Assembly: GCA_902774115.1 (NCBI GenBank)
Contig: CACYHH010000003.1
Span: forward strand, 1 to 63,579
Direction: 5' to 3'
DNA length: 63,579 nt
DNA from: an uncultured Spirochaetales bacterium
GTDB taxonomy: Bacteria; UBP6; UBA1177
Positions 1 to 63,579 of the stretch are shown one piece after another. Under the pieces are notes generated by a model, which was not told where the DNA came from, made no database searches, and worked only from the letters and a program-made list of their open reading frames with translations. The translations under genes were made by a program, and so were the position numbers. Every line of letters starts with the position of its first letter. The stretch's first letter is position 1.

Positions 1-177
1 CCCTTCAAATAATCGGAATTAGAGAAAACTTTAGTCAGGCTTAAAATATCCCTCTTCATGAAGTAGTGAGTATAGGGAGTTTTGGGAAGTTAGGGATCTG
101 TACTTCCTTAGATTCCTTAGATTCCTTAAACTAAACTCTTCCTAATTAAGGAAGTTCCGATTAAATGGAAAAATTTG
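1..177. other. 5' flanking intergenic DNA with short repeats
   Basis: No gene is visible. The stretch has short direct repeats of ATTCCTTAG near 109-130 and a small hairpin at 138-154 with arms CTTCCT and AGGAAG. An AATCGGAA near position 11 is the inverse of TTCCGATT near 155. Similar 'ATTCC' and 'AGGGAGTTTAGGG' phrases recur near 28.8-29.1 kb, so this may belong to the same class of low-complexity intergenic repeats. Confidence 0.4.
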
Positions 178-205
178 TTGTTATTTTTAGTCTCATTTGT
201 AGAAT
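178..205 (+). promoter_or_regulatory. sigma70-like promoter for the CDP-alcohol transferase gene
   Basis: TTGTTA (178-183) and TAGAAT (200-205) are separated by 16 bp and lie 35 bp before the chosen ATG. The -10 is followed directly by AGCGCG, a GC-rich discriminator seen at many candidate promoters in this window. Confidence 0.45.
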
Positions 206-240
206 AGCGCGTTTTTTTGGTTTTTATGAGGAGAGTTTAT

Positions 241-1467
241 ATGAGTGATGCAGCAGGAAAAGAGATAAAATCGCTTCTGATTGATTTTCCGTTCGATGTC
301 CCGACATTTGCAACAGTTTCGTTGAGAGAGAGATGGGAGAGACTTCTGACAAAGGTTGATGTTAAGGAAAAGTTTAATAATATCACCGTGATATCAAGTG
401 ATGTCGAAAAGTCTCTGGCAGATAAAAAGGAAAAGTTGTTCATCATTTTTTCTGACTGGATTGTTGATGACTGGACTATAGAGAAGATTGCAGAATTTGA
501 ATGGCCGGAATTAAAGGCAGATGATGTGCTCTTTTTTGAGAACGATAACGGTCTTCTTCCTGTTGTTCTGGCAGGCGAAAACACTCCGGCTTATCTTGCA
601 AAATGGACTGAATGGGAACATTCGGACACTATTGCCAAATTTGTTGAATATGCGAAACAGAATAAAGGGCTTGCAGTAAGTGTCAAAAAGCTCGATAACA
701 GCTTTTCTGCAAGAATTTACGATAAGAAGTCTTCAGTCGCGGCGGAATGGGATCTGCTCAAATTTTTGCAGTTCAGACCGGGCGGGCTTGTTGCAAAATA
801 TCTCAACAGACCTTTTTCGATAAGGATGACGAGAAGAATTATCAAATATAAGTTCGTAACGCCGAATTTTGTTACGATTGCCGACTTTTTCATAGGTCTT
901 TTCGGACTTTCGCTTTTTTTGATCCCGAGTTACTGGGCAGCTGTAATCGGCGCGGTTATCATGCATTTCAATTCGATCGTTGACGGAGTTGACGGCGAAG
1001 TTGCAAGGTTAAGGCATCAGTCTTCAAAAATCGGGGCGAATCTTGATTCTTTTTCCGACGAGACACTTGGAGCTCTTCTTTATGTGGTGACAGGATATCA
1101 CATAATGATTATGGGCGGTCCTGGATGGTGGCCTTACGGTTCGGAATGGTTCTTTTATATAGGACTGTTTACCGGAATAATTTCCTATACTTATGCGATG
1201 GTCAACTTCCATTCGAGACGCAAAAAAGGTGGGATCGGTTTTTATTACTGGTGGGATCTGAACAAGCCCGTAAAGGTGCTTACGAGAAAGCCGACGCTTA
1301 TGTTTTATCTGAAAAGGCTTTTGTGGAGAGACAGCATTCTTTTCATTTTCATGCTGGTTACAATTTTCAATGTTCAGGAATATTTCCTGATGTTCTCGTT
1401 TGCCCCGGCTGCGGTGAACGCTCTTCTGATGTTTATCCACATCTGTATAATAAGAGCCGAGTGGTAA
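241..1467 (+). CDS. CDP-alcohol phosphatidyltransferase family protein with an N-terminal extra domain
   Basis: A membrane enzyme that should transfer a phospho-alcohol from a CDP-activated donor to an acceptor. The family signature D-x2-DG-x2-AR-x8-G-x3-D-x3-D is complete in DGVDGEVARLRHQSSKIG followed by ANLDSFSD, about residues 250-275. Several hydrophobic segments fill the C-terminal half. The phrase before the motif (RPGGLVAKYLNRPFS... TPNFVTI) resembles the synthase half of bifunctional inositol-phosphate cytidylyltransferase/DIPP synthases. The N-terminal ~190 residues occupy the nucleotidyltransferase position, but I see no clear nucleotidyltransferase motif. The ATG at 241 is chosen because GAGGAG lies about 7 nt upstream; TTG 217 and ATG 226 are in frame but lack such a site. 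It is convergent with the next gene, 7 bp apart. The exact substrate is unknown. Confidence 0.8.
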   Translation: MSDAAGKEIKSLLIDFPFDVPTFATVSLRERWERLLTKVDVKEKFNNITVISSDVEKSLADKKEKLFIIFSDWIVDDWTIEKIAEFEWPELKADDVLFFENDNGLLPVVLAGENTPAYLAKWTEWEHSDTIAKFVEYAKQNKGLAVSVKKLDNSFSARIYDKKSSVAAEWDLLKFLQFRPGGLVAKYLNRPFSIRMTRRIIKYKFVTPNFVTIADFFIGLFGLSLFLIPSYWAAVIGAVIMHFNSIVDGVDGEVARLRHQSSKIGANLDSFSDETLGALLYVVTGYHIMIMGGPGWWPYGSEWFFYIGLFTGIISYTYAMVNFHSRRKKGGIGFYYWWDLNKPVKVLTRKPTLMFYLKRLLWRDSILFIFMLVTIFNVQEYFLMFSFAPAAVNALLMFIHICIIRAEW

Positions 1468-1474
1468 GTTTGAG

Positions 1475-2584
1475 CTATTTTTTCTGAAAGATTTCAGCGT
1501 GTTGTATGGCTACATTCGGCCACGACGTTTCCAAGGCGTAATCGAACAGTTTGTCAGTTACTTTTTTTAAGAGTTCGGGTTCGTCTGCAAATTTTGACAT
1601 CGAGCGGCGCCATCCTGAAACGCTGAAAACCGGAACGAACACGTCTTTTTCTTTTATGAAATGCTTGACTTCGGAAAATTTGACACAGTCGGAACAGATT
1701 ACAGGCAGTTTTGCTCCGATTGTCAGATGAAATATTCCGCTTGCTGAGGGATAGTTCTGCCAGTACGGCATGAGCATCATATCGGATGCGCCGAAATAAA
1801 CCGGAAGATCCTCGTTTTTTACGAAAACATTGTGCCACGTTATTTTTTTCGAAAAAAGCGAAAGCATACGGCAGCAAAACACGTAAAGGCGGTTGTACCA
1901 CGTGTTGCGGTCAGCCATTCCGGCAATCAGAAGGCGGCATTTTTTCGCGGATTTCATCGTCCTGAAAGCTGTTATTACGGTATGATGGTTTTTTAAGAAA
2001 TGAATGAATCCGAGTACCAGAAAAATGAATTCGTCGGAAGGAAGACCGAGTTTTTTTCTTGCTTCCGTTTTTTCAGGAAGTTCGAGAAAAGCCGTTCCGT
2101 GAGGGATGACGTGCACTTTTTCTGTAGGAATTCCGTAGTGTTTTACCGAGTTCAGGCACATTTCGTTGTGAACGATGAGGTGCCCGTATTCAAGAACGGT
2201 TCTGTAGAATTTTTCCCAGTCGATTTTTATGTTTTTACCGATGTCGGCAGTGTGAAGCGTGACGAAAATTTTTATGCCGAGAGCCGATATTTCTTCTATC
2301 ATTTTAAGAAATTCGTCAGTATCCGGAAAAAGGACAAGAGCATGCTGTATATGTACTATGTCTGGTTTTATTTCAGTAACTTTTTTAACGATATCCTGTC
2401 TGAAACCGCCTTTTCTTGAATAGGTGTCATATACCGGAAAAGTGCTGTCCTGTCTGCCGCCTTCCGAAATTACGCACATATCGAAGAGACCTGTGCCGTT
2501 CAAAGCGTTGGCGAGATAACCGGTATAGTTGGCTATTCCGCATTTATAAGGGGGATAATCTGATATCAACGCTAATTTTAACAT
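1475..2584 (-). CDS. GT4-family glycosyltransferase
   Basis: A 369-residue GT-B-fold glycosyltransferase, probably acting at the inner membrane face on a lipid or polysaccharide acceptor. The N terminus has the GT4 start pattern (LALISDYPPYKCGIANYTG), where the glycine loop contacts the acceptor or donor. The C-terminal half carries FLVLGFIHFLKNH and a later acidic/proline stretch (MLMPYWQNYPSASGIFHLTIG) at the position of the family's E-x7-E nucleotide-sugar site. The expected second Glu is not obvious, so the donor site may be atypical. There is no signal peptide or membrane segment. It stands alone on the minus strand, convergent with the CDP-alcohol transferase. Donor and acceptor cannot be told from sequence. 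Confidence 0.75.
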   Translation of the reverse strand: MLKLALISDYPPYKCGIANYTGYLANALNGTGLFDMCVISEGGRQDSTFPVYDTYSRKGGFRQDIVKKVTEIKPDIVHIQHALVLFPDTDEFLKMIEEISALGIKIFVTLHTADIGKNIKIDWEKFYRTVLEYGHLIVHNEMCLNSVKHYGIPTEKVHVIPHGTAFLELPEKTEARKKLGLPSDEFIFLVLGFIHFLKNHHTVITAFRTMKSAKKCRLLIAGMADRNTWYNRLYVFCCRMLSLFSKKITWHNVFVKNEDLPVYFGASDMMLMPYWQNYPSASGIFHLTIGAKLPVICSDCVKFSEVKHFIKEKDVFVPVFSVSGWRRSMSKFADEPELLKKVTDKLFDYALETSWPNVAIQHAEIFQKK

Positions 2585-2836
2585 GAATAACGACCTTGAG
2601 TTCGGTTAATAATACAAAGGCTGTTTTCTGCTTCAGCCTCCGAGCAGCTTGCGCTGCCCCTATATACAGTTTTTTGCAGTATAGTCAATTTTGATGCTGA
2701 TTTCCTTAAAATCCTTCATCTTTAAGTAAGTAAAACAGGAGAAATTTCAAAAAAATTGCCTTAAAAATTGCATTATGCGCGGCTTCTGCTATGAAATCAG
2801 CGATTTTTTTTATTAAAAAATGAGATGAGGTTTCTA

Positions 2837-3712
2837 ATGACAGATATTGTACAAAAATTCTTTAAAGGCGAAAGGAGCCTTTTCGGAAGCAGAAATGTGC
2901 GGATAGCAGATTCTGTTTTCGGGGAAGGGGAATCTCCGCTCAAGGAAAGCCGTAATATCGAGCTTGAAAATGTTCTCTTTCAGTGGAAATACCCCCTTTG
3001 GTACTGCGAAAATGTGAATGCTAAGGATTGTAAATGGTTTGAAAAGGCGCGCGCCGGAGTGTGGTACTCCAAAAATGTTTCGGTTGAAAATGCAGTTGTT
3101 CAGGCTCCGAAAAATTTCAGGCGCTGCGACACTCTTTCGCTTGAAAACATCGCTTTCACAAATGCCGAAGAGACACTCTGGAACTGCCGGAACGTGAAAA
3201 TGAAGAATATTACGGCAAAAGGTAACTATTTTGCCATGAACTGCGAAAATGTCGAGGTTTCAGGTCTTAAACTTGACGGAAACTACTCTTTCGACGGCGC
3301 GAAAAATGTTGTTGTCAGAAATTCGACACTTCTTTCAAAGGACGCTTTTTGGAACTGTGAGAATGCTGAAGTTTACGATTCATTCATTTCCGGCGAATAT
3401 TTGGGCTGGAATTCAAAAAATCTCACTTTGGTAAACTGCACTGTCGAAAGCCTTCAGGGGATGTGCTACATCGGTAATTTAGTTATGAAAAACTGTAAAC
3501 TTCTGAATACGACGCTCGCTTTCGAATATTCTTCGGTTGAAGCTGAAATCACTTCGAAAGTAGAAAGTATTCTCAACCCGTCGTCCGGGACGATAAAAGC
3601 GGAAGAAATCGGTGAACTCATAATCGAACCAGATAAAACAGATCCGTCGAAGACAAAAATTATCTGCAATAATATTGAAAAACATTCAGACAAGCCCGAG
3701 TGGCTGAGGTAA
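2837..3712 (+). CDS. DUF3737 family protein (parallel beta-helix-like)
   Basis: A protein of about 291 residues matching the DUF3737 family in layout. It has repeated short beta-strand units with a recurring N/D-C-x-N-V-x-V/M-x-N pattern (YCENVNAKDCKWF, NCRNVKMKNITAK, NCENVEVSGLKLD, NCENAEVYDSFIS), which suggests a right-handed parallel beta helix. No catalytic motif is recognisable and the family function is not established. The ATG at 2837 is preferred over ATG 2825 because GAGATGAGG lies just before it. It is followed after only 2 bp by the C-S lyase gene, so the two are probably co-transcribed. A -10-like CATTAT followed by GCGCGG lies at 2771-2782, but no convincing -35 is seen. Confidence 0.75.
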   Translation: MTDIVQKFFKGERSLFGSRNVRIADSVFGEGESPLKESRNIELENVLFQWKYPLWYCENVNAKDCKWFEKARAGVWYSKNVSVENAVVQAPKNFRRCDTLSLENIAFTNAEETLWNCRNVKMKNITAKGNYFAMNCENVEVSGLKLDGNYSFDGAKNVVVRNSTLLSKDAFWNCENAEVYDSFISGEYLGWNSKNLTLVNCTVESLQGMCYIGNLVMKNCKLLNTTLAFEYSSVEAEITSKVESILNPSSGTIKAEEIGELIIEPDKTDPSKTKIICNNIEKHSDKPEWLR

Positions 3713-3714
3713 CT

Positions 3715-4875
3715 ATGAAATATGACTTCGATACCGTAATAAACAGGCGCGGAACAGATTCAGTCAAGTGGAATGTCGGAAAAAACGAACTTCCGATGTG
3801 GGTCGCGGACATGGATTTCAGGCTTGCTCCGGAAATTGAGAAAGCGATAAAAAAGAGGATGGATCACGGAGTTTTCGGCTATGCTGAAATTCCTGACGAA
3901 TGGTATGCTTCCTACATAAACTGGTGGAAGACGCGCCATGATTTCAAGATGAAAAAAGAGGGACTCGTCTTCTGCACAGGCGTAGTTCCGGCGATTTCAT
4001 CGATTGTGCGGAAGCTCACGACTCCGAATGAAAATGTCGTGATCCAGACTCCTGTCTACAATGTTTTTTTCAACAGCATTATTAACAACGGATGCCGTGT
4101 TCTTGAAAGCCCGCTTCTCTACAAAAACGGCAGATACAGCATGGATTTCGACGATCTTGAAGAGAAACTTTCAGACCCGCAGACAACTTTGATGATTCTC
4201 TGCAATCCGCAGAATCCGGCAGGAAAAATCTGGGACAGAAAAACGCTCGAAAAAGTCGGTAATCTTGCGAAAAAACACAGTGTTACGGTAATTTCCGACG
4301 AAATTCACTGCGACATAACTGAACATGGGAAAAACTATGTTCCGTTCGCATCAGTCTCAGAAGTATGCCGCGGAATTTCCGTAAGCTGCATCGCTCCGAC
4401 AAAGGCTTTCAATATGGCCGGAATGAAAAGTGCGGCGGTTTATGCCGAAAATCCGGTTCTGTGCCACAAAGTATGGCGTGCTCTCAACACAGACGAAATC
4501 GCGGAACCCAATTCCTTTGCCTGCATTGCGGCAATTGCTGCATTTTCAGAAGGCGGAGATTGGCTTGACGCGCTCAGAAACTACATTTCGGAAAACAAAA
4601 AACGGGTTTATGAGTTTGTGAAAAACGAAATACCGGAAATTTCGGTCGTTAAAAGCGACGCAACCTATCTTTTGTGGCTCGACATTTCGAAAACCGGCAT
4701 GGAAAGTACAGAACTTTCAGCGAAAATAAGGGAAAAAACAGGGCTTTTTCTCACAGCAGGCTCTGTTTACGGCGAAGCGGGAAAATATTTTCTCAGAATG
4801 AACATCGCGTGTCCGAAAACCCTTCTTGAAGACGGCCTGAACCGCTTGAAAAAAGGAATAAAAAATTTGCATTAA
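3715..4875 (+). CDS. PatB/MalY family PLP-dependent C-S lyase or aminotransferase
   Basis: A fold-type I PLP enzyme of 387 residues. The PatB/MalY group cleaves cystathionine or cysteine conjugates and includes aminotransferase-like members. The start is typical (NRRGTDSVKWN, then ELPMWVADMDF). Further family signatures are the substrate-loop GVFGYAEIPDEWY, the PLP-phosphate contacts CNPQNPAGKIW, the cofactor Asp in ISDEIHCDI and the Schiff-base Lys in APTKAFNMAG. The C-terminal small domain carries the carboxylate-binding Arg in FLRMNIACP. The ATG at 3715 has GAGGT upstream and lies 2 bp after the DUF3737 stop. The length is normal for the family. The physiological substrate, beta-cystathionase or other C-S lyase, is not decidable here. 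Confidence 0.85.
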   Translation: MKYDFDTVINRRGTDSVKWNVGKNELPMWVADMDFRLAPEIEKAIKKRMDHGVFGYAEIPDEWYASYINWWKTRHDFKMKKEGLVFCTGVVPAISSIVRKLTTPNENVVIQTPVYNVFFNSIINNGCRVLESPLLYKNGRYSMDFDDLEEKLSDPQTTLMILCNPQNPAGKIWDRKTLEKVGNLAKKHSVTVISDEIHCDITEHGKNYVPFASVSEVCRGISVSCIAPTKAFNMAGMKSAAVYAENPVLCHKVWRALNTDEIAEPNSFACIAAIAAFSEGGDWLDALRNYISENKKRVYEFVKNEIPEISVVKSDATYLLWLDISKTGMESTELSAKIREKTGLFLTAGSVYGEAGKYFLRMNIACPKTLLEDGLNRLKKGIKNLH

Positions 4876-4894
4876 ATCTCGCTTTTGCTATTAA
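4867..4894 (+). promoter_or_regulatory. sigma70-like promoter for purH
   Basis: TTGCAT (4867-4872) and TATTAA (4889-4894) have a 16-bp spacer and are followed by GGCGCG. The -35 overlaps the end of the C-S lyase gene. An imperfect inverted repeat (AAATCTCGC with GCGCGATTT, one mismatch, followed by a T-run) spans the same place, so the segment could instead or also act as a weak terminator. Confidence 0.45.
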
Positions 4895-4927
4895 GGCGCG
4901 ATTTTTTATTTAACAACGGAGGGTTTC

Positions 4928-6490
4928 ATGGCAAAAATCAAAAATGTTATCATCAGTGTTTTTGACAAGACGGGACTTGTTGATTTCGCATCAGAGCTTG
5001 ACAAGGCCGGTGTTAAGATTTTTTCGACGGGCGGAAGCTGCAGAATGCTCGCTGAAAACGGAATAAACGTAACGAAAATCGAGGATTACACCGGCTTCCC
5101 GGAAATGATGGACGGCCGCGTGAAGACGCTCCATCCGAAAATCCACGGCGGAATTCTTGCACGCAGAGACGATGCAAACCACATGAAAGCGGCATCGGAT
5201 CACGGCATTACAATGTTCGACATGGTCGTTGTCAACCTTTATCCGTTCAAAAAGACGGTAGAAAGCGGCAAACCGTTTGCCGATATAATTGAAAATATCG
5301 ATATCGGCGGTCCTTCGATGGTCCGCAGCGCGTCGAAAAACTTCAAGGATGTTGCGATCGTCACATCTCCCGATGATTATGCAGCGATACTTGACGAGAT
5401 GAAGGCAAACGGCGGCGAGATTTCGCTCGAAACGAGATTCAGACTCGCTTCCAAGGCTTTCAGACTGACCGCAGCTTATGACAGCTACATCAGTTCGTTC
5501 CTTTCGACTGTCGACTGTCACGGTGAAAAAGTAAGCGAAGATCCTGAATTTATCAATATGCAGTTTGTTAAAAAAGAGACCCTCCGCTACGGCGAAAACC
5601 CGCATCAGAAGGCGTCTATTTACATTGACAGCGAGGCTGAAAAAGGAACTCTCGCGCTTGCAGAACAGCTTCACGGAAAACAGCTTTCCTTCAACAACTA
5701 CATGGATCTCGAAGCAGCGAAAAACATTGTCTGCGGCTACACTGAACCGGCAGTCGCGATCGTAAAACACACCAATCCGTGCGGTGCTGCAATCGGCGCT
5801 ACTCTTTCGGAAGCATATACGAAAGCACTTGCATGCGATCCTGTCAGCGCATTCGGATCGATTATCGCGGTCAATAAAACGCTTGATGGCGAAACGGCTG
5901 AAATAATGAAGGCTCTTTTTGTAGAAGCCATTGTTGCTCCTGCATTTTCCGACGAAGCGAAGGCTGTTCTCAGCAAGAAGAAAAACATCAGACTTGTCGA
6001 AGTAGGGGAATTCGCGCAGAATTTTGCAATGGATGTCGAACTTAAGAAAATTTCGGGCGGAGTTCTCATTGAAACTGCCGACAGACGCGTCATTACAGAG
6101 GCTGATCTTCAGTTCGTAACCGAGAAAAAGCCGACTCCCGAGCAGATAAAAGAGCTTCTTTTCGCACAGAACATGGTCCGTTTCATCAAAAGCAACGCGA
6201 TTCTTATTGCAAGAAACGGCGCAACAGTCGGAGTCGGAGCAGGGCAGATGTCAAGAATCGATTCTCTCGATATCGCGATCAAAAAAGCTCAGTCACCGGT
6301 TGAAGGCTGTGTAATGGCAAGTGACGCTTTCTTTCCGTTCAGAGACTGTGTCGACAGAGCTGCATCAGTCGGGATCACGGCGATAATCCAGCCCGGCGGA
6401 TCGGTCAGAGATCAGGAATCTATCGATGCCTGCAACGAACACGGAATCCCGATGGTATTCACGGGAATCAGAAGTTTCAAACACCTGTAA
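4928..6490 (+). CDS. purH: bifunctional AICAR formyltransferase / IMP cyclohydrolase
   Basis: Catalyses the last two steps of de novo purine synthesis: 10-formyl-THF-dependent formylation of AICAR, then ring closure to IMP. At 520 residues it has the standard length. The N-terminal cyclohydrolase (MGS-like) domain has VIISVFDKTGLVDFA, the STGG phosphate loop and DGRVKTLHPKIHGGILARR. The transformylase domain has RYGENPHQ, NNYMDLEAA, the catalytic KHTNPCG, DAFFPFRD and IQPGGSVRDQESI. GGAGG lies 5 nt before the ATG. It is convergent with the amylase lipoprotein gene, 6 bp apart. No other pur gene is nearby, so it appears to be a single-gene unit. Confidence 0.97.
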   Translation: MAKIKNVIISVFDKTGLVDFASELDKAGVKIFSTGGSCRMLAENGINVTKIEDYTGFPEMMDGRVKTLHPKIHGGILARRDDANHMKAASDHGITMFDMVVVNLYPFKKTVESGKPFADIIENIDIGGPSMVRSASKNFKDVAIVTSPDDYAAILDEMKANGGEISLETRFRLASKAFRLTAAYDSYISSFLSTVDCHGEKVSEDPEFINMQFVKKETLRYGENPHQKASIYIDSEAEKGTLALAEQLHGKQLSFNNYMDLEAAKNIVCGYTEPAVAIVKHTNPCGAAIGATLSEAYTKALACDPVSAFGSIIAVNKTLDGETAEIMKALFVEAIVAPAFSDEAKAVLSKKKNIRLVEVGEFAQNFAMDVELKKISGGVLIETADRRVITEADLQFVTEKKPTPEQIKELLFAQNMVRFIKSNAILIARNGATVGVGAGQMSRIDSLDIAIKKAQSPVEGCVMASDAFFPFRDCVDRAASVGITAIIQPGGSVRDQESIDACNEHGIPMVFTGIRSFKHL

Positions 6491-6496
6491 AATATA

Positions 6497-8728
6497 TCAG
6501 TAAATCAATTCCGAACTGAAAGGTTTGAGTTCAATCGTTATTTTGTTTTCTTTCGTTTCAAGGTCAATTCCGGAAAAAAGAGTTTTTGTACTGTCTGTCA
6601 AGCCTGATTCAGAAAGGTCGATCGTCACTTTTTCAGTTTCTTCACCGTTGTTGAAAACGGCAATGACGGCGTCATGCTCGTGCTTCATAGCGAATGCGTA
6701 GATGTTGTTTTTTAGTATAAGGTCTTTTCTCCTTCCTTCTGAGAGAGCCGGGTGATCCTGCCTGAATTTGCCGAGAATACGGGTGTGTTCGAGGTTTTTC
6801 TTCTGGTTTTCACTCAAATTGTCGCCGAAAACGTTCATTCTTCTGTTGTCAGGATCGTTTGCACCGGGCATTCCGAATTCGTCTCCCTGATAGATTATCG
6901 GTATTCCGGGGTGTGTGAAGAGAAAGGTTATTGCGTTTCTCATTTTGCTGAAAGGCGCTTCGTCCTCAGGCAGTTCCGGTGAATCCGCCCATACTTTCTG
7001 GTCTGCTTCGGCGCCGCCCTGCGAGGAGACTCCGTCAAAGTCTTTGTTTGCGAGGCTCAGTGCCCGCGCGACATCGTGGTTCCCGATGAAATTGCCCATG
7101 ATCGAGCCTTTGTAGAAGTCGTTCTGATAGCGGTAGTCGTTGGTTTTGAGAAACTCCGCAAAAGTTTCTACAGTTTCGCTCTGAAGCAGGAAAGTCCTCA
7201 CAATGTGATGATAAAGCGGGAAGTCGAACTGTCCGTCGAGCTTGTTTTCGCCAAGATAGTAGCCGATTTCGTCCCAGCCCATGTCTCCCGTGAAAGTTTC
7301 GCCGATCATGTAGAAAAGGATACCAGTCGTTGTGACTTTGCGCTGAATCGCCGTTTTGAGAGACGAAGTGAAGTCGATTTCCATGAGTCTTATCGCGTCA
7401 AGACGCAGACCGTCGATATCAAACTCCTGAATTATCCAGATCAGATGATTTATCACCGCTTCGGTTGCATCGTTGTTGCGGTAGTTTATATCGGCTAAGT
7501 AGTCGGTGAACCAGCAGTCGATCGGCTTTTCCCATCCGCAGGTGTAGCCTCCGCTCGAATTTGCAGGAAGTCCGTTCTCCGCCATGTTGAACCAACCCTG
7601 GTTTTTGTATGTTTTCCAAAGGTACGAATCGGTGTGGACGTGGTTCGGCACGAAGTCGAACATTATTCTTATCCCTTTTTTGTGGGCTTTCTGAATGAGT
7701 TCGTGGAGTTTTTCTTCTGTTCCGAAGTGTTTTTCAAGAGGCGAATCCAAGCCGGGCAGGTGCAGTTCGTTCGTCCATCCGGTCGCAACAGGCCAGTAAG
7801 AGTGATATGGCGAGTAGTAGCGCGTGTCGCCGCCCATTCCTTTGCCTGGATTTTCGGTATTTGCAACGGGAGAACTGATCCAGAGGACGTTGGCGCCCAT
7901 GTCGGTAAAGTAGTTTTCGTCTATTTTGTCGATGATTCCCTGAAAGTCGCCGCCCTGCCAGTTTGCCTTTTCGTCAATGCCGGGAAGCGGGTCGTCGTTG
8001 CTTTTGTCTCCGTTGCTGAAGCGGTCGGTCATAAGCTGGTAGATGAATGCGTTTTCTTTCCAGTCAAACTCTTTTTCTTCGATCCATACCGGAACGGTGA
8101 TAACTTCAGCCGCAAAACCGTCGCTATCGAAAATTTTGAAGAACCATGTATACTTGCCGAAATCTTTCGCTTCGTAATCTATTGAAATCATTCCTGTTTC
8201 TTTGTTGAAAGAAAAATCAGCCTTATCGCGTCCGAGCAATATTTCAGACTTGTTGAAATCTGGGTCTTTGCCGGATATTCCGGGGGTGAATTTTATCCGG
8301 AATTTGATGCTTTTTCCGTTTATTTCTGGACGACCTGCGAGTTCCGCCGCAGGATAGCGGCAGTCTTTGACAACAAGTTTGCTGTAACGGATATCTTTAT
8401 TGAACATCGTGAGAGGATTGGAAGGATCTAAAAACCGTTTAGATGTTGTTGCCGAGAAAAATTCGTAAGGATAGCTTCCCGGAGCGATAAAAAGTTCGAC
8501 GCTCCAAACGCCGTCTTTGTAGGTCATCGGAGTTGAAAGAGACCAGTTGTTGAAAGAGCTTTTGATGTATAAATTGTCTTCGGCTCTTCCTGCGACCGAT
8601 ACGGTTGTCCCTTGGCAGTAATTGCCTGAAGTTTCGCTTCCGCACGATATGACGGCTGCTGAAAATATAAATAAAATCAGAATGATGACCGGTTTTACAG
8701 CGTTGAAAGAAATACATGAATCGTCCAT
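6497..8728 (-). CDS. GH13 alpha-amylase family lipoprotein
   Basis: A secreted, lipid-anchored alpha-glucan hydrolase of 743 residues. A signal segment ending in VISCGSE (Cys about residue 29, Gly at +2) predicts an outer-membrane lipoprotein. Residues about 40-130 look like a CBM48/AMPK-type early-set domain (FNNWSLSTPM, GSYPYEF), followed by a second beta domain. The GH13 barrel starts near AFIYQLMTDRFSNGD. The four conserved regions are all present: DFVPNHV, GLRLDAIRLM (nucleophile Asp about 444), IGETF (acid/base Glu about 476) and GNHDVAR (Asp about 552). A C-terminal beta domain follows. The start overlaps the 3' end of the Omp85 gene by 34 bp but is supported by GGAG 7 nt upstream inside that gene. 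It is the last gene of a six-gene unit. Confidence 0.9.
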   Translation of the reverse strand: MDDSCISFNAVKPVIILILFIFSAAVISCGSETSGNYCQGTTVSVAGRAEDNLYIKSSFNNWSLSTPMTYKDGVWSVELFIAPGSYPYEFFSATTSKRFLDPSNPLTMFNKDIRYSKLVVKDCRYPAAELAGRPEINGKSIKFRIKFTPGISGKDPDFNKSEILLGRDKADFSFNKETGMISIDYEAKDFGKYTWFFKIFDSDGFAAEVITVPVWIEEKEFDWKENAFIYQLMTDRFSNGDKSNDDPLPGIDEKANWQGGDFQGIIDKIDENYFTDMGANVLWISSPVANTENPGKGMGGDTRYYSPYHSYWPVATGWTNELHLPGLDSPLEKHFGTEEKLHELIQKAHKKGIRIMFDFVPNHVHTDSYLWKTYKNQGWFNMAENGLPANSSGGYTCGWEKPIDCWFTDYLADINYRNNDATEAVINHLIWIIQEFDIDGLRLDAIRLMEIDFTSSLKTAIQRKVTTTGILFYMIGETFTGDMGWDEIGYYLGENKLDGQFDFPLYHHIVRTFLLQSETVETFAEFLKTNDYRYQNDFYKGSIMGNFIGNHDVARALSLANKDFDGVSSQGGAEADQKVWADSPELPEDEAPFSKMRNAITFLFTHPGIPIIYQGDEFGMPGANDPDNRRMNVFGDNLSENQKKNLEHTRILGKFRQDHPALSEGRRKDLILKNNIYAFAMKHEHDAVIAVFNNGEETEKVTIDLSESGLTDSTKTLFSGIDLETKENKITIELKPFSSELIY

Positions 8729-11625
8729 GTGTTTTCTCCTTCTTTCGGTTTTAGGTTAAAGCCTGCCTGAGCCGTTATAGAGCCTATCGGGGAAGAGTAG
8801 AGCAGACCTCCGCCGGAAGCGTATCTGAAAAGCTCGCCTTCGCCGACGTGATAAGCCTCTTCCCAAAGGTTGCCGATGTCGCAGAAGCCGACGAGATAAA
8901 GGTCTGTTATGAGTTTTACCCTGAGTTCGTTGCGCATGTACATGTAAAATTTGCCTTCCGCCATTTCTCCTTTCATGTCTATAGGCAGCAGCTCGTTAGT
9001 GTAGAATCCGCGCATTGTCGTGTTTCCGCCTAATTTCAGAACATCGTCCGAAGAAAGTTCTCCGGAGTGAGGCAGCAGGAATGCCGAAGAGAGGAAAGAA
9101 TGGAAGATAAGCCTGTCGGTCGAAACGATGTCTCCGGCGAAGTTGGTTTTGTAGTGAAGCGGAATGTAAATCGCGAGGCTTCCTTCAAAGAGCGAATACT
9201 GGTTCGTGTCACCGGCGACCGAAGATGTGTTCTGGTATCTGAGCGAGAGTTTCCACCCTTTTGTCGGGAAGAAAAGCGAGTCTCTGAAATCGAGGTAACC
9301 CCTGATTTCAGGCGAAATTACAAGCCTCTGCAGAATTTCGTAGCTGACATCTCCACCTTCGTCGACCTCATAGTCCTTTTCGTAGCGGTATGCGACCTCA
9401 ACACCGGTAGAGATGAAGTATTTGTTGCTGAAACGTCTGAAAATACTGAAATAGAGACCGTTTTTGTCAATCATGTACGGCAGACCTCCGTTGCTCCGGA
9501 TGTCGTGGACGTGGAATGCGTCGATCTGTGCTGAAAGCGGAATTTTCGGGATGTATGTGTCCTGAAACAGAAACGTGAGATTGACTTTTCTTTCTGTCTG
9601 CTGCCAGTCTGTGAAGTCTTCCGAATAGTATTTTTTGAAGCGGTCATTCATAAAAAGTTCGATTTTTTTTGAAACTTTGAGGCTGATTTTTGAGGAAACG
9701 CCTGATTTTGCCATGTTTTTCCACTCGAATGTGCCGATAGCCCTTATACCTTCGTCAGTGCTTATTCCGACACCCGGCAAAACCCTGAAACGCTCGGACT
9801 CGCTCACGGTAACGACAAGGTCTTTTTCGTTATTAGGTGTTTCCGGGTCTATGAAATCAATGTCGACCGACTGGAAAATACCGGTCTGAAGCATATTTCT
9901 GCGGCTGTACTGAAAGGAATCGCCGTCGAGAACATCGCCGGGATCGATTCTCAGAATGTGACGGACGACCCATGTTGTAGTCAGGTAGTTTCCTGCGATT
10001 ACGACTTCGGTGATTTTGACTTTGAAGAGGTATTCGACGTTGAAAGTGAGATAAACCTTGTCGTCTTCGAGCCTCTCTTCGTGGGTAACGAGATGGAAAA
10101 TATAACCTTCGTCGGTCAGAAACTCGGAAATTCTCTTCTGGTAAGCCTGAACGATCCTGTCATTGAACGGAACCGGCTTCGGAAGTTTTATCTTCTTTTT
10201 CATATCCTTGTCGAGCTTTTCATCGCCCGAAAAGGCTTCTATTCCGGCAAGGAAATACTGAGTGTTCTCCTTAACATCGATATTCAGCGAAAGTTTTCCT
10301 TTTTTGTCGATGATCTGAACCTCGCCGACCTCGACATCCGCATAACCGCCGTTTTGATAAATTTTCTCAGTAATTTCGCGTATTTCTTCAAGGTATGCCT
10401 TCGGGATCGCATGAGGAGAGTCCGGGCGTCCGATTTTATCTTCCCTGCTGTCTTTTAGAGTAGGCTCCCTTCTTCCGTCCGAATCGATGTATCCTCCGCC
10501 CGTTGTCGTCCTGTTTATCATAATCAGCGGAAAATTCTCTTCGTCGATCCTGTCGTCGATAAAGTCTGTCAGCCTTTGTGTGACGATTTTCCTGTTTCTT
10601 TCGTTTCCGGCGCCGTTGATGACGATCTCGTTTATAAATCTGCGTTCGTTTTCTTTGATTTTGATGTTTATCGTGCTGAAATCCTCGCCCGAAACGGTTC
10701 TTTCGAGTATTTCGGCTTTGATTTCGGCATCGTGAAAACCGTATGCCTGATAGAGTATTTCAAGTTTTTTCCTGATTCCGACAGTGTCAAAGTGGTAGTT
10801 GGGAACTTCTTTCGTAACTTTTTTTATCGTATCCGGCGAGAATGCGAAGGCTCCTTCAATGTTTATCGAAAAATGGCTTCCCTTTCTTACCGTGAGGGCG
10901 ACAAGACCGTTTCTCCGTTTGTCTGACGATACAGAAATGTTGAGATAACCCTGCTCCTTGTAACGGTCGGTGACAAAATATTCGATTTCGGTGATGTTTT
11001 TGTCTGTGTAAGGACGTCCTTTGAAGGCCGCTTCAAGGTCAAATTTCAGCTTTTTGAACTCTGTTTTGTTGAAAGTTCCGTTAATAGCGAATTTTTTTAT
11101 CTTTTCCTGCGGTCCTTCCTTGATGTCGATCGTCATTTTGACCGCTGTCGGCGAGATTTTTTCTGTTTCGATGCTCACTCGAACTGAAAAATAGCCGTTT
11201 TCGCGGTAGTAGTAGATGATTTCTTCCCTGATTTTCGTTAAGTTGTCTTCAAAGTAGAGCGAATTCAGTCCGATACCTGAGGCGAGCTTGAGTTCTCTGT
11301 CAGTCAGGTGGTAGTTTCCTTTGATTTTTATCTTTTCGATGATGAGCTGCGGAGTGCCTTTGATTGTGATCCTGACTTTGCCGTTTCCCGTTTTTTCGGA
11401 AAAAACATCGATTTTTTCAAACTTTTTCGAAGCGTAGAGCAGTTTTACCGTCCGTCTGATTTTCTTGATTGACAGAGGCTGGTTTTTTTTGATTTTTACA
11501 AGTCTCGAAAAGTCGGAATAGCTGAGAGGACTATCCCAGACGACTTCTTCCACGATATCCGCGCAGTAAAGTGCGGAAGTCATGAAAATCAGAAAAATCA
11601 GTACGAGAAAACGAAACTTGCTCAA
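8695..11625 (-). CDS. Omp85-family outer-membrane assembly protein (BamA/TamA-like) with about seven POTRA domains
   Basis: A 976-residue outer-membrane protein with a signal peptide ending near SALYCAD. I count about seven POTRA-like units between residues 25 and 600, each with a beta-alpha-alpha-beta-beta pattern and a G-[YF] near the end of the second helix (ENGYFSV, EQGYLNI, AYGFHDA, NGGYADV, DEGYIFH). Unit five carries an insertion of about 50 residues. The C-terminal part from about residue 600 is a 16-strand-type barrel with the loop-6 motif in GGNTTMRGF. BamA of E. coli has five POTRAs and TamA three; longer POTRA arrays are known in Myxococcota. The last residue is Leu rather than the usual Phe. 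It might be the main BamA, but skp, lpx and other usual BamA neighbours are missing. Confidence 0.85.
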   Translation of the reverse strand: MSKFRFLVLIFLIFMTSALYCADIVEEVVWDSPLSYSDFSRLVKIKKNQPLSIKKIRRTVKLLYASKKFEKIDVFSEKTGNGKVRITIKGTPQLIIEKIKIKGNYHLTDRELKLASGIGLNSLYFEDNLTKIREEIIYYYRENGYFSVRVSIETEKISPTAVKMTIDIKEGPQEKIKKFAINGTFNKTEFKKLKFDLEAAFKGRPYTDKNITEIEYFVTDRYKEQGYLNISVSSDKRRNGLVALTVRKGSHFSINIEGAFAFSPDTIKKVTKEVPNYHFDTVGIRKKLEILYQAYGFHDAEIKAEILERTVSGEDFSTINIKIKENERRFINEIVINGAGNERNRKIVTQRLTDFIDDRIDEENFPLIMINRTTTGGGYIDSDGRREPTLKDSREDKIGRPDSPHAIPKAYLEEIREITEKIYQNGGYADVEVGEVQIIDKKGKLSLNIDVKENTQYFLAGIEAFSGDEKLDKDMKKKIKLPKPVPFNDRIVQAYQKRISEFLTDEGYIFHLVTHEERLEDDKVYLTFNVEYLFKVKITEVVIAGNYLTTTWVVRHILRIDPGDVLDGDSFQYSRRNMLQTGIFQSVDIDFIDPETPNNEKDLVVTVSESERFRVLPGVGISTDEGIRAIGTFEWKNMAKSGVSSKISLKVSKKIELFMNDRFKKYYSEDFTDWQQTERKVNLTFLFQDTYIPKIPLSAQIDAFHVHDIRSNGGLPYMIDKNGLYFSIFRRFSNKYFISTGVEVAYRYEKDYEVDEGGDVSYEILQRLVISPEIRGYLDFRDSLFFPTKGWKLSLRYQNTSSVAGDTNQYSLFEGSLAIYIPLHYKTNFAGDIVSTDRLIFHSFLSSAFLLPHSGELSSDDVLKLGGNTTMRGFYTNELLPIDMKGEMAEGKFYMYMRNELRVKLITDLYLVGFCDIGNLWEEAYHVGEGELFRYASGGGLLYSSPIGSITAQAGFNLKPKEGENTWTIHVFLSTL

Positions 11626-11645
11626 ACGGTTACCGTTAAAAATTG

Positions 11646-11942
11646 TTAAAATTCTATCTTTCTTTTTGCCGGATCCTCATTCTGCCTGAAGAAAATGAAG
11701 GTGTGACCGATAGAGCCGCAGCATTCGCATTTCAGTTTTTCAACTATTTCAGCCGCGATCTCCTTTTTTTCGTCAATGTAGTCGATGAATTTGATTTTTA
11801 TCAGTTCGTGAGCATTGAGCGCCTCGTCGATCTGAGAAGTGACTTGCCCGGTGCAGCCGTTTTTTCCGATGAGGACGACAGGACTGAGCGCATGTGCCAG
11901 ACCGCGCAGATATTTTTTCTCTTTTCCGCTGAGTTTTTTCAT
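11646..11942 (-). CDS. yhbY: YhbY/CRM-domain RNA-binding protein
   Basis: A small, single CRM-domain protein of 98 residues that associates with pre-50S ribosomes in other bacteria. It begins in the family style (LSGKEKKYLRGLAHAL) and contains the conserved RNA-binding GKNG turn in VVLIGKNGCTGQV, followed by the ALNAHELIKIKF segment. The C terminus is slightly extended with two Cys (KCECCGS). It lies 1 bp after ruvX and 20 bp before the Omp85 gene on the same strand, so it is within one transcription unit with them. Confidence 0.92.
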   Translation of the reverse strand: MKKLSGKEKKYLRGLAHALSPVVLIGKNGCTGQVTSQIDEALNAHELIKIKFIDYIDEKKEIAAEIVEKLKCECCGSIGHTFIFFRQNEDPAKRKIEF

Positions 11943-11943
11943 T

Positions 11944-12402
11944 TCAGTTCTCCTTAAAACTTTCCTTCAGTTTTTTGAAATCGGCCGAATCCATGAATCT
12001 TTCGAGGATAACGGCTGCTGCCGTCGAATCTATCACGCCGGAGCGTTTTTTTTCGCGGTAGTTTTTCGCCTTGACATTTTTTATTTCGACCGCCTCTTTC
12101 GAAGAGAGAAATTCGTCGACTCCGAAAAAGGGGATGTTTGCGTAAATTTCCTTTAGTCTGCGCTCGAATCCTTTCACAACAGGCATGAACGAGCCTTCCT
12201 CGCCGTTGCTCTGCATCGGATAACCGATGGCAAAGGCTGCGATATCGAAATCAAGCATCTCTCCAAGCCTTTCCAGATCGTCTTTGATGGAGTCTTTCCG
12301 CTTCAAAGTGCCGATTATTACAGGAAAGTTCCATGTCGGATCTGTCGCTGCGACTCCGACGAATTTCATTCCTATGTCGAGAGAGACTACCCGTTTAATC
12401 AT
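11944..12402 (-). CDS. ruvX: putative pre-16S rRNA nuclease RuvX/YqgF
   Basis: An RNase H-fold protein of 152 residues from the YqgF family, involved in 16S rRNA 5'-end maturation. VVSLDIGMKFVGVAATDP holds the first catalytic Asp, though the usual G-x-K-R-[IV]-G is altered to IGMKFVG. AIGYPMQSNGEEG corresponds to the GLPxxxDG loop, FFGVDEFLSS holds the catalytic Glu region, and SGVIDSTAAAVILERFM the final Asp. The start is taken at the MIKRVV methionine, 8 bp inside the end of the upstream gene, rather than at 12426, because the family begins there. It is translationally coupled to the upstream receiver-like gene and followed 1 bp later by yhbY. Confidence 0.85.
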   Translation of the reverse strand: MIKRVVSLDIGMKFVGVAATDPTWNFPVIIGTLKRKDSIKDDLERLGEMLDFDIAAFAIGYPMQSNGEEGSFMPVVKGFERRLKEIYANIPFFGVDEFLSSKEAVEIKNVKAKNYREKKRSGVIDSTAAAVILERFMDSADFKKLKESFKEN

Positions 12403-13405
12403 TTTTCTTTTCTGAGAGCGAGGCAAGCTGTTCTAAAACGATTTCTTTGATTATGCTTCTTGCGTTTTTATTCAGCCATTCTGTGACGGCAGCCTTTATC
12501 GCGTCATCGGAAAACCCTGATCCGGAGCTTTTTTCTTCACCGTTTTCTTCTGTCGGGATCTCGTTATTGACCGGAGTGGCGGTAACTTCATTTGTTTCGG
12601 ATTTGTTGTCTGACAGGCCTCCGAAAAGAAAATCGTCGGTATTGTCGTTTTTAGGCGTTTCGAATGCTGTTTTCAGCGTTTTTTCTTCTTCTTCGATTCT
12701 TTCAAAAGCAGGCTTTTCATCCTCTTTGTCGAGCGAAAGCGAATTTACGAAACTATCTATATCGCTGTCGTTGAATGAAGGAGCGGAAGTCCTGCTTTTT
12801 TTGTTTTCTGAGACCTCAATCGCCGGTTTTACCGGATCAGACAGGCTGAAGTTTTCATTGGCTTTTTTGCCGCTGAGGTCTTTATCGCTGAAAAGTTCTC
12901 CTTCCCCGAAAAAATCTGCTACCGAATCAGCCGCCTCGTTTTTTTCTTCATGCGGTTTTTCCGGTTCGGTAAGTACAGCATCGGAAGTGAGTTCGAAAGT
13001 TTCCTCTTCATCTTCAAGACCTGAGAGGATATTGTTTACAACGGTATCTTCAAGTGTGCTGTCATCTGTTTCCGGCTCTTCCGGAACATAAGGAACAAGC
13101 CTGCCAAAAACTGTCAGCAGTTCCGTGCGGTTGAAGTTTCTCGGCAAAGTCGGGATTTCCGGATTTTTATTGTTCGAAGCGAGAAGAAAAGGGATCCCGG
13201 TCGATTTCAGCATCTGGATTATTCCCTGCGGCAGGAGCGATTCTTCCGCCACGATAAGGTTGAATTTTTCATGCTGCAGTTTTTCCAGAAAATCGTTCAG
13301 AGTGTCTTTCAGCATTATGCGCCAGTCCGAATCATGCGTGTAATCCAGATATCTTTCGGTGATAACCGGATTGGTTTCTAAAACCAAGGCTGTTCTTGAT
13401 GACAT
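12395..13405 (-). CDS. receiver-like domain, acidic linker and PopZ-like C-terminal helix protein
   Basis: A 336-residue cytoplasmic protein without an assigned function. Residues 1-115 look like a CheY-fold pseudo-receiver (RTALVLETNPVITERYL, FNLIVAEESLLPQG, GIPFLLASNN), but the phospho-acceptor Asp position is not convincingly kept. Residues about 120-295 form a long acidic, Ser/Asp/Glu-rich, low-complexity linker. The last 40 residues (DDAIKAAVTEWLNKNARSII, then EIVLEQLASL) resemble the conserved 'WL-x-x-N-x-x-x-I-V-E-x-x-V' helix of PopZ-type (DUF2497) polar proteins and the C termini of some deltaproteobacterial response-regulator-like proteins. GAGGAGG precedes the ATG. It lies between the RluA-type gene (10 bp) and ruvX (8-bp overlap). 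Scaffold or localisation function is inference. Confidence 0.6.
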   Translation of the reverse strand: MSSRTALVLETNPVITERYLDYTHDSDWRIMLKDTLNDFLEKLQHEKFNLIVAEESLLPQGIIQMLKSTGIPFLLASNNKNPEIPTLPRNFNRTELLTVFGRLVPYVPEEPETDDSTLEDTVVNNILSGLEDEEETFELTSDAVLTEPEKPHEEKNEAADSVADFFGEGELFSDKDLSGKKANENFSLSDPVKPAIEVSENKKSRTSAPSFNDSDIDSFVNSLSLDKEDEKPAFERIEEEEKTLKTAFETPKNDNTDDFLFGGLSDNKSETNEVTATPVNNEIPTEENGEEKSSGSGFSDDAIKAAVTEWLNKNARSIIKEIVLEQLASLSEKKND

Positions 13406-13415
13406 CTTATCCTCC

Positions 13416-14384
13416 TCAAACTTGTTTAAATGAAATATTTTCGAGATATTCTTTTATCGTTTTCATGTCTTCCGGAATCGGCGTTTTGAAAAGAAACTCC
13501 TTGCCGGAAAGGGTGAATCCCAAAGTTCCTGCGTGAAGCAGCTGCCTTCCTGAAGCTGCAAGAAGTTTGTTGAGCAGCGCATCGGGGGATTTGCGTAACC
13601 CGCCGTAAAGTTCATCGTTCAGGATCGGATGCCCGAGATAGTTCATGTGCATCCTGATCTGGTGTGTTCTCCCTGTTTCAAGCGTGATTTTAAGCAGGGA
13701 AGCGTATTTGAACTCCTCAATAACTTCATAGTGAGTGACGGCTTTTCTGCCGTTTTTCACGTTCGGGCTGAACCGGAGACGGTTTTTAGGGTCTCTTCCG
13801 TGAAAAGTTTCTATTGTTCCTTTCGCCTCTTTCAGCTTTCCCCACACGGTGCAGGTGTATTCACGCACAATGTCGTGGCGCGAGAACTTTTCCTGAAGTT
13901 CTGTCAGAGTTTTTTCCGTCTTCGCGACGACGAGAAGCCCCGAAGTGTCTTTGTCGATGCGGTGGACGAGCCCTGCGCGGAAATCAGGGTTTTCTTTTGA
14001 TTTGTCCTGCAAATTCAAATGGTTGACTAAACCGTTGAGCAGGGTTCCCTTAGGGTGCCCGTTGCCGGGATGAACGAGAAGACCTGCCGGTTTGTTGACT
14101 ATGATAAAATCGTCATTTTCGAAAACTATATCAAGCGGAATATCTTCGGGTTCGGCTGAAAGTTGCTCCGGAGCCTCGACCTCGAATTCAAAAACATCGC
14201 CTTTCGAAAATTTGGAGAAACTGCACTTCGTGACGATTTTCCCGTTCACGGAGAGGTTTTCGTTTCGGATGTTGCGCTGCACGGAGGCTCTCGAAAGTCC
14301 GAGAATAGAAGCGATGAGAGTGTCAGCACGCGTGTTTTCATCGCTCAGAAGTGAAAAAGTTATGTCGCAGCCGTAAATATCCAA
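13416..14384 (-). CDS. RluA-family 23S rRNA pseudouridine synthase (RluD-like)
   Basis: Isomerises uridine to pseudouridine in rRNA. The 322-residue protein has an N-terminal S4 RNA-binding domain (ADTLIASILGLSRASVQRNI, then NENLSVNGKIV) and the RluA catalytic domain. That domain has the nucleophile Asp in HRIDKDTSGLLVVAKT and the family motifs VNKPAGLLVHP and ETGRTHQIRMH. The start codon is TTG (M in translation), placed 4 nt after GGGGGTG; no better in-frame start is near. It heads the minus-strand unit running to the amylase gene and diverges from mfd across a 200-bp palindromic region. S4 plus RluA order fits RluD, but RluC-type specificity cannot be excluded. Confidence 0.88.
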   Translation of the reverse strand: MDIYGCDITFSLLSDENTRADTLIASILGLSRASVQRNIRNENLSVNGKIVTKCSFSKFSKGDVFEFEVEAPEQLSAEPEDIPLDIVFENDDFIIVNKPAGLLVHPGNGHPKGTLLNGLVNHLNLQDKSKENPDFRAGLVHRIDKDTSGLLVVAKTEKTLTELQEKFSRHDIVREYTCTVWGKLKEAKGTIETFHGRDPKNRLRFSPNVKNGRKAVTHYEVIEEFKYASLLKITLETGRTHQIRMHMNYLGHPILNDELYGGLRKSPDALLNKLLAASGRQLLHAGTLGFTLSGKEFLFKTPIPEDMKTIKEYLENISFKQV

Positions 14385-14446
14385 GACACCCCCGCATCAA
14401 AAATGCCATAAATTATGGTTCCTGCGCGAAGAAAAGCAATAATTTT

Positions 14447-14516
14447 GTCGACGCCGCCTCTCGAAATTTCGAAATTTCGAGATTTCGATATTTCGACAAA
14501 GAATGGCGGCGTCGTC
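14447..14516. repeat. large nested palindrome between rlu and mfd
   Basis: Outer arms GTCGACGCCGCC (14447-14458) and GGCGGCGTCGTC (14505-14516) pair with one mismatch. Between them lies a perfect 22-bp palindrome (14460-14481) built of repeated TTTCGA/TCGAAA units, continuing to 14496. A related palindrome in the opposite orientation is at 56937-56974. The location between divergent genes argues against a plain terminator. Confidence 0.75.
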
Positions 14517-14529
14517 ACGAAAAAGAATT

Positions 14530-14557
14530 TGTTTTTCCCCGGCTTTTCCTTAAAATC
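14530..14557 (+). promoter_or_regulatory. sigma70-like promoter for mfd
   Basis: TTGTTT (14530-14535) and TAAAAT (14552-14557) are 16 bp apart and followed by CGCGCG. The pair sits 29 bp before the mfd start and directly beside the nested palindrome. Confidence 0.5.
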
Positions 14558-14585
14558 GCGCGCCAGGTTGTTTTGAGGGCGCGGA

Positions 14586-17500
14586 ATGACTCAGTTTATC
14601 GAGACTTCGCCGGATGCCTTTCCGGTGGTTACAGTCGATTTATTCAATAAATACGGCAGGTTGATTGTCGAAATGCCGAATTTCAGGGATGCTTCCGCAC
14701 TCTTTTCGGCTTTGTCGGCTTTCCGGCTCAAAACTCTCCTTTTCGCGCCGCAGTTTCTTCTGCTTGAAAGGAGCGGGGAAGAGGGTGACGCCCAGAAAGC
14801 GTATGCCGAAATCGGTTCAGATCCGGATGTGATCGTGACGACTCCGCTCGGCGGAAGGCTTTTTCTGCCCGAAAATTCGGTCAAACTCGTCTTTAAAAAG
14901 AACTCTTACTACAGGATTTCGGATGTCGTCCGCTCTCTCTCGGAGCTCGGATACAGGAAAGTTCAGATTGTCCGCGATGCAGGCGAATTCGCGGTCAGGG
15001 GCGACATTGTAGATATCGGTGTTTTCATTCCGGGGAAGGGTGTCCGCCTTGAATTTTTCGACGAGGAACTTGAAAACATTTCGCTTTTCTGGTTTTCGAA
15101 CCAGAGAAGCGGAAAACCTCTCGACGAGATCACTGTTCCGCAGCTCATGTTCCCGGAAATCCTCCGCAAAGACTGGCAGAAAGTGCTTGAGGAAAAGGCG
15201 GGGAATCTTTCGACTCAGCAGCTTCTTGAAACCGAAGAGCTCGTCTCATCCGGAACTCTGCCGAAGTGGGACATCTTTCCGCTCATTGCCGGAGACGGAA
15301 CAATTTATTCGCGGTTCAAGGCGAAAACTGTCCGCTTCGAAAAGTTGAAAGCCGAAACTTATGTTGAAGATGATTTTAAGAAAATTGATACGGAAAGAAA
15401 AAAAAGAATTGAAGAAGGACATTTTGTTCCGTTTGAAATAAAAAGCTGCTTTTCCGATGAATTGAGAGAATTCGATATCGAAGTGAGCTCTTTCTTTTCA
15501 TCAGCCGAAACAATAGAGAAATTTCCGGTAACGCATAAGGCGGTCCCTCAGAAACTGCAAAACGATCCCGCTTTTGTCATCAATAAATTATTTAAGGAAA
15601 ACGGCGGTTTGGTCGTTTTTGCCAAGCCGAATGAAATAGATGTTCTAAAGGATATCGGTGAAAGAAACGATATCCCGATAGTCGAAATCGACTCGCTTCC
15701 GCTGAAACTTGACTACGACAACGTTTTCCTTGTCGACAAAAAAGAGTGGTTCTCCCCTGATGAAATCATCTCTGTCCCCGATTTCGGAACGGCATTCCTT
15801 TCTTCTGAAATATTCAAGTTATCTGTTTTAAAAAATAAAAATAAAGAAATCAAACATGAAGAATATTTTGAAAACAGAATATTTGAACTCAATTCGCTGA
15901 AACCGGGCGAATTCGTTGTCCATTACAAGTTCGGAGTCGGCGTTTACGAAGGGACTGTAACAATGAACGGAACCGACTGCCTGCAGCTCCGCTACGAGAA
16001 CGAGGATAAGATCTACATTCCGGTTTACAATATGCACTATGTCTATCGCTACCGCTGGGAGGAGGGCGTTTTTCCGAAGATAAGTTCGCTCCGCACGGCG
16101 CTCTGGCAGCAGACGATGAACCGTGTCCAGCGCGAGATCGAGAAAGTTGCGGCCGCGATCCTGGAACTTTATGCGCAGCGAAGTGTCGAAAGGGCAGAGT
16201 CTATGAAGGTCGATACGCCGCTTTACTACGAATTTTTGAGGGATTTTCCTTTCCGCGAGACTCCCGACCAGGCGCGTTCGATCCATGAACTTGAGGCCGA
16301 TCTTGCAGGGCACGAGATCACCGACAGGCTTCTTTGCGGCGATGTCGGTTTCGGAAAGACCGAAGTCGCGATGCGAGGCTGCATGATAGCTGTAGCCAAC
16401 GGAAAGCAGGCGGCAGTACTTGCTCCTACGACAGTTCTCGCTTTCCAGCATCTGCGTACTTTTCAGGAGCGTTTCGCGAAACTTCCCGTAAGAATTGAAA
16501 TGCTTTCCCGTCTTTACGATAAATCCAAACAAAAACAGATCCTTAACGATCTGGAACTCGGCAAAATAGATATTCTTGTCGGCACTCACAGACTTCTCGG
16601 AAAGGATGTGAAATTCCGCGATTTAGGCTTTCTTGTTATCGACGAGGAGCACCGTTTCGGAGTCACCCACAAAGAGCAGATCAAGGAGATGAAGCGTGAT
16701 GTAGCGACCCTTTCGATGACGGCAACACCGATCCCGAGAACGCTCCAGATGTCGCTTCTCGGCATAAGAAAGTCCTCTTTCATCAAAACCGCGCCGAGTG
16801 ACAGGAAAAATATCCAGACTTTCGTGCTTGAATACAGCGATGAGATCATCAAGGAGGCGATCCTTGCAGAACTTGCGCGGGACGGCCAGGTTTACTTCGT
16901 CCACAACCGCGTTGCGGGACTCAACGACATAAAACTGAGGCTGCAGCAGCTCATTCCGAATCTCAGGATCGCTGTCGCCCACGGCCAGATGGAGCCCGAG
17001 CAGCTTGAAAAAGTGATGGTTTCCTTCGTAAACCGCGATTACGACCTGCTTCTCGCGACTTCGCTCATTGAATCGGGAATCGACATCCCGCTTGTCAACA
17101 CGATCATCATAAACCGCGCCGATATGTTCGGAATGGCGCAGCTTTACCAGCTCCGCGGCAGAGTAGGGCGCTGGAACCGCGAAGCCAAGGCTTATCTTTT
17201 TGTGCCGAATCTCAACAATCTGACGCAGGAATCGTGCGCCCGCCTTTCGACGATCAAGCGTTTCGACAAGCTCGGTCACGGCTACGATGTCGCGATGGAA
17301 GACCTCAATATCCGCGGCGGCGGCAACATTCTCGGCATAAGCCAGTCGGGAAAACTCAAAGGGGTAGGCTACGACATGTATCTCGAGATGCTGAAAGACC
17401 GTATCGACGAACTCAAAAACGGAACTCCGCACATCGAGAACGACTTCGAAATTTCGACCGACCTCAACGCCACCATTCCCGAAAGTTACATCGCTGATAC

Positions 17501-17864
17501 CGAAGTGAGAATGGGATTTTACAGAAAAATCGCTGACTTGCGCTCGCTTGACGAACTCGGCTGGGTGCGCGACACAATGAGTGAAATGTTCGGCAGGATC
17601 CCGCAGGAAACCGAAAATCTGATGAGCCTGACACGCATAAAGATCCTGGCGATAAAGTGCGGAGCAGCCGCTGTTTCAGTAGGTAAAAACGAATTCTCAA
17701 TAACTCTCGGCGTTTCCTTCATCCCGAAAAGCATGGATACTTTATTCGATTTTCTTGAGAAAAACGAAGGCTCTTTCCAAGGGGAAAGCACGATAAAATT
17801 CAAAGCTGAAAATATCCAAAGAATTGAAGAGATAATAAGTGAAATCAGCGGCCTTTGCCAGTGA
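14586..17864 (+). CDS. mfd: transcription-repair coupling factor Mfd
   Basis: A double-stranded DNA translocase that removes stalled RNA polymerase and recruits UvrA. The 1092-residue protein has the usual order. The N-terminal UvrB-like domain has the VRGDIVDIG motif about residue 137. The CarD-like RNA polymerase-interacting domain lies around residues 435-500 (LKPGEFVVHYKFGVGVYEG). The helicase domains have Walker A GDVGFGKTE (about 585), DEEHRFG (about 685), SMTATPIPRTL, and motifs V/VI in TSLIESGIDIP and QLRGRVGR. The TRCF C-terminal domain follows. The N-terminal UvrB-homology part is somewhat short compared with the ~1150-residue E. coli enzyme. uvrC lies 11 kb away on the other strand. 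The ATG at 14586 follows GAGGGCGCGGA. Confidence 0.95.
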   Translation: MTQFIETSPDAFPVVTVDLFNKYGRLIVEMPNFRDASALFSALSAFRLKTLLFAPQFLLLERSGEEGDAQKAYAEIGSDPDVIVTTPLGGRLFLPENSVKLVFKKNSYYRISDVVRSLSELGYRKVQIVRDAGEFAVRGDIVDIGVFIPGKGVRLEFFDEELENISLFWFSNQRSGKPLDEITVPQLMFPEILRKDWQKVLEEKAGNLSTQQLLETEELVSSGTLPKWDIFPLIAGDGTIYSRFKAKTVRFEKLKAETYVEDDFKKIDTERKKRIEEGHFVPFEIKSCFSDELREFDIEVSSFFSSAETIEKFPVTHKAVPQKLQNDPAFVINKLFKENGGLVVFAKPNEIDVLKDIGERNDIPIVEIDSLPLKLDYDNVFLVDKKEWFSPDEIISVPDFGTAFLSSEIFKLSVLKNKNKEIKHEEYFENRIFELNSLKPGEFVVHYKFGVGVYEGTVTMNGTDCLQLRYENEDKIYIPVYNMHYVYRYRWEEGVFPKISSLRTALWQQTMNRVQREIEKVAAAILELYAQRSVERAESMKVDTPLYYEFLRDFPFRETPDQARSIHELEADLAGHEITDRLLCGDVGFGKTEVAMRGCMIAVANGKQAAVLAPTTVLAFQHLRTFQERFAKLPVRIEMLSRLYDKSKQKQILNDLELGKIDILVGTHRLLGKDVKFRDLGFLVIDEEHRFGVTHKEQIKEMKRDVATLSMTATPIPRTLQMSLLGIRKSSFIKTAPSDRKNIQTFVLEYSDEIIKEAILAELARDGQVYFVHNRVAGLNDIKLRLQQLIPNLRIAVAHGQMEPEQLEKVMVSFVNRDYDLLLATSLIESGIDIPLVNTIIINRADMFGMAQLYQLRGRVGRWNREAKAYLFVPNLNNLTQESCARLSTIKRFDKLGHGYDVAMEDLNIRGGGNILGISQSGKLKGVGYDMYLEMLKDRIDELKNGTPHIENDFEISTDLNATIPESYIADTEVRMGFYRKIADLRSLDELGWVRDTMSEMFGRIPQETENLMSLTRIKILAIKCGAAAVSVGKNEFSITLGVSFIPKSMDTLFDFLEKNEGSFQGESTIKFKAENIQRIEEIISEISGLCQ

Positions 17865-18228
17865 TGCCGGTAAAAGCGTCAAATTGCTGATTCTTATTTT
17901 TTGAGGTTCCTGAGCTTGTCGAAGCGGCGACTGAGAGGGCAGTGTTGCCATTTTGCCGTCTCAAAATGGGAATGTGTGGGAATTTAAGGATTATTTTTTG
18001 GTTCTTTCGCCGACTTCTTTTTTCAAATATCCGGAAATCACGAATTTTAATTGTTGTATTTGAAATTCTGTTGACTAAAATTCTAAAATTTATATTTTTA
18101 TTATCTGTTAATTTCTGTTTATTAGGTAGAATATGAAAGCTGATATTGTAATTCGCGGTAAAAGGTGTTCGAAAACGAAAATCTGTGTTGTTCGCGGAAA
18201 ATAGTTGTCAATTAAATCATGTCTTTGA
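17865..18228. other. gene-free stretch after mfd holding repeat copy A
   Basis: No credible gene is seen. Most of it is the first copy of a 192-bp dispersed repeat (17911-18102). After that a 23-codon open frame from about 18133 is too short and unremarkable to call. An in-frame stop at 18226-18228 closes the reading frame upstream of the next, truncated gene. Confidence 0.5.
17911..18102 (+). repeat. 192-bp direct repeat, copy A
   Basis: This segment is near-identical in layout and equal in length to 18882-19073. Shared landmarks are TGAGCTTGTCGAAGCGGCGA at the left end, CGTCTCAAAATGGGAATGTG, GGTTCTTTCGCCGACTT, and an AT-rich right end. The right end contains TTGACT (18071-18076), a 16-bp gap and TATTTT (18093-18098), a possible outward promoter. 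The left-end GAGCTTGTCGAAGC phrase also occurs inverted near 29140. Confidence 0.8.
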
Positions 18229-18858
18229 AATGGAGGCGTTCATAAGGCTGTCAGGGAAGCTCTGGTAAACTGCATTACGAATGCTGACTTTAATTTTGCA
18301 AGAGGAATTGTGATAAAAAAGACCCGCGATTCTCTTGTGATGGAAAATCCGGGAAGTATCGTGACGGGAAAAAAACAGATGCTCAAAGGCGGAGTGTCCG
18401 AGCCGCGGAACAAGATCATTATGAAAATGTTCAATCTTATCAAAATAGGAGAACGCGCCGGCAGCGGAGTGCCGAGCATATTTAATGTGTGGGAGAAAAA
18501 CGGCTGGATTCCGCCTGTCGTAGAGGAACTTTATAAACCTGACAGAACCATTTTAACGCTTTCTTTTATTCCAAAACAAGCGGAAAACACAATAGAGGAC
18601 AGTGACTTGTTGCAGAATGAAACAAGTTTGAAACAAGTTTTGAAACAAGTTCTGGAAAAACCGGATTTTGATAAGATTGTCCCGATACTTGATACATTGG
18701 AAAAAAATAAAAAGATAACTGTTCAGGAAGCAGTGACTATTTTAAATAAATCACGAACTACGACTTGGAGATACCTCAAAATATTGGTGAATGCAGGTGT
18801 TGTTGAAGTGACCGGGGAAACGAACAATATCGTGTATTCTCTGCGAAAACCAGATTAG
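18229..18858 (+). pseudogene. 5'-truncated ATP-binding regulator (HATPase_c_4 / AlbA_2-type family)
   Basis: The frame starts in the middle of a known architecture. HKAVREALVN...TNADF at 18241 and MENPGSIV, GGVSEPRN and GERAGSGVPSIF match the C-terminal HATPase_c_4 part of COG2865-type proteins, which normally carry an N-terminal AlbA_2 DNA-binding/ATPase domain. That N-terminal half is missing: an in-frame TGA at 18226 precedes the homologous region, and no start codon lies before it. The first usable start is GTG 18310, inside the domain. The tail after the linker is a winged-helix-like segment (KITVQEAVTILNKSRTTTWR). Repeat copy A lies directly upstream and copy B directly downstream. It is most simply a relic; translation of the tail as a small DNA-binding protein is possible. 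Confidence 0.7.
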
Positions 18859-18881
18859 AAACAAGCCTATTGGTTGCTCGC

Positions 18882-19073
18882 TGAGCTTGTCGAAGCGGCG
18901 ACAGGAGAAGTGCATTGCCGCCTTCGCCGTCTCAAAATGGGAATGTGTAAGGGATATTCAGGATTATTTTTTGGTTCTTTCGCCGACTTTATTCAAATAT
19001 CCATAAAATCACGGATTTTAATTGTTGTATTTGAAATTCTGTTGACTAAAATTCTAAAATTTATATTTTTATT
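18882..19073 (+). repeat. 192-bp direct repeat, copy B
   Basis: Second copy of the element at 17911-18102, in the same orientation, beginning 24 bp after the truncated ATPase gene and ending 65 bp before the RhuM remnant. It differs from copy A by scattered substitutions and small compensating indels. It also carries the TTGACT-16-TATTTT promoter-like end. Confidence 0.8.
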
Positions 19074-19137
19074 GTTGTTATGCTTTTGTCTTATCGAATG
19101 AAATATGAAGATAAAATTAAAAATGAATTTTGGTTAA

Positions 19138-19874
19138 GAGCATGAACTTGCCAAAAATCGAGTTGTTGCAAATTTTGCAACAACTGCTTCCGACGGGAAA
19201 ACATATCAGGTCGATTATTACAATTTAGATGTAATTTTGCAAATTTTGCAACAACTGCTTCCGACGGGAAAACATATCAGGTCGATTATTACAATTTAGA
19301 TGTAATTATTTCAGTTGGTTATCGTGTCAAATCGCTTCGCGGAACACAGTTCAGAATTTGGGCTAACGGAATTCTGAAAGACTATCTTCTTAAAGGTTAT
19401 TCCGTAAATCAAAGGATTGAATGCCTGGAAAATCGTGTCAGTCAAACGGAGGAAAAAATCGATTTTTTTGTCCGCACGTCTTTGCCTCCGGCAGAAGGCA
19501 TATTTTTCAACGGTCAGATTTTTGATGCCTATACATTTGTTTGCGACTTGATCCGCAGCGCGAAAAAACAGATAATATTATTCGATAATTACATCGATGA
19601 CAGCGTTCTGAAAATGCTTGATAAACATGGTGACAGCGTTGATGTCCGCATTCTGACCAAAAGCATTTCTCCGCAGTTGCAGCTAGATATTGAGAAGCAC
19701 AATTCCCAATATTCTCCAATAAAATTAGAAGTTTTCACCAATTCCCACGACCGTTTTCTCTGCATTGATGACACAGTTTATCACATCGGGGCATCACTCA
19801 AAGATCTGGGCAAAAAGTGGTTCGCCTTCAGCAAAATGGAAATCGATACTGAGAGTTTGATCGGAAAGATGTAG
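19138..19874 (+). pseudogene. broken RhuM-family (ORF6N/Fic-associated type) gene
   Basis: The remnant covers the middle and C terminus of a RhuM-type 'virulence' protein. HELAKNRVVANFATTASDGK, then TYQVDYYNLDVIISVGYRV and FRIWANGILKDYLLKGYSVN lead into the C-terminal PLD-like domain from 19482 (QIFDAYTFVCDLIRSAKK, ILFDNYIDDSVL, DRFLCIDDTVYHIGASLKDL). A 71-bp tandem duplication at 19166-19307 shifts the frame and brings a stop within the second copy. Removing one copy restores a continuous reading frame. The N-terminal ~80 residues of the family are absent, with an in-frame stop at 19135. RhuM proteins are typical of mobile and restriction/defence-rich islands; the function is not known. Confidence 0.75.
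19166..19307 (+). repeat. 71-bp tandem duplication disrupting the RhuM remnant
   Basis: Two identical 71-bp units, 19166-19236 and 19237-19307, lie head to tail. The unit begins TTGCAAATTTTGCAACAACT. Because 71 is not a multiple of three, the duplication causes a frameshift. The unit itself starts with a short inverted repeat (TTGCAAATTTTGCAA), which may have promoted replication slippage. Confidence 0.9.
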
Positions 19875-19961
19875 TGGCTCAAAAATCAAGGAATTTCGGT
19901 ATAGAGATGTAACCTGACACGTTTCATTAAGGGGGAAAATGCCGTTTTTGCGAGGTTTTAT

Positions 19962-21899
19962 TTACCAATTCAATGCGAACTGCAATGTTCCGTCCATCGG
20001 GCTTGCGCCGAAGGAGACGTTGTATTTTTTCTTAACTTCTTTTTCGTCTTTGAATTCGATGCTGTAGAATGTGATTCCGGTTGCAATGAGAGCCACTCCG
20101 ACACCGATTCCGGCAAATCCCAAAGCCATATATGTTTTACGCTGTTTGTCATATTTGTTTGTTTTTTTGCGGTATCTGTCCATGTCGGCCTGGGTTTCGC
20201 TCTGATTGTAGAGATTAAGGGCTTTGTCGCGGTCTTTCTTTGCTTCGTTCATGCCGTAGAGTGAGACTCCGCCGAGTGCACCGATGACTACTCCGGCAAC
20301 GAGTGTGGTTGATCCGGCAATCAGTCTTGTTCTGCGTCCTGCATCGTTAAGTTCTTTTTTGAATTTTTCTTCTTCGGTAAGTTCTTTCGGTTTTTCGGGC
20401 TCTTTGGGCTGTTCCGCGACTTGCGGCTGTGTGTTTGCAACGGGAGCTGCTTCCGCAGCGGCCGCCTGTTCGCCTGAACATGCCGCTTTGCGGCCAAGGT
20501 CGCACGCTTTTTTGAGGTATGCCGCTTTTTCAGCATCGTTTGCTGCGTGTTTAAGACCGTAAGTCTGGCAGTCGAGTGCGGCATTGAGGTCACATCTTTG
20601 TTTTCTTATTTCCTTGATTTTTGTGGTGAGTGCTTCGCTGTATGTTATTTCGTTGTTGTAAACGGTCGCTTTTACGACTTCGGTTGTTCCGAACGAAACG
20701 CCGAATTCGTTAAGATAATTCACTGCGAAAGCGGTTCTGTAGTTTACTGCAAACGACTGATCTGCTTCTACTTTTTTCATTTCAGCCGATTTAGCTTCGT
20801 ATTTCTCAAGTTTTTCGAGGCACGCCCTCCATTCGGCAAGTCTCTGCGTTGCAGTTTGCAGGAACGGGTTTTTCTCGGTGATTTTTGTTATTTCTTCCCA
20901 TGCCACGATCATTGCACCGGGTGTTTTAACGTTTTCAGGCTGCTTTTCCCGATTGACCAGATCTTCAAACATTTTCAGCGCTTTCGGGTCTGCATTCAGG
21001 ATATCCTGTTCGCTTACTGTGCCTAAAACAAAAGGTTTTATTACGTTGACGGGCTCATCCTGAAAGACAAAAGTGCGTTTTGCGAATTCGTCTGCCTTGC
21101 GTTTTTCTTCGGCTGCAAGCCTTGCTTTTTCAGCATCCTGAGCCGCCTTGATTTTGTTGACTTCCTCGCATCCCGGCTGGAATCTAAGTCCGCACGCTTT
21201 TTCAAAAAGCTCGAATCTTTCTTTTTCAGCCTGAGCGGAGACACCGCAGTCGAAGCAGTCTTTGCCCGAATTTTTCTCGCAGCGTTTCTGCTTTGTCTCC
21301 TTTATTTTTGCCTGAAAGTTCGCGTTCTGCGGGATTGCCGTTTTTTCGACAAGATTCAAAGTCTCCTGCGTTCCGAAACTGAGGCCGAATTCCTCAAGAT
21401 GCTGCATGATGAGGTTTGTTTTCTGCTCGTCGGAGAGAAGGGTGCTTGAAAGGAGCATTTTTATCTTGTCCAGACTTGCCTGATGCTTGTTGAAAAGGTC
21501 AACGCAGTTTTTCCATTCGTTAAGCCTTGCCATGGCAGGGTAGAGGAAGGGGTTCTGCTGCGTGATTTTGCTGACTTCTGTCCATGCCTTGATTACAGAA
21601 GCCGGATCTTTGAAAGCGTTCGCCTGTTTTTCGGCATTAACGGCATTTTCATAAAGCTTCAGCAGTTGTGGGTTCAGATTCATCAGGTCGGCATCAGCGA
21701 TTTTCTGCGCTTCGAAAGGCTTAATCGGAATTTCTATGAGCTCTTCTGCGAAACTGTAAGATTTCGCGACAACGGTTTTAGGCTGGGCCGCTTGCTGCTG
21801 CGCTGCAGGCTGCTGTGCTACCGGTTGGTTCTGCGCCGGTGCACCGTAAAGCGACATAACGCTGAAAATCAAAGTGAAAACGAGAAAAAGTTTTTTCAT
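19962..21899 (-). CDS. secreted or membrane-bound protein with a duplicated alpha-helical domain and C-terminal helical hairpin
   Basis: Not a family I can name. The 645-residue product has a signal peptide (LFLVFTLIFSVMSLYGA) and a Gln/Ala/Pro-rich spacer. Two homologous units follow at about residues 55-250 and 285-480. Each has IKPFxxxxIxxxDxxNxxPxxLKxxE, then W-x-E-[VI]-[ST]-KIT-x-x-NPFL, R-L-x-E-W-x-x-C and a Cys-bearing end resembling Sel1/TPR-like caps. A Pro/Glu spacer leads to two hydrophobic helices (AGSTTLVAGVVIGALGG and LGFAGIGVGVALIATG) separated by a charged coiled coil of about 50 residues, like the C-terminal hairpin of myxobacterial TPR proteins. Cysteines are frequent, suggesting an oxidising compartment. 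The IS element sits 75 bp upstream of the start and may have changed its promoter. Confidence 0.6.
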   Translation of the reverse strand: MKKLFLVFTLIFSVMSLYGAPAQNQPVAQQPAAQQQAAQPKTVVAKSYSFAEELIEIPIKPFEAQKIADADLMNLNPQLLKLYENAVNAEKQANAFKDPASVIKAWTEVSKITQQNPFLYPAMARLNEWKNCVDLFNKHQASLDKIKMLLSSTLLSDEQKTNLIMQHLEEFGLSFGTQETLNLVEKTAIPQNANFQAKIKETKQKRCEKNSGKDCFDCGVSAQAEKERFELFEKACGLRFQPGCEEVNKIKAAQDAEKARLAAEEKRKADEFAKRTFVFQDEPVNVIKPFVLGTVSEQDILNADPKALKMFEDLVNREKQPENVKTPGAMIVAWEEITKITEKNPFLQTATQRLAEWRACLEKLEKYEAKSAEMKKVEADQSFAVNYRTAFAVNYLNEFGVSFGTTEVVKATVYNNEITYSEALTTKIKEIRKQRCDLNAALDCQTYGLKHAANDAEKAAYLKKACDLGRKAACSGEQAAAAEAAPVANTQPQVAEQPKEPEKPKELTEEEKFKKELNDAGRRTRLIAGSTTLVAGVVIGALGGVSLYGMNEAKKDRDKALNLYNQSETQADMDRYRKKTNKYDKQRKTYMALGFAGIGVGVALIATGITFYSIEFKDEKEVKKKYNVSFGASPMDGTLQFALNW

Positions 21900-22021
21900 T
21901 TTATCCTCCTAAAAAATTAAAAATTTTCGATCCGCCTGCGGCGGGAAACCTCTTTCCCTCGCCACAATGGAGAGTGTTCTGACCCCCAAAGTTTGGACAC
22001 CCATGAAAAAGAGGTGGAAAA

Positions 22022-22390
22022 ATGGGAGTAAATCATTATCCTTTGGAGTTGCGTGAGCAGGTTTTGACAGAGTATGAGTTAGGCTTAGGCGGTTATCGGA
22101 GATTGGCGAAACGACACGGTCTGACGCGTTATACTGTTAGAGACTGGGTGAAAGCTTATGGTTCGAAAGAAAAGCGAATGGAGAAAAAGAACTTGGGAAC
22201 GAGGAAGAAAAACATCAAAGAAATCAAGAATATGAGCCGTAAAGAGCTTGAAGAGCAGCTTGAACTTTCGATGCTTGCGGCAGATTTCTGGGAGTTTTAC
22301 GCTAACGAGTTAAAAGAGCAGATTAAGGAAGAGAGTAAAAAAAAAGCACAGTTAAAAGTCTCGGAAAATACTGCGAACAAAAAGGAGTAA
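22022..22390 (+). CDS. IS3-family transposase OrfA (helix-turn-helix)
   Basis: A 122-residue N-terminal transposase part that recognises the element ends. HYPLELREQVLTEYELGLGG, then YRRLAKRHGLTRYTVRDWVK, form the Tnp_1-type helix-turn-helix. The region after residue 55 is a basic linker and leucine-zipper-like coiled coil (MSRKELEEQLELSMLAADFW). GAGGTGG lies 6 nt before the ATG. The frame ends 11 bp before the orfB ATG, and an A9 run at 22337-22345 allows a -1 shift to give the OrfAB transposase. Confidence 0.88.
   Translation: MGVNHYPLELREQVLTEYELGLGGYRRLAKRHGLTRYTVRDWVKAYGSKEKRMEKKNLGTRKKNIKEIKNMSRKELEEQLELSMLAADFWEFYANELKEQIKEESKKKAQLKVSENTANKKE
22337..22346 (+). other. predicted -1 programmed frameshift site of the IS
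   Basis: Nine A followed by G read as AAA AAA AAA GCA in orfA. The orfB frame is open from just after an in-frame stop at 22336-22338. It continues as K-K-S-T-V-K-S-L-G-K-Y-C-E-Q-K-G-V-S-V-K-K-M into orfB. A -1 slip on the A-run joins the two, as is established for IS3-family OrfAB production. Confidence 0.75.
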
Positions 22391-22401
22391 GTGTAAAAAA
22401 G

Positions 22402-23319
22402 ATGTGTAAAGCGACGAAAATACCGAGATCATCCTTTTATTACAGGAAAAAATCCGAAGCACTGTGGAAAGAAAAAGACGCTGTAGTTTTGGAAGCGATA
22501 AAGCAGCTTGAGCCGATAGAAATCAAGAAATGCGGAGCGAAACGCAAGTCGCAACTGTTGAAAAGGAAAGGGATGCCTGTGAATCACAAGCGAGTAGCGA
22601 GAATCTGCAAAGAAGCCGGTATAGAGACAACAAACAGAAGAAGGAAATTCCCGAAAAATTATTATAAAACGCAGAAGGCAAACGAAGAAAATCTTCCGAA
22701 AAACGAGCTTAACCGCAATTTCAAAGCAGCCGAACCGTTAAAGAAACTGAGTACGGATGTTTCGTATTTCAAGGTAACGGAAGGCTGGCTTTATTTAAGC
22801 CCGGTTCTGGATCAGCACGACGGATCGGTTCTTATTGCCAGCATGTCACCGACAATGGATCACAGGCTTTCTTGTGATACATTAGTGGAATTGTTAAGAA
22901 AATATAAGTTGAAAGATACTATGATCCATTCTGATCAAGGTGGAATTTACCAGGACAGCACCTACCGCAGCTTTTTTAAAAACAAGAACAATCAAAACGC
23001 AGGTACGGCAACAAAATCCATGATTCCGAAAAATTATGACAAACGATATGAAGAAGCAATAAAACAGTCACAGGAACTGAATCTTGTTCAAAGCATGAGC
23101 CGCAAAGGAAACTGCTGGGACAATGCGTGTATGGAACGGTTTTTCGGGACTGTAAAATCAGAAACAAATTACTATGACACTTTGAAAAACGGCCTTCTCA
23201 GTTATAAGGAAATGGAACGAATGATCCTTGAATTTATTGAATATTATAACAACAGGCGGATTCAGAAAAAACTGAATTGGATGACACCTGTTGAATTTAG
23301 GTCTAAGAGATGTTATTAA
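22402..23319 (+). CDS. IS3-family transposase OrfB (rve integrase core)
   Basis: The DDE catalytic part, 305 residues if started at ATG 22402. The frame is open back to 22339 and is probably mostly made as OrfAB. An HTH_21-like start (ATKIPRSSFYYRK) precedes the core. The first Asp is in STDVSYFK, the second in IHSDQGG, and the Glu in NACMERFFGTVKSE. The spacing between second Asp and Glu is longer than usual: an extra segment of about 30 residues (NKNNQNAGTATKSMIPKNYD and on) is inserted before LVQSMSRKGNCWDNACM. The C terminus YNNRRIQKKLNWMTPVEF is typical. Cut-out-paste-in transposition through a circular intermediate is family knowledge. Confidence 0.92.
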   Translation: MCKATKIPRSSFYYRKKSEALWKEKDAVVLEAIKQLEPIEIKKCGAKRKSQLLKRKGMPVNHKRVARICKEAGIETTNRRRKFPKNYYKTQKANEENLPKNELNRNFKAAEPLKKLSTDVSYFKVTEGWLYLSPVLDQHDGSVLIASMSPTMDHRLSCDTLVELLRKYKLKDTMIHSDQGGIYQDSTYRSFFKNKNNQNAGTATKSMIPKNYDKRYEEAIKQSQELNLVQSMSRKGNCWDNACMERFFGTVKSETNYYDTLKNGLLSYKEMERMILEFIEYYNNRRIQKKLNWMTPVEFRSKRCY

Positions 23320-23373
23320 ACTGTGTCCAAAAAAATGGGGGCAGAACAGAGGAAATAAAAGGGTGAGGTCTGT

Positions 23374-23398
23374 GCCCGCCCCCTTCAAAAGGGCGGGC
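23374..23398. repeat. GC-rich hairpin 3' of DUF1566 lipoprotein A
   Basis: Arms GCCCGCCC and GGGCGGGC flank a short loop about 40 nt beyond the stop of the gene read on the minus strand. On that strand the T-run lies before, not after, the stem, and on the plus strand an A-run follows, so it is not placed like an intrinsic terminator in either direction. The same structure with altered upper stem is at 27329-27352 beyond the paralogous gene. Confidence 0.75.
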
Positions 23399-23436
23399 AA
23401 AAATAACTCGCTGCGCTCGTAAAATGCGGTCACGAC

Positions 23437-23556
23437 CTACCTCACACAACGGACATAGCCGTCGCTGTAAGTCTTACGGCTGCCGTTCACGTATCCGTAG
23501 TAGAAATCCACGAACCATGCGCGATCTGTAGTATCTGACCTAGTAGAGGAAGACCA
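23437..23556 (-). other. candidate DGR variable region, 3' end of lipoprotein A
   Basis: Read on the coding strand from TGGTCTTCC to the TAG. Compared with 23824-23937 and 27402-27518, ten codon columns change at positions 1 and/or 2 while the third base stays C or T, as expected if AAC/AAT codons of a template were adenine-mutagenised. Constant codons TTC, GGA and GTG lie between. The last 21 coding bases before the stop are identical to those of the paralog. Confidence 0.5.
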
Positions 23557-25245
23557 AAACCTGTCGCTCGGCATATCGGGGAAATCAGAAGCAGGGTTGT
23601 ACTTTTCGTAATTAACAAGAGATGCAAGCTCGTTTTTATTAGGCAGTCTCCAGCGGGAAGAGTCTGCATAAGTCAAAGAGCCACAATAATTAATTGCCTC
23701 CTGCCATGTTTTTTTATCCGTTTCATAAGTTTTCTGCCAGATGAGACCCGTTTTAGTGTCTGTTACAATAACATCACCGTTTACGGTCGAAGAATTGAAT
23801 GTGCTGTTCGGTAAACTTTCACCTCTCACACAACGGACACTGCTGTAGTCAGTCTTAGAGTAGCTGTACACGGCTCCGTAGAAGAAATCAACGACCCATG
23901 CGCGATCTGTAGTATCTGACCTAGTAGAGGAAGACCAGAAGTTGTTTGCTGTATCAGGAAAATATGTCGAGTCTATAGCAGGAGAGGATTGGCCGTTGTC
24001 AACAATAGAGAGTAATTCAAAGGGTGTCGGAAGTCTCCAGTCGGAATATCCGCCATAAGTCAAGTTGCTGCAATATGAACCGGCATCTTCCCATGTGTAT
24101 GCTTCAGTAGAAATTGTCTGCTGCCACATCAGACCTGTGTTGTTGTCAAGAACGACTTTTTCTGATTCGATGACACTCAGCAGCGTGAAACTTTGCGGTG
24201 TGCATTCACCAAGATGCGCTAGGTGTCCATCATCACCGCTTTCATATTTTTCTTGTTGACCGGTGCAGATATTGCCGAAAAGTGGAGCTTTGCATTTTTC
24301 GGAATAACCACCCCAGAAATAATTTTCTTTACACTTGTAAAAGCATTTGTTTGAATTCGGGGCTTCGGGTTCTTCAGAGTGAATCAGTGCAGTTGAGGAA
24401 GGTGTCCACAATACTTGAATCCAATCCCAGGTCTGGGTTATTTGGGAAATGGTGTTCCACTCGGCATTTTCCGGAAGTCCTGTGCATTTTGCCTGTCTCG
24501 TTGTTATTTCCTTTCTGACACAGCGGACATCAAAGTTTTCGTCAACATTTTTAGAAGCTGCTTTTCCGCCATTGTAAAAATCAACGCCGTAGCCTTGTCC
24601 GGCAGCCCAAAAGAAGGCAATATCACCGAATTTGCTGCATGAACCGCCAAGGTCGCAGAATGTAGAATGAAGTGTCTGTAAAGCTGCGATAGTCGGGACC
24701 AGCCAGTCGCTGAAGCCGCCTTCGTTCAGGTTGTTGCAATAGTCCATAGCGTCGATCCAGCGCATTCTGTAAGGTGCTTTTTCAGACCAGATCAGATTTG
24801 TATTTTCGGAATCAGAATTTAATGCCTGAGAGTCGATACACGGCATCGCGCTTGTTGTGCTGCATTCAGGAAGATTGGACGGGTTTTCATTTATCGGTTC
24901 GGGCTCTTCAGAATCAGGTACGGAATCACTGTCGTCCGACGGCGTGTTGCTGCCGTCCGGCTGAGAATCGCCGCTGTCTGAATCTGAATCGGATCCGGTG
25001 TCGGTCTTTCCGTCACTGTCTGAGTCTGTTTTGTCTGAATCGTGGATCGGATTTTCGGGATCTTCAACGCAGACATTGTTTTCTGTGTCGCAGAGAAGTC
25101 CTTTGTCACAGGTTTTGTTCGGGTAGCATTCTCCGCCCAGCTTTCCGAAGTCTGATACTGAACTGCTGTCTGACGACGAACCGCCGCAGCTCACAAAAAA
25201 TGCGATGACCGCAAACATGAACGCTGTAAAAAGATGTTTTTTCAT
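23437..25245 (-). CDS. DUF1566/Lcl-domain lipoprotein A with three repeated domains and a variable-region-like 3' end
   Basis: A surface lipoprotein of about 603 residues. The lipobox is in FFVSCGG. Residues about 20-60 form a Cys-rich module (FGKLGGECYPNKTCDKGLLC) shared with the paralog at 27402-28775. An acidic DSD-rich stalk follows. Three DUF1566/Fibro-slime-like (C-type-lectin-like) units come next, each with W-x-x-A-x-x-Y-C-x-x-L, G-x-SDWRLP and a VRCVR end. A non-DUF1566 insert between the first two carries C-T-G-L-P-E-N-A-E-W-N, also found in the paralog. The last two units end in near-identical WSSSTRSDTTDRAW followed by highly divergent codons. GGAG precedes two adjacent ATGs (25248, 25245); the second gives better spacing. 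Ligand binding is the usual role of such folds; the ligand is unknown. Confidence 0.82.
   Translation of the reverse strand: MKKHLFTAFMFAVIAFFVSCGGSSSDSSSVSDFGKLGGECYPNKTCDKGLLCDTENNVCVEDPENPIHDSDKTDSDSDGKTDTGSDSDSDSGDSQPDGSNTPSDDSDSVPDSEEPEPINENPSNLPECSTTSAMPCIDSQALNSDSENTNLIWSEKAPYRMRWIDAMDYCNNLNEGGFSDWLVPTIAALQTLHSTFCDLGGSCSKFGDIAFFWAAGQGYGVDFYNGGKAASKNVDENFDVRCVRKEITTRQAKCTGLPENAEWNTISQITQTWDWIQVLWTPSSTALIHSEEPEAPNSNKCFYKCKENYFWGGYSEKCKAPLFGNICTGQQEKYESGDDGHLAHLGECTPQSFTLLSVIESEKVVLDNNTGLMWQQTISTEAYTWEDAGSYCSNLTYGGYSDWRLPTPFELLSIVDNGQSSPAIDSTYFPDTANNFWSSSTRSDTTDRAWVVDFFYGAVYSYSKTDYSSVRCVRGESLPNSTFNSSTVNGDVIVTDTKTGLIWQKTYETDKKTWQEAINYCGSLTYADSSRWRLPNKNELASLVNYEKYNPASDFPDMPSDRFWSSSTRSDTTDRAWFVDFYYGYVNGSRKTYSDGYVRCVR
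23824..23937 (-). other. internal variable-region-like copy in lipoprotein A
   Basis: The middle DUF1566 unit has the same scaffold as the 3' end of the gene. A 42-bp block (23896-23937) is identical to 23515-23556; beyond it, towards VRCVR, the codons diverge at first and second positions with third bases kept. It is not followed by the GC-rich hairpin, so it would be a donor or relic rather than an active target. Confidence 0.5.
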
Positions 25246-25293
25246 CATTAACTCCATAAAAAAGTTGGTAATAAGTTATCTTTGTTCCTATTT

Positions 25294-27237
25294 TTATTTC
25301 CCGTTTTTCTCTGTTTTTCCCAAACGACCGCTCAACATCCATTCCAGAACTTCGATCTGATGATACAAGCCGTCGATATCTGACGGATCTATGTGGTTGG
25401 CATAGCTTCTATAAACCATATCGCATTGAACTGCATACCTTCCCGCATATTCATCCGCCAGTCCAACCTTTACCGATTCTCCTGTGGATGTTGACGTGAT
25501 CTTGGCTGTTCTTGCGACAAAATCAGCCTCTATGACAGCATTATCGAAGACAAGTCTTGCGTGTTGCTTTTTTGCAGGATGTTTTTCATCAAAACCTTTA
25601 ATAAGATTCAGTTCTATTTTTTCGCCCTGCGAGCCCAAAGCGAATAAATTGATCCTTGAGTTTGCAGTATCGGTCGGATCAGGATTATTGAACTTCCGAA
25701 CATCCCATGTGTCTGGAAGGCCGGCAAAAAGTGATGCAATCAGGCAGTGATGAATAAATGTTTCAATAAGCTGTCCGCCTGCAGGAAGATGCCTTTCGTC
25801 TTTGTCTTCAACAAGTTCAACCTCAATACTTTTCAAGTGCCCGGCAGTCAGAAACATCTGATAATACTTTTCTAAGATTCCGGTATCTTTAAAATATTTC
25901 AGGTAAAAGTCCCGCGGTCTTGCCAGAAATGTCAGCGGAAGTGCCTTTTCAAGGATATAATAGCTCAAAAAGAAAACCTTTTTTCTGTTTTCGGAAGAAA
26001 TGAAATCTTTCAACAAAATCAGGTCATTTATGTTTGAAACTATCGGCTTTTCCATTGCGATGAAACCTGCCCGCTTTTTCAGTAGTTCCAGATAATACAG
26101 ATGAGTATCTGAAGGGGTTTCTATCCATACGACTACATCTTTGAAGTCCTCTTCCTTTGTTTCTACTATCAGACTGAAGATGTTTTTTATTTCGGTTTCA
26201 CCAGTCAAATTCCACTGTTCTGGAATATTCTCAATGGTTTCTCTGCTGTAGATGCGGATCTTTTTATTCTGCCCGATATTTTTTATTCTCTGCATGAGGG
26301 CTGGCATAAGGAGATTGCGGACAGCATTGCCTGCGCCTATGATCATTGTGGATGGATTAGCAGGTTTCACTTTTTCGTCAGGGAACGAACGGATGATCAT
26401 GCTTATTACGATCGCGGAATACAGGAATCCGAATATCCCCGGAATGATCATGTTCTCATCAGCCTGCCCCAGCAAAACAGGCATTACTTTGCACCATGTA
26501 ATATTGGTATTTGCATTGATATTCATCAGACAAGCGGCGTATGCAACGGCTTGCAGCGGGATCATAACCAGAATGAGAGGCAGGTGCTCAAGCACATGAT
26601 AGATTTCATATTCCTTTTCAAAGAATCTTCTGAAAACGCCATAATACAGAATCCAAGTGGTTGATTCTATTAAGAAATAAGCATTCAGTCCATACACGAA
26701 AGAGCAATTAAGCCCCATAGAAATCTGAATAATCAGAAAAACAGCCCATACAGCTATGTAAGATTCCTGCAGAAGAGGAGGAATATTGATGTGTTTTATA
26801 TCCGGTTCCGTCGGATCTTTATATGTTTTCCTGTAAATAAATTTGCAAAACTGCAATACTGAAGCCCTGCGCAATAGACATATCAACCAGGACAAAACAG
26901 AATTGACAATGGAAATGCCGCCCTGCCAGTTATAGCTGGATTTCTTCGGCTTGGCTGCAAGAATTTCTAAGAGATTTGAAAGAGACTCCTTGCCTTTTAA
27001 AGCAATTTCGTTGAAACTGCATAACGATAACCGTATTGCCGCAAGCAAAAACAGAACTTCTGCTAGCGCAAATAACCACAAACAGGTTTGTTTAGAATCC
27101 AATTTTGTTCCGCAAAGACACAACAAGAGATGCAGAGTTGCCATAGATAGAACAAAGTATAAAAATCCTGCTGTTAAGCCGAATACAATCGATCTGCTTC
27201 TTGATTTTCTTACCCACTCGATGAAGTTTTTCGGCAT
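25294..27237 (-). CDS. multipass membrane domain fused to a Gfo/Idh/MocA-like oxidoreductase domain
   Basis: An unusual 647-residue fusion. Residues 1-320 contain about seven or eight hydrophobic segments (FGLTAGFLYFVLSMATLHLL and WAVFLIIQISMGLNCSFVYG among them). From about residue 325 a Rossmann fold begins with TMIIGAGNAVRNLLMPALMQ. It continues with VVVWIETPSDTHLYYLELLK and the EKP motif in GFIAMEKPIVSN, whose Lys is catalytic in Gfo/Idh enzymes. The C-terminal alpha/beta part follows (LPAGGQLIETFIHHCLIASL). The glycine motif is G-x-G-N-A rather than G-x-G-x-x-G, so cofactor binding may be altered. It lies between two paralogous lipoprotein genes on the same strand, 48 bp upstream of one and 164 bp downstream of the other. 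The role is unknown; sugar or cofactor chemistry at the membrane is a guess. Confidence 0.65.
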   Translation of the reverse strand: MPKNFIEWVRKSRSRSIVFGLTAGFLYFVLSMATLHLLLCLCGTKLDSKQTCLWLFALAEVLFLLAAIRLSLCSFNEIALKGKESLSNLLEILAAKPKKSSYNWQGGISIVNSVLSWLICLLRRASVLQFCKFIYRKTYKDPTEPDIKHINIPPLLQESYIAVWAVFLIIQISMGLNCSFVYGLNAYFLIESTTWILYYGVFRRFFEKEYEIYHVLEHLPLILVMIPLQAVAYAACLMNINANTNITWCKVMPVLLGQADENMIIPGIFGFLYSAIVISMIIRSFPDEKVKPANPSTMIIGAGNAVRNLLMPALMQRIKNIGQNKKIRIYSRETIENIPEQWNLTGETEIKNIFSLIVETKEEDFKDVVVWIETPSDTHLYYLELLKKRAGFIAMEKPIVSNINDLILLKDFISSENRKKVFFLSYYILEKALPLTFLARPRDFYLKYFKDTGILEKYYQMFLTAGHLKSIEVELVEDKDERHLPAGGQLIETFIHHCLIASLFAGLPDTWDVRKFNNPDPTDTANSRINLFALGSQGEKIELNLIKGFDEKHPAKKQHARLVFDNAVIEADFVARTAKITSTSTGESVKVGLADEYAGRYAVQCDMVYRSYANHIDPSDIDGLYHQIEVLEWMLSGRLGKTEKNGK

Positions 27238-27304
27238 TATCGGATATCTCCCAAGCAGAAATTTTTCATTTTTTACCTCTACAAAAAGAGTTCAAAAATT
27301 TTGA

Positions 27305-27320
27305 CCCGCCTGATGGCGGG
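27305..27320. repeat. small perfect hairpin beside the 27.3-kb GC-rich hairpin
   Basis: CCCGCC-TGAT-GGCGGG is a 6-bp stem with a tetraloop. A related CCGCC/GGCGG hairpin preceded by the same AAAATTTT lies at 21931-21946, now separated from the hairpin at 23374 by the IS. This shows that both lipoprotein genes once had matching 3' flanks. Confidence 0.6.
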
Positions 27321-27328
27321 AAGAGTGT

Positions 27329-27352
27329 GCCCGCACCTTCAAAAGGGCGGGC
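27329..27352. repeat. GC-rich hairpin 3' of DUF1566 lipoprotein B
   Basis: Coding-strand order is GCCCG-C-CCTT-TTG-AAGG-TG-CGGGC, a hairpin about 50 nt past the stop codon. It matches the one at 23374-23398, with changes that keep the stem. Flanking shared phrases include GTGACCGCATTTT and an AGCGCAGCG element. No T-run follows in the gene's direction. Confidence 0.75.
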
Positions 27353-27401
27353 AAAAGTGCTCGCTTACGCTGCGCTAAAAATGCGGTCACCACTCTTAAC
27401 C

Positions 27402-27518
27402 CTACCTCACACAACGGACATAGCCGTTGTTAGTCTTATCGTTGTAGCCCACGAGTCCGTAGCTGAAATTCACGGACCATGCGTAACCTGTATCATACGA
27501 TAAAGTTGAGGAAGACCA
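27402..27518 (-). other. candidate DGR variable region, 3' end of lipoprotein B
   Basis: Third member of the comparison with 23437-23556 and 23824-23937. Its codons after GCA TGG are TCC GTG AAT TTC AGC, where the others read TTC GTG GAT TTC TAC and GTC GTT GAT TTC TTC. It is one codon shorter than the 3' copy of lipoprotein A near the end but has the same final GTCCGTTGTGTGAGGTAG. Confidence 0.5.
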
Positions 27519-28775
27519 GAGACGAATACTATCACCCAACTTGCTGTAACGCCCGTCGCTGTATGAGGTGCCATAACTTGAACAGTATATATCGCTTGAA
27601 TTTTGAGTGCCTGTCTGTGTGCAGGTTGAACACATCCAACAATCTTTCCTAGACAAACAGCCGTTTGTGTTGCTGACTTTACATCTGTTTGTTACTCTGT
27701 CTGCATTGATCAGGAGTGTTTTAAGCTCGTCTATAGTCGGCAGATGCCAATCAGAATAGCCGCCTTCTGTCAAATTGTTACAGTATGATTTTGCGTCGTT
27801 CCAAGTTTTTTCGCTTGATGCTTTAGCTGACCAGGTATAGCCAGTTGATGAATCTGTGCACGGTGTCGATGAAGTCGAACTGCACTCGGGAAAACATGAA
27901 GAGCCATTCCACACATAATAAAGTTCGCATTTATAGCGGCAATACTGCGTGCTGGCACTTGTGTTATATTCTGATTCGTTCGACGGAGTCCACTCAGAGC
28001 CGTTATAAGTCTGTATGATGCTTGAAACGGTGTTCCAGACTGCATTTTCAGGTTTTGGAGTACAGTCTATCTCTCTAGTCATTACAACACATGAAGTGCC
28101 GTTCCATTCGTAGCCTGGATTGCATCCGCAGACATAACTTGTGCTGTCTATTATACAGGTTCCTTTCGAATTTGGCATATTTGTGCACGGATTCGGGTTG
28201 CACGGATCTGACGGCTGCACGCACTGCGAACCATCCCAAGTGTAACCGGACACACATTTGAATCGGCATTCATTCTCGCTTCCTTCAAAATTGAATGAGG
28301 CAACAGGTGAGGGAACCCACTTTTCGCCGTCCCATCTCTGCGTAATGCTTGATACCGTATTCCATTCCGCGTTCTCAGGCAGGCCTGTGCAATCCTGAAC
28401 GCGGATCTCACCCTCTGTTTCTCCGCTATCGGTTGTGTCCGGATCAATAGTGTCGCCGTCGTCAGCGGAATCATTGTCATTTTCAGGCAAAGTGTCAGTT
28501 TTGTCATCATTCTGTTCATATGCTGTATCTACATTGTCATTTGTCTGTTCAGACGATGTGTCTGAATCTTGAACCGGATTTTCAGGATCTTCAACACAGA
28601 TATTGTTTTCCGTGTCGCAGAGAAATCCTTCGTCACAGGTTTCATTCGGGTAGCATTCGCCGCCCAGTTTTCCGAAGTTTGATACTGAACTGCCGCCTGA
28701 GGACGAATTGCCTCCGCACGAAATCATCAAAGCCATCGCTGCAAGAACAGCAAAAAACACAAAAATTTTTTTCAT
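27402..28775 (-). CDS. DUF1566/Lcl-domain lipoprotein B with a variable-region-like 3' end
   Basis: A surface lipoprotein of about 457 residues and paralog of the 23437-25245 product. The lipobox is in LMISCGG. The Cys-rich module FGKLGGECYPNETCDEGFLC and the following VEDPENPVQDSD stalk match closely. The middle region has two C-T-G/P-x-P-E-N-A-x-W-N-T-V-S-S-I modules and an EGF-like unit (CNPNPCTNMPNSKGTC, GYEWNGTSC). One C-terminal DUF1566 unit follows (TWNDAKSYCNNLTEGGYSDW, HLPTIDELKTL), ending in WSSSTLSYDTGYAW and VRCVR. GGAGG lies 5 nt before the ATG at 28775; the 28787 start is only 12 bp further up and lacks such a site. The C-type-lectin-like end suggests a binding surface. A heptamer array lies 180 bp upstream. 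Confidence 0.82.
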   Translation of the reverse strand: MKKIFVFFAVLAAMALMISCGGNSSSGGSSVSNFGKLGGECYPNETCDEGFLCDTENNICVEDPENPVQDSDTSSEQTNDNVDTAYEQNDDKTDTLPENDNDSADDGDTIDPDTTDSGETEGEIRVQDCTGLPENAEWNTVSSITQRWDGEKWVPSPVASFNFEGSENECRFKCVSGYTWDGSQCVQPSDPCNPNPCTNMPNSKGTCIIDSTSYVCGCNPGYEWNGTSCVVMTREIDCTPKPENAVWNTVSSIIQTYNGSEWTPSNESEYNTSASTQYCRYKCELYYVWNGSSCFPECSSTSSTPCTDSSTGYTWSAKASSEKTWNDAKSYCNNLTEGGYSDWHLPTIDELKTLLINADRVTNRCKVSNTNGCLSRKDCWMCSTCTQTGTQNSSDIYCSSYGTSYSDGRYSKLGDSIRLWSSSTLSYDTGYAWSVNFSYGLVGYNDKTNNGYVRCVR

Positions 28776-28803
28776 TTTTTCCTCCATTTTGTTGTGCGGC
28801 GCG

Positions 28804-28809
28804 ATTCTA
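28804..28809 (-). promoter_or_regulatory. -10 element for lipoprotein B
   Basis: TAGAAT on the minus strand, 29 bp before the start codon, followed by CGCGCC. No good -35 is seen 16-17 bp further upstream, so the promoter may need an activator or use an alternative -35. Confidence 0.35.
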
Positions 28810-28954
28810 GGGAGTTTAGGGAATTTAGTGAGTTTAGGGTGTCTAGCGAGGTGCCGCGAAGATAATAAAAAAACACTGAAATTATTAAAAAAATCTGAAA
28901 TTTCTTGGCTAAAAAACTTGATTTTTACGTTTGAATTGCATATAATTGAATGCG

Positions 28955-29054
28955 GATTCCTGATTCCTGATTCCTGATTCCTGATTCCTGATTCCTGATT
29001 CCTGATTCCTGATTCCTGATTCCTGATTCCTGATTCCTGATTCCTGATTCCTGA
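28955..29054. repeat. heptamer tandem array (TGATTCC)n, about 14 units
   Basis: About 100 bp of perfect GATTCCT/TGATTCC repeats, 180 bp upstream of lipoprotein B (read on the minus strand as GGAATCA). A 7-bp unit changes both reading frame and helical phase on slippage. The array is intergenic, so any effect would be on promoter or spacing rather than on coding. Confidence 0.95.
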
Positions 29055-29181
29055 TAATTTTATTCACTATTAACAAAACAAATCTCCTTAAAAATCGAAC
29101 GCTAAGTATAGTATCGAATTGAAACAGAAAGGCAAGTTTTTGCTTCGACAAGCTCAGCAACCGAAGCCCTCTCAGTCGCAG

Positions 29182-29199
29182 TGTTCTGACCCCCAAAGT
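29182..29199 (+). repeat. orphan IS left-end fragment
   Basis: TGTTCTGACCCCCAAAGT is identical to the first 18 bp of the IS left inverted repeat at 21975. It diverges immediately afterwards and no transposase is nearby. It is a relic of another insertion or a one-ended event. Confidence 0.75.
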
Positions 29200-29407
29200 G
29201 GGAGCCAAGGATTAGCAGTTATCCGTTCATTTTCGCAACCAAAGACCGCTTGGCAACCGTCATTCTGAGTGCAACGAAGAATCTCTGAGATGTTTCGGCT
29301 TGGCCTCAACATGACGAGCCCCGCCATCGTTACTTCGTGCCACTTCCTCCCCGAAACGGGGCGGAAGAGTTTAGGCCGAGCCGCTCAGCAAGCGAAGCCC
29401 TTTCTTT

Positions 29408-31174
29408 TTATTCCAGCGCTCTTAGTATCTCTTCCGCGATTTCTTTAGTGATTCCTTTGATTTGCATGAGTTCTTCGGGAGTCGCCTCTTTTATTGCGGA
29501 GATGGTGCGGAATTTTTCAAGCAGCGCGTTTTCTCTCGCTTTGCCGATCCCTTTGACTTTCGCAAGCGGGAAATCGAGCCTTCCTTTGCGCAGTTCGCGG
29601 TTGAAAGTTATCGAAAAACGGTGTGTTTCGTCACGTATCGCTTTTAAAGTCATTGCGAAAACTGTGTCCTGAAGCACGAGTTCGTTGCCGAGCCCGTCGA
29701 TCAGAAGTTCCATTCCTTTGATGTTGTGCCTGTCCTTGATTATCCCGGCGACTTTCACCGCGCCGTTGATGACCGAATTTACAGATGAGACCTGCCCTTC
29801 GCCGCCGTCGATGAGAAGTAACGACGGTTTTTCGAGCGAGTTTTCCTGCCAGCGTTTGAGAAGACGCGCCGCGACTTCGCGCAGACTTCCGAAATCATCT
29901 ACACCTTTGACGGTTTTGATTTTGTATCTGCGGTATTTCTTTTTGTCGAATCTGCCGTTTTCCCACCAGACTGCTCCTGCGACGTTGTATTCGCCGTAAA
30001 GTGTCGAAATATCGAGGCAGAGTATCGACGAAACTTTTGTTTTCAGGAATTTCGAGATGACCGAAAGCGATTTGTTCGTCTTTTCGGTGTCGTTCAGGAA
30101 AACCCGTATGTTCTGGTCGATGTTCGTTTGCAGCATTTTGAGGATCTCGCCGCCGAAAGACCCTGTTTTTCTGATGTTCCGCTGCAATATTGCCGACAGT
30201 TCCTCTTTTGAAAGCGTTTCGGGGAAAAGAAAGATTTTGTCGGGCATGTCGCGCCCTGAATAGAACGAGGTGAGAAAGGTCGAAACCCAGCTTTTCATGT
30301 CATCGAAGATTCCTGATGCCGAGAACGATTTGAGGGAAAGCATTTTTCCTTCGCTGTATCTCGCCGCAGCCGCGAAAAGAAGGTCGCCGAGACGTTTGAA
30401 GCAGAAGAAATCAGCTGCGCCGCTTCCTGAAAATTCTACGGAGTATTTCCGCTTGATATCAGGCAGAAGCGTCATTAGATCCCGTAACTTGGCTGCTTTT
30501 TCAAAATTCAAGGCTTCAGCGTTCGAAGCGATTTTTTCCTGAATTATCCTTGAAATTTCGTTCCACTTTTTCCCTTGCAGGATCTCGATAGTGTTTTTCA
30601 CGTTCTCAAGATATTTTTCACGGTCGGCATCTTTTCTGCACGGTGCAGGGCAGAGGCCGAGCTCGAAGTTTATGCACCCTTTCGGACGCCTGTTCGAGCA
30701 GTATTTGAGCGGATAAAGCGCCTGGATCAGCGATTTCAGCGAGTTCATAAGGTTTATCTGTGTGAAAGGACCTCTGAAATATTTGAGTTTTTTGCTTAGG
30801 CGTCTTGTAGAGATGAGGCGCGGCCACTCTTCGTCGGTAACAGCCAGATAAGGATAAGTTTTGTCGTCCTTGAGGTCGATGTTGAAAAGGGGCTGCCTGT
30901 TTTTTATGAGCAAGTTTTCGAGAACGAGCGCCTCGGTTTCCGAATTCGTGAGGATGATCTCGACGCTTCCCGCCTTTTTCACGAGCGTTTCGACCATAGG
31001 TCTGCTGTCGGTTCCCGAAATATACTGCGAAACACGCGCCCGAAGATTCTTAGCCTTGCCGATATAGATGACTTTTCCGAGTTTGTTTTTGAACTGATAT
31101 ACTCCAGGCGTTTCAGGCAGTTTTTTGAGCAGGTTTTCGTCGATTATGTAAGAATTTCCAATGGTTTCAGACAA
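29408..31174 (-). CDS. uvrC: excinuclease ABC subunit C
   Basis: Makes the 3' and 5' incisions in nucleotide excision repair. The 588-residue protein has the GIY-YIG nuclease (PGVYQFKNKLGKVIYIGKAK), a Cys region for the Fe-S cluster (CSNRRPKGCINFELGLCPAP), a UVR motif (ALNFEKAAKLRDLM), the RNase H-type C-terminal nuclease and tandem HhH (VKGIGKARENALLEKF, IKGITKEIAEEIL). In the nuclease, DISTLYGEYNVAG replaces the common DISH-x-x-G, while LLIDGGEGQ and DETHRFSITFNR keep the Asp and His. The open frame extends to 31345, but the TTG at 31174 is chosen because GGAGG lies 5 nt upstream and homology starts there. It diverges from the GT2 gene. Confidence 0.93.
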   Translation of the reverse strand: MSETIGNSYIIDENLLKKLPETPGVYQFKNKLGKVIYIGKAKNLRARVSQYISGTDSRPMVETLVKKAGSVEIILTNSETEALVLENLLIKNRQPLFNIDLKDDKTYPYLAVTDEEWPRLISTRRLSKKLKYFRGPFTQINLMNSLKSLIQALYPLKYCSNRRPKGCINFELGLCPAPCRKDADREKYLENVKNTIEILQGKKWNEISRIIQEKIASNAEALNFEKAAKLRDLMTLLPDIKRKYSVEFSGSGAADFFCFKRLGDLLFAAAARYSEGKMLSLKSFSASGIFDDMKSWVSTFLTSFYSGRDMPDKIFLFPETLSKEELSAILQRNIRKTGSFGGEILKMLQTNIDQNIRVFLNDTEKTNKSLSVISKFLKTKVSSILCLDISTLYGEYNVAGAVWWENGRFDKKKYRRYKIKTVKGVDDFGSLREVAARLLKRWQENSLEKPSLLLIDGGEGQVSSVNSVINGAVKVAGIIKDRHNIKGMELLIDGLGNELVLQDTVFAMTLKAIRDETHRFSITFNRELRKGRLDFPLAKVKGIGKARENALLEKFRTISAIKEATPEELMQIKGITKEIAEEILRALE

Positions 31175-31198
31175 AGTCGCCTCCAAAAACGTCCGGAT

Positions 31199-31227
31199 TC
31201 TATAGCAGAAAAGTGGAGCTTTGACAA
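31199..31227 (-). promoter_or_regulatory. sigma70-like promoter for uvrC
   Basis: On the minus strand TTGTCA (31227-31222) and TATAGA (31204-31199) have a 17-bp spacer, 25 bp before the chosen TTG start. The -10 lies outside the chosen reading frame, which supports the short version of the protein. Confidence 0.45.
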
Positions 31228-31254
31228 CTTGAATCAGGATTACATAGAAAAAAC

Positions 31255-31282
31255 TTGAAGCGGCGGCGAACGTGAATAAAAT
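31255..31282 (+). promoter_or_regulatory. sigma70-like promoter for the GT2 operon
   Basis: TTGAAG (31255-31260), 16 bp, TAAAAT (31277-31282), then CGCCGG. It lies 32 bp before the ATG. A second -35-like TTGACA at 31221-31226 lies opposite the uvrC -35. Confidence 0.4.
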
Positions 31283-31313
31283 CGCCGGGTTTATTGTTTT
31301 TGAGGAGTTTTTA

Positions 31314-32237
31314 ATGCTTGTTTCGGTTTTCATTCCTTTCTGCAACGAGGAAAAAAATCTTTCAGAGATAATCGACAGAACTGAAAAAGGTGCAAAGGCG
31401 GCCGGTGTTGATGTCGAACTTGTTATGGTTGACGACGGTTCGACCGATGACGGCGCGGCACTTGTTGAGAAAGCGGCAGAGAGCAGGCCGTGGGTTCATC
31501 TTTTCAGGCACCGCAAAAACAAAGGGCTTACCGAAGCGATGAATACCGGTTTCAAAGAATGTCACGGCGAAATAATAGTTTTTCTTCCGGCAGATCTGGA
31601 ATCTTATCCGGATGAAGATATTCCGGCACTTCTCAAGGCTTTTGAACCGGGAGTCGATATTGTATGCGGCAAAAGGGAAAAAAGACGCGAATTTAAAGTT
31701 TTTCTGTCAAGAATATATAATGAAATTAGTATGTTCCTTTTCGGAATAAAGCTGGGCGACATGAACTGGATAAAGGCTTTCAGACGCGTTTGTCTCGAAG
31801 ATCTCGAACTTCGCAGCGACTGGCACCGTTTTATTGTCCAGATTCTACACGCAAAGGGCTATAACGCAGTTGAAGTGCCCGTTCTGTGGCACAGACGCAA
31901 AAGCGGTCACAGCCATTTCGGTCTCAAAAGGATCCCGATATCGTTTTTTGATTCGATAGCGGTGAAATTCATACTCACTTTCACGAAAGCGCCGATGCGT
32001 ATCTTCGGTTCGATGGGATTTGTTCAGCTTTTTGCATCTCTGGCTATTGTCGCATGGCTGCTGTACGGTCAGTTCATTCTCGGTCATTCTGTATTCAGAA
32101 TGCGTCCGCTGCTTTATTTCAGTCTCGGACTTTTTCTTTCGGGACTGATTTTCGTTTTTATGGGATTTCTGGCAGAGCTTATCGTCAGCATTCGTGACGA
32201 CATCAAAAAAATGAAAGATGATTGGGGGAAAAAATGA
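31314..32237 (+). CDS. GT2-family glycosyltransferase with C-terminal membrane helices
   Basis: A dolichol-phosphate-mannose-synthase-like GT-A enzyme of 307 residues that would move a sugar from a nucleotide donor to a polyprenyl phosphate or similar lipid. The N-terminal SVFIPFCNEEKNLSEII, the nucleotide-binding VDDGSTDDG, the metal-site region VFLPADLESYPDEDIP (an ADLES in place of DADLQ) and WHRRKSGHSHFG, corresponding to the conserved RxxGxSK-like loop, are visible. Two hydrophobic helices near the C terminus (LFASLAIVAWLLYG, YFSLGLFLSGLIFVFMGF) anchor it. GAGGAG precedes the ATG at 31314. The stop overlaps the start of the next gene by 4 bp (ATGA). Confidence 0.88.
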   Translation: MLVSVFIPFCNEEKNLSEIIDRTEKGAKAAGVDVELVMVDDGSTDDGAALVEKAAESRPWVHLFRHRKNKGLTEAMNTGFKECHGEIIVFLPADLESYPDEDIPALLKAFEPGVDIVCGKREKRREFKVFLSRIYNEISMFLFGIKLGDMNWIKAFRRVCLEDLELRSDWHRFIVQILHAKGYNAVEVPVLWHRRKSGHSHFGLKRIPISFFDSIAVKFILTFTKAPMRIFGSMGFVQLFASLAIVAWLLYGQFILGHSVFRMRPLLYFSLGLFLSGLIFVFMGFLAELIVSIRDDIKKMKDDWGKK

Positions 32238-33196
32238 AGAAAATATCGACACTTGCAGCTGTAATTCTGATCCTTGTCACTCTTCTTCCTTTTTATTTCG
32301 TCAGAAAGCACCTGATTGAAAACGAGAAACCGAAAGTAGAGACCATTGCAGCTTATCCTGAGCCCGATTTTGCCAAAATAATGTTCATGGGTCTTAACGC
32401 TTTCGCGGCAGATCTTCTTTTTGCAAGATCGCAATATTATTTCGGTAGTCACTATGTGACAGACAGAACTTATCCGTTACTTGAACAGATGGTTCGCGTT
32501 GTTCTGGCGCTTAATCCAAGTTTGGAATATGCAATCCCGTTCGGAGAAGCGGCAATATCATCAATGAGGACTCCGGATGCCATCGAATCTGCAAATTCTC
32601 TTTTAAGGTTAGGGCACGAACTTTATCCTGACGATTATTATTATGTATTTAATCAGGGATATAACTATTTCATCTACCTGAATGATATGGAAAAGGCTTA
32701 TCCCTTGATGTATGAGGCTATAAGCATGAAGAGTGCACCGCCTAAAGTTATCTGGCTCGTAAACCATGTGGCGACGATGGGCGGCGGATACAGGCTGGGT
32801 TATGAATATACGAAGGACAGGCTCGAGAAGACGAAAGACAAAAATATGCGCGACCAGTTTGAAAAAGAACTGCGTCACTTTGCAAACCTGCTGGTTTTGA
32901 GCGAAGCTGCCGAAGAATACTACAAAAAATACGGGCAATCACCCGATAAAGAACTCCAGGAGCTTGTTAAATCAAAGCTGGTCAGCGAAATTCCGGAAGA
33001 TGTCTACGGCGGCGAATATTACTACGATGAAGAAGCCAGACTTGTGAAGACAACGTCTCAAGGTGACCGCCAGTATGGCAAAAAGAAAGAGGAAGAAGCC
33101 AAAAAGGAGGCTGCGGAAGCCGAGAACAAAGCGGAAGATGGCGATAAAAAAGAATCTGCCGTAGAAAAGGAAAATTCAGAAAAATCAGATAAATAA
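32234..33196 (+). CDS. membrane-anchored TPR-like protein of unknown function
   Basis: A 320-residue protein with one N-terminal hydrophobic segment (LAAVILILVTLLPFYFV) and a mostly helical outer part. LNAFAADLLFARSQYYFG, then LNPSLEYAIPFGEAAISS, LGHELYPDDYYYVFNQGYNY and AYPLMYEAISM resemble degenerate TPR hairpins. A helical Lys/Glu/Ala-rich tail occupies the last 50 residues. The phrase PDKELQELVKSKLVSEIPED recalls type II secretion-like processing tails, but I would not assign it. The start at 32234 shares ATGA with the GT2 stop, so translation is coupled. It may serve as a partner of the glycosyltransferase. It converges with the next gene, 10 bp apart. Confidence 0.6.
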   Translation: MKKISTLAAVILILVTLLPFYFVRKHLIENEKPKVETIAAYPEPDFAKIMFMGLNAFAADLLFARSQYYFGSHYVTDRTYPLLEQMVRVVLALNPSLEYAIPFGEAAISSMRTPDAIESANSLLRLGHELYPDDYYYVFNQGYNYFIYLNDMEKAYPLMYEAISMKSAPPKVIWLVNHVATMGGGYRLGYEYTKDRLEKTKDKNMRDQFEKELRHFANLLVLSEAAEEYYKKYGQSPDKELQELVKSKLVSEIPEDVYGGEYYYDEEARLVKTTSQGDRQYGKKKEEEAKKEAAEAENKAEDGDKKESAVEKENSEKSDK

Positions 33197-33206
33197 ATCT
33201 TGAAAA

Positions 33207-34319
33207 TTATTTGGTCGAAGCTGTCATTTCAGCTTTTCTTCTTTTTTCGGCTTTAGCCATGAACCAGATTGCGAGGAAGATGAATCCGAGCGATACCCAA
33301 TCGATGAGAGCCGGATATTTTCCGCCGAAAACAGCTGCGAAAATTACTGTCGAAAGAGTTCCTGCGATGAGCGATGTCAGACGGTTTGCAAGGTTTGCGA
33401 AAGTCGCCGTTCTTCCTTTGAACATGAAGATGAAAACAGAGAAGAAAGCGTTGATTCCGTAAGCCGTGCCTACAAGTCCTGCCCAGATTGCCCAGTCCCA
33501 GTTCGTGTTGAAGAACGCTTTCGAGAACGGATCGATTCTCGGACCTGTTACGCCGAATTTTCCTGCCGCGATGAGAACGCAGATCGTTACAAGCGCCATC
33601 GTGGTGAAGGAAGCGATCTGTTCTATTGCGAAAAATGCCTTGTTGTTGTCCTTCTTTGCCGCTTTTTCTTCAACAGGACGGGTATTTTTGTAGTAGTTCA
33701 TGATGTAGATCCTGAACATATAAGCCAGAATGTAGCTTAAGAAAATAACCATGAACGGAATTGAGGAGAACGGGCTTTCCTTGCCGTCGCTGCCGCCGGT
33801 GAAAGCCTTGATGAGAACTGCGAAAAGTGCGATGCACATCGCGATATTTTCTTCCATGAAGACTTTTTTCTTCAGAATTCCCTGTTTGATCTGTATTGCA
33901 TCAACTATCCTGCCGATGATGATGACCGAACCGCGCATGATAATCATTGCGACCATGACTGAAATGTGGTCGAAAGTGTAGAGCAGGGTTGTCGTCGGAA
34001 CTACGACAGCTGTGCAGATACCCGAAAAAACGATGTAAGGCAGTTCACTTGGCATCGTTATGCCGCAGACTGTGATTTTTCTTACAGAATCAAGGCGGTA
34101 CCAGCGCAGGATGAGGACTATCGCCGTGACGAGAACAGTCGAAGCAAGAGTGCTGTAGAAAAGGTATTCCATGCCGGGAAGTCCGGGAAATCCATCTCCC
34201 GTTTTGAGGAAGAATTTAACTCCGACACCGGTTATGATGTAGAAAAAGAAGTAGCAGAAGCAAAGCTGCAGGAGCCTTGAAGTCGATCCTGAATTGTTGT
34301 CTGACAATTTGTTCTCCAT
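33207..34319 (-). CDS. multipass membrane protein, EamA/DMT-like
   Basis: A 370-residue integral membrane protein with about ten hydrophobic segments (CFCYFFFYIITGVGVKFFL, YIVFSGICTAVVVPTTTLLY, VSLGFIFLAIWFMAKAEKR among them). It has a polar loop of about 25 residues in the middle (RPVEEKAAKKDNNKAFFA) that would separate two halves. The layout of two five-helix halves, with FDHISVMVAMIIMRGSVIII resembling the fourth-fifth helix phrase of EamA domains, suggests the drug/metabolite transporter superfamily. No substrate can be proposed. It follows the stalk lipoprotein gene by 27 bp on the same strand. Confidence 0.5.
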   Translation of the reverse strand: MENKLSDNNSGSTSRLLQLCFCYFFFYIITGVGVKFFLKTGDGFPGLPGMEYLFYSTLASTVLVTAIVLILRWYRLDSVRKITVCGITMPSELPYIVFSGICTAVVVPTTTLLYTFDHISVMVAMIIMRGSVIIIGRIVDAIQIKQGILKKKVFMEENIAMCIALFAVLIKAFTGGSDGKESPFSSIPFMVIFLSYILAYMFRIYIMNYYKNTRPVEEKAAKKDNNKAFFAIEQIASFTTMALVTICVLIAAGKFGVTGPRIDPFSKAFFNTNWDWAIWAGLVGTAYGINAFFSVFIFMFKGRTATFANLANRLTSLIAGTLSTVIFAAVFGGKYPALIDWVSLGFIFLAIWFMAKAEKRRKAEMTASTK

Positions 34320-34346
34320 TTTAATGTAAGTTATTGTTAATATTGG

Positions 34347-35540
34347 TTATTTAGGCTGGCAGGCTACAACGTCGGTGCTTGTTATGTCTCCGTTGTACAT
34401 CGGTGCGTTTTTGTAGCTGTAAAGGTCAACTTCGCCTTTTACGGTTATTGTTCCGGCTCCTATCGAATAGGTTTCTGCAAGTGCTGTTCCGTCAATTTCG
34501 AGATAACCGTAACCGAAAGCATGGTAGCAGATGGATGTGCTTGAGACAGGTTCGTAAACATCCATTTCTATCTTGCTTTTAGAATCGACCCCTACCAGAT
34601 AAGTTCCAGGGGCTGTGGCTTCGATAATAAGTCCGACATAAGGTGTCTTGTTTTCTTCACTGGAATCATATCCCTGATTCAGCACAAGATATTTGCCGTT
34701 TGTACTCACTTCAGCATACGAAAACGTAGCATTTGAAGTTGCGTCGGGAATGTTTCCGTTCGAACCGAAAATGCCGTTTACGAAAGTACCAATGAAAGTG
34801 CCTTGAGAAAAAGAAGTCGTTGCCGGATCGTTAATGTATGAGAACGAACCGTTTATAACAGCGTGTCCGTAAGGTAAGGCATAACTTTCGTCACCGGGTG
34901 TGCCGCATTTCAGACGAAGTTCAAGGCATTTTTTCAAATCCTCGAGTTCCGTATAAGTCATACACTTCTGATTTGCTTCGTCATAATCATTCTGCGCTTC
35001 GTCTGTTCCTCTGTTGTAACATTCGGTTCTGCAGCTGCTTGTATCGCAGTCTTTACGGCATTTGGCTATATCTGTGCATGTTTCCAGATCTTTAACAACA
35101 GGTTCGGTATCGTTATCATTTTCGGGTTCCGTATCATCATTGACAGGTTCGTTGTCCTCAGGCTCGTTGTCGTTAGTTTCAGGTTCTGTCGGTTCGGTTT
35201 CAGCCGGTTCGTTGTCTTCCGGTTCCTGCTCTGTCGGTTCGGTTTCGGTAGGTTCGCTGGTCGGTTCTGTCGGTTCAGTGGTATTTCCGCTGTCGGTGCA
35301 GCTGTATGAGCCGCCTGCAGTCAGTCTGCAATATTGCCCGAAACTGAGGTTGCAGCTCTTTTTCGTCTGCCATGAAAGATCGCGGCATATCAGAATCTGC
35401 GAATTGTCATCCGAGCAGATTTCCTCGCCTTCGACATCACAGGATTTTCCGAGAGCGTTTGCTATTTCATCTTCTCCGGCGCAGGAGGCGATAAAAAATA
35501 CGGCGGAAACCATAAATGCGGCAAATAAAACTTTTTTCAT
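34347..35540 (-). CDS. lipoprotein with Cys-rich head, Glu/Pro/Thr stalk and beta-rich C-terminal domain
   Basis: A predicted outer-membrane lipoprotein of 397 residues with lipobox FFIASCAG. A small Cys-rich unit (ALGKSCDVEGEEICSDD, LSFGQYCRLTAGGSYSC) is followed by a repetitive EPTEPTSEPTETEPTEQEPE stalk to about residue 160. Next comes a helical Cys-rich unit (CTDIAKCRKDCDTSSCRTEC) and a C-terminal beta-rich domain with SYINDPATTSFSQGTFIGTF and VGLIIEATAPGTYLVGVD. I do not recognise the last domain. ATG 35540 is chosen because GGAGAG lies 7 nt upstream and the lipoprotein signal starts there; an upstream ATG at 35609 would add a non-signal extension. It diverges from gap. Confidence 0.75.
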   Translation of the reverse strand: MKKVLFAAFMVSAVFFIASCAGEDEIANALGKSCDVEGEEICSDDNSQILICRDLSWQTKKSCNLSFGQYCRLTAGGSYSCTDSGNTTEPTEPTSEPTETEPTEQEPEDNEPAETEPTEPETNDNEPEDNEPVNDDTEPENDNDTEPVVKDLETCTDIAKCRKDCDTSSCRTECYNRGTDEAQNDYDEANQKCMTYTELEDLKKCLELRLKCGTPGDESYALPYGHAVINGSFSYINDPATTSFSQGTFIGTFVNGIFGSNGNIPDATSNATFSYAEVSTNGKYLVLNQGYDSSEENKTPYVGLIIEATAPGTYLVGVDSKSKIEMDVYEPVSSTSICYHAFGYGYLEIDGTALAETYSIGAGTITVKGEVDLYSYKNAPMYNGDITSTDVVACQPK

Positions 35541-35574
35541 TAGACTCTCCAAAAAACTAACCATAAACCTTTTA

Positions 35575-35603
35575 ATAATACTCAAAAAGTGCTTTATTGT
35601 CAA
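35575..35603 (-). promoter_or_regulatory. sigma70-like promoter for the 34.3-35.5 kb lipoprotein
   Basis: On the minus strand TTGACA (35603-35598), 17 bp, TATTAT (35580-35575), 35 bp before the ATG. This is one of the closest matches to consensus in the window and lies upstream of the shorter start, supporting it. Confidence 0.6.
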
Positions 35604-35637
35604 ACACAACTGTCTTACGCATTATTTACGATTAAAT

Positions 35638-35665
35638 TTGCAAAATGTTTGAAGATTCCTAAAAT
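35638..35665 (+). promoter_or_regulatory. sigma70-like promoter for gap
   Basis: TTGCAA (35638-35643), 16 bp, TAAAAT (35660-35665). It lies 43 bp before the gap start, back to back with the lipoprotein promoter. The GC-rich discriminator seen elsewhere is absent (ATTGTG). Confidence 0.45.
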
Positions 35666-35707
35666 ATTGTGTTTTTGATTTTTACCAATTCATTTTAGGA
35701 GGTCGTT

Positions 35708-36922
35708 ATGATTGACATCAACTGCAAGGCTACAATCGGTATCAACGGATTCGGCAGAATCGGAAAACTTACTCTTTGGAACATGCTTCTGAAGGATGAT
35801 TTCGACAGAATAGTTATCAACCTCGGACGTGAAGTCGGCAAATCGCTTACAGATCTTGTTGATTATGCGATTTACGATTCGACTTACGGCACTCTTCACA
35901 ATTTCCTTTTCGGTTTCGGCAGCACGAAAGAGCCCGAAATCGAGATAACCGACGAGGCAAACGGCGAAGTCAGCTTCTACGGCAAAAAGGTCAAATTTCT
36001 GAGAAGCGAAAGAAATCCCGAAAAGATCCCGTGGGGTCAGGAAGGGGCAAGAGTCGTCATCGACACGACCGGAAAATTTGTAGATCCGAGCGATGAATCT
36101 TCACCGAACGGTTCTCTCAGAGGCCACATCGCAGGCGGTGCGAGAAAAGTAATACTTTCGGCTCCCTTCAAACTCAAAGGAAAATCGAAAACCCTTCCGG
36201 AAGACGCAGTTATGATGGTTTACGGCGTCAACCACAGAAATTTCGATCCGATGAACCACCACATAATTTCTGCTGCATCCTGCACGACAACGGCACTTGC
36301 GCACATGATGAAACCTCTTCTCGATCACGAGGAGACTTCGGCAATTCTCACCGCAAGCATGTCTACGATCCACTCGATGACCAATTCGCAGAACGTTCTT
36401 GACGCAGTTCCCAAAAGCGGAACGAGCGATCTCCGCAAAAACAGAGCGGCAGGATACAACATCATCCTTTCGACGACAGGTGCCGCAAAGGCTCTTGAAT
36501 ACATTCTTCCGGTGATGAAAAACATCGGTTTCATGGCTGATTCAGTCCGTGTTCCGGTTCAGACGGTATCTCTCATCAACCTCAACCTCACATTCCACAC
36601 GCCGCTTGACAAGGACGGTTTCCCGAAGATCAACCGCGATTTCATAAACAATGTTTACCGTGAAGCCGCTGCAGGAATGCAGAAGGATCTGCTCTATCTT
36701 TCGGAAAGGCAGAACGTTTCGAGCGACCTCAAAGGACAGATGGCTGCATGCGTAATCGAAGGCAACGACACCCACACGAGAACCGGTTTCGTCGATATTC
36801 CGCCGCTCACGAACGTTCCTGTCACCCACGCCAAGATTTTCGGCTGGTACGACAACGAACTCGGCAGCTATGTAAACTGCCTGACAAAACTTGCAGTCTA
36901 TATTTCAAAAGCTATTGCATAA
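35708..36922 (+). CDS. glyceraldehyde-3-phosphate dehydrogenase, long divergent form
   Basis: Oxidises glyceraldehyde-3-phosphate to 1,3-bisphosphoglycerate with NAD(P). TIGINGFGRIGKLTLWNML is the Rossmann start. The catalytic Cys lies in ISAASCTTTALAHMMKPLL, and DAVPKSGTSDLRKNRAAGYN, then ILSTTGAAKAL, hold the phosphate-binding Arg/Thr sites. KIFGWYDNELGSYVNCL is the canonical C terminus. At 404 residues it is about 70 longer than usual, mostly through insertions in the N-terminal domain. SCTTT replaces the nearly universal SCTTN, and the catalytic His appears in STIHSMTNSQ. AGGAGG is close to the ATG. The MFS gene follows 45 bp downstream. The gene is glycolytic by default, but the deviations could mean altered cofactor or substrate use. 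Confidence 0.88.
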   Translation: MIDINCKATIGINGFGRIGKLTLWNMLLKDDFDRIVINLGREVGKSLTDLVDYAIYDSTYGTLHNFLFGFGSTKEPEIEITDEANGEVSFYGKKVKFLRSERNPEKIPWGQEGARVVIDTTGKFVDPSDESSPNGSLRGHIAGGARKVILSAPFKLKGKSKTLPEDAVMMVYGVNHRNFDPMNHHIISAASCTTTALAHMMKPLLDHEETSAILTASMSTIHSMTNSQNVLDAVPKSGTSDLRKNRAAGYNIILSTTGAAKALEYILPVMKNIGFMADSVRVPVQTVSLINLNLTFHTPLDKDGFPKINRDFINNVYREAAAGMQKDLLYLSERQNVSSDLKGQMAACVIEGNDTHTRTGFVDIPPLTNVPVTHAKIFGWYDNELGSYVNCLTKLAVYISKAIA

Positions 36923-36967
36923 GTTTAACATCTTTTCTTTTTTCAACTCCTTTTTCCGGAGGTAAAA

Positions 36968-38548
36968 ATGTCTTATATCGAATTCCCGAAGTGGATTCCT
37001 TATCTTCTCTGGTCGCTTGTCGCTGCGGCAGGGATTTACTTTATTTACATCGTCTATAACTACAAGCGCGGGCTCAAAACTTCTCCGCGTGAGATCTGGT
37101 TCGTTTCGATTTCGCAGATCATCGAATACACAGCATATTCCATTATGCTGATGACGCTCACCCTCTTTCTTTCGAGTGATCTCGGCTTAAGCGATGTTGC
37201 TGCCGGAAACTACATGGGAACCTGGAATTTAGCCTATACGCTCCTCATTTTCGGAGTAGGCTCGCTCGTTGACGCAGTAGGCATCAAGAAAGTACTTCTT
37301 ATCGGCACCATCCTTGCGATATTTTCGAGATTTTTCCTCTTTCTCACGACCAATTTCTGGGTCGTAACGCTTCTCGGCTTCGTTCCGCAGGCGGTTTCGG
37401 TCGCATTTATGAGCCCTGTCATTTCGGTAGCACTCAAAAGATACACGAAATCTGATACTTCGGCTCTCGGTTTCGCGATGTTCTACACCCTGATGAACGT
37501 CGGTTTCGCGATGGGCGGGCTCATTTTTGACGGCATTCGCGAAGTTTACGGCGAATACGGAAACATCGCTATCCCGCTTTTAGGCGAGATCTCGACTTAC
37601 CGCTTCATCCTTCTTGTTGCGTTTTTAATCAGCATTCCGACCCTTTTCTTCGTTGCGATAATCCGTGACAATATCGACCTCAACGACGAAGGCGAGCTTG
37701 TAAAGCACATCGAAAACGAGCGCGAAAAGAAGGAAGGAAACATGCTCGTTTCGATCTTCGATTCGATAAAAAATTCGTTTGCAGATGCCGGCAAAATCTT
37801 TGTGACAGTAGCAAAACAGAAGGCTTTCTGGAAATTCATGGCACTTCTTGCGATACTTTTGGGTGTAAACTATGTCTTCTACCACTTTCACTACACTTTC
37901 CCGAAATACGGAATCCGCGTTCTGGGTGAAGGGGCAAAGATAGGCAATATTTACGGCGTATTGAACCCCGTGATCGTTATTTTCTTTGTTCCGACAATAG
38001 CCTGGCTCACAAGAAAGTGGAGCGCCTACAAAATGATAACGATCGGCTCTCTGATCTCGGCCGCATCGGTATTTTTCGTTGTTCTGCCTGATGAATTCTA
38101 CGCTCCGATCGCAGATTCAGTTTTCGGCAGACTCATCTGGCAGAAGTGGCTCGCTCTTCCCGACGGCTCATCGCTTTCAACGATCGCGATCTGTCTCGGT
38201 CTCTGTTTCTTCGTCGTTCTTTTCACGATAGGCGAAGCCATCTGGTCGCCGAGGCTCATGGAATACACCGCAAAAATCGCGCCGAAAGGGCAGGAAGCAA
38301 GCTACCTCAGCCTTTCGCTTCTTCCCAAATTCATTTCGCAGCCTCTCGTTGCGTGGATGTCGGGAGCGCTTCTTTCAGCCTACACGCCTGCAACCGAAGT
38401 CGTGAACGAAGCAGGTGTGAAGACTCTTCAGGTCGGCGATATCTCTCATCACTACATGATCTGGATCTGGGTCGGCGCAGTCGCCGTCATCTCTCCGCTC
38501 GGAATGATCCTTTTCGGCAGATTCCTCAGAGGAAAGGAAGAGTCTTAG
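36968..38548 (+). CDS. major facilitator superfamily transporter
   Basis: A 526-residue integral membrane protein with about 12-14 hydrophobic segments. An extra N-terminal helix (YLLWSLVAAAGIYFIYIVY) precedes the MFS core. GSLVDAVGIKKVLLIGTILA holds the loop 2-3 signature G-x-L-x-D-x-x-G-x-[KR]. The six-helix halves are separated by a long charged loop (DNIDLNDEGELVKHIENERE). The second half carries a related GVLNPVIVIFFVPTIAWLTR. The overall layout resembles peptide/proton-type (POT-like) or uncharacterised MFS. A ribosome site CGGAGG lies 6 nt before the ATG. It probably shares a transcript with gap and converges with uppP 15 bp later. Confidence 0.8.
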   Translation: MSYIEFPKWIPYLLWSLVAAAGIYFIYIVYNYKRGLKTSPREIWFVSISQIIEYTAYSIMLMTLTLFLSSDLGLSDVAAGNYMGTWNLAYTLLIFGVGSLVDAVGIKKVLLIGTILAIFSRFFLFLTTNFWVVTLLGFVPQAVSVAFMSPVISVALKRYTKSDTSALGFAMFYTLMNVGFAMGGLIFDGIREVYGEYGNIAIPLLGEISTYRFILLVAFLISIPTLFFVAIIRDNIDLNDEGELVKHIENEREKKEGNMLVSIFDSIKNSFADAGKIFVTVAKQKAFWKFMALLAILLGVNYVFYHFHYTFPKYGIRVLGEGAKIGNIYGVLNPVIVIFFVPTIAWLTRKWSAYKMITIGSLISAASVFFVVLPDEFYAPIADSVFGRLIWQKWLALPDGSSLSTIAICLGLCFFVVLFTIGEAIWSPRLMEYTAKIAPKGQEASYLSLSLLPKFISQPLVAWMSGALLSAYTPATEVVNEAGVKTLQVGDISHHYMIWIWVGAVAVISPLGMILFGRFLRGKEES

Positions 38549-38563
38549 TTAGAAAAATTCACT

Positions 38564-39340
38564 TTATACCACAAACGGCACGATTGCCGAAAGGATGAAA
38601 AGGTATATCGCAAAAGGGTAAAGTATTGTTTTTTTCATCATAAAAACGAGAAGTTTGAGTGCGGCTAAACTTGCGATAAACGAGGTGACGAAGCCGACAA
38701 CCGAAGGAACCGGGTCGATCATGGCAAAACCGCCTTTCACAACTTCAAGGAGAAGCGCCCCTAAAATCGCGGGGATCGCCAGCATGAAAGAGAACTCTAC
38801 CGCGTCTGCTGCCGGGATCTTTCTGAAAAGGGCGCCCGTTATCGTCGAGCCTGAGCGCGAAACGCCGGGAAGGACCGCTATTCCCTGGAAAAATCCGATG
38901 AAAAGGGCGTCTTTAAGCGTTATTTCTTTGTCGGTAACAGCCTTTTTGAAGAAAGACTGTGCGATAAGAAGCAGAATTGCCGTAAATGCAAAAGCAACCG
39001 TGAGATAAACAGGCTCTTCCTTGATCGATTTCATCATCGGTTTCGTCACGAAAAGCATCGCGGTAGTCACGATCGTCGCCGCAAGGATCATAAGAACATA
39101 CTTGTGCGACTTGTTGAATTTGAATGACACGCACTCTTTAGCAAGATTGAATAGTTTCTTTCTGAAAAAAATGAAGACTGCAAGAAGCGACGCCACATGC
39201 AGCAGAATGTCGTAAAGAAGCGGCACATCCTTGTGTCCGAGCAGTTTTTCAACGAGAACCAGGTGTCCCGAAGAGCTTACCGGCAGAAACTCCGTGAGCC
39301 CCTGCAGGATTCCAAGAATAATTGAATCAATAATTGTCAT
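38564..39340 (-). CDS. uppP: undecaprenyl-diphosphatase UppP/BacA
   Basis: Dephosphorylates undecaprenyl diphosphate so the carrier lipid can be reused in cell-wall synthesis. The 258-residue membrane protein has the family motifs GLTEFLPVSSSGHLVL near the N terminus and LPGVSRSGSTITGAL about residue 160, with seven or eight hydrophobic segments. The length is normal. It is the last gene of a seven-gene minus-strand unit beginning with the phosphatase at 46439, 2 bp after mpl, which fits a shared cell-envelope role. Confidence 0.95.
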   Translation of the reverse strand: MTIIDSIILGILQGLTEFLPVSSSGHLVLVEKLLGHKDVPLLYDILLHVASLLAVFIFFRKKLFNLAKECVSFKFNKSHKYVLMILAATIVTTAMLFVTKPMMKSIKEEPVYLTVAFAFTAILLLIAQSFFKKAVTDKEITLKDALFIGFFQGIAVLPGVSRSGSTITGALFRKIPAADAVEFSFMLAIPAILGALLLEVVKGGFAMIDPVPSVVGFVTSFIASLAALKLLVFMMKKTILYPFAIYLFILSAIVPFVV

Positions 39341-39342
39341 TT

Positions 39343-40773
39343 TTATCCCTTTTTATCAAAAAAGTCCGCGATTTTGCCGAAAAATCCGTCGAATCCGGAG
39401 TTCGACATGATGACTGTTACGGTGTTTTCACCGCTGTTTGTCTTTACCCAGTTGACGGTGTCGTTTATGTCTTTGAGATAAACCGCTTTATCAGGGGTTT
39501 CTGCGTTGATCGTTGCGACTACGCGTTCCGGTTCGAACCTGTTTTCCGGCGGGAACTTGAATGCTTTCGGCGGGAAGCCGACAACGACTTTGTCCGCTTT
39601 TTTGAAGATCTCGGTATACTGTTTTTCAAAGACGTTCTGGCCGTTGGAATTTGTCGCGGGGTCGAAAACGACGTTTATCTTCTTTTCCGGGAAGAAGTCG
39701 ATGAACGATTCAAGCGTGAGTTTTACAGCTGTCGGATGGTGCGCGAAATCGCTGTAAATAAGGCCGCCGTTTATCGAACCCAAGTATTCCTGACGGCGTT
39801 TGATGCCTTTCAAAGTCTTTATGGTTTCAAGTATTTTTGCGTCTTTGAGGTCGAATCCTTCGCATTTGAGGAAGGAGACGAGCGCGCCTAAATTCATCAG
39901 GTTCTGCATTCCGAAAAGGGGAGTTTCAAAGAAATATTTTTCGCCGTTTTTTAATGTTGCCGAGAAGTACATCAGTTTGCCGTGTCTTTCCTCGAATTTG
40001 ACGAATAGATCGGCCGATTTGTCCGAAATGGAGTAGGTGAAAAGTTTCTCAGCCGGAATAAATTCGCGCAGTCTTAAATTGTGGTCGAAATCAAGGGAAA
40101 GAATGACTCTTTTCTTAGTTATTTCAACAAGTTTCTTGAAGTTTTTGAAGATCGACTCAACTGAATCGTAAATATCGGCGTGGTCGAATTCTATCGAAGT
40201 CACGATTGTTGTTTCAGGCTTGTAGTGGAGGAATTTCGGCCCTTTGTCGAAAAACGCGGTATCGTATTCGTCGCCTTCGATCACAAAATAGCCTGCACCT
40301 TCGCTGAAAGCCGCGTTCGTGCCCGAAAATTCAGGGATGCCGCCTATCATATACGACGGATTTCTGCCGATACCGGCAAGAACTTCGCTGAAAACGGTCG
40401 TTGTCGTGGTTTTTCCGTGGGTTCCCGAAATTACGACAGGCGATTTGCCGTCAAGAAGGAAATCTTCCATGAGGGAAGGCATCGAGTAGTAGGGGATCCC
40501 GCATTTAAGAATGAAGGCGGCCTCTTCCGATTTTCCGTTGAGGGCGTTTCCGACAACGATGAGGTCAGGCTTTTCCTCTTTGACTAAGTCGTAGAATTTC
40601 TCCATTCCGTAGCAAGGGATCTTCTCTTCTTCAAGTTTCGTGCTTACCGGCGGATAGTATTCAAGGTCGGTGCCGATAACAGTTGCTCCGGCGCGTTTGC
40701 AGATGATGGCGAGCGAACTTACACCTGTTCCGCATATCCTGGCAAATAAAACCTTTTTTCCTTTGAGTTCCAT
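39343..40773 (-). CDS. mpl: UDP-N-acetylmuramate:L-Ala-gamma-D-Glu-mDAP ligase
   Basis: A Mur-ligase-fold enzyme that attaches recycled murein tripeptide to UDP-MurNAc. The 476-residue protein starts with KVLFARICGTGVSSLAIICK (UDP-MurNAc-binding Rossmann). It has the ATP P-loop SGTHGKTTTTTVF, IEGDEYDTAFFDKGPK, the Mpl-like TSIEFDHADIY and FAHHPTAVKLTLE. VMSNSGFDG near the C terminus is typical of Mpl and not of MurC. Its presence implies meso-DAP peptidoglycan and cell-wall recycling. It lies between the EGF-like lipoprotein and uppP. Confidence 0.92.
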   Translation of the reverse strand: MELKGKKVLFARICGTGVSSLAIICKRAGATVIGTDLEYYPPVSTKLEEEKIPCYGMEKFYDLVKEEKPDLIVVGNALNGKSEEAAFILKCGIPYYSMPSLMEDFLLDGKSPVVISGTHGKTTTTTVFSEVLAGIGRNPSYMIGGIPEFSGTNAAFSEGAGYFVIEGDEYDTAFFDKGPKFLHYKPETTIVTSIEFDHADIYDSVESIFKNFKKLVEITKKRVILSLDFDHNLRLREFIPAEKLFTYSISDKSADLFVKFEERHGKLMYFSATLKNGEKYFFETPLFGMQNLMNLGALVSFLKCEGFDLKDAKILETIKTLKGIKRRQEYLGSINGGLIYSDFAHHPTAVKLTLESFIDFFPEKKINVVFDPATNSNGQNVFEKQYTEIFKKADKVVVGFPPKAFKFPPENRFEPERVVATINAETPDKAVYLKDINDTVNWVKTNSGENTVTVIMSNSGFDGFFGKIADFFDKKG

Positions 40774-40794
40774 GATTCCTCCTATTTTAAAAAA

Positions 40795-42690
40795 TTATTC
40801 GCACGGTATTCTTGAGCATGTTCCGCTTTCGGAACTGTCGGATGACGGTTTGCAGGTGTAATTCGACGGACAGTCTGACGGTTTCGAGCACTCCTTTCTG
40901 CCGCAGTAACTGCCTAAAGTGCTTGTTCTGCAGATCATGCCTTCGCTGCACTCTTCGTTAGCGGTACAGCTTCTCATGCAGTAACCCGAAGTTCCTGCTT
41001 TAACGCATACGACCGATTCATCTGTATTTGCGCCGGGGCAATCCGATGTGTAAGAGCAGCCGTGGCACTGACCCGACGGAAGGCTGGGTGAGGTACATGT
41101 CAAAGACCCGCCGCAGTCTGAATTTTCTGCACAGAAGAATGTCGGGTCATTCGTGTTAGTGCAGTATTTGCCTTTGCATACAAAGCCAGTCGGGCATGCT
41201 TGAATTTTAGGAACGCATGTTCCGTTCTGTTCAACTGTTCCGTCGTCGCAGACGCAGGTCGGAACGCCGAGTTTTATTTCGCATTTTGTTCTGTTCGTAT
41301 CTTTGCACGGATTGGGCGAGCAGCTTGAAATGCACTCTCCGTTTATGCAGGCTTCATTTGCATTCGGGCAGGTTCCGTGCAGATTTGAGAAAGAGCATGC
41401 GGTTTCATGGCAGACCAGTCTCTGGCACATACCGTCATTGTCGCCGGTTGAGCCGATGCATACCGTTCCTCCAAAGCAGTCTTCGTCAGTCGAACATTTT
41501 TTCTGACCGCAGTAACCGTTTGAATAGCACTTCCCGTAAGGACAGTCGTTGTCGCTGTCGCACATTAGAGAGCAGGTACCGTAACCATTACACTGCGAGT
41601 TCCCCGGGCAGTCGCTTGCCTGCTGGCAGTTTGCACAGATTCCTCCGGCCGCATTTGCTGTACATGTTGCGTTTCCGCCGAATTCGCGGCAGTCACTGTC
41701 TTTTATGCACTGTTCGTTGCTGAGATCATTCGGAAGGCAGTATCCGCCGAGGCACTGCATGCTGTTCGGACAAACCTCCTGAATTGTCTCTTTGCATTTT
41801 CCCTCTGCATCTTCCTCGTAGTATGTATTGCAGGCGCAGTGGTAACCCGCTTCGCTGTTATCCGGAACACAAGTGTTTTTGTTAAGTCCGGGATTGTGAG
41901 CCTGGCTGCACGGTTTTGTCTTGCAGGGGTTGTTTGCGCTCATAACGCATTCGTCGCCGGACATTTCGTAACCGGTGCTGCATTTGCAGGTCCCGTTTAC
42001 ATTAGTCGAATTCTGCGGGCAGCACTTTCCGTTGCTCATCTGAAGCGGAGAGTTACACTGGCAGAAGGCTTCGTCGTTTTTTGTGGTGCATGTGCTGTTT
42101 TCAGGGCATGTATATCCTGCGCAGCGGTCTTTTATGCAGGTTCCCTGCTGGCAGATATAGTCTCCTTTGCAGTAGCCGTTGAGACCTTCGATCGTATTTT
42201 CGGTGCACGCAGCCACGCATTTCCCCGGTTCTTCTTCAGGCTCGGTGTAGTAAGTGTCGCACTGGCATTTTCCGTTTTTATTTGATGAGTGAGCCTGACA
42301 GCAGAGGTCTCCGTCGGAATAGTAGGATGGATCGCATACGCATGAGTAAGCGGTTCCTTCGTTTTCGGGCATGCATCTTGATTTGTGCGCGGCGCGGTTT
42401 TCTTCGGTGTCGCACGGATTCGGCGAGCAGATCCCGCCTTCAGCCGTATCGGAATCGTCTTTTTCGGTATCGCTGTCATCCGCAGTATCGCCGTCGGTTA
42501 CGGCTTCCTGAGTGTCAGAATCATCCTTTTTGTCCGTGTCGGGGACATCGGCAGCGTCCGAATCGTACGTTGTATCGGCATCGGTTTCACCAATTTGGTC
42601 AGAATCATCTTTTTCCTTTTTACCTGAACTTCCGCATGAACATACAAAGCAGAAAAGCATTGCGAGAAGTAGAAGAGAGAATTTTTTCAT
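40795..42690 (-). CDS. Cys-rich EGF-like lipoprotein with acidic stalk
   Basis: A 631-residue lipoprotein (lipobox FVCSCGSS) with an Asp-rich stalk at residues about 25-85 and then about 540 residues of Cys-rich modules. These include EGF-like units (NPCDTEENRAAHKSRCMP, AYSCVCDPSYYSDGDLC) and shorter C-x-x-D-x-D-C units (CSTDEDCFGGTVC, CDSDNDCPYGKC) common in myxobacterial secreted proteins. The high, regular Cys content predicts a disulphide-bonded surface fibre. Its ATG overlaps the glmM stop by one base, with GGAGG within glmM, so it is embedded in the cell-wall gene unit. The ligand or partner is unknown. Confidence 0.82.
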   Translation of the reverse strand: MKKFSLLLLAMLFCFVCSCGSSGKKEKDDSDQIGETDADTTYDSDAADVPDTDKKDDSDTQEAVTDGDTADDSDTEKDDSDTAEGGICSPNPCDTEENRAAHKSRCMPENEGTAYSCVCDPSYYSDGDLCCQAHSSNKNGKCQCDTYYTEPEEEPGKCVAACTENTIEGLNGYCKGDYICQQGTCIKDRCAGYTCPENSTCTTKNDEAFCQCNSPLQMSNGKCCPQNSTNVNGTCKCSTGYEMSGDECVMSANNPCKTKPCSQAHNPGLNKNTCVPDNSEAGYHCACNTYYEEDAEGKCKETIQEVCPNSMQCLGGYCLPNDLSNEQCIKDSDCREFGGNATCTANAAGGICANCQQASDCPGNSQCNGYGTCSLMCDSDNDCPYGKCYSNGYCGQKKCSTDEDCFGGTVCIGSTGDNDGMCQRLVCHETACSFSNLHGTCPNANEACINGECISSCSPNPCKDTNRTKCEIKLGVPTCVCDDGTVEQNGTCVPKIQACPTGFVCKGKYCTNTNDPTFFCAENSDCGGSLTCTSPSLPSGQCHGCSYTSDCPGANTDESVVCVKAGTSGYCMRSCTANEECSEGMICRTSTLGSYCGRKECSKPSDCPSNYTCKPSSDSSESGTCSRIPCE

Positions 42691-44051
42691 TATTTGCCTC
42701 CATTAAGATTTTTGACGAAATCAGCAACTTTATCAACTGCATTCTGAACTTTAGCACTGTCGGGTCCTTCAGCCATGACGCGCATTACAGGCTCTGTTCC
42801 GCTGTAACGGACGAGCATCCTGCCGCCGCCAAGTTGCGCTTCCTGCGATTTGATGAGTTCGCAGAGTCCCGGAATTTCTTCGATCGGGGTTTTTTCAATG
42901 ACTTTGACTTTTGCCTGGATCTGCGGGTAAAGTTCGATCTCATCGGCAAGTTCCGAGAGTTTTCTGCCGCTTTCGGAGAGGATTTTGAGGATCATAAGCG
43001 ACGCGACGATGCCATCCCCTGTCGGATTTATCTCTTTTATGATAAGGTGTCCGCTGTTTTCTCCGGCGAGGCTTAATCCTTTTTCATTGATCCTTTCGAC
43101 AAGGTATCTGTCGCCGACATTCGTTCTTTCAAGGCTTATCCCGCAGTTTGCAAGGTGCTTTTCAAGCCCTGCGTTGCTCATAACGGTGACTGCCACTGAA
43201 TTTTTTGGCAACCTTCCGTTTTTACTCAGATATTTTGCGATTATTCCGATGATTTTATCGCCGTCGACAACGCGTCCGAGTTCGTCTATCGTGATAAGCC
43301 TGTCTCCGTCGCCGTCGTATGCAAAACCTGCGATGCATTTGTGTTCAAGTATCTTCGGAGCGAGGTTTTTGGGATGCAGCGCGCCGCAGTTGTCGTTGAT
43401 GTTGACACCGTTTGATTCGGTAAAAAAGAAGAATTTCTCCATTTTCGGGAAAGCGGAGAATATCTTTTTCGCGATTTTCGCAGTCGCACCGTTCGCGCAG
43501 TCGATGCAGATTTTTATTTCGGAATCTTTCAGCACTTCGAATGCCCTGACTATCCTTGAAACGTAGTCGAATTCAGGATTTTCGGCGATACTGGCCGTTC
43601 CGATTTTGTCCCCGACAGGATTTTCAGCAGTGTTTTCATCAAAAAACAGCGCTTCGATCTCAAGCTCCTGCTCGTCGTTCAGCTTTTCCCCTTTTGAATT
43701 GAAAATTTTGATCCCGTTGTCTTCGAAAGGGTTGTGGCTTGCAGAAATGACGATGCCGAAATCGCATTTGTTGGTTCTTACGAAGTCGCTTACAAGCGGA
43801 GTTGATACCACTTTGAGGCCGGTCACGTTGCCGCCCGCGCTCATGATTCCCGCCGAAACCGCAGCACTCAGCATTTCCGAAGAAATACGCGTATCGGTGC
43901 CGATCGCAGCTTCGATTTTTTTTGCCGGATTTTTCTTTTGAAACCAGCGTGTTACCGCCTTTCCCACTTTTACCGCCGATTCAGGCGTGAGCGGATAAAC
44001 ATTTGCCGTCGTTCTGATCCCGTCTGTTCCAAAAATCTGTTTTTTTGCCAT
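42690..44051 (-). CDS. glmM: phosphoglucosamine mutase
   Basis: Converts glucosamine-6-phosphate to glucosamine-1-phosphate for UDP-GlcNAc, the precursor of peptidoglycan and LPS. It has the expected length (453 residues). FGTDGIRTTAN is the start signature and ISASHNPFEDNGIKIF holds the phospho-Ser. GFAYDGDGDRLITID is the Mg loop, ENSGHLIIK the sugar-binding loop and RYSGTEPVMRVMAEG the phosphate-binding loop. It lies 11 bp after tgt on the same strand. The adjacency to mpl and uppP fits envelope precursor supply. Confidence 0.96.
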   Translation of the reverse strand: MAKKQIFGTDGIRTTANVYPLTPESAVKVGKAVTRWFQKKNPAKKIEAAIGTDTRISSEMLSAAVSAGIMSAGGNVTGLKVVSTPLVSDFVRTNKCDFGIVISASHNPFEDNGIKIFNSKGEKLNDEQELEIEALFFDENTAENPVGDKIGTASIAENPEFDYVSRIVRAFEVLKDSEIKICIDCANGATAKIAKKIFSAFPKMEKFFFFTESNGVNINDNCGALHPKNLAPKILEHKCIAGFAYDGDGDRLITIDELGRVVDGDKIIGIIAKYLSKNGRLPKNSVAVTVMSNAGLEKHLANCGISLERTNVGDRYLVERINEKGLSLAGENSGHLIIKEINPTGDGIVASLMILKILSESGRKLSELADEIELYPQIQAKVKVIEKTPIEEIPGLCELIKSQEAQLGGGRMLVRYSGTEPVMRVMAEGPDSAKVQNAVDKVADFVKNLNGGK

Positions 44052-44062
44052 TTTTTGCCTCG

Positions 44063-45870
<1,808 letters not shown>

Positions 45871-45872
45871 AA

Positions 45873-46439
45873 TTATTCTCCTTTCTGCCATGCAAGGACA
45901 AAGCGTTCCTGCTCGTCGGTTTCAGGCGATCTGAGCCCCAAATAAGCGGGATCGACACCGATCTGGCGCAGAGTGAAAATTTCATCGAGAACGGTGCTTC
46001 TGGTCGCAATTCCGTGGCGCATCATCCAGCAGCCGACGACCGTTGCAGTTCTGCCGATTCCGCCCCAGCAGTGGATGTAAAGCGGAATTTTCTTAGAGTG
46101 AAGCATATCGATCTCATCAAGGATTTTCTTCATAAGTTCAACACTCGGAACGTTTTTGTCCGGGACAGAAAAGCGCCTGATCGCGCCGCCTTCGATCTCC
46201 TCTTCGCCGCTGTTTTTGAGGAAAAGCCTGAAAAAATCCCAATAATTTTCGTTGTATTTTGCGTCACGTGCCACCATTTCGCCTTCTTCCTGAAGGTTTA
46301 TGAAGGCGCGGATTCCAAGGTCGAAAAGCGAGCGGACACGGAGTTTTGCGTTGAAATCTTCTGAACTTCCGGGGAACGGACCAGCCATGATCTCGCCCGG
46401 AATCACCCAGTAACTGTTTTTTATCACTTTTGATGCCAT
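45873..46439 (-). CDS. dual-specificity/tyrosine phosphatase-like protein
   Basis: A 188-residue cysteine phosphatase with the C-x5-R signature in IHCWGGIGRTATVVG (Cys about residue 121), conserved Arg and following Thr. Upstream, WVIPGEIMAGPFPGS and FINLQEEGEM match the start of plant/bacterial DSP-like (PTP superfamily) folds. The general-acid Asp is probably in SVPDKNVPS. Substrates in this family range from phosphoproteins to inositol phosphates and carbohydrates; nothing here decides which. It is first in the seven-gene unit ending with uppP and is read from a promoter back to back with that of the LamG-like lipoprotein. Confidence 0.78.
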   Translation of the reverse strand: MASKVIKNSYWVIPGEIMAGPFPGSSEDFNAKLRVRSLFDLGIRAFINLQEEGEMVARDAKYNENYWDFFRLFLKNSGEEEIEGGAIRRFSVPDKNVPSVELMKKILDEIDMLHSKKIPLYIHCWGGIGRTATVVGCWMMRHGIATRSTVLDEIFTLRQIGVDPAYLGLRSPETDEQERFVLAWQKGE

Positions 46440-46476
46440 AAAAACCTCGCTGCCGAAAAAATCTAAAAACCAGCGG

Positions 46477-46505
46477 CTTATACAGAAAAATCTTTACCTT
46501 TACAA
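46477..46505 (-). promoter_or_regulatory. promoter of the phosphatase-to-uppP operon
   Basis: On the minus strand TTGTAA (46505-46500), 17 bp, TATAAG (46482-46477), then CCGCTGG. Its -35 shares five bases with the -35 of the plus-strand promoter at 46499-46526. Confidence 0.5.
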
Positions 46506-46526
46506 TTTTTTAGAAAGCCGTATAAT
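46499..46526 (+). promoter_or_regulatory. promoter of the first LamG-like lipoprotein gene
   Basis: TTTACA (46499-46504), 16 bp, TATAAT (46521-46526), then AATGCG. It lies 36 bp before the ATG and overlaps the divergent operon promoter. Confidence 0.6.
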
Positions 46527-46561
46527 AATGCGTTTATGAGTTTTTTTATTAGGAGGCAGAT

Positions 46562-47875
46562 ATGAAATTCTTTAAAGTTTCAGCTCTTGTTTGTTTGTTC
46601 TTTTTCATGATTGCTTGTGAAGAGGGAGCAACAAGGTTTGTTCCTGTTGATGAAACAGATGACGGCACTTCAGATGTAACTGACGATTCGGATGCTACCG
46701 ACCCGACGAACCCAACGGATGAACCGACGAACCCGACTGACGACCCGACGAATCCGACCGATGATCCGACAAATCCGACCGATGACCCGACGAATCCGAC
46801 GGATGACCCGACAAATCCGACCGACGATCCGACGAATCCGACCGATGATCCGACAAATCCGACCGACGACCCTACGAACCCGACCGACGACCCGACGAAT
46901 CCTCTTACCGATGAGGAAAAATGCGATGCGGCAGGCGGAACTTGGGATTCCTCGGCTCAAAACTGCTATAGAACAGAGACATGCGACGCAAAACCGGCAA
47001 ATTCCGAATGGAACGGTGATTCGAGCTACAAACTCTACTACGATGTCAATACCGGAGCATGGGAACCGCTGACTTATGCGACACAGTTCGGCGACGGTGA
47101 ACCTCAGCCCTGCCATTATGTCTGCAAAGAGAATTACGGTCCGATAAACAATCAGTGCAAACCGTTTTGTTCGGCTAAATTCAACGGAACTGATTCTATG
47201 ATTACAATCGCCTCAGAGGATGCGCCGAGCATTGTAGGCTTGGAAAGCTGGACGATCGAAGCATGGATAAAGCAATCCGCAGAAAATCTGCCGACCTACT
47301 CAATCTATCCCATACTCAGGAAAGGAACCAGCACAAGTAATGCAGAGTATCTTCTTAGCGGATATTACAACGGATATAACGGCAACGGCTACGGTTTGAC
47401 GGGCTCAACATACTATTCCTACCAGCAGCAGTACAACCAGCAAAAAACAGCAGACAATCAGGTCAATGCGACATTAAATACATTGCCGGAAGGTTGGAGT
47501 CATGTCGCCATGGTTTATAATAAGGAAACCGTTCAATACGGCGGCGGAAATGAATGGACAACCTATAAACTGATTCTTTTCATAAACGGCGAGCAGGTTA
47601 AGTCGGCTAATTACAACGGAGCTCCGACTTTTGTTCCGAACAATGAGCCGCTTGTTTTTGGAGCTAGAAACTCTGACAGATATTTTACCGGTTTGATTGA
47701 TTCAATCAGAATTTCGGATACTGCGCTTTACACTGAAAATTTCGAGCCTGCGAAGCTTTCCGCTGATGACAGCACTATTGCTTTCTGGGACTTCAGCAAC
47801 AATGCAAACGATTCTGTATCAGGCATTATCGGTACTCCTACAAGTATAGAATATTCCGCTGACTGCAAAGAGTAG
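46562..47875 (+). CDS. LamG-like lipoprotein with DPTNPTD repeats (copy 1)
   Basis: A 437-residue lipoprotein with lipobox FFMIACEEG. Residues about 45-125 are about ten copies of a seven-residue D-P-T-N-P-T-D unit, coded by near-perfect 21-bp repeats. A Cys-bearing unit ([35 protein letters not shown]) follows. A C-terminal concanavalin/LamG-like domain comes last: [68 protein letters not shown] and IAFWDFSNN. Such domains bind glycans or proteins. AGGAGG is 4-5 nt before the ATG. It has a tandem paralog immediately downstream. Confidence 0.88.
46700..46910 (+). repeat. 21-bp coding tandem repeats (DPTNPTD)
   Basis: About ten near-identical 21-bp units, mostly differing at third positions (GAC/GAT, ACG/ACA, AAT/AAC), inside LamG-like lipoprotein 1. 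The length is likely to vary by recombination without changing frame. Confidence 0.9.
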
Positions 47876-47975
47876 TTTCGTCTCAACACTTTGTTTCCGC
47901 TCCTAAATAAAAACTACACAAATTTTTACAAACCCCTATAATGATATGTTTGTGAGTTTTTTAGAGGAGGCATAT

Positions 47976-49355
47976 ATGAAATCGTTCAATTTTTTTCTAG
48001 TATTTTTCTTTTTATTTTTCATCAGCTGCGGTGAAAGCGGTGTGACGAGAGTCATTCCGGAAGCCGAAACTGACGATGAATCTCAAAATGACGATGACCC
48101 GGATCCGACCGATAATCCGACGGACGACCCGACGAATCCGGATGATCCGACGAATCCTGACGACCCGACGAATCCGGATGATCCGACGAATCCTGACGAC
48201 CCGACGAATCCGGATGATCCGACGAATCCTGACGATCCGACAAATCCGGATGATCCGACGAATCCGGACGATCCGACGAATCCTGACGATCCGACGAATC
48301 CGGATGACCCGACGAATCCTGATGACCCGACGAATCCGACAGATCCGACTGTTGAGCCTGATTCCGATGAGGCAAAGTGTGTTGCGGCCGGCGGAACTTG
48401 GGATTCTTTTGCCGAAGAAGATTACGAAAGATGCTACAAAATCGTCAACTGTGCTCCGAAACCGGAAAACACGGAGTGGCGCGGCGAACAGAGTTATACG
48501 GAATATTATGACGTTGACGACGGTCAGTGGACTAATTTCGGTGCCAACTACAAAACTGAATACAGCGATACCGGCGAAGCGAAAATCTGCCAGTATATAT
48601 GCGCTTCAAATGCTATCAGAGAAGACGAAACCTGCAAACCTTATTGTTCTGCTGTTTTCAACGGTGAATCGTCAAGAATCGAAGTTGCAAACAATGACTT
48701 GCTGAATCTTTCAGACTCATGGACGATCGAAGCCTGGATCAAGCAGGATGAGGGAGATTTGACTTCCGATTATGCTCCTATTCTTCGCAAAGGAACTTCT
48801 GAAAATCCTTCTTATGTTTTGATGGGATACAGGAAGCAGCAGTCATGGAGCAGCGTTACCTATACAGTTACAGGTGCAACGACATATAAATCTGCTTATG
48901 GAAGTACTACAGAAAATCTTCAGGTTGACGGAACGTTCAATGAATTTTCCGGCGGCTGGACTCATGTTGCTCTGGTTCACAACAAAAAGGTTGAAGGGAC
49001 TTTGATTCAGTCAATAACTTATAAAATCACTCTATATGTGAACGGCAAACAGGTAAATTCAAAAACGTATGAACCCAGGACGACAATGAATCTGCTGGAA
49101 GTCAACGAACCTCTTATTATCGGTGCAAACCTTTATACTTCTTGGACTGTCAGCAAAAAATATTTCAAAGGTTTGATCGATTCAATCAGAATTTCAGGCA
49201 GTGAGAGATATACGGCAGATTTCACTCCCTCGCAACTTAGCGTTGATAATGACACAATCGTTTTCTATGATTTCAGCAACGATTTCAATGAAGCTAAAAA
49301 CGGACTTGAAAACACTCCGACGAATGTAACTTTTTCGACTGACTGTGCATTCTAG
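47976..49355 (+). CDS. LamG-like lipoprotein with DPTNPD repeats (copy 2)
   Basis: A paralog of the preceding gene, 459 residues, with lipobox LFFISCGES. The stalk is about a dozen six-residue D-P-T-N-P-D units coded by 18-bp repeats, so the unit differs from copy 1 (21 bp) even though the flanking domains are conserved. The Cys unit ([20 protein letters not shown]) and the LamG-like domain ([59 protein letters not shown]) match copy 1. ATG 47976 has GAGGAGG upstream; a start at 47946 lacks a signal peptide pattern. A TATAAT at 47937-47942 may give it its own promoter, but the -35 is poor. Confidence 0.88.
   Translation: MKSFNFFLVFFFLFFISCGESGVTRVIPEAETDDESQNDDDPDPTDNPTDDPTNPDDPTNPDDPTNPDDPTNPDDPTNPDDPTNPDDPTNPDDPTNPDDPTNPDDPTNPDDPTNPDDPTNPTDPTVEPDSDEAKCVAAGGTWDSFAEEDYERCYKIVNCAPKPENTEWRGEQSYTEYYDVDDGQWTNFGANYKTEYSDTGEAKICQYICASNAIREDETCKPYCSAVFNGESSRIEVANNDLLNLSDSWTIEAWIKQDEGDLTSDYAPILRKGTSENPSYVLMGYRKQQSWSSVTYTVTGATTYKSAYGSTTENLQVDGTFNEFSGGWTHVALVHNKKVEGTLIQSITYKITLYVNGKQVNSKTYEPRTTMNLLEVNEPLIIGANLYTSWTVSKKYFKGLIDSIRISGSERYTADFTPSQLSVDNDTIVFYDFSNDFNEAKNGLENTPTNVTFSTDCAF
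48100..48345 (+). repeat. 18-bp coding tandem repeats (DPTNPD)
   Basis: About a dozen 18-bp units in LamG-like lipoprotein 2, alternating between GATCCGACGAATCCG and GACCCGACGAATCCT types. An alternating pair pattern suggests that expansion went in 36-bp steps. Confidence 0.9.
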
Positions 49356-49371
49356 ATTACAGTACATTTTC

Positions 49372-49399
49372 TTTACTATTTACTGCAAATCTGTATAAT
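49372..49399 (+). promoter_or_regulatory. sigma70-like promoter for dnaX
   Basis: TTTACT (49372-49377), 16 bp, TATAAT (49394-49399), then TCCGCG, 23 bp before the ATG. Confidence 0.55.
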
Positions 49400-49421
49400 T
49401 CCGCGCTTTTTGGAGGTGAAG

Positions 49422-51101
49422 ATGGCTTATCAGGTTGTTGCAAGAAAGTGGCGTCCGCAGCGTTTTGACGAAGTTGTGGGACAGGATCACGTTACCTCGA
49501 CTTTGAAATATGCGATTTTGAACAAGCGGACCGCGCCGGTTTACCTGTTTACCGGTATCCGCGGTACGGGAAAGACGACGATGGCGAGGATCCTTGTAAA
49601 AGCTCTCAACTGCACCGATCTTCAGCCTGACGGCGAGCCTTGCAACAAATGTGAATGCTGCCGCGAAATATCCGAAGGAAGAAGCCCTGACGTGGTCGAA
49701 ATCGACGGCGCATCGAACAATTCGGTTGATGATGTCCGCGACATAAAAGAGAATATTTCCTATTCTCCGGTAAAATCGAAGTTCAAGGTCTACATCATTG
49801 ACGAAGTCCACATGCTGAGCAAATCGGCGTTCAACGCACTTCTCAAAACACTTGAAGAGCCTCCGGCACACAGCATTTTCATCCTTGCTACGACCGATCC
49901 GCAGAAAATCCCGACCACTGTTCTAAGCCGTTGCCAGAGATACGATCTGAAGCGTCTTTCGCTTGATGACGTGGCGCATCAGCTTGCAAAAATTCTCGAT
50001 GCCGAGCAGAAGGAATACGATATGGCAGCGCTTTACGCAATCGCCAGAGAAGGCGAGGGGAGTATGCGCGACAGCCAGACTATTCTTGAGCAGCTTATCA
50101 CTTTCGGCGGCGGCAAAGTTACTGAAAATGAAATTTCGATGATCCTCGGTGCTTCCGATAAAAATCAGCTGCGCGGAATAATCGAATCGATCGCAAAACA
50201 CGATTCAACTGCGGCTGTTTCTTTTGCCCGCGACATCTATAAAAGCGGCAAATCGATCGAAAAAGCGGCGCGCGACATACTTTCGCTTCTTCATGAAATA
50301 CTTCTTTTCAGCGAGCTCGGGAATGAAAAATTCATCGAAGCGCCTGCGGAAGAGACTGAATGGATAAAATCGTGTTCTGAACTTGCCTCAACTCCCGACT
50401 GGACACGGCTTTTCCGTTTCTGGAACGACGAATACGAAGGGATCAAAAGTTCCGATTTCGCCCTCATGCTTTTTGAAGTCGCAGTCATTACGGCATGCTC
50501 GTTCCCGACAATGAACGATTTCAGGAATTTCGCCAAAAATATATCTTCAGCTGCATCAACAATGCCTCAGAACGGGCAGCCTGCTGAAAAAAAAACAGCT
50601 GAACCTGTAAAAACGGTTGGAAATCAACAAAAACCGGAGCCGGAAACGGCGGAAAAACAGTCAATTATCGAAGAAAAACCTGAAAAAACGGAAAAAATGC
50701 AGAAACCGGTTCCTGACAATGTTGAAAAAGCTGAAAAACAGGAGCTCTGGCGCGATTTCACGGAAACTTTCAAAGAGAGCGACCCTTTTTTGTACGGCAG
50801 ACTGCAAAGCTGGCCTTATCAGGAAGACGACAAATCGGTTTCTGTAACGCTAACAGTGACTCTGTCATCTGACGGGGAAGATTTTGCACAGCGCCTGAAA
50901 TCTCTTTTCGACAATTTTTCAAAAGGAAGAAAGGCGTTTTCCGTCAGTTTCGAAAAAGGTGAAAACAAGTCGATTTTTACGGAAGACGAGCTTCACCGCA
51001 TGGAAGAAATCGAAAAACGCAAGAAAAACATGATCGAAAGCGGGGCTGTTAAGGCTGCCGTTCAGATGGGTTTTGAGATAAAAGGTGTCTCGGCAGAATG
51101 A
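49422..51101 (+). CDS. dnaX: DNA polymerase III subunit tau/gamma
   Basis: The clamp-loader ATPase. The 559-residue product starts MAYQVVARKWRPQRFDEVVG. The P-loop is GIRGTGKTT, the zinc module is C-x8-C-x2-C-x2-C (CTDLQPDGEPCNKCECC), the Walker B-type is IIDEVHMLSKSAFNALLKTL, sensor 1 is ATTDPQKIP and SRC holds the Arg finger. The C-terminal ~190 residues are a Lys/Glu/Pro-rich linker and tau domain. An A9 run at 50587-50595 precedes a -1 frame stop and could yield a gamma-like product of about 392 residues. GGAGG supports ATG 49422; a TTG at 49410 is in frame but too near the SD. It overlaps the next gene by ATGA. Confidence 0.95.
   Translation: MAYQVVARKWRPQRFDEVVGQDHVTSTLKYAILNKRTAPVYLFTGIRGTGKTTMARILVKALNCTDLQPDGEPCNKCECCREISEGRSPDVVEIDGASNNSVDDVRDIKENISYSPVKSKFKVYIIDEVHMLSKSAFNALLKTLEEPPAHSIFILATTDPQKIPTTVLSRCQRYDLKRLSLDDVAHQLAKILDAEQKEYDMAALYAIAREGEGSMRDSQTILEQLITFGGGKVTENEISMILGASDKNQLRGIIESIAKHDSTAAVSFARDIYKSGKSIEKAARDILSLLHEILLFSELGNEKFIEAPAEETEWIKSCSELASTPDWTRLFRFWNDEYEGIKSSDFALMLFEVAVITACSFPTMNDFRNFAKNISSAASTMPQNGQPAEKKTAEPVKTVGNQQKPEPETAEKQSIIEEKPEKTEKMQKPVPDNVEKAEKQELWRDFTETFKESDPFLYGRLQSWPYQEDDKSVSVTLTVTLSSDGEDFAQRLKSLFDNFSKGRKAFSVSFEKGENKSIFTEDELHRMEEIEKRKKNMIESGAVKAAVQMGFEIKGVSAE
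50587..50602 (+). other. putative frameshift/slippage site for a gamma-type DnaX product
   Basis: Nine A in the frame GAA AAA AAA ACA. A -1 slip gives AAC AGC TGA with the stop at 50600-50602. The resulting protein would keep the ATPase domains and lose the tau tail. Similar A-runs produce gamma by ribosomal or transcriptional slippage in other bacteria. Confidence 0.5.
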
Positions 51102-53230
51102 AAAATAAAAAATTTATCGCCTTTTTTCCGGCACTTCTCTTTTTGATTCTCTTTTTTTTCTGGGGCACGCGAGGCAATTTCTGGACAGTTTTCACTGCGT
51201 TTTATCCGCGTTTTCATATAATTTTCATTGCTCTGGTCGTTATCTTTTTTCTCGCCGACAGTTTTGCCAGGGATAAATCCGCGGAGATATTCGATTTTTT
51301 TGTTAAAAAACGCTACTTTGTTTTTCCGTTTCTCGGTTTTTTGTTTCCGGCTCTCATAGCCGTTTTTGTCTTTGATTCGATACCTCACGTTATTGATGCA
51401 TCGCATTTCCTCTGGACTGCACGGGTTTTCATAGAGACAGGGCACTTCCATCTTCCGGAAAGCGAACTTTACGAATACTATCAGAACACTTTCAACGTTC
51501 ACATAAACGGTCGGTTTTTCTCGCTTTTCCTGCCTGGATTCTCGATTTTTCTTATTCCTTTCGAACTGCTCGGCATTTCACAGTTCTTTACTCCGCTTTG
51601 CAATGGTATCTCTGTGTTTTTACTGGGAAAAATAGCTGACAGACAGTTCGGTGCTAAAACTTCGTTTTTTGCGATGTTTTTTGCTCTTTTCAGCTCGTTC
51701 TACCTTTTCATGGGCGCTTCATATATGACGCATCCCTTCAATCTGATGCTCACGCTGCTCACGATTTATCTGGTGATGATCTCGGAAAACAGAAAGTCTT
51801 TTCTTGTTCTTGCCGGACTTGCGAGCGCGTGGACTCTTTTCATCCGTCCTCAGAACGCGTTTTTTGTCTATGCCGGTGTGCTGATCCTCATGTTCTCGAA
51901 GAAGATGAAGTTCAGAAGCGCCGTTGTTTTCACGCTGCCGTTCATTTTTATCGGTTTTCTCCTTATGTTCTACAACTGGTTTTACACAGGAAATCCGATG
52001 CTTTTCCCGCAGGATGCCTATTTTTTCATCCGCGAACCTTATAAATTCTGCCACAGAATGGGCTTCGGAAAAGGCTGCCCGAATACCGAAGGCGATTATC
52101 TGCCACCCGAAGGGCTTACTCCGAAGTATGCCTTCTGGGTTGCTTTTGCAAGGCTTACACTGCTCAACTTCAACCTTGTTGGTCATCCGCTGATTTTCGT
52201 CTTCCTGATTTCTTCTTTCTTTTATTCATTCAGAAAAAGTCTTGAAATGTCGATGTTTTTCTTAATATTTTTCGTTGGTTACTTTTTTTTCTATCTTTCT
52301 GGCAATTTGTTCGGACCGCGTTATTTTTCAGAAGTTGCATCGCTGCTTTTGATTCCGTGCGGATATGCGTTTTTCTCGATGAGGGATTCTGCAAACAAAT
52401 GGGTAAAGCCGTTTGTTACAGCGCTTCCTGCAGCGATTTTTCTGTTTCTGGTCACCTCTATCATGCCGACGTTTCTCACTAATTTTTCGGACTCTTTCTG
52501 GTCGACCGACAGAGAAGTCGAGCACGCTATAGAACGAGAAGGTATTGAAAACAGTGTGGTTTTTGTTCCGGCAGTCTATGGCAGCGTTTTTCTGAATTTG
52601 ATGAAAAAGCCGCCTTACGACGACAGAGGAAATCTGATCCTGCTTGATCTGGGCGAAGAAAACTTCTATGCCGCGGCATATTTCATGGATAAAAAGCAGT
52701 TCGACGGAGCCTATCTCATTGATTACTATCCGAAGCTTGCCGACAAAACTTCGGTAACTCCGCTTTTTGAAGCTACGCGCGGAAAGATGGTTTTTGAATT
52801 TGAAAACAAGCGTCTTCCGAAGACGGGAGTTCCGGATTACGGCGTGAATTTCTCGATGAGCGAAGAAGATATGAAGAAATTCTATCCGGTCAAAGAACTT
52901 TCTGTTTTTGTTTCGAATGAGGCGGTTTTTGCGCTTCGCTTCGATGAACTGAACGAAAAAAGCTACTATGATTTCACGCATCCGATAATCGAAGCAGGTG
53001 AGTACGAGTTCGATCTTTTCTATGTCGCAGACAAGTGCGGAACTGACGCGACGCTCTTTATCGACGGTGAAGATGCCGGAACTTTCTCGGCAAAATCGGA
53101 TTTCCAGGAAAGAAGGGTCTTTTCAATAAACCACAGCTTTTCGAGAGGGAACCACGTTTTCAAAATCGTTCCGAAAAGCGGAAACTCCTGCCTGATGCTT
53201 GATTCGGTCGAAGCTGAGATAATTGATTGA
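51098..53230 (+). CDS. GT-C-like multipass membrane glycosyltransferase
   Basis: A 710-residue membrane protein with about ten to twelve hydrophobic segments in the first 470 residues and a soluble C-terminal region. The first large loop holds acidic residues (DSIPHVIDASHFLWTARVFI) at the place where GT-C enzymes carry catalytic Asp/Glu. This is followed by GRFFSLFLPGFSIFLIPF and a later MGASYMTHPFNLMLTLLTIY, a pattern like ArnT/PMT-type lipid-linked-sugar transferases. The C-terminal ~100 residues (YYDFTHPIIEAGEYEFDLFY, FIDGEDAGTFSAKSD) look like a beta-sandwich carbohydrate-binding domain. It overlaps dnaX by 4 bp, which is probably coupling rather than functional linkage. The acceptor is unknown. 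Confidence 0.65.
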   Translation: MKNKKFIAFFPALLFLILFFFWGTRGNFWTVFTAFYPRFHIIFIALVVIFFLADSFARDKSAEIFDFFVKKRYFVFPFLGFLFPALIAVFVFDSIPHVIDASHFLWTARVFIETGHFHLPESELYEYYQNTFNVHINGRFFSLFLPGFSIFLIPFELLGISQFFTPLCNGISVFLLGKIADRQFGAKTSFFAMFFALFSSFYLFMGASYMTHPFNLMLTLLTIYLVMISENRKSFLVLAGLASAWTLFIRPQNAFFVYAGVLILMFSKKMKFRSAVVFTLPFIFIGFLLMFYNWFYTGNPMLFPQDAYFFIREPYKFCHRMGFGKGCPNTEGDYLPPEGLTPKYAFWVAFARLTLLNFNLVGHPLIFVFLISSFFYSFRKSLEMSMFFLIFFVGYFFFYLSGNLFGPRYFSEVASLLLIPCGYAFFSMRDSANKWVKPFVTALPAAIFLFLVTSIMPTFLTNFSDSFWSTDREVEHAIEREGIENSVVFVPAVYGSVFLNLMKKPPYDDRGNLILLDLGEENFYAAAYFMDKKQFDGAYLIDYYPKLADKTSVTPLFEATRGKMVFEFENKRLPKTGVPDYGVNFSMSEEDMKKFYPVKELSVFVSNEAVFALRFDELNEKSYYDFTHPIIEAGEYEFDLFYVADKCGTDATLFIDGEDAGTFSAKSDFQERRVFSINHSFSRGNHVFKIVPKSGNSCLMLDSVEAEIID

Positions 53231-53245
53231 TGACCTCACCTCTAA

Positions 53246-53268
53246 CCCCTCTCCAATGTGGCGAGGGG
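53246..53268. repeat. hairpin/dispersed repeat between convergent genes
   Basis: CCCCTC and GAGGGG form a stem around TCCAATGTGGC. Nearly the same sequence, inverted, is at 21955-21974 and 23349-23352, where it was split by the IS. No T-run follows, so a terminator role is uncertain. Confidence 0.6.
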
Positions 53269-53275
53269 AACCGAA

Positions 53276-54499
53276 TCAATTATTTTCTTTGGAAAAATTG
53301 TGCAATAAATTCAGTGCTTTTTCAAAAAGATCTGTCTGAACGAGAAGGCTGATTCTGAACGAACTTGTGTGGAATCCTGCGATCCGGATGTCGTTTTTTC
53401 TGAAAAGCGAGGTGATTTCAAGCAGGATATCCGGTTTATCGGTGATACCGTCGCCGATTATCGAAACTGCCGAAAGGTCGTCGAAAACCTGGACTGAGTT
53501 GCTGAATTTCGCCTTTATTTCAGAGAGGAACGAATCGATCGAGTAGTTTTCCTTCTTGGATATGATGAAACTTCCGGTCATGCTGTTTTTGTAGCCGCGG
53601 TGGAATGCAATCTGCTTTACGGCGATATTTTTTTCGGAGCAGAAGGAAAGGACGTTCGCTATGGTCGATAGATTTTCCGATTCAGATTCGTAAGTGTGGA
53701 AAAGCAGAACGTTTTTTTCGTATGCCACAGCCGTTTTCCTGATTTTTCCTTTGTTCTCGAAGCCTTGTATCACTGTTCCCGGATTTTCCGGTTCGAAAGT
53801 GCTTTTGCAGTAAATAGCGATATTGTGCGCTTTCGCAAATTCAACAGCACGTGAGTGGAGAACTTTCGCTCCCGCTTCCGAAAGCTCCTGCATTTCAGGG
53901 TATGTCAGGGATTCGAGTTTTTCGGCATAAGGAAGAATCGCAGGATCGGCATCGTAAACGCCGTCGATATCGCTGAAAATTTCGCATCTTTCAGCATCAA
54001 GAGCGGCCGCTAAAGCGACTGCGGTCGTGTCTGAACCGCCGCGCCCAAGAGTCGTTATCTCTTTTTTGAAGCTGACACCCTGAAAGCCGCAGACGATAAC
54101 GGTTTTTCCTTCCGAAAGCGAGCTTAAAACTCTGCTCGGACGGATTTCGATGATGCGGGCGTTCGTGTGGTGGTCGTCAGTGATGATTCCTGCCTGGGAA
54201 CCGGTAAGGGAAATCGACGGAATTCCTTTCGATTCAAGCGCCATTGCGACTATTGCGGCACTTGCGCGTTCTCCGGTCGTTAGCAGCATGTCTATTTCGC
54301 GCGGATTGCCGTTCGGAGCGAATTCTGCTGCCTCTTTGAGAAGGGTTTCGGTCGTTTTTCCCTGCGCCGAGACAACGACAACAGTCTGGTATCCTGCATT
54401 TACACGGCTTGAAATGATGTTGAGGACTTTTTTTATGCACTCGCTGTTTTTGAGCGAGGAACCGCCGAATTTCAGCACGATGATTTTGCTGCTTGTCAT
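53276..54499 (-). CDS. aspartate kinase
   Basis: First enzyme of the Lys/Thr/Met/DAP branch: phosphorylates aspartate. The 407-residue protein has VLKFGGSSLKN, LLTTGERASAAIVAMAL, TTLGRGGSDTTAVALAAAL (ATP/substrate loops) and SDIDGVYDADP. Two ACT domains lie at about residues 265-400 (LSTIANVLSFCSEKNIAVKQ, VSIIGDGITDKP), implying feedback control by lysine or threonine. The length is that of a stand-alone monofunctional enzyme. The gene begins as ATGA with the stop of the lipoprotein gene upstream. Confidence 0.93.
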   Translation of the reverse strand: MTSSKIIVLKFGGSSLKNSECIKKVLNIISSRVNAGYQTVVVVSAQGKTTETLLKEAAEFAPNGNPREIDMLLTTGERASAAIVAMALESKGIPSISLTGSQAGIITDDHHTNARIIEIRPSRVLSSLSEGKTVIVCGFQGVSFKKEITTLGRGGSDTTAVALAAALDAERCEIFSDIDGVYDADPAILPYAEKLESLTYPEMQELSEAGAKVLHSRAVEFAKAHNIAIYCKSTFEPENPGTVIQGFENKGKIRKTAVAYEKNVLLFHTYESESENLSTIANVLSFCSEKNIAVKQIAFHRGYKNSMTGSFIISKKENYSIDSFLSEIKAKFSNSVQVFDDLSAVSIIGDGITDKPDILLEITSLFRKNDIRIAGFHTSSFRISLLVQTDLFEKALNLLHNFSKENN

Positions 54500-54969
54500 C
54501 TTATCCGCACCTCTTTTGAATAAACGAGTTCGTTTTTATCGTTGAAAATCATGAAATCGTAGATCCCGCCGCTGATGTGCGTGATCCTTGTGGCCAGATT
54601 GTAGTAGCACATCTCTTCTGACGAGGAGTAACGGAAAGCCTCCTGATACGAGATGAAGCGGTCACCGGCTTCAAGATAGTAGTAGTTGTACTTGTTTTCA
54701 AACGAAAGGTTGCCTTCTCTGTCAACGATTCCCATTGTCGTGTTTTTCGGTGCCTGAATATTGAAGTGTTTAACGATTATATCCTTGCCTGAAACTGAAA
54801 TATCATAACTTTCTTCAGTGTTTTCAATGTCTTCTGCTGACATGCAGGCACTTTGTGAGACATCCGACGGATAAACGAGAGGAGTTTTGTAGCTCTCCGC
54901 GCCTCCGCACGAAACAACAGCCGCGCATATAAACGCCACAACCGCGAAAAAGAGGGATTTTGACTTCAT
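54496..54969 (-). CDS. small lipoprotein of unknown function
   Basis: A 157-residue predicted lipoprotein (lipobox AAVVSCGGA) without recognised domains. The mature part is polar and beta-rich (DISVSGKDIIVKHFNIQAP, FENKYNYYYLEAGDRFISY, ISGGIYDFMIFNDKNELVYS) with two Cys (QSACMSAED, EMCYYN). GGAGG precedes the ATG. The stop overlaps the aspartokinase start by 4 bp, so the two are translated from one message. There is no visible reason for the pairing. Confidence 0.7.
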   Translation of the reverse strand: MKSKSLFFAVVAFICAAVVSCGGAESYKTPLVYPSDVSQSACMSAEDIENTEESYDISVSGKDIIVKHFNIQAPKNTTMGIVDREGNLSFENKYNYYYLEAGDRFISYQEAFRYSSSEEMCYYNLATRITHISGGIYDFMIFNDKNELVYSKEVRIR

Positions 54970-55064
54970 TTTTTAACCTCCGGAACGAAAACGCGCTATT
55001 CTATTTAAGGGTTTTGCGATGTAAAGTTTATATAAGGTCATATTGATGAAAAAATCGTATATAA

Positions 55065-55092
55065 TTGACTGAATGAGTCAAATGGGTATTAT
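55065..55092 (+). promoter_or_regulatory. sigma70-like promoter for the PKS III-like gene
   Basis: TTGACT (55065-55070), 16 bp, TATTAT (55087-55092), then CCTGCG, 47 bp before the ATG. Confidence 0.55.
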
Positions 55093-55138
55093 CCTGCGTT
55101 GCTTTTGTTTTCTGATTTTTTGAAAAACGGATTTTCTT

Positions 55139-56212
55139 ATGGGAAATAAGGTTTATATAGCTGAAATTACTACAATTCTTCCGCATCTTTTCACTTCTTC
55201 CGAAGTCGTGGAGATTCTTTATCCGAAAGAAATCGACAATGGTCGTCCGCACCGTTTTGCAAGGCGCTCTGTCGGAGCTGTCGGGATAACATACCGCCCG
55301 ACGATTCTGGCGAGAGAGGCTTTTCCCGAAAGGGCGCTCGCTACTCCGGAGTATCATCCGCTGGAGTGGGGGAAACGCGCCGTAGAAGAGCTTCTTGACG
55401 GTCAGAAAATCACTAAAGATGATGTCGGTTTCCTTTCAATAGCATACAACATCCGCTGCGATAAAGACGTTCTGCCGAGCTTGTCGAGCAAAATCGCGTC
55501 GGCATCAGGACTTAAGCTCGACTATCCGCCGCAGGAAATGGCGTATTTAGGCTGTGCTGCAGGGCTTTTTTCACTTGAATCTTCGGTAAAATACTGCCGC
55601 GAGCACAACAAAGCTGCAATAACTTTCCTTTTCGACCAGTGCTCGTGGATCGCGAACCCGACCTACGATGTCGATTCGCCGGATTTCAAGGAAAATCTCA
55701 AAACGACGCTCCTTTTTGCCGACGGTGCTGCCGGAATTCTGGTGATTCCCGAGTCGATGAGGGATAAGTTCGATCTTCCTTTGATGGAAGTTGATGAAAT
55801 TATTACCGATTTCGTTTCAGGCGGTTCTCTTTCGATGCACGAAGGCAAACTCGTTTTAGAAGACAATCTCAAAGATACAGTTCCGGAAATAGTTCACGAT
55901 CACATTATAGAGCCTTTGGGCGTAACTCCGCAGAACATCGACGAATGGTCGCTTCACCAGGGCGGAATGCCGATACTCATGCGCTTCATGGAGCCTGAAA
56001 TTCTCGGCCTCAGCGAAGAGCAGATAAGCCGGTCGAAGTCGATTTTCGAAAAATACGGAAATTTCAGCTCCCCGAGTGTGATGTTTGTTCTTGAAACATG
56101 GTTCAAAGATGCAGACCGTCCGTTCAAAGACGAAAAAACGAGAGGATGTGCGATTTCTTTCGGCGCCGGTTACTTCATGGGCGGAATGACTTATCACTGG
56201 TCGAAAAAATAA
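55139..56212 (+). CDS. thiolase-fold condensing enzyme, type III PKS / KAS III-like
   Basis: A 357-residue decarboxylative condensing enzyme. The candidate Cys-His-Asn triad is Cys about 138 (YLGCAAGLFSLE), His about 272 (WSLHQGGMPILMRF) and Asn about 306 (KYGNFSSPSVMFVLE). The H-x-G-G and GNxSSPSV phrases and the absence of the KAS III HQAN motif favour the chalcone-synthase-like type III PKS group over FabH. The C terminus FGAGYFMGGMTYHW takes the place of the family's GFGPG loop. A short SD-like AAGG is not obvious upstream; the ATG at 55139 is the best start. The stop shares one base with the next gene. The product could be an alkylpyrone, a resorcinol or a fatty acid primer; the window does not say. 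Confidence 0.75.
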   Translation: MGNKVYIAEITTILPHLFTSSEVVEILYPKEIDNGRPHRFARRSVGAVGITYRPTILAREAFPERALATPEYHPLEWGKRAVEELLDGQKITKDDVGFLSIAYNIRCDKDVLPSLSSKIASASGLKLDYPPQEMAYLGCAAGLFSLESSVKYCREHNKAAITFLFDQCSWIANPTYDVDSPDFKENLKTTLLFADGAAGILVIPESMRDKFDLPLMEVDEIITDFVSGGSLSMHEGKLVLEDNLKDTVPEIVHDHIIEPLGVTPQNIDEWSLHQGGMPILMRFMEPEILGLSEEQISRSKSIFEKYGNFSSPSVMFVLETWFKDADRPFKDEKTRGCAISFGAGYFMGGMTYHWSKK

Positions 56213-56934
56213 TGCGGATAAACAGGTTTCTTGCACTTTGCAAAGTGGCTTCAAGGCGTAAATCGGAAGAACTCATCACTGCCGGAAAAATTAAAATAAA
56301 CGGACGAACCGCAGTTCTTGCTGACGAAGTCGATGCGGAAAAGGATGTCGTTGAATACAACGGTAAAAAATTAACGGTTCCAATCAGTTACGATTATTTT
56401 CTTCTGAATAAGCCGTCCGGCGTTATTTCTGCCGCAAGCGACGACAGAGGAAGAAAAGTCGTTACCGATTTTCTGCCTGCGGGAACCCGCGCTGTTCCTG
56501 TCGGAAGGCTTGATTTCGATACGACGGGCGTTCTTCTGCTCACGAACGACGGCGAACTTGCGTACCGCCTGACGCATCCTTCTTTCGGTATCCGCAAGAT
56601 CTACCGGGCAAAAGTTCTTGGCGATTTAACATCAGAAAAAGCTGAAATGATGAAGTCGGGAATTACGGTCGAAGGTGTATTGATGCAGGCGGAAGCTGTT
56701 TCCATAACATCAAAGCGCGGCAGAATTTCAGATGTCACTGTTTCTCTTCACGAAGGGAAAAAACGCGAGGTCAAAGAGCTTTTCAAGGCTTTGGACTGCC
56801 GTGTTCTGGAACTTGAAAGATTCGCTTTCGGAAACATCACCTGCAGGGGACTCAAACCGGGCGAAATCAGAAGACTCTCGGAAGAAGAAGTCCAATATTT
56901 ATATAAATTAACGAAACTTTCGGAAATAAATTGA
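56212..56934 (+). CDS. RsuA/RluB-family pseudouridine synthase
   Basis: Forms pseudouridine in rRNA. The 240-residue protein has an S4 domain (MRINRFLALCKVASRRKSEE, LITAGKIKINGRTAV). The catalytic domain has VGRLDFDTTGVLLLTNDGEL (nucleophile Asp) and further family motifs LNKPSGVISA, HPSFGIRKIYRAKV and EGKKREVKELF. The ATG at 56212 overlaps the PKS stop by one base. The longer frame from 56098 reads antisense-like sequence of the upstream gene and is not used. Target uridine (16S U516 or 23S U2605 types) cannot be told. Confidence 0.9.
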   Translation: MRINRFLALCKVASRRKSEELITAGKIKINGRTAVLADEVDAEKDVVEYNGKKLTVPISYDYFLLNKPSGVISAASDDRGRKVVTDFLPAGTRAVPVGRLDFDTTGVLLLTNDGELAYRLTHPSFGIRKIYRAKVLGDLTSEKAEMMKSGITVEGVLMQAEAVSITSKRGRISDVTVSLHEGKKREVKELFKALDCRVLELERFAFGNITCRGLKPGEIRRLSEEEVQYLYKLTKLSEIN

Positions 56935-56936
56935 GT

Positions 56937-56974
56937 TCGAAATATCGAATGTCGAAATTTCGAAATCTCGACAT
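56937..56974. repeat. TTTCGA palindromic repeat between convergent genes
   Basis: TGTCGAAATTTC then GAAATCTCGACA (56951-56974) is a 24-bp palindrome with one mismatch pair, preceded by GTTCGAAATATCGAA. The whole is the inverse of the 14460-14496 element. It may serve as a bidirectional terminator here. Confidence 0.7.
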
Positions 56975-56979
56975 TAAAA

Positions 56980-58038
56980 TCACTTTACTTTTTTAGCCGC
57001 TCTCTGTTTGATTACGTTTGAAACATTGCGGCTTTTCGCGATGTTTTTCAGGTCGTTCATCCTTATTGTTTCAAGAAGCATGAGTGCCGTTTTCATCGGA
57101 GTTTTCGGGTTGTTGACGAGTGCGAGTTTGACAGCGTAACTTTTGCTTAAAGCCTTGTTTGAGGCGATGTAGCTTATTGCGTCAAGCGAGGAAGCCGGAT
57201 CTCCTGCGATTGCGGCGACCTCCTTGTCTGTGATCCTGGCGTTTCCCAAAACCGCCATAACTATCTGTTTGCGCGGATCTTTGATGAGGATTTTCCTTAC
57301 TTCGAGGTTTCCGAGCATAGCCACTTTGATTTTTTGACCGACATTCATGTCTCTGAGCGCTTCCGCAATGGTTTTGCGCTGTTCAAGCATGTCGTCGGCG
57401 CTCAATCCGTCGAAAGCTGTTTCGGAAGTAAGGAAGTCGGGGAAATCGAAAATCGTGTCTTCGAGCTCGACAACGTTTTCATCTTCCTCTTCCTCTTCCT
57501 CTTCTTCTCCTTTAGTCTGTGTTTCATCGAGCTTATATTCTTGTTCTGCAGCTTCCATTTCGGCGATTTTGTCTGCGAAGTAGGAGAGCTGCTCTTCGTA
57601 AAGAGAGATCAGAACGTCGCTGATTGCAGAAAACAGAGCTTTGAAGTCATCTCTCTGAGGCAGTGTGAATTCGACGAAATCCTTGTGGGTTACGAGCGTT
57701 GTCCAGAAAGTCCTGTCGTTTGTCGCCAAAAACTCAAGAGTCCAGTCTCTTTTAAGTTTTCCTGTCAGCAGAAGTGAGATTATGATTGAAGAATCTCTTC
57801 TTTCACCGGCAAGTTTAGTCAGGGTTTTGACCGAGTTTTCCGGAATTTCCGGCGAAATTATCTTTTTTATTTCATTCGATTGTGTAAACCGCAGTTTGTC
57901 AATGGCGGCTTTCTGTACGGCTTCGTCTTCATCACCGCAGAAAAATATCAGCGCCTTCAGAAATTCACTCGCAGTTAACGGCAGAAGTCCGTTGATTACC
58001 GCAAGTTTCTGAGGTGTTGATGTCGCTTGTCTCCACAT
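56980..58038 (-). CDS. HEAT-like repeat protein of unknown function
   Basis: A 352-residue, helix-rich cytoplasmic protein. The N-terminal part has HEAT-like hairpins (EDEAVQKAAIDKLRFTQSNE), the middle an acidic linker with a long Glu run, and the C terminus a conserved block (MNVGQKIKVAMLGNLEVRKI, LIKDPRKQIVMAVLGNARIT, VKLALVNNPKTPMKTALMLL) of short helical repeats. Such proteins are widespread in Deltaproteobacteria/Myxococcota from family memory, without a firm function. The last residues (NVIKQRAAKKVK) are basic. GGAG lies before the ATG. It is convergent with the RsuA-type gene across the palindrome. Confidence 0.65.
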   Translation of the reverse strand: MWRQATSTPQKLAVINGLLPLTASEFLKALIFFCGDEDEAVQKAAIDKLRFTQSNEIKKIISPEIPENSVKTLTKLAGERRDSSIIISLLLTGKLKRDWTLEFLATNDRTFWTTLVTHKDFVEFTLPQRDDFKALFSAISDVLISLYEEQLSYFADKIAEMEAAEQEYKLDETQTKGEEEEEEEEDENVVELEDTIFDFPDFLTSETAFDGLSADDMLEQRKTIAEALRDMNVGQKIKVAMLGNLEVRKILIKDPRKQIVMAVLGNARITDKEVAAIAGDPASSLDAISYIASNKALSKSYAVKLALVNNPKTPMKTALMLLETIRMNDLKNIAKSRNVSNVIKQRAAKKVK

Positions 58039-58059
58039 AAGAAAATCTCCTAAATGGAA

Positions 58060-59922
58060 CTATAAATTAATATTGAGGATATCACCGGAGTATCCCTGCA
58101 TTCCACCGTTGTTTGAGTCTGATGGACTACTTCCTCCGTTTCCTGCCTTGCCTCTGGAACATTGTATTGTGTTGGCACCAAACAAAGTGTTAGTGTCTAT
58201 GTTGACAATACATATCGTAGGACCGCCGCCGCCGCCGCCGCCTATTCCTCCGTCACCGCCTCTTTGACCGTTGCCTCCGTAACCACCGCAACCGCCGTCA
58301 TCCTGTTCATCTTCTCCGCTGTATTGTCCGGATCTTCCACCTTGTCCACCGGCACCGCCGTAACCTCCATACATACCATTACCTCCTTTACCACCTTTCC
58401 CGGTTTTGAAATTATCTGTGGAATCAAGGAAGATGTTCTGTGATGAAATAACCATGAGGGCTATACTTGCTCCTCCTCCCTGACCGCCGCCGCCGCCTAT
58501 GCCGCCGCAGCCTCCTGCACCGCCGCCGCCGCCGCTGCTGCCGTAGCTGTTGCAATTTTCATGTCCACCTTTTCCGCCGCCGCCGCCGCCGCCGCCTATT
58601 CCATTTTGACCGTTTGTGCCGTTTTTACCGTCTGCAGGAACATAGCCTTCGGCAGAAAATGAACCGTAAATTGAGCCTCCTGCACCATCAGTGCCATTTT
58701 CTGCAGGGGTTGGTTGCCCTTGTTCATTGAGCAAATAGCCGTTTTTTCCGTTTATATCTGCCGATGAGTTTGCAGTACATTCGTTGGCTGTGTCAGACCA
58801 ATACTTTGCGTTGCCTCCTGCTCCGCCTTGACCTTGATAATTTCCTGATACAAAACCTGATCCGTTTTCTCCTGCGTAACCGTTGTTTCTGGCTTGACCA
58901 GCATCACCACCTTTTCCGCCGTTTGCATTGCAAGTTGAAGTTCCACCAGCAGCGCCTACAGGTGTGACAGAGCATAAAGTTGAGCAAAAATAACTGGCAA
59001 TCCAACCGCTTGTTTCTTCGCATCCTGAAATTCCGTCTTCTCCGTTTCCACCTTTGTCTCCGTCTTCACCAATTTCTCCGTTAGCTCCGTCTTTACCGTC
59101 TGTTGTGATTATGGAAACTTTATCAAGTTTTATGTTTGTACATTTGTTGAGGATAAGTCCGATCGAACTTCCTTGAGAATCGGTAGTTGTTGCTGAAATT
59201 TGTATGTCGGAGAGGAGTATTTCATGGTTGTTGTTTAAAAGCCATCCAGATGGTGGAGCCGAAAAAATCGGTTGATTGCCGCCTTTTTTCCAAACGCCGT
59301 TATTGTTGGTGTATCTGCCAAAAATTGATACACCGTTTTCTAAAGCTGGAAGATTTTCGAAAAGTCCCCAAGCGAGAATTATCTGGTTTTTACTGTTCGA
59401 GACGATAAGCTGGAACGCTTTTTCCAATGTTTTAACCGGTGCGTTCATTGTTCCGTTGTTCGAATCTGTTCCGTTATACTGATCAACAAAAACCGCTTTT
59501 TCAAAATTCACTTCAGCATCAGGGAGTTCCGGTTCTTCAGGAATTTCCTGTTCATCATTATCGTTGTCATTGTTTGTTTCATCATTGTCTATATCCTGAT
59601 CGTTTCCGTCATTATCGGAAGTTTCATCGTTGTCGCTCTCCGGTTCGGTCGTGTCGTTATCAGCAGCCGGATCAGTTGAATCGCTGTCATTTGTCGGAAT
59701 AGTCGGATCGGTTGAATCGTTATCGTTGGCAGGATTAGCAGGATCGGATGAATCACCGTCGTTGTTTTCCGAATCTTCTTTTTCCGGTGAATATTTGTCG
59801 TTGTCCGTTTTTCCCTGATTCCCTTCGTCGTCGGGATAATCATAAACGGAGCCTCCGCTTCCGCTGCACGCGGCAAAAATCAAAGCGGCGGTTAAAACGA
59901 GAATGAGTCTGGAAATCTTCAT
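58060..59922 (-). CDS. glycine-rich lipoprotein with parallel-beta-helix-like middle
   Basis: A 620-residue lipoprotein with lipobox IFAACSGSG. An Asn/Asp/Ser/Pro-rich stalk covers about residues 30-140 (DDSTDPTIPTNDSDST-type). A DUF1565-like beta-helix start follows (VDQYNGTDSNNGTMNAPVKT), then about 330 residues of G-G-x, G-x-x and poly-Gly runs (GANGEIGEDGDKGGNGEDG, GGGGAGGCGGIGGGGGQGG). The Gly-rich part resembles PE-PGRS-like or snow-flea-type polyglycine-II bundles. GGAGG of this gene overlaps the stop of the metallophosphoesterase gene. The two are 9 bp apart, in the same frame, and certainly co-transcribed. Adhesion or matrix function is inferred only. Confidence 0.8.
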   Translation of the reverse strand: MKISRLILVLTAALIFAACSGSGGSVYDYPDDEGNQGKTDNDKYSPEKEDSENNDGDSSDPANPANDNDSTDPTIPTNDSDSTDPAADNDTTEPESDNDETSDNDGNDQDIDNDETNNDNDNDEQEIPEEPELPDAEVNFEKAVFVDQYNGTDSNNGTMNAPVKTLEKAFQLIVSNSKNQIILAWGLFENLPALENGVSIFGRYTNNNGVWKKGGNQPIFSAPPSGWLLNNNHEILLSDIQISATTTDSQGSSIGLILNKCTNIKLDKVSIITTDGKDGANGEIGEDGDKGGNGEDGISGCEETSGWIASYFCSTLCSVTPVGAAGGTSTCNANGGKGGDAGQARNNGYAGENGSGFVSGNYQGQGGAGGNAKYWSDTANECTANSSADINGKNGYLLNEQGQPTPAENGTDGAGGSIYGSFSAEGYVPADGKNGTNGQNGIGGGGGGGGKGGHENCNSYGSSGGGGGAGGCGGIGGGGGQGGGASIALMVISSQNIFLDSTDNFKTGKGGKGGNGMYGGYGGAGGQGGRSGQYSGEDEQDDGGCGGYGGNGQRGGDGGIGGGGGGGPTICIVNIDTNTLFGANTIQCSRGKAGNGGSSPSDSNNGGMQGYSGDILNINL

Positions 59923-59931
59923 GAAATCCTC

Positions 59932-62301
59932 CTATAAAATGATTGCCGAGCAGCCTGAACCTTTTTTCTTTATTGCCGGTTGTGTATCTTCATCGGGTTC
60001 TTCGCTGTCATCGTCCGATTCTGTTTCCGGAATTTCTTCTTCGGTATTGTCATTGTCAGGTGTTTCATCTTCGTCGTAAACAGGTTCGTCGTCCGGTTCA
60101 TCTAATTTAAATTCGACAGGCAGCTGCACAGTGCCTGAAGCACCTGTCAAAGTCGTGTATCTGAGATATAAATCTGACAGATCGGGGCTGCAGTGATAGT
60201 CTGCAAAACTGCTTCCGGAAGCAAAGTCGTCAGGTTCGGAATGAGTCAGGTATTTAACCTGCCAGATGAGAGAGGCAAACTTGTCTGCGTTCAGAACTTT
60301 GCCGCTTGCCGGAATACTTTCCGAAACAACGGCGGTGTATTCGACTTCAGGAACAGAAACTTTTCCTTCGTTAAGCGGAGAAATAGTCACATAATCGGTG
60401 AATTTCGTGAAATTTTTGTTGTAGAAAGCATCGAGTGTGCTTCCTGCCGCGATGTTTCCCTTTGCTATTATGATAACTTTGGAGAGGTCGCTCGAAGCCG
60501 CCGCGTCGACAATTTTGAAGTTTTCGTTGTCAAGCTGATAGCCGTACTGCGTAGAAGGCATGATAAAGCGCAGAGTGACATCTTCTTCGGTCGGGAGATA
60601 GTTCACGATTTCGGCGGTTACTTTTATCGCCGTGCCGTCGCCGCCTGAAAAAATCGATTCTTTATTTTCAGATCCGTGCTGCCACGAATAGTTGACCCAC
60701 AGATTGCCTGACGGAACCGACTGCATTCCGCTGCCTTTTTTAACGCTGCAGTTTTCGTATCTTTCGCAGGTGTAGTTGTATGAAACCTCGTCCTCCGACA
60801 TTGCGACTCTTCTGAAACCCCAGTAGTCGCCGCTTCCGCTTGTAGCCATCGTTGTCGTCATGATGAATTCCATTTTTTCCGGAGCGATGACTCCTGTGCC
60901 CGGAATAAGTTCGGCACCTTTTTCGAACGTGAAGATTTTGTCGTGGTGCGTGTGACCGGAGAAATATATCGGCGGATTTTCCTTTTTTACGAGGAAAGAG
61001 GTGAGCGAAACGCCGTTGTTTGCAGTCGGTGTCTCGTTGAAGACTCCGTCTGTCAGATCACTGTCCCATGATGACGAATCGATGTTCCATTCCTGATCGT
61101 CAATGACGCTCACTATGCCGTAAATCTTCGAGAAAGCCCGGTTTGCGTGATATTTTCCGGTTGCATCCTGACCGAGCGGCGTCATGTGACCGAAAACAGC
61201 CGCGACATCGTTGTCTTCAAGCATGATTTCAGCCCATTTCAGCGTTTTTTCGGCAAGGTATCCGCCCCAGTTTGCCACGGGGGAAGCGCCGGTATCGCCG
61301 ATTCCGATCTGGTTGCTTGCACGTCTCTGCGAAGTTCCGTCGTAGGCGTTGAGAAGCAGATAGGTTTTGTTCCGGAAGTTGAAGGCGTTGTTCATCGGAC
61401 CTAAAAACTTCGCCCAGTATTCAAGACCGTCCGATTCGAGAGGCGATGTCAGATCGTTGACTACGGTAAACTGTGCATATCCGTCGTGATTTCCGGGAAT
61501 CGAGAACATCGGAATTTCAAGTTTTGTCATCATATCGTAAAAATCGGAGTATTCCTGCTGGTAGTTTCTTCCGTAGGCGATGTCGCCGAGCATGACCGAA
61601 AAGTTTGTGTCCGCCGAATTCAGCTGGGAAAACGTCGCCTTTATGATTCCGAACTGCTGGTCGTAGTTGAGCAGAGAGTTTTCGGCATAGAACGGATAAT
61701 TCTCAGGGTTGAAGTTCATGTCGTCGGTTTTTTTGCTCAGAAGATCTTCGATCTGAGGGTCTGCAACGATGAGGAATTTTGCCGGATCGCTTTCTTCGTA
61801 GTGCGGAAAGAAAATGGCGTTGCGCGAAATCATTTCTTCGCTGTCAGGCATTTTTAAAGCGATATCGTATTTTGCCTCCGGAAGCAGAATACTGGTGCAC
61901 ACAGAGAGTTTGACAATATTTTCTCCGATTTTTTCAAGACCGAAATCTCCGTGAGCGGAACTGTACGGGGAAATATTAAGGAATTCAGTTCTTCCGCTGT
62001 CGTCAAGACGGATTATTTTCACATATTCGAACGGCTGGTTACCGTTGTATCTGAAAATGACTGAAAAGCACGGTTCGTCGGGCGTTACCATTGCCGGAAA
62101 TCCGATGACAGGATAAAGAATGCCGTTTATCGCAGGATTGAGTATCGCTTTTGTCTGAGTCTGAATCTGATAGTTGTCAAAAACATTCGAATTCTGCGGG
62201 AAGCGGTTTATCGAAATAACGGATTCGTCAACGGGGTCGTATGCATACGCCGTTGAAAATGCCCAAAATATAAAAAAGAAAAGAAAGATGTTTTTTCTCA
62301 T
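59932..62301 (-). CDS. secreted calcineurin-like metallophosphoesterase with acidic tail ending GSGCSAIIL
   Basis: A 789-residue exported enzyme with a cleavable signal peptide (IFLFFFIFWAFSTAYAYD). The metal-binding motifs are all present: LIVADPQIED (D-x-Q in place of D-x-H), VMLGDIAYG, IPGNHDGY, AAVFGHMTP and FSGHTHHDK. A C-terminal beta region (from about residue 570) leads to an Asp/Glu-rich stalk (DEPVYDEDETPDNDNTEEEI) and the end GSGCSAIIL. That end looks like a Cys-centred, membrane-seeking C-terminal signal, comparable with the Cys of MYXO-CTERM tails but without the helix. ATG 62301 with GGAGG is used; the longer frame to 62493 crosses the promoter and tRNA region. Substrate is unknown. 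Confidence 0.82.
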   Translation of the reverse strand: MRKNIFLFFFIFWAFSTAYAYDPVDESVISINRFPQNSNVFDNYQIQTQTKAILNPAINGILYPVIGFPAMVTPDEPCFSVIFRYNGNQPFEYVKIIRLDDSGRTEFLNISPYSSAHGDFGLEKIGENIVKLSVCTSILLPEAKYDIALKMPDSEEMISRNAIFFPHYEESDPAKFLIVADPQIEDLLSKKTDDMNFNPENYPFYAENSLLNYDQQFGIIKATFSQLNSADTNFSVMLGDIAYGRNYQQEYSDFYDMMTKLEIPMFSIPGNHDGYAQFTVVNDLTSPLESDGLEYWAKFLGPMNNAFNFRNKTYLLLNAYDGTSQRRASNQIGIGDTGASPVANWGGYLAEKTLKWAEIMLEDNDVAAVFGHMTPLGQDATGKYHANRAFSKIYGIVSVIDDQEWNIDSSSWDSDLTDGVFNETPTANNGVSLTSFLVKKENPPIYFSGHTHHDKIFTFEKGAELIPGTGVIAPEKMEFIMTTTMATSGSGDYWGFRRVAMSEDEVSYNYTCERYENCSVKKGSGMQSVPSGNLWVNYSWQHGSENKESIFSGGDGTAIKVTAEIVNYLPTEEDVTLRFIMPSTQYGYQLDNENFKIVDAAASSDLSKVIIIAKGNIAAGSTLDAFYNKNFTKFTDYVTISPLNEGKVSVPEVEYTAVVSESIPASGKVLNADKFASLIWQVKYLTHSEPDDFASGSSFADYHCSPDLSDLYLRYTTLTGASGTVQLPVEFKLDEPDDEPVYDEDETPDNDNTEEEIPETESDDDSEEPDEDTQPAIKKKGSGCSAIIL

Positions 62302-62329
62302 AGTTCCTCCAATAAACAAAAGACCGATT

Positions 62330-62357
62330 ATTTTAATAAAAAAATAGTTGTAGTCAA
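62330..62357 (-). promoter_or_regulatory. promoter of the metallophosphoesterase/Gly-rich operon
   Basis: On the minus strand TTGACT (62357-62352), 16 bp, TAAAAT (62335-62330), then AATCGG, 28 bp before the ATG. It is divergent from the tRNA promoter. Confidence 0.55.
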
Positions 62358-62382
62358 TTGGAAACCGGCAGTGAAAAAAATC

Positions 62383-62411
62383 TTGACATTTGAGGACTTT
62401 TTCACTATAAA
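62383..62411 (+). promoter_or_regulatory. strong sigma70-like promoter for tRNA-Gln
   Basis: TTGACA (62383-62388), 17 bp, TATAAA (62406-62411), followed by CTGCGA, a GC-rich discriminator typical of stringently controlled stable-RNA promoters. It lies 56 bp before the tRNA and probably also serves rplY and pth. Confidence 0.7.
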
Positions 62412-62467
62412 CTGCGACCGATTTTTCGGGGGTGTTCTTTATAAAGAAGAATTTTAGTAACAGGCGT

Positions 62468-62542
62468 TGGGGCATCGTCAAGCGGTAAGACACCAGATTT
62501 TGGTTCTGGCATCCGGAGGTTCGAATCCTTCTGCCCCAGCCA
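62468..62542 (+). tRNA. tRNA-Gln (anticodon UUG)
   Basis: A complete cloverleaf of 75 nt with encoded CCA. The acceptor TGGGGCA pairs with TGCCCCA, the discriminator base is G, the anticodon stem CCAGA/TCTGG encloses the loop TTTTGGT (anticodon TTG), and the T-arm has GGTTCGAAT. The first pair being U-A and the UUG anticodon fit glutamine. It lies 26 bp before rplY. Confidence 0.95.
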
Positions 62543-62567
62543 TTTATAATTGTATGTGGAGGAAATT

Positions 62568-63131
62568 ATGGAAACTTTTAAGCTCGCAGTTGAAAAGAGA
62601 GAACAGGGCAAAAAAAGTGTAAAAGCGGTAAGAAACAACGGATTTGTTCCGGTCGAAATCTATGGTAAAGGTCTCGAAAGCAATATCAGCGGTTCTGTTG
62701 AGAGAAAAGAGCTTATCAAAGGACTTCACACTCCGCAGGGAAAAAACGTTATATTCGACCTTAATTATGAAGGAAAATCCTATCTCGCGATCGCTCATGA
62801 ACTTCAGATCCATCCGGTTAAGGATAACATCATCCACGTTGATTTCATGACTGTTTCGGAAGACAGAGAGATCACGATTATCGTTCCGGTTACGAAACAG
62901 GGAAGATCAAAAGGCGAAATCGCCGGCGGAAAAATTTTCCAGGTTGTCAAGGAAGTTAAAGTTGCATGCAAACCGGCTGACGTTCCGGCTGAAATAGTTG
63001 TAGACGTAACGAACAACGAAATCGGCGACAGAATCAAACTTTCGACTCTGCCTTATCCGCAGGGCGTAAGACCTGTTTTCACCCAGGATGCTCCGGTTAT
63101 CGTAATCAACAAGGGAAGAGGCGGCGAATAA
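62568..63131 (+). CDS. rplY: 50S ribosomal protein L25/Ctc (long form)
   Basis: Binds 5S rRNA in the large subunit. The 187-residue product has the L25 domain (LAVEKREQGKKSVKAVRNNG, then FVPVEIYGKG, HPVKDNIIHVDFM) and a C-terminal TL5/Ctc beta domain (VPVTKQGRSKGEIAGGKIFQ, VVDVTNNEIGDRIKLSTL), so it is the long Ctc-type. GGAGG lies 6 nt before ATG 62568; a TTG at 62550 is not needed. The pth gene follows 18 bp later in the same reading frame, a very common pairing. Confidence 0.95.
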   Translation: METFKLAVEKREQGKKSVKAVRNNGFVPVEIYGKGLESNISGSVERKELIKGLHTPQGKNVIFDLNYEGKSYLAIAHELQIHPVKDNIIHVDFMTVSEDREITIIVPVTKQGRSKGEIAGGKIFQVVKEVKVACKPADVPAEIVVDVTNNEIGDRIKLSTLPYPQGVRPVFTQDAPVIVINKGRGGE

Positions 63132-63149
63132 TCGCTTTCGGTCGTAATC

Positions 63150-63579
63150 TTGTGGTTCCATTTTTTTTCAAAAGATCCCGCTCCAACTGAAGATTTTTTA
63201 ATCATCGGTCTCGGTAATCCCGAAAAGCGCTATTTTACTACGCGTCACAATATCGGTTTCATGTTCGTCGAAAGTATAGCGGCGTCCTTTAAATTCGGGG
63301 ATTTCGAGTTGTCGAAAAAGGTTAAAGGGCTTGTTGCAAAAGGCAAAATCGGCGAAAGAAACGTCATTCTGCTCAAGCCTTCGACATACATGAACAATTC
63401 CGGAATCTCAGTCAGGGCGGCAAAAAAACTTTTCGGGATAAAACCGGAACACATTGTTGTCGCGCACGACGAAATGGATATTGTTTTCGGTTCGCAGAGG
63501 ATCAGAAAAAACGGCAGTTCCGCCGGTCACAACGGCATAAAGTCGATAATCTCAGAGCTTGAAACGCCTGATTTTACAA
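63150..63579 (+). CDS. pth: peptidyl-tRNA hydrolase (partial, runs off the window)
   Basis: Releases tRNA from peptidyl-tRNA that dropped off ribosomes. The visible 143 residues have FLIIGLGNPEKRYFTTRHNI (Asn and catalytic His), KPSTYMNNSG, VAHDEMDI (catalytic Asp) and SSAGHNGIKSIIS. GLGNPE replaces GLGNPG. No ATG lies between the rplY stop and the homology start. The best start is TTG 63150 (L-W-F-H-F-F-S-K), without a convincing ribosome site, so it may depend on translation from rplY. The 3' end is missing. Confidence 0.9.
   Translation, partial: MWFHFFSKDPAPTEDFLIIGLGNPEKRYFTTRHNIGFMFVESIAASFKFGDFELSKKVKGLVAKGKIGERNVILLKPSTYMNNSGISVRAAKKLFGIKPEHIVVAHDEMDIVFGSQRIRKNGSSAGHNGIKSIISELETPDFT

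Follow-up and report, generated by a model that had tools for sequence, protein, structure and literature searches.

DUF1566 (Lcl_C) is reported to be the commonest Pfam domain among the targets of diversity-generating retroelements (DGRs) (PMC6642488), and variable regions (VRs) lying remote from the rest of such an element have already been described (PMC10907252, PMC8144416). A survey approach that proceeds from the reverse transcriptase (RT) would, by its own statement, not detect remote targets of this kind (PMC8144416). No paper on DGRs in UBP6 was found in the literature searched. The stretch of DNA considered here (the window) comprises positions 1-63579 of a 296-kb contig from an uncultured UBP6 bacterium, whose genome, referred to as G000, is assembled to 2.51 Mb in 15 contigs and is 99.4% complete. 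The window very probably holds DGR target genes whose VRs were overwritten from a template repeat (TR) by an RT-Avd complex of the type found in sister species, i.e., other species of the same genus known from ruminant-gut MAGs (yak, goat, and reindeer), each represented by a single genome. The unusual point is that a near-complete genome carries fresh targets with no detectable core.

Lectin-like lipoproteins and their variable ends

Two genes on the minus strand encode proteins that look like lipoproteins, as judged by a signal with a cysteine, and both are assigned as DGR targets. The first (23437..25257) is a 606-aa open reading frame with three Lcl_C (PF07603) domains (Pfam, 6.5e-78), and the second (27402..28787) is a 461-aa open reading frame with a C-terminal Lcl_C domain (Pfam, 3.1e-20). 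The lectin-like Lcl_C domain has undergone a very large expansion in G000, with approximately 150 domain matches in 2.5 Mb, some of them within open frames of 2600-2800 aa. A 647-aa gene (25294-27237) sits between both target genes; searches of Pfam and NCBIfam left it unmatched, and none of the sister genomes searched contained a relative or ortholog of it.

The first-pass annotation had noticed three copies of one scaffold in these genes, and all three are confirmed where it had placed them, on the minus strand. They are c1, the C-terminal VR of the 606-aa gene (23437..23558); c2, a VR internal to the same gene (23825..23937); and c3, the C-terminal VR of the 461-aa gene (27402..27518). One codon more is present in c1 than in c2, c3, and the TR (TAC AGC GAC GGC TAT versus four codons), and c1 and c2 are exactly identical over approximately 42 bp, from TGGTCTTCC to GCATGG, rewritten adenine sites included. 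A model of the c1 domain built from a six-sequence alignment (mean pLDDT 73, pTM 0.67) is closest to the C-terminal domain of Legionella Lcl and to C-type lectins (E 1.4e-3, TM about 0.5). The Pfam assignment to Lcl_C and this model, whose scores are modest, point to a C-type-lectin-like fold, which, like an Ig-like one, is expected of a DGR target domain.

Short signals follow the two terminal VRs on the same strand. The element GACCGCA occurs after c1 (23425..23431), where it is a candidate IMH counterpart, and after c3 (27382..27388), and TRs have GAACGCA where most terminal VRs have GACCGCA. A GC-rich inverted repeat, GCCCGCC...GGCGGGC, which may form a hairpin, lies downstream of c1 (23374..23398) and c3 (27329..27352) and is conserved 3' of many sister VRs. 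The GACCGCA/GAACGCA element and the hairpin resemble the IMH and the hairpin that known DGRs possess and may act in the same way. The combination of a VR at the gene's 3' end, an IMH-like end, and a downstream hairpin is thus seen for c1 and c3 and not for c2, which has neither hairpin nor IMH-like element. The hairpin is absent from the oldest-looking VRs (10-12 non-adenine differences) and also from some fresh ones in G008, G010, and G012 (C67:20123), so that its role is uncertain and the link between its loss and age is only a trend.

Beyond the c1 signals lies an IS3-type insertion (21975..23348, plus strand) with two ORFs, an rve domain, and 26-bp imperfect terminal repeats. It lies approximately 25 bp past the c1 hairpin, the orthologous place in G012 has no IS, and it is a separate insertion outside the DGR. 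It is followed by a 645-aa gene (19962..21899, minus strand) that serves as a synteny anchor, since its ortholog in G012 is 94% identical and stands directly after a VR there. The idea that the IS3-type element deleted a core next to c1 was rejected, because in the G012 ortholog the 645-aa gene comes immediately after the VR, and no IS or core separates the two. Two repeats were observed elsewhere in the window, namely a perfect 71-bp tandem duplication (19166-19307), also matched by the end of contig C15, and a (GATTCCT)14 array (28955-29055).

Template and core in sister species

Complete cassettes in the order Lcl_C target-Avd-TR-RT are present in G009 (two), G012 (two), G014, G017, and G018. 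Each comprises an Lcl_C target, an Avd-like protein of approximately 128 aa, a TR rich in AAC and AAT, and an RT of approximately 460-490 aa. The RT carries GLPIGNLTSQ and YVDD motifs, and among solved structures its closest relative in sequence is 8ub7, annotated 'Reverse transcriptase' (E 2e-43), which we take to be the DGR RT of the Bordetella phage. In cis TR-VR pairs, differences are confined, or very nearly confined, to template adenines; with an RT related to a known DGR RT and a TR-VR pair in cis, the sister cassettes pass as DGRs. The Avd-like protein is less distinct: its similarity is weak, with an Avd family match below the cut-off, and in the cellular cassettes it gave no Pfam match and no solved relative. 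Eight sister genomes gave Avd matches, of which the one in G006 is a broken fragment.

Several other elements were encountered alongside these cassettes. Within the RT genes L099 and L098, an in-frame stretch of variable sequence (PTALPNKGEPRKNLPLTQGEVSRSDGEG and the like) has the appearance of a dispersed repeat. A second, diverged type of DGR, likewise with an Lcl_C target, occurs in G005 (L106, C44) and G010 (L104, C25), the former adjoining a phage tail-like gene. The RT of G016 was rejected as a DGR RT, being a DRT-type (UG26) enzyme. A phage origin of the core was rejected as well, because a search of viral contigs with the RT patterns gave no match. The VR pattern hit two IMG/VR contigs (L204, L205), whose Lcl_C genes, though VR-like in codon pattern, are different ones and do not belong to the same system.

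The TR of G009 on contig C46 (TGGTCTTCCTCTACTAAATCAGATAATACAGATAACGCATGGAACGTG) served as the reference for c1, c2, and c3. Against it, c1 mismatches at 20/46 adenines and at none of 70 other positions (p = 4e-10), c2 at 22/45 and 1/69 (p = 4e-10), and c3 at 19/46 and 2/70 (p = 2e-7). By these alignments, the differences of c1, c2, and c3 from the TR are confined to template adenines in the manner expected of DGR targets. Three further VRs of G000 show the same tendency: C3:183639, compared with the C14 TR of G009, has 22/45 adenine and 4/71 non-adenine mismatches, C6:34653 has 21/46 and 7/70, and C8:41769 has 20/46 and 11/69. If the sister TRs may stand in for the missing one, the rising non-adenine count of 0 (c1), 1 (c2), 2 (c3), 4, 7, and 11 would reflect ageing since the last rewriting. 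When 16 VRs are pooled, 322/734 adenine sites (44%) are changed versus 58/1115 others (5%), and A to G is the commonest change (164 G, 113 T, and 45 C), in agreement with the A-to-G bias reported for DGRs (PMC6642488).

The comparison of the c1 and c2 domains provides an internal control. Across the 72 codons that precede the VR, the two domains differ at 27, 24, and 43 sites in codon positions 1, 2, and 3, respectively, i.e., mostly at third positions, so that ordinary divergence fails to explain the VRs, whose 38 codons differ at 8, 6, and 4 sites, part of the 4 third-position differences coming from an alignment gap and the differing gene end. Earlier observations on the codon pattern largely hold. 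The variable NNC/NNT columns exist as described and line up with AAC/AAT codons in the sister TRs, and the proposal of adenine-specific mutagenesis, as in DGR targets, is borne out by the 70/70 agreement of c1 with the TR at non-adenine positions. The GTG codon described as invariant is GTT in c2 after the first variable codon. Constant TAC, AAG, and ACT codons had been counted against the proposal, and of these only AAG is upheld as constant, being AAG in the TR and unchanged in 16/16 VRs tallied. The TAC columns are AAC in the TR and therefore represent rewritten sites that share a residue, and ACT varies in sister VRs.

Targets in an assembly with no detectable core

No RVT_1 was found in G000 and no Avd, by searches that were positive in sister genomes, and DNA searches of G000 with the VR or TR returned only coding VR-like copies. 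Because the same RT, TR, and Avd searches succeed in sister genomes, they are sensitive enough. Partial RT, Avd, or TR sequences were not found either, so that all three components of a complete cassette are missing from the G000 assembly. The first-pass annotation had seen no RT, Avd, or template in the window, and this extends to the whole assembly; the DGR-type RT and AAC/AAT template of approximately 110 bp that it proposed to look for were found in the sister species and not in the G000 assembly. It had also named what would speak against its reading, namely a complete genome devoid of the retroelement together with variation across third codon positions. The former is what the 99.4%-complete MAG displays, and the latter is clearly not observed. 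DGR-diversified variable regions are supported, whereas an intact DGR in G000 is not shown.

The genomic positions of the sister cassettes vary. One cassette in G012 and one in G009 adjoin an HPF gene (the HPF-folC site). In G000 this site holds no cassette; it lies mid-contig, is intact, and its flanks, 89-91% identical to G012, run on. It is likewise cassette-free in G014, G018, G010, G017, and G008. The G014 cassette is located at a different site, with long segments 93-98% identical to a G012 cassette. At the G012 ortholog of the c1 locus (uvrC to the 645-aa gene), VRs are present with no core beside them, which indicates that action at a distance is normal in the genus. Remote VRs in G012 and differing cassette sites together imply that targets are often remote and that cores change place. 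In G006, the broken, interrupted Avd fragment adjoins a VR, suggesting that cores decay.

Proposed mechanism and its alternatives

In the favoured explanation, a sister-type RT-Avd complex would copy TR RNA into cDNA, placing random bases at template adenines, and this cDNA would replace the 3' ends of several genes for Lcl_C lipoproteins. Each surface protein would thereby display its own residue set on its C-type-lectin-like tip, and the varied surface presumably binds ligands. The targets were probably rewritten in trans, by a core that lay at a different locus. The 42 bp common to c1 and c2, which include rewritten adenine sites, suggest conversion from c1; the 5' half of c2 may have arisen in this way, with the 3' half of c1 rewritten afterwards. 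Some points count against this explanation. One is that G000 has no core from which activity and the exact template could be read. In addition, c1 carries a three-base insertion relative to the sister TRs, and c2, an internal VR, is followed by neither the 3' element nor the hairpin.

Two processes that dispense with retrotranscription were weighed. Ordinary evolution of lectin-fold repeats would favour N, D, S, Y, G, and F at the positions that face the ligand, with codons tending to end in C or T, and the Lcl_C domains of G000 outside these VRs do vary in the same terminal loops. Against it, synonymous sites and invariant codons are frozen within the VR (0/70 in c1) versus 43/72 third positions changed upstream, and the sites that vary fall on the adenines of a TR that was located independently and is linked to an RT. 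The chance of this origin is negligible, and the match to the TR has refuted it already; only if that match were an artefact would it come back into play. Gene conversion among the approximately 150 Lcl_C paralogues could instead reshuffle existing variants, as the 42 bp shared by c1 and c2, in domains that are old duplicates, would allow. Linked non-adenine differences should travel along with such tracts, yet few or none are seen, and a DNA search of G000 gave no donor set; as the general source of the variation, it is very improbable.

The whereabouts of the core are harder to settle. It may be present and active in the species and absent from the short-read MAG because repeats or strain variation broke the assembly, leaving it on an unbinned contig. 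Contigs that share 99-mers at their ends, as k-mer assemblies with unbinned repeats typically do, approximately ten contig ends without a partner, and the location of 6/7 sister cassettes on contigs of <41 kb or at contig edges agree with such a gap, as does the lack of decay at non-adenine sites of c1. The 99.4% completeness, the intact and empty state of the known cassette site, the assembly of c1, c2, and c3 within a single 296-kb contig, and the failure to find even a partial RT, Avd, or TR argue the other way, and a missing contig is a serious possibility that falls short of being probable. Rather probable, in contrast, is that the core has disappeared and left the VRs as frozen relics, or that the targets arrived already diversified by interspecies gene transfer. 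A pristine VR exists in G008, which is 98% complete and has no RT, and the broken Avd of G006 fits loss. A 1213-bp target block is 98.2% identical between contig C1 of G008 (L178) and contig C1 of G010 (L179), with VRs one base apart and flanks at 85-88%; identity above that of the flanks indicates that target genes move between species in recent exchange. Moreover, one G012 VR fits the G009-type TR at 70/70 non-adenine sites, and the TRs found in G012 itself differ from that type. Set against loss or transfer, the absence of any non-adenine difference in c1 demands that the event be recent, and no boundaries of a transferred block were established around c1 or c3. A broader and more tentative proposal, which we hold to be rather unlikely, is that the DGR core is itinerant in the genus: cassettes would gain and lose sites and pass between species, a standing Lcl_C family could be rewritten by any visiting core with the common template, and genomes like G000 would be between visits, with a frozen repertoire.

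Significance and comparison with known systems

Targeted protein diversification is hereby extended to a little-known, uncultured gut lineage, and the window offers a case of target genes recognisable when their retroelement is missing. Should the core come and go, RT-first surveys would miss diversified genes, and the genus would offer targets at successive stages (active, recently stopped, and decayed) as a natural series for dating and for testing how DGRs recognise remote targets.

The DGR of Bordetella phage BPP-1 shares with the sister cassettes the order target-Avd-TR-RT and 3' ends of VR and TR that differ as IMH and IMH*. Unlike it, the present system has cellular lipoprotein targets, many remote VRs, and weak Avd similarity. 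The Legionella Lcl C-terminal domain (8q4e) is the nearest solved counterpart of the c1 domain in fold and sequence, at a modest match (TM about 0.5). DGRs with DUF1566 (Lcl_C) targets (PMC6642488, PMC4159848) have the same target domain, A-to-N pattern, and several VRs per TR, and differ in that the G000 targets occur without detectable RT, TR, or Avd, the core being known only from sister species. In Thiohalocapsa PB-PSB1, with its incomplete DGR loci and remote targets (PMC10907252), VRs likewise fit a distant TR at all non-adenine sites and are explained in trans; there, however, the TR resides in the same genome, whereas a TR for the G000 targets turned up only in sister species. Neither DUF1566 targets nor remote VRs are new; it is the core-less set of fresh targets that stands out.
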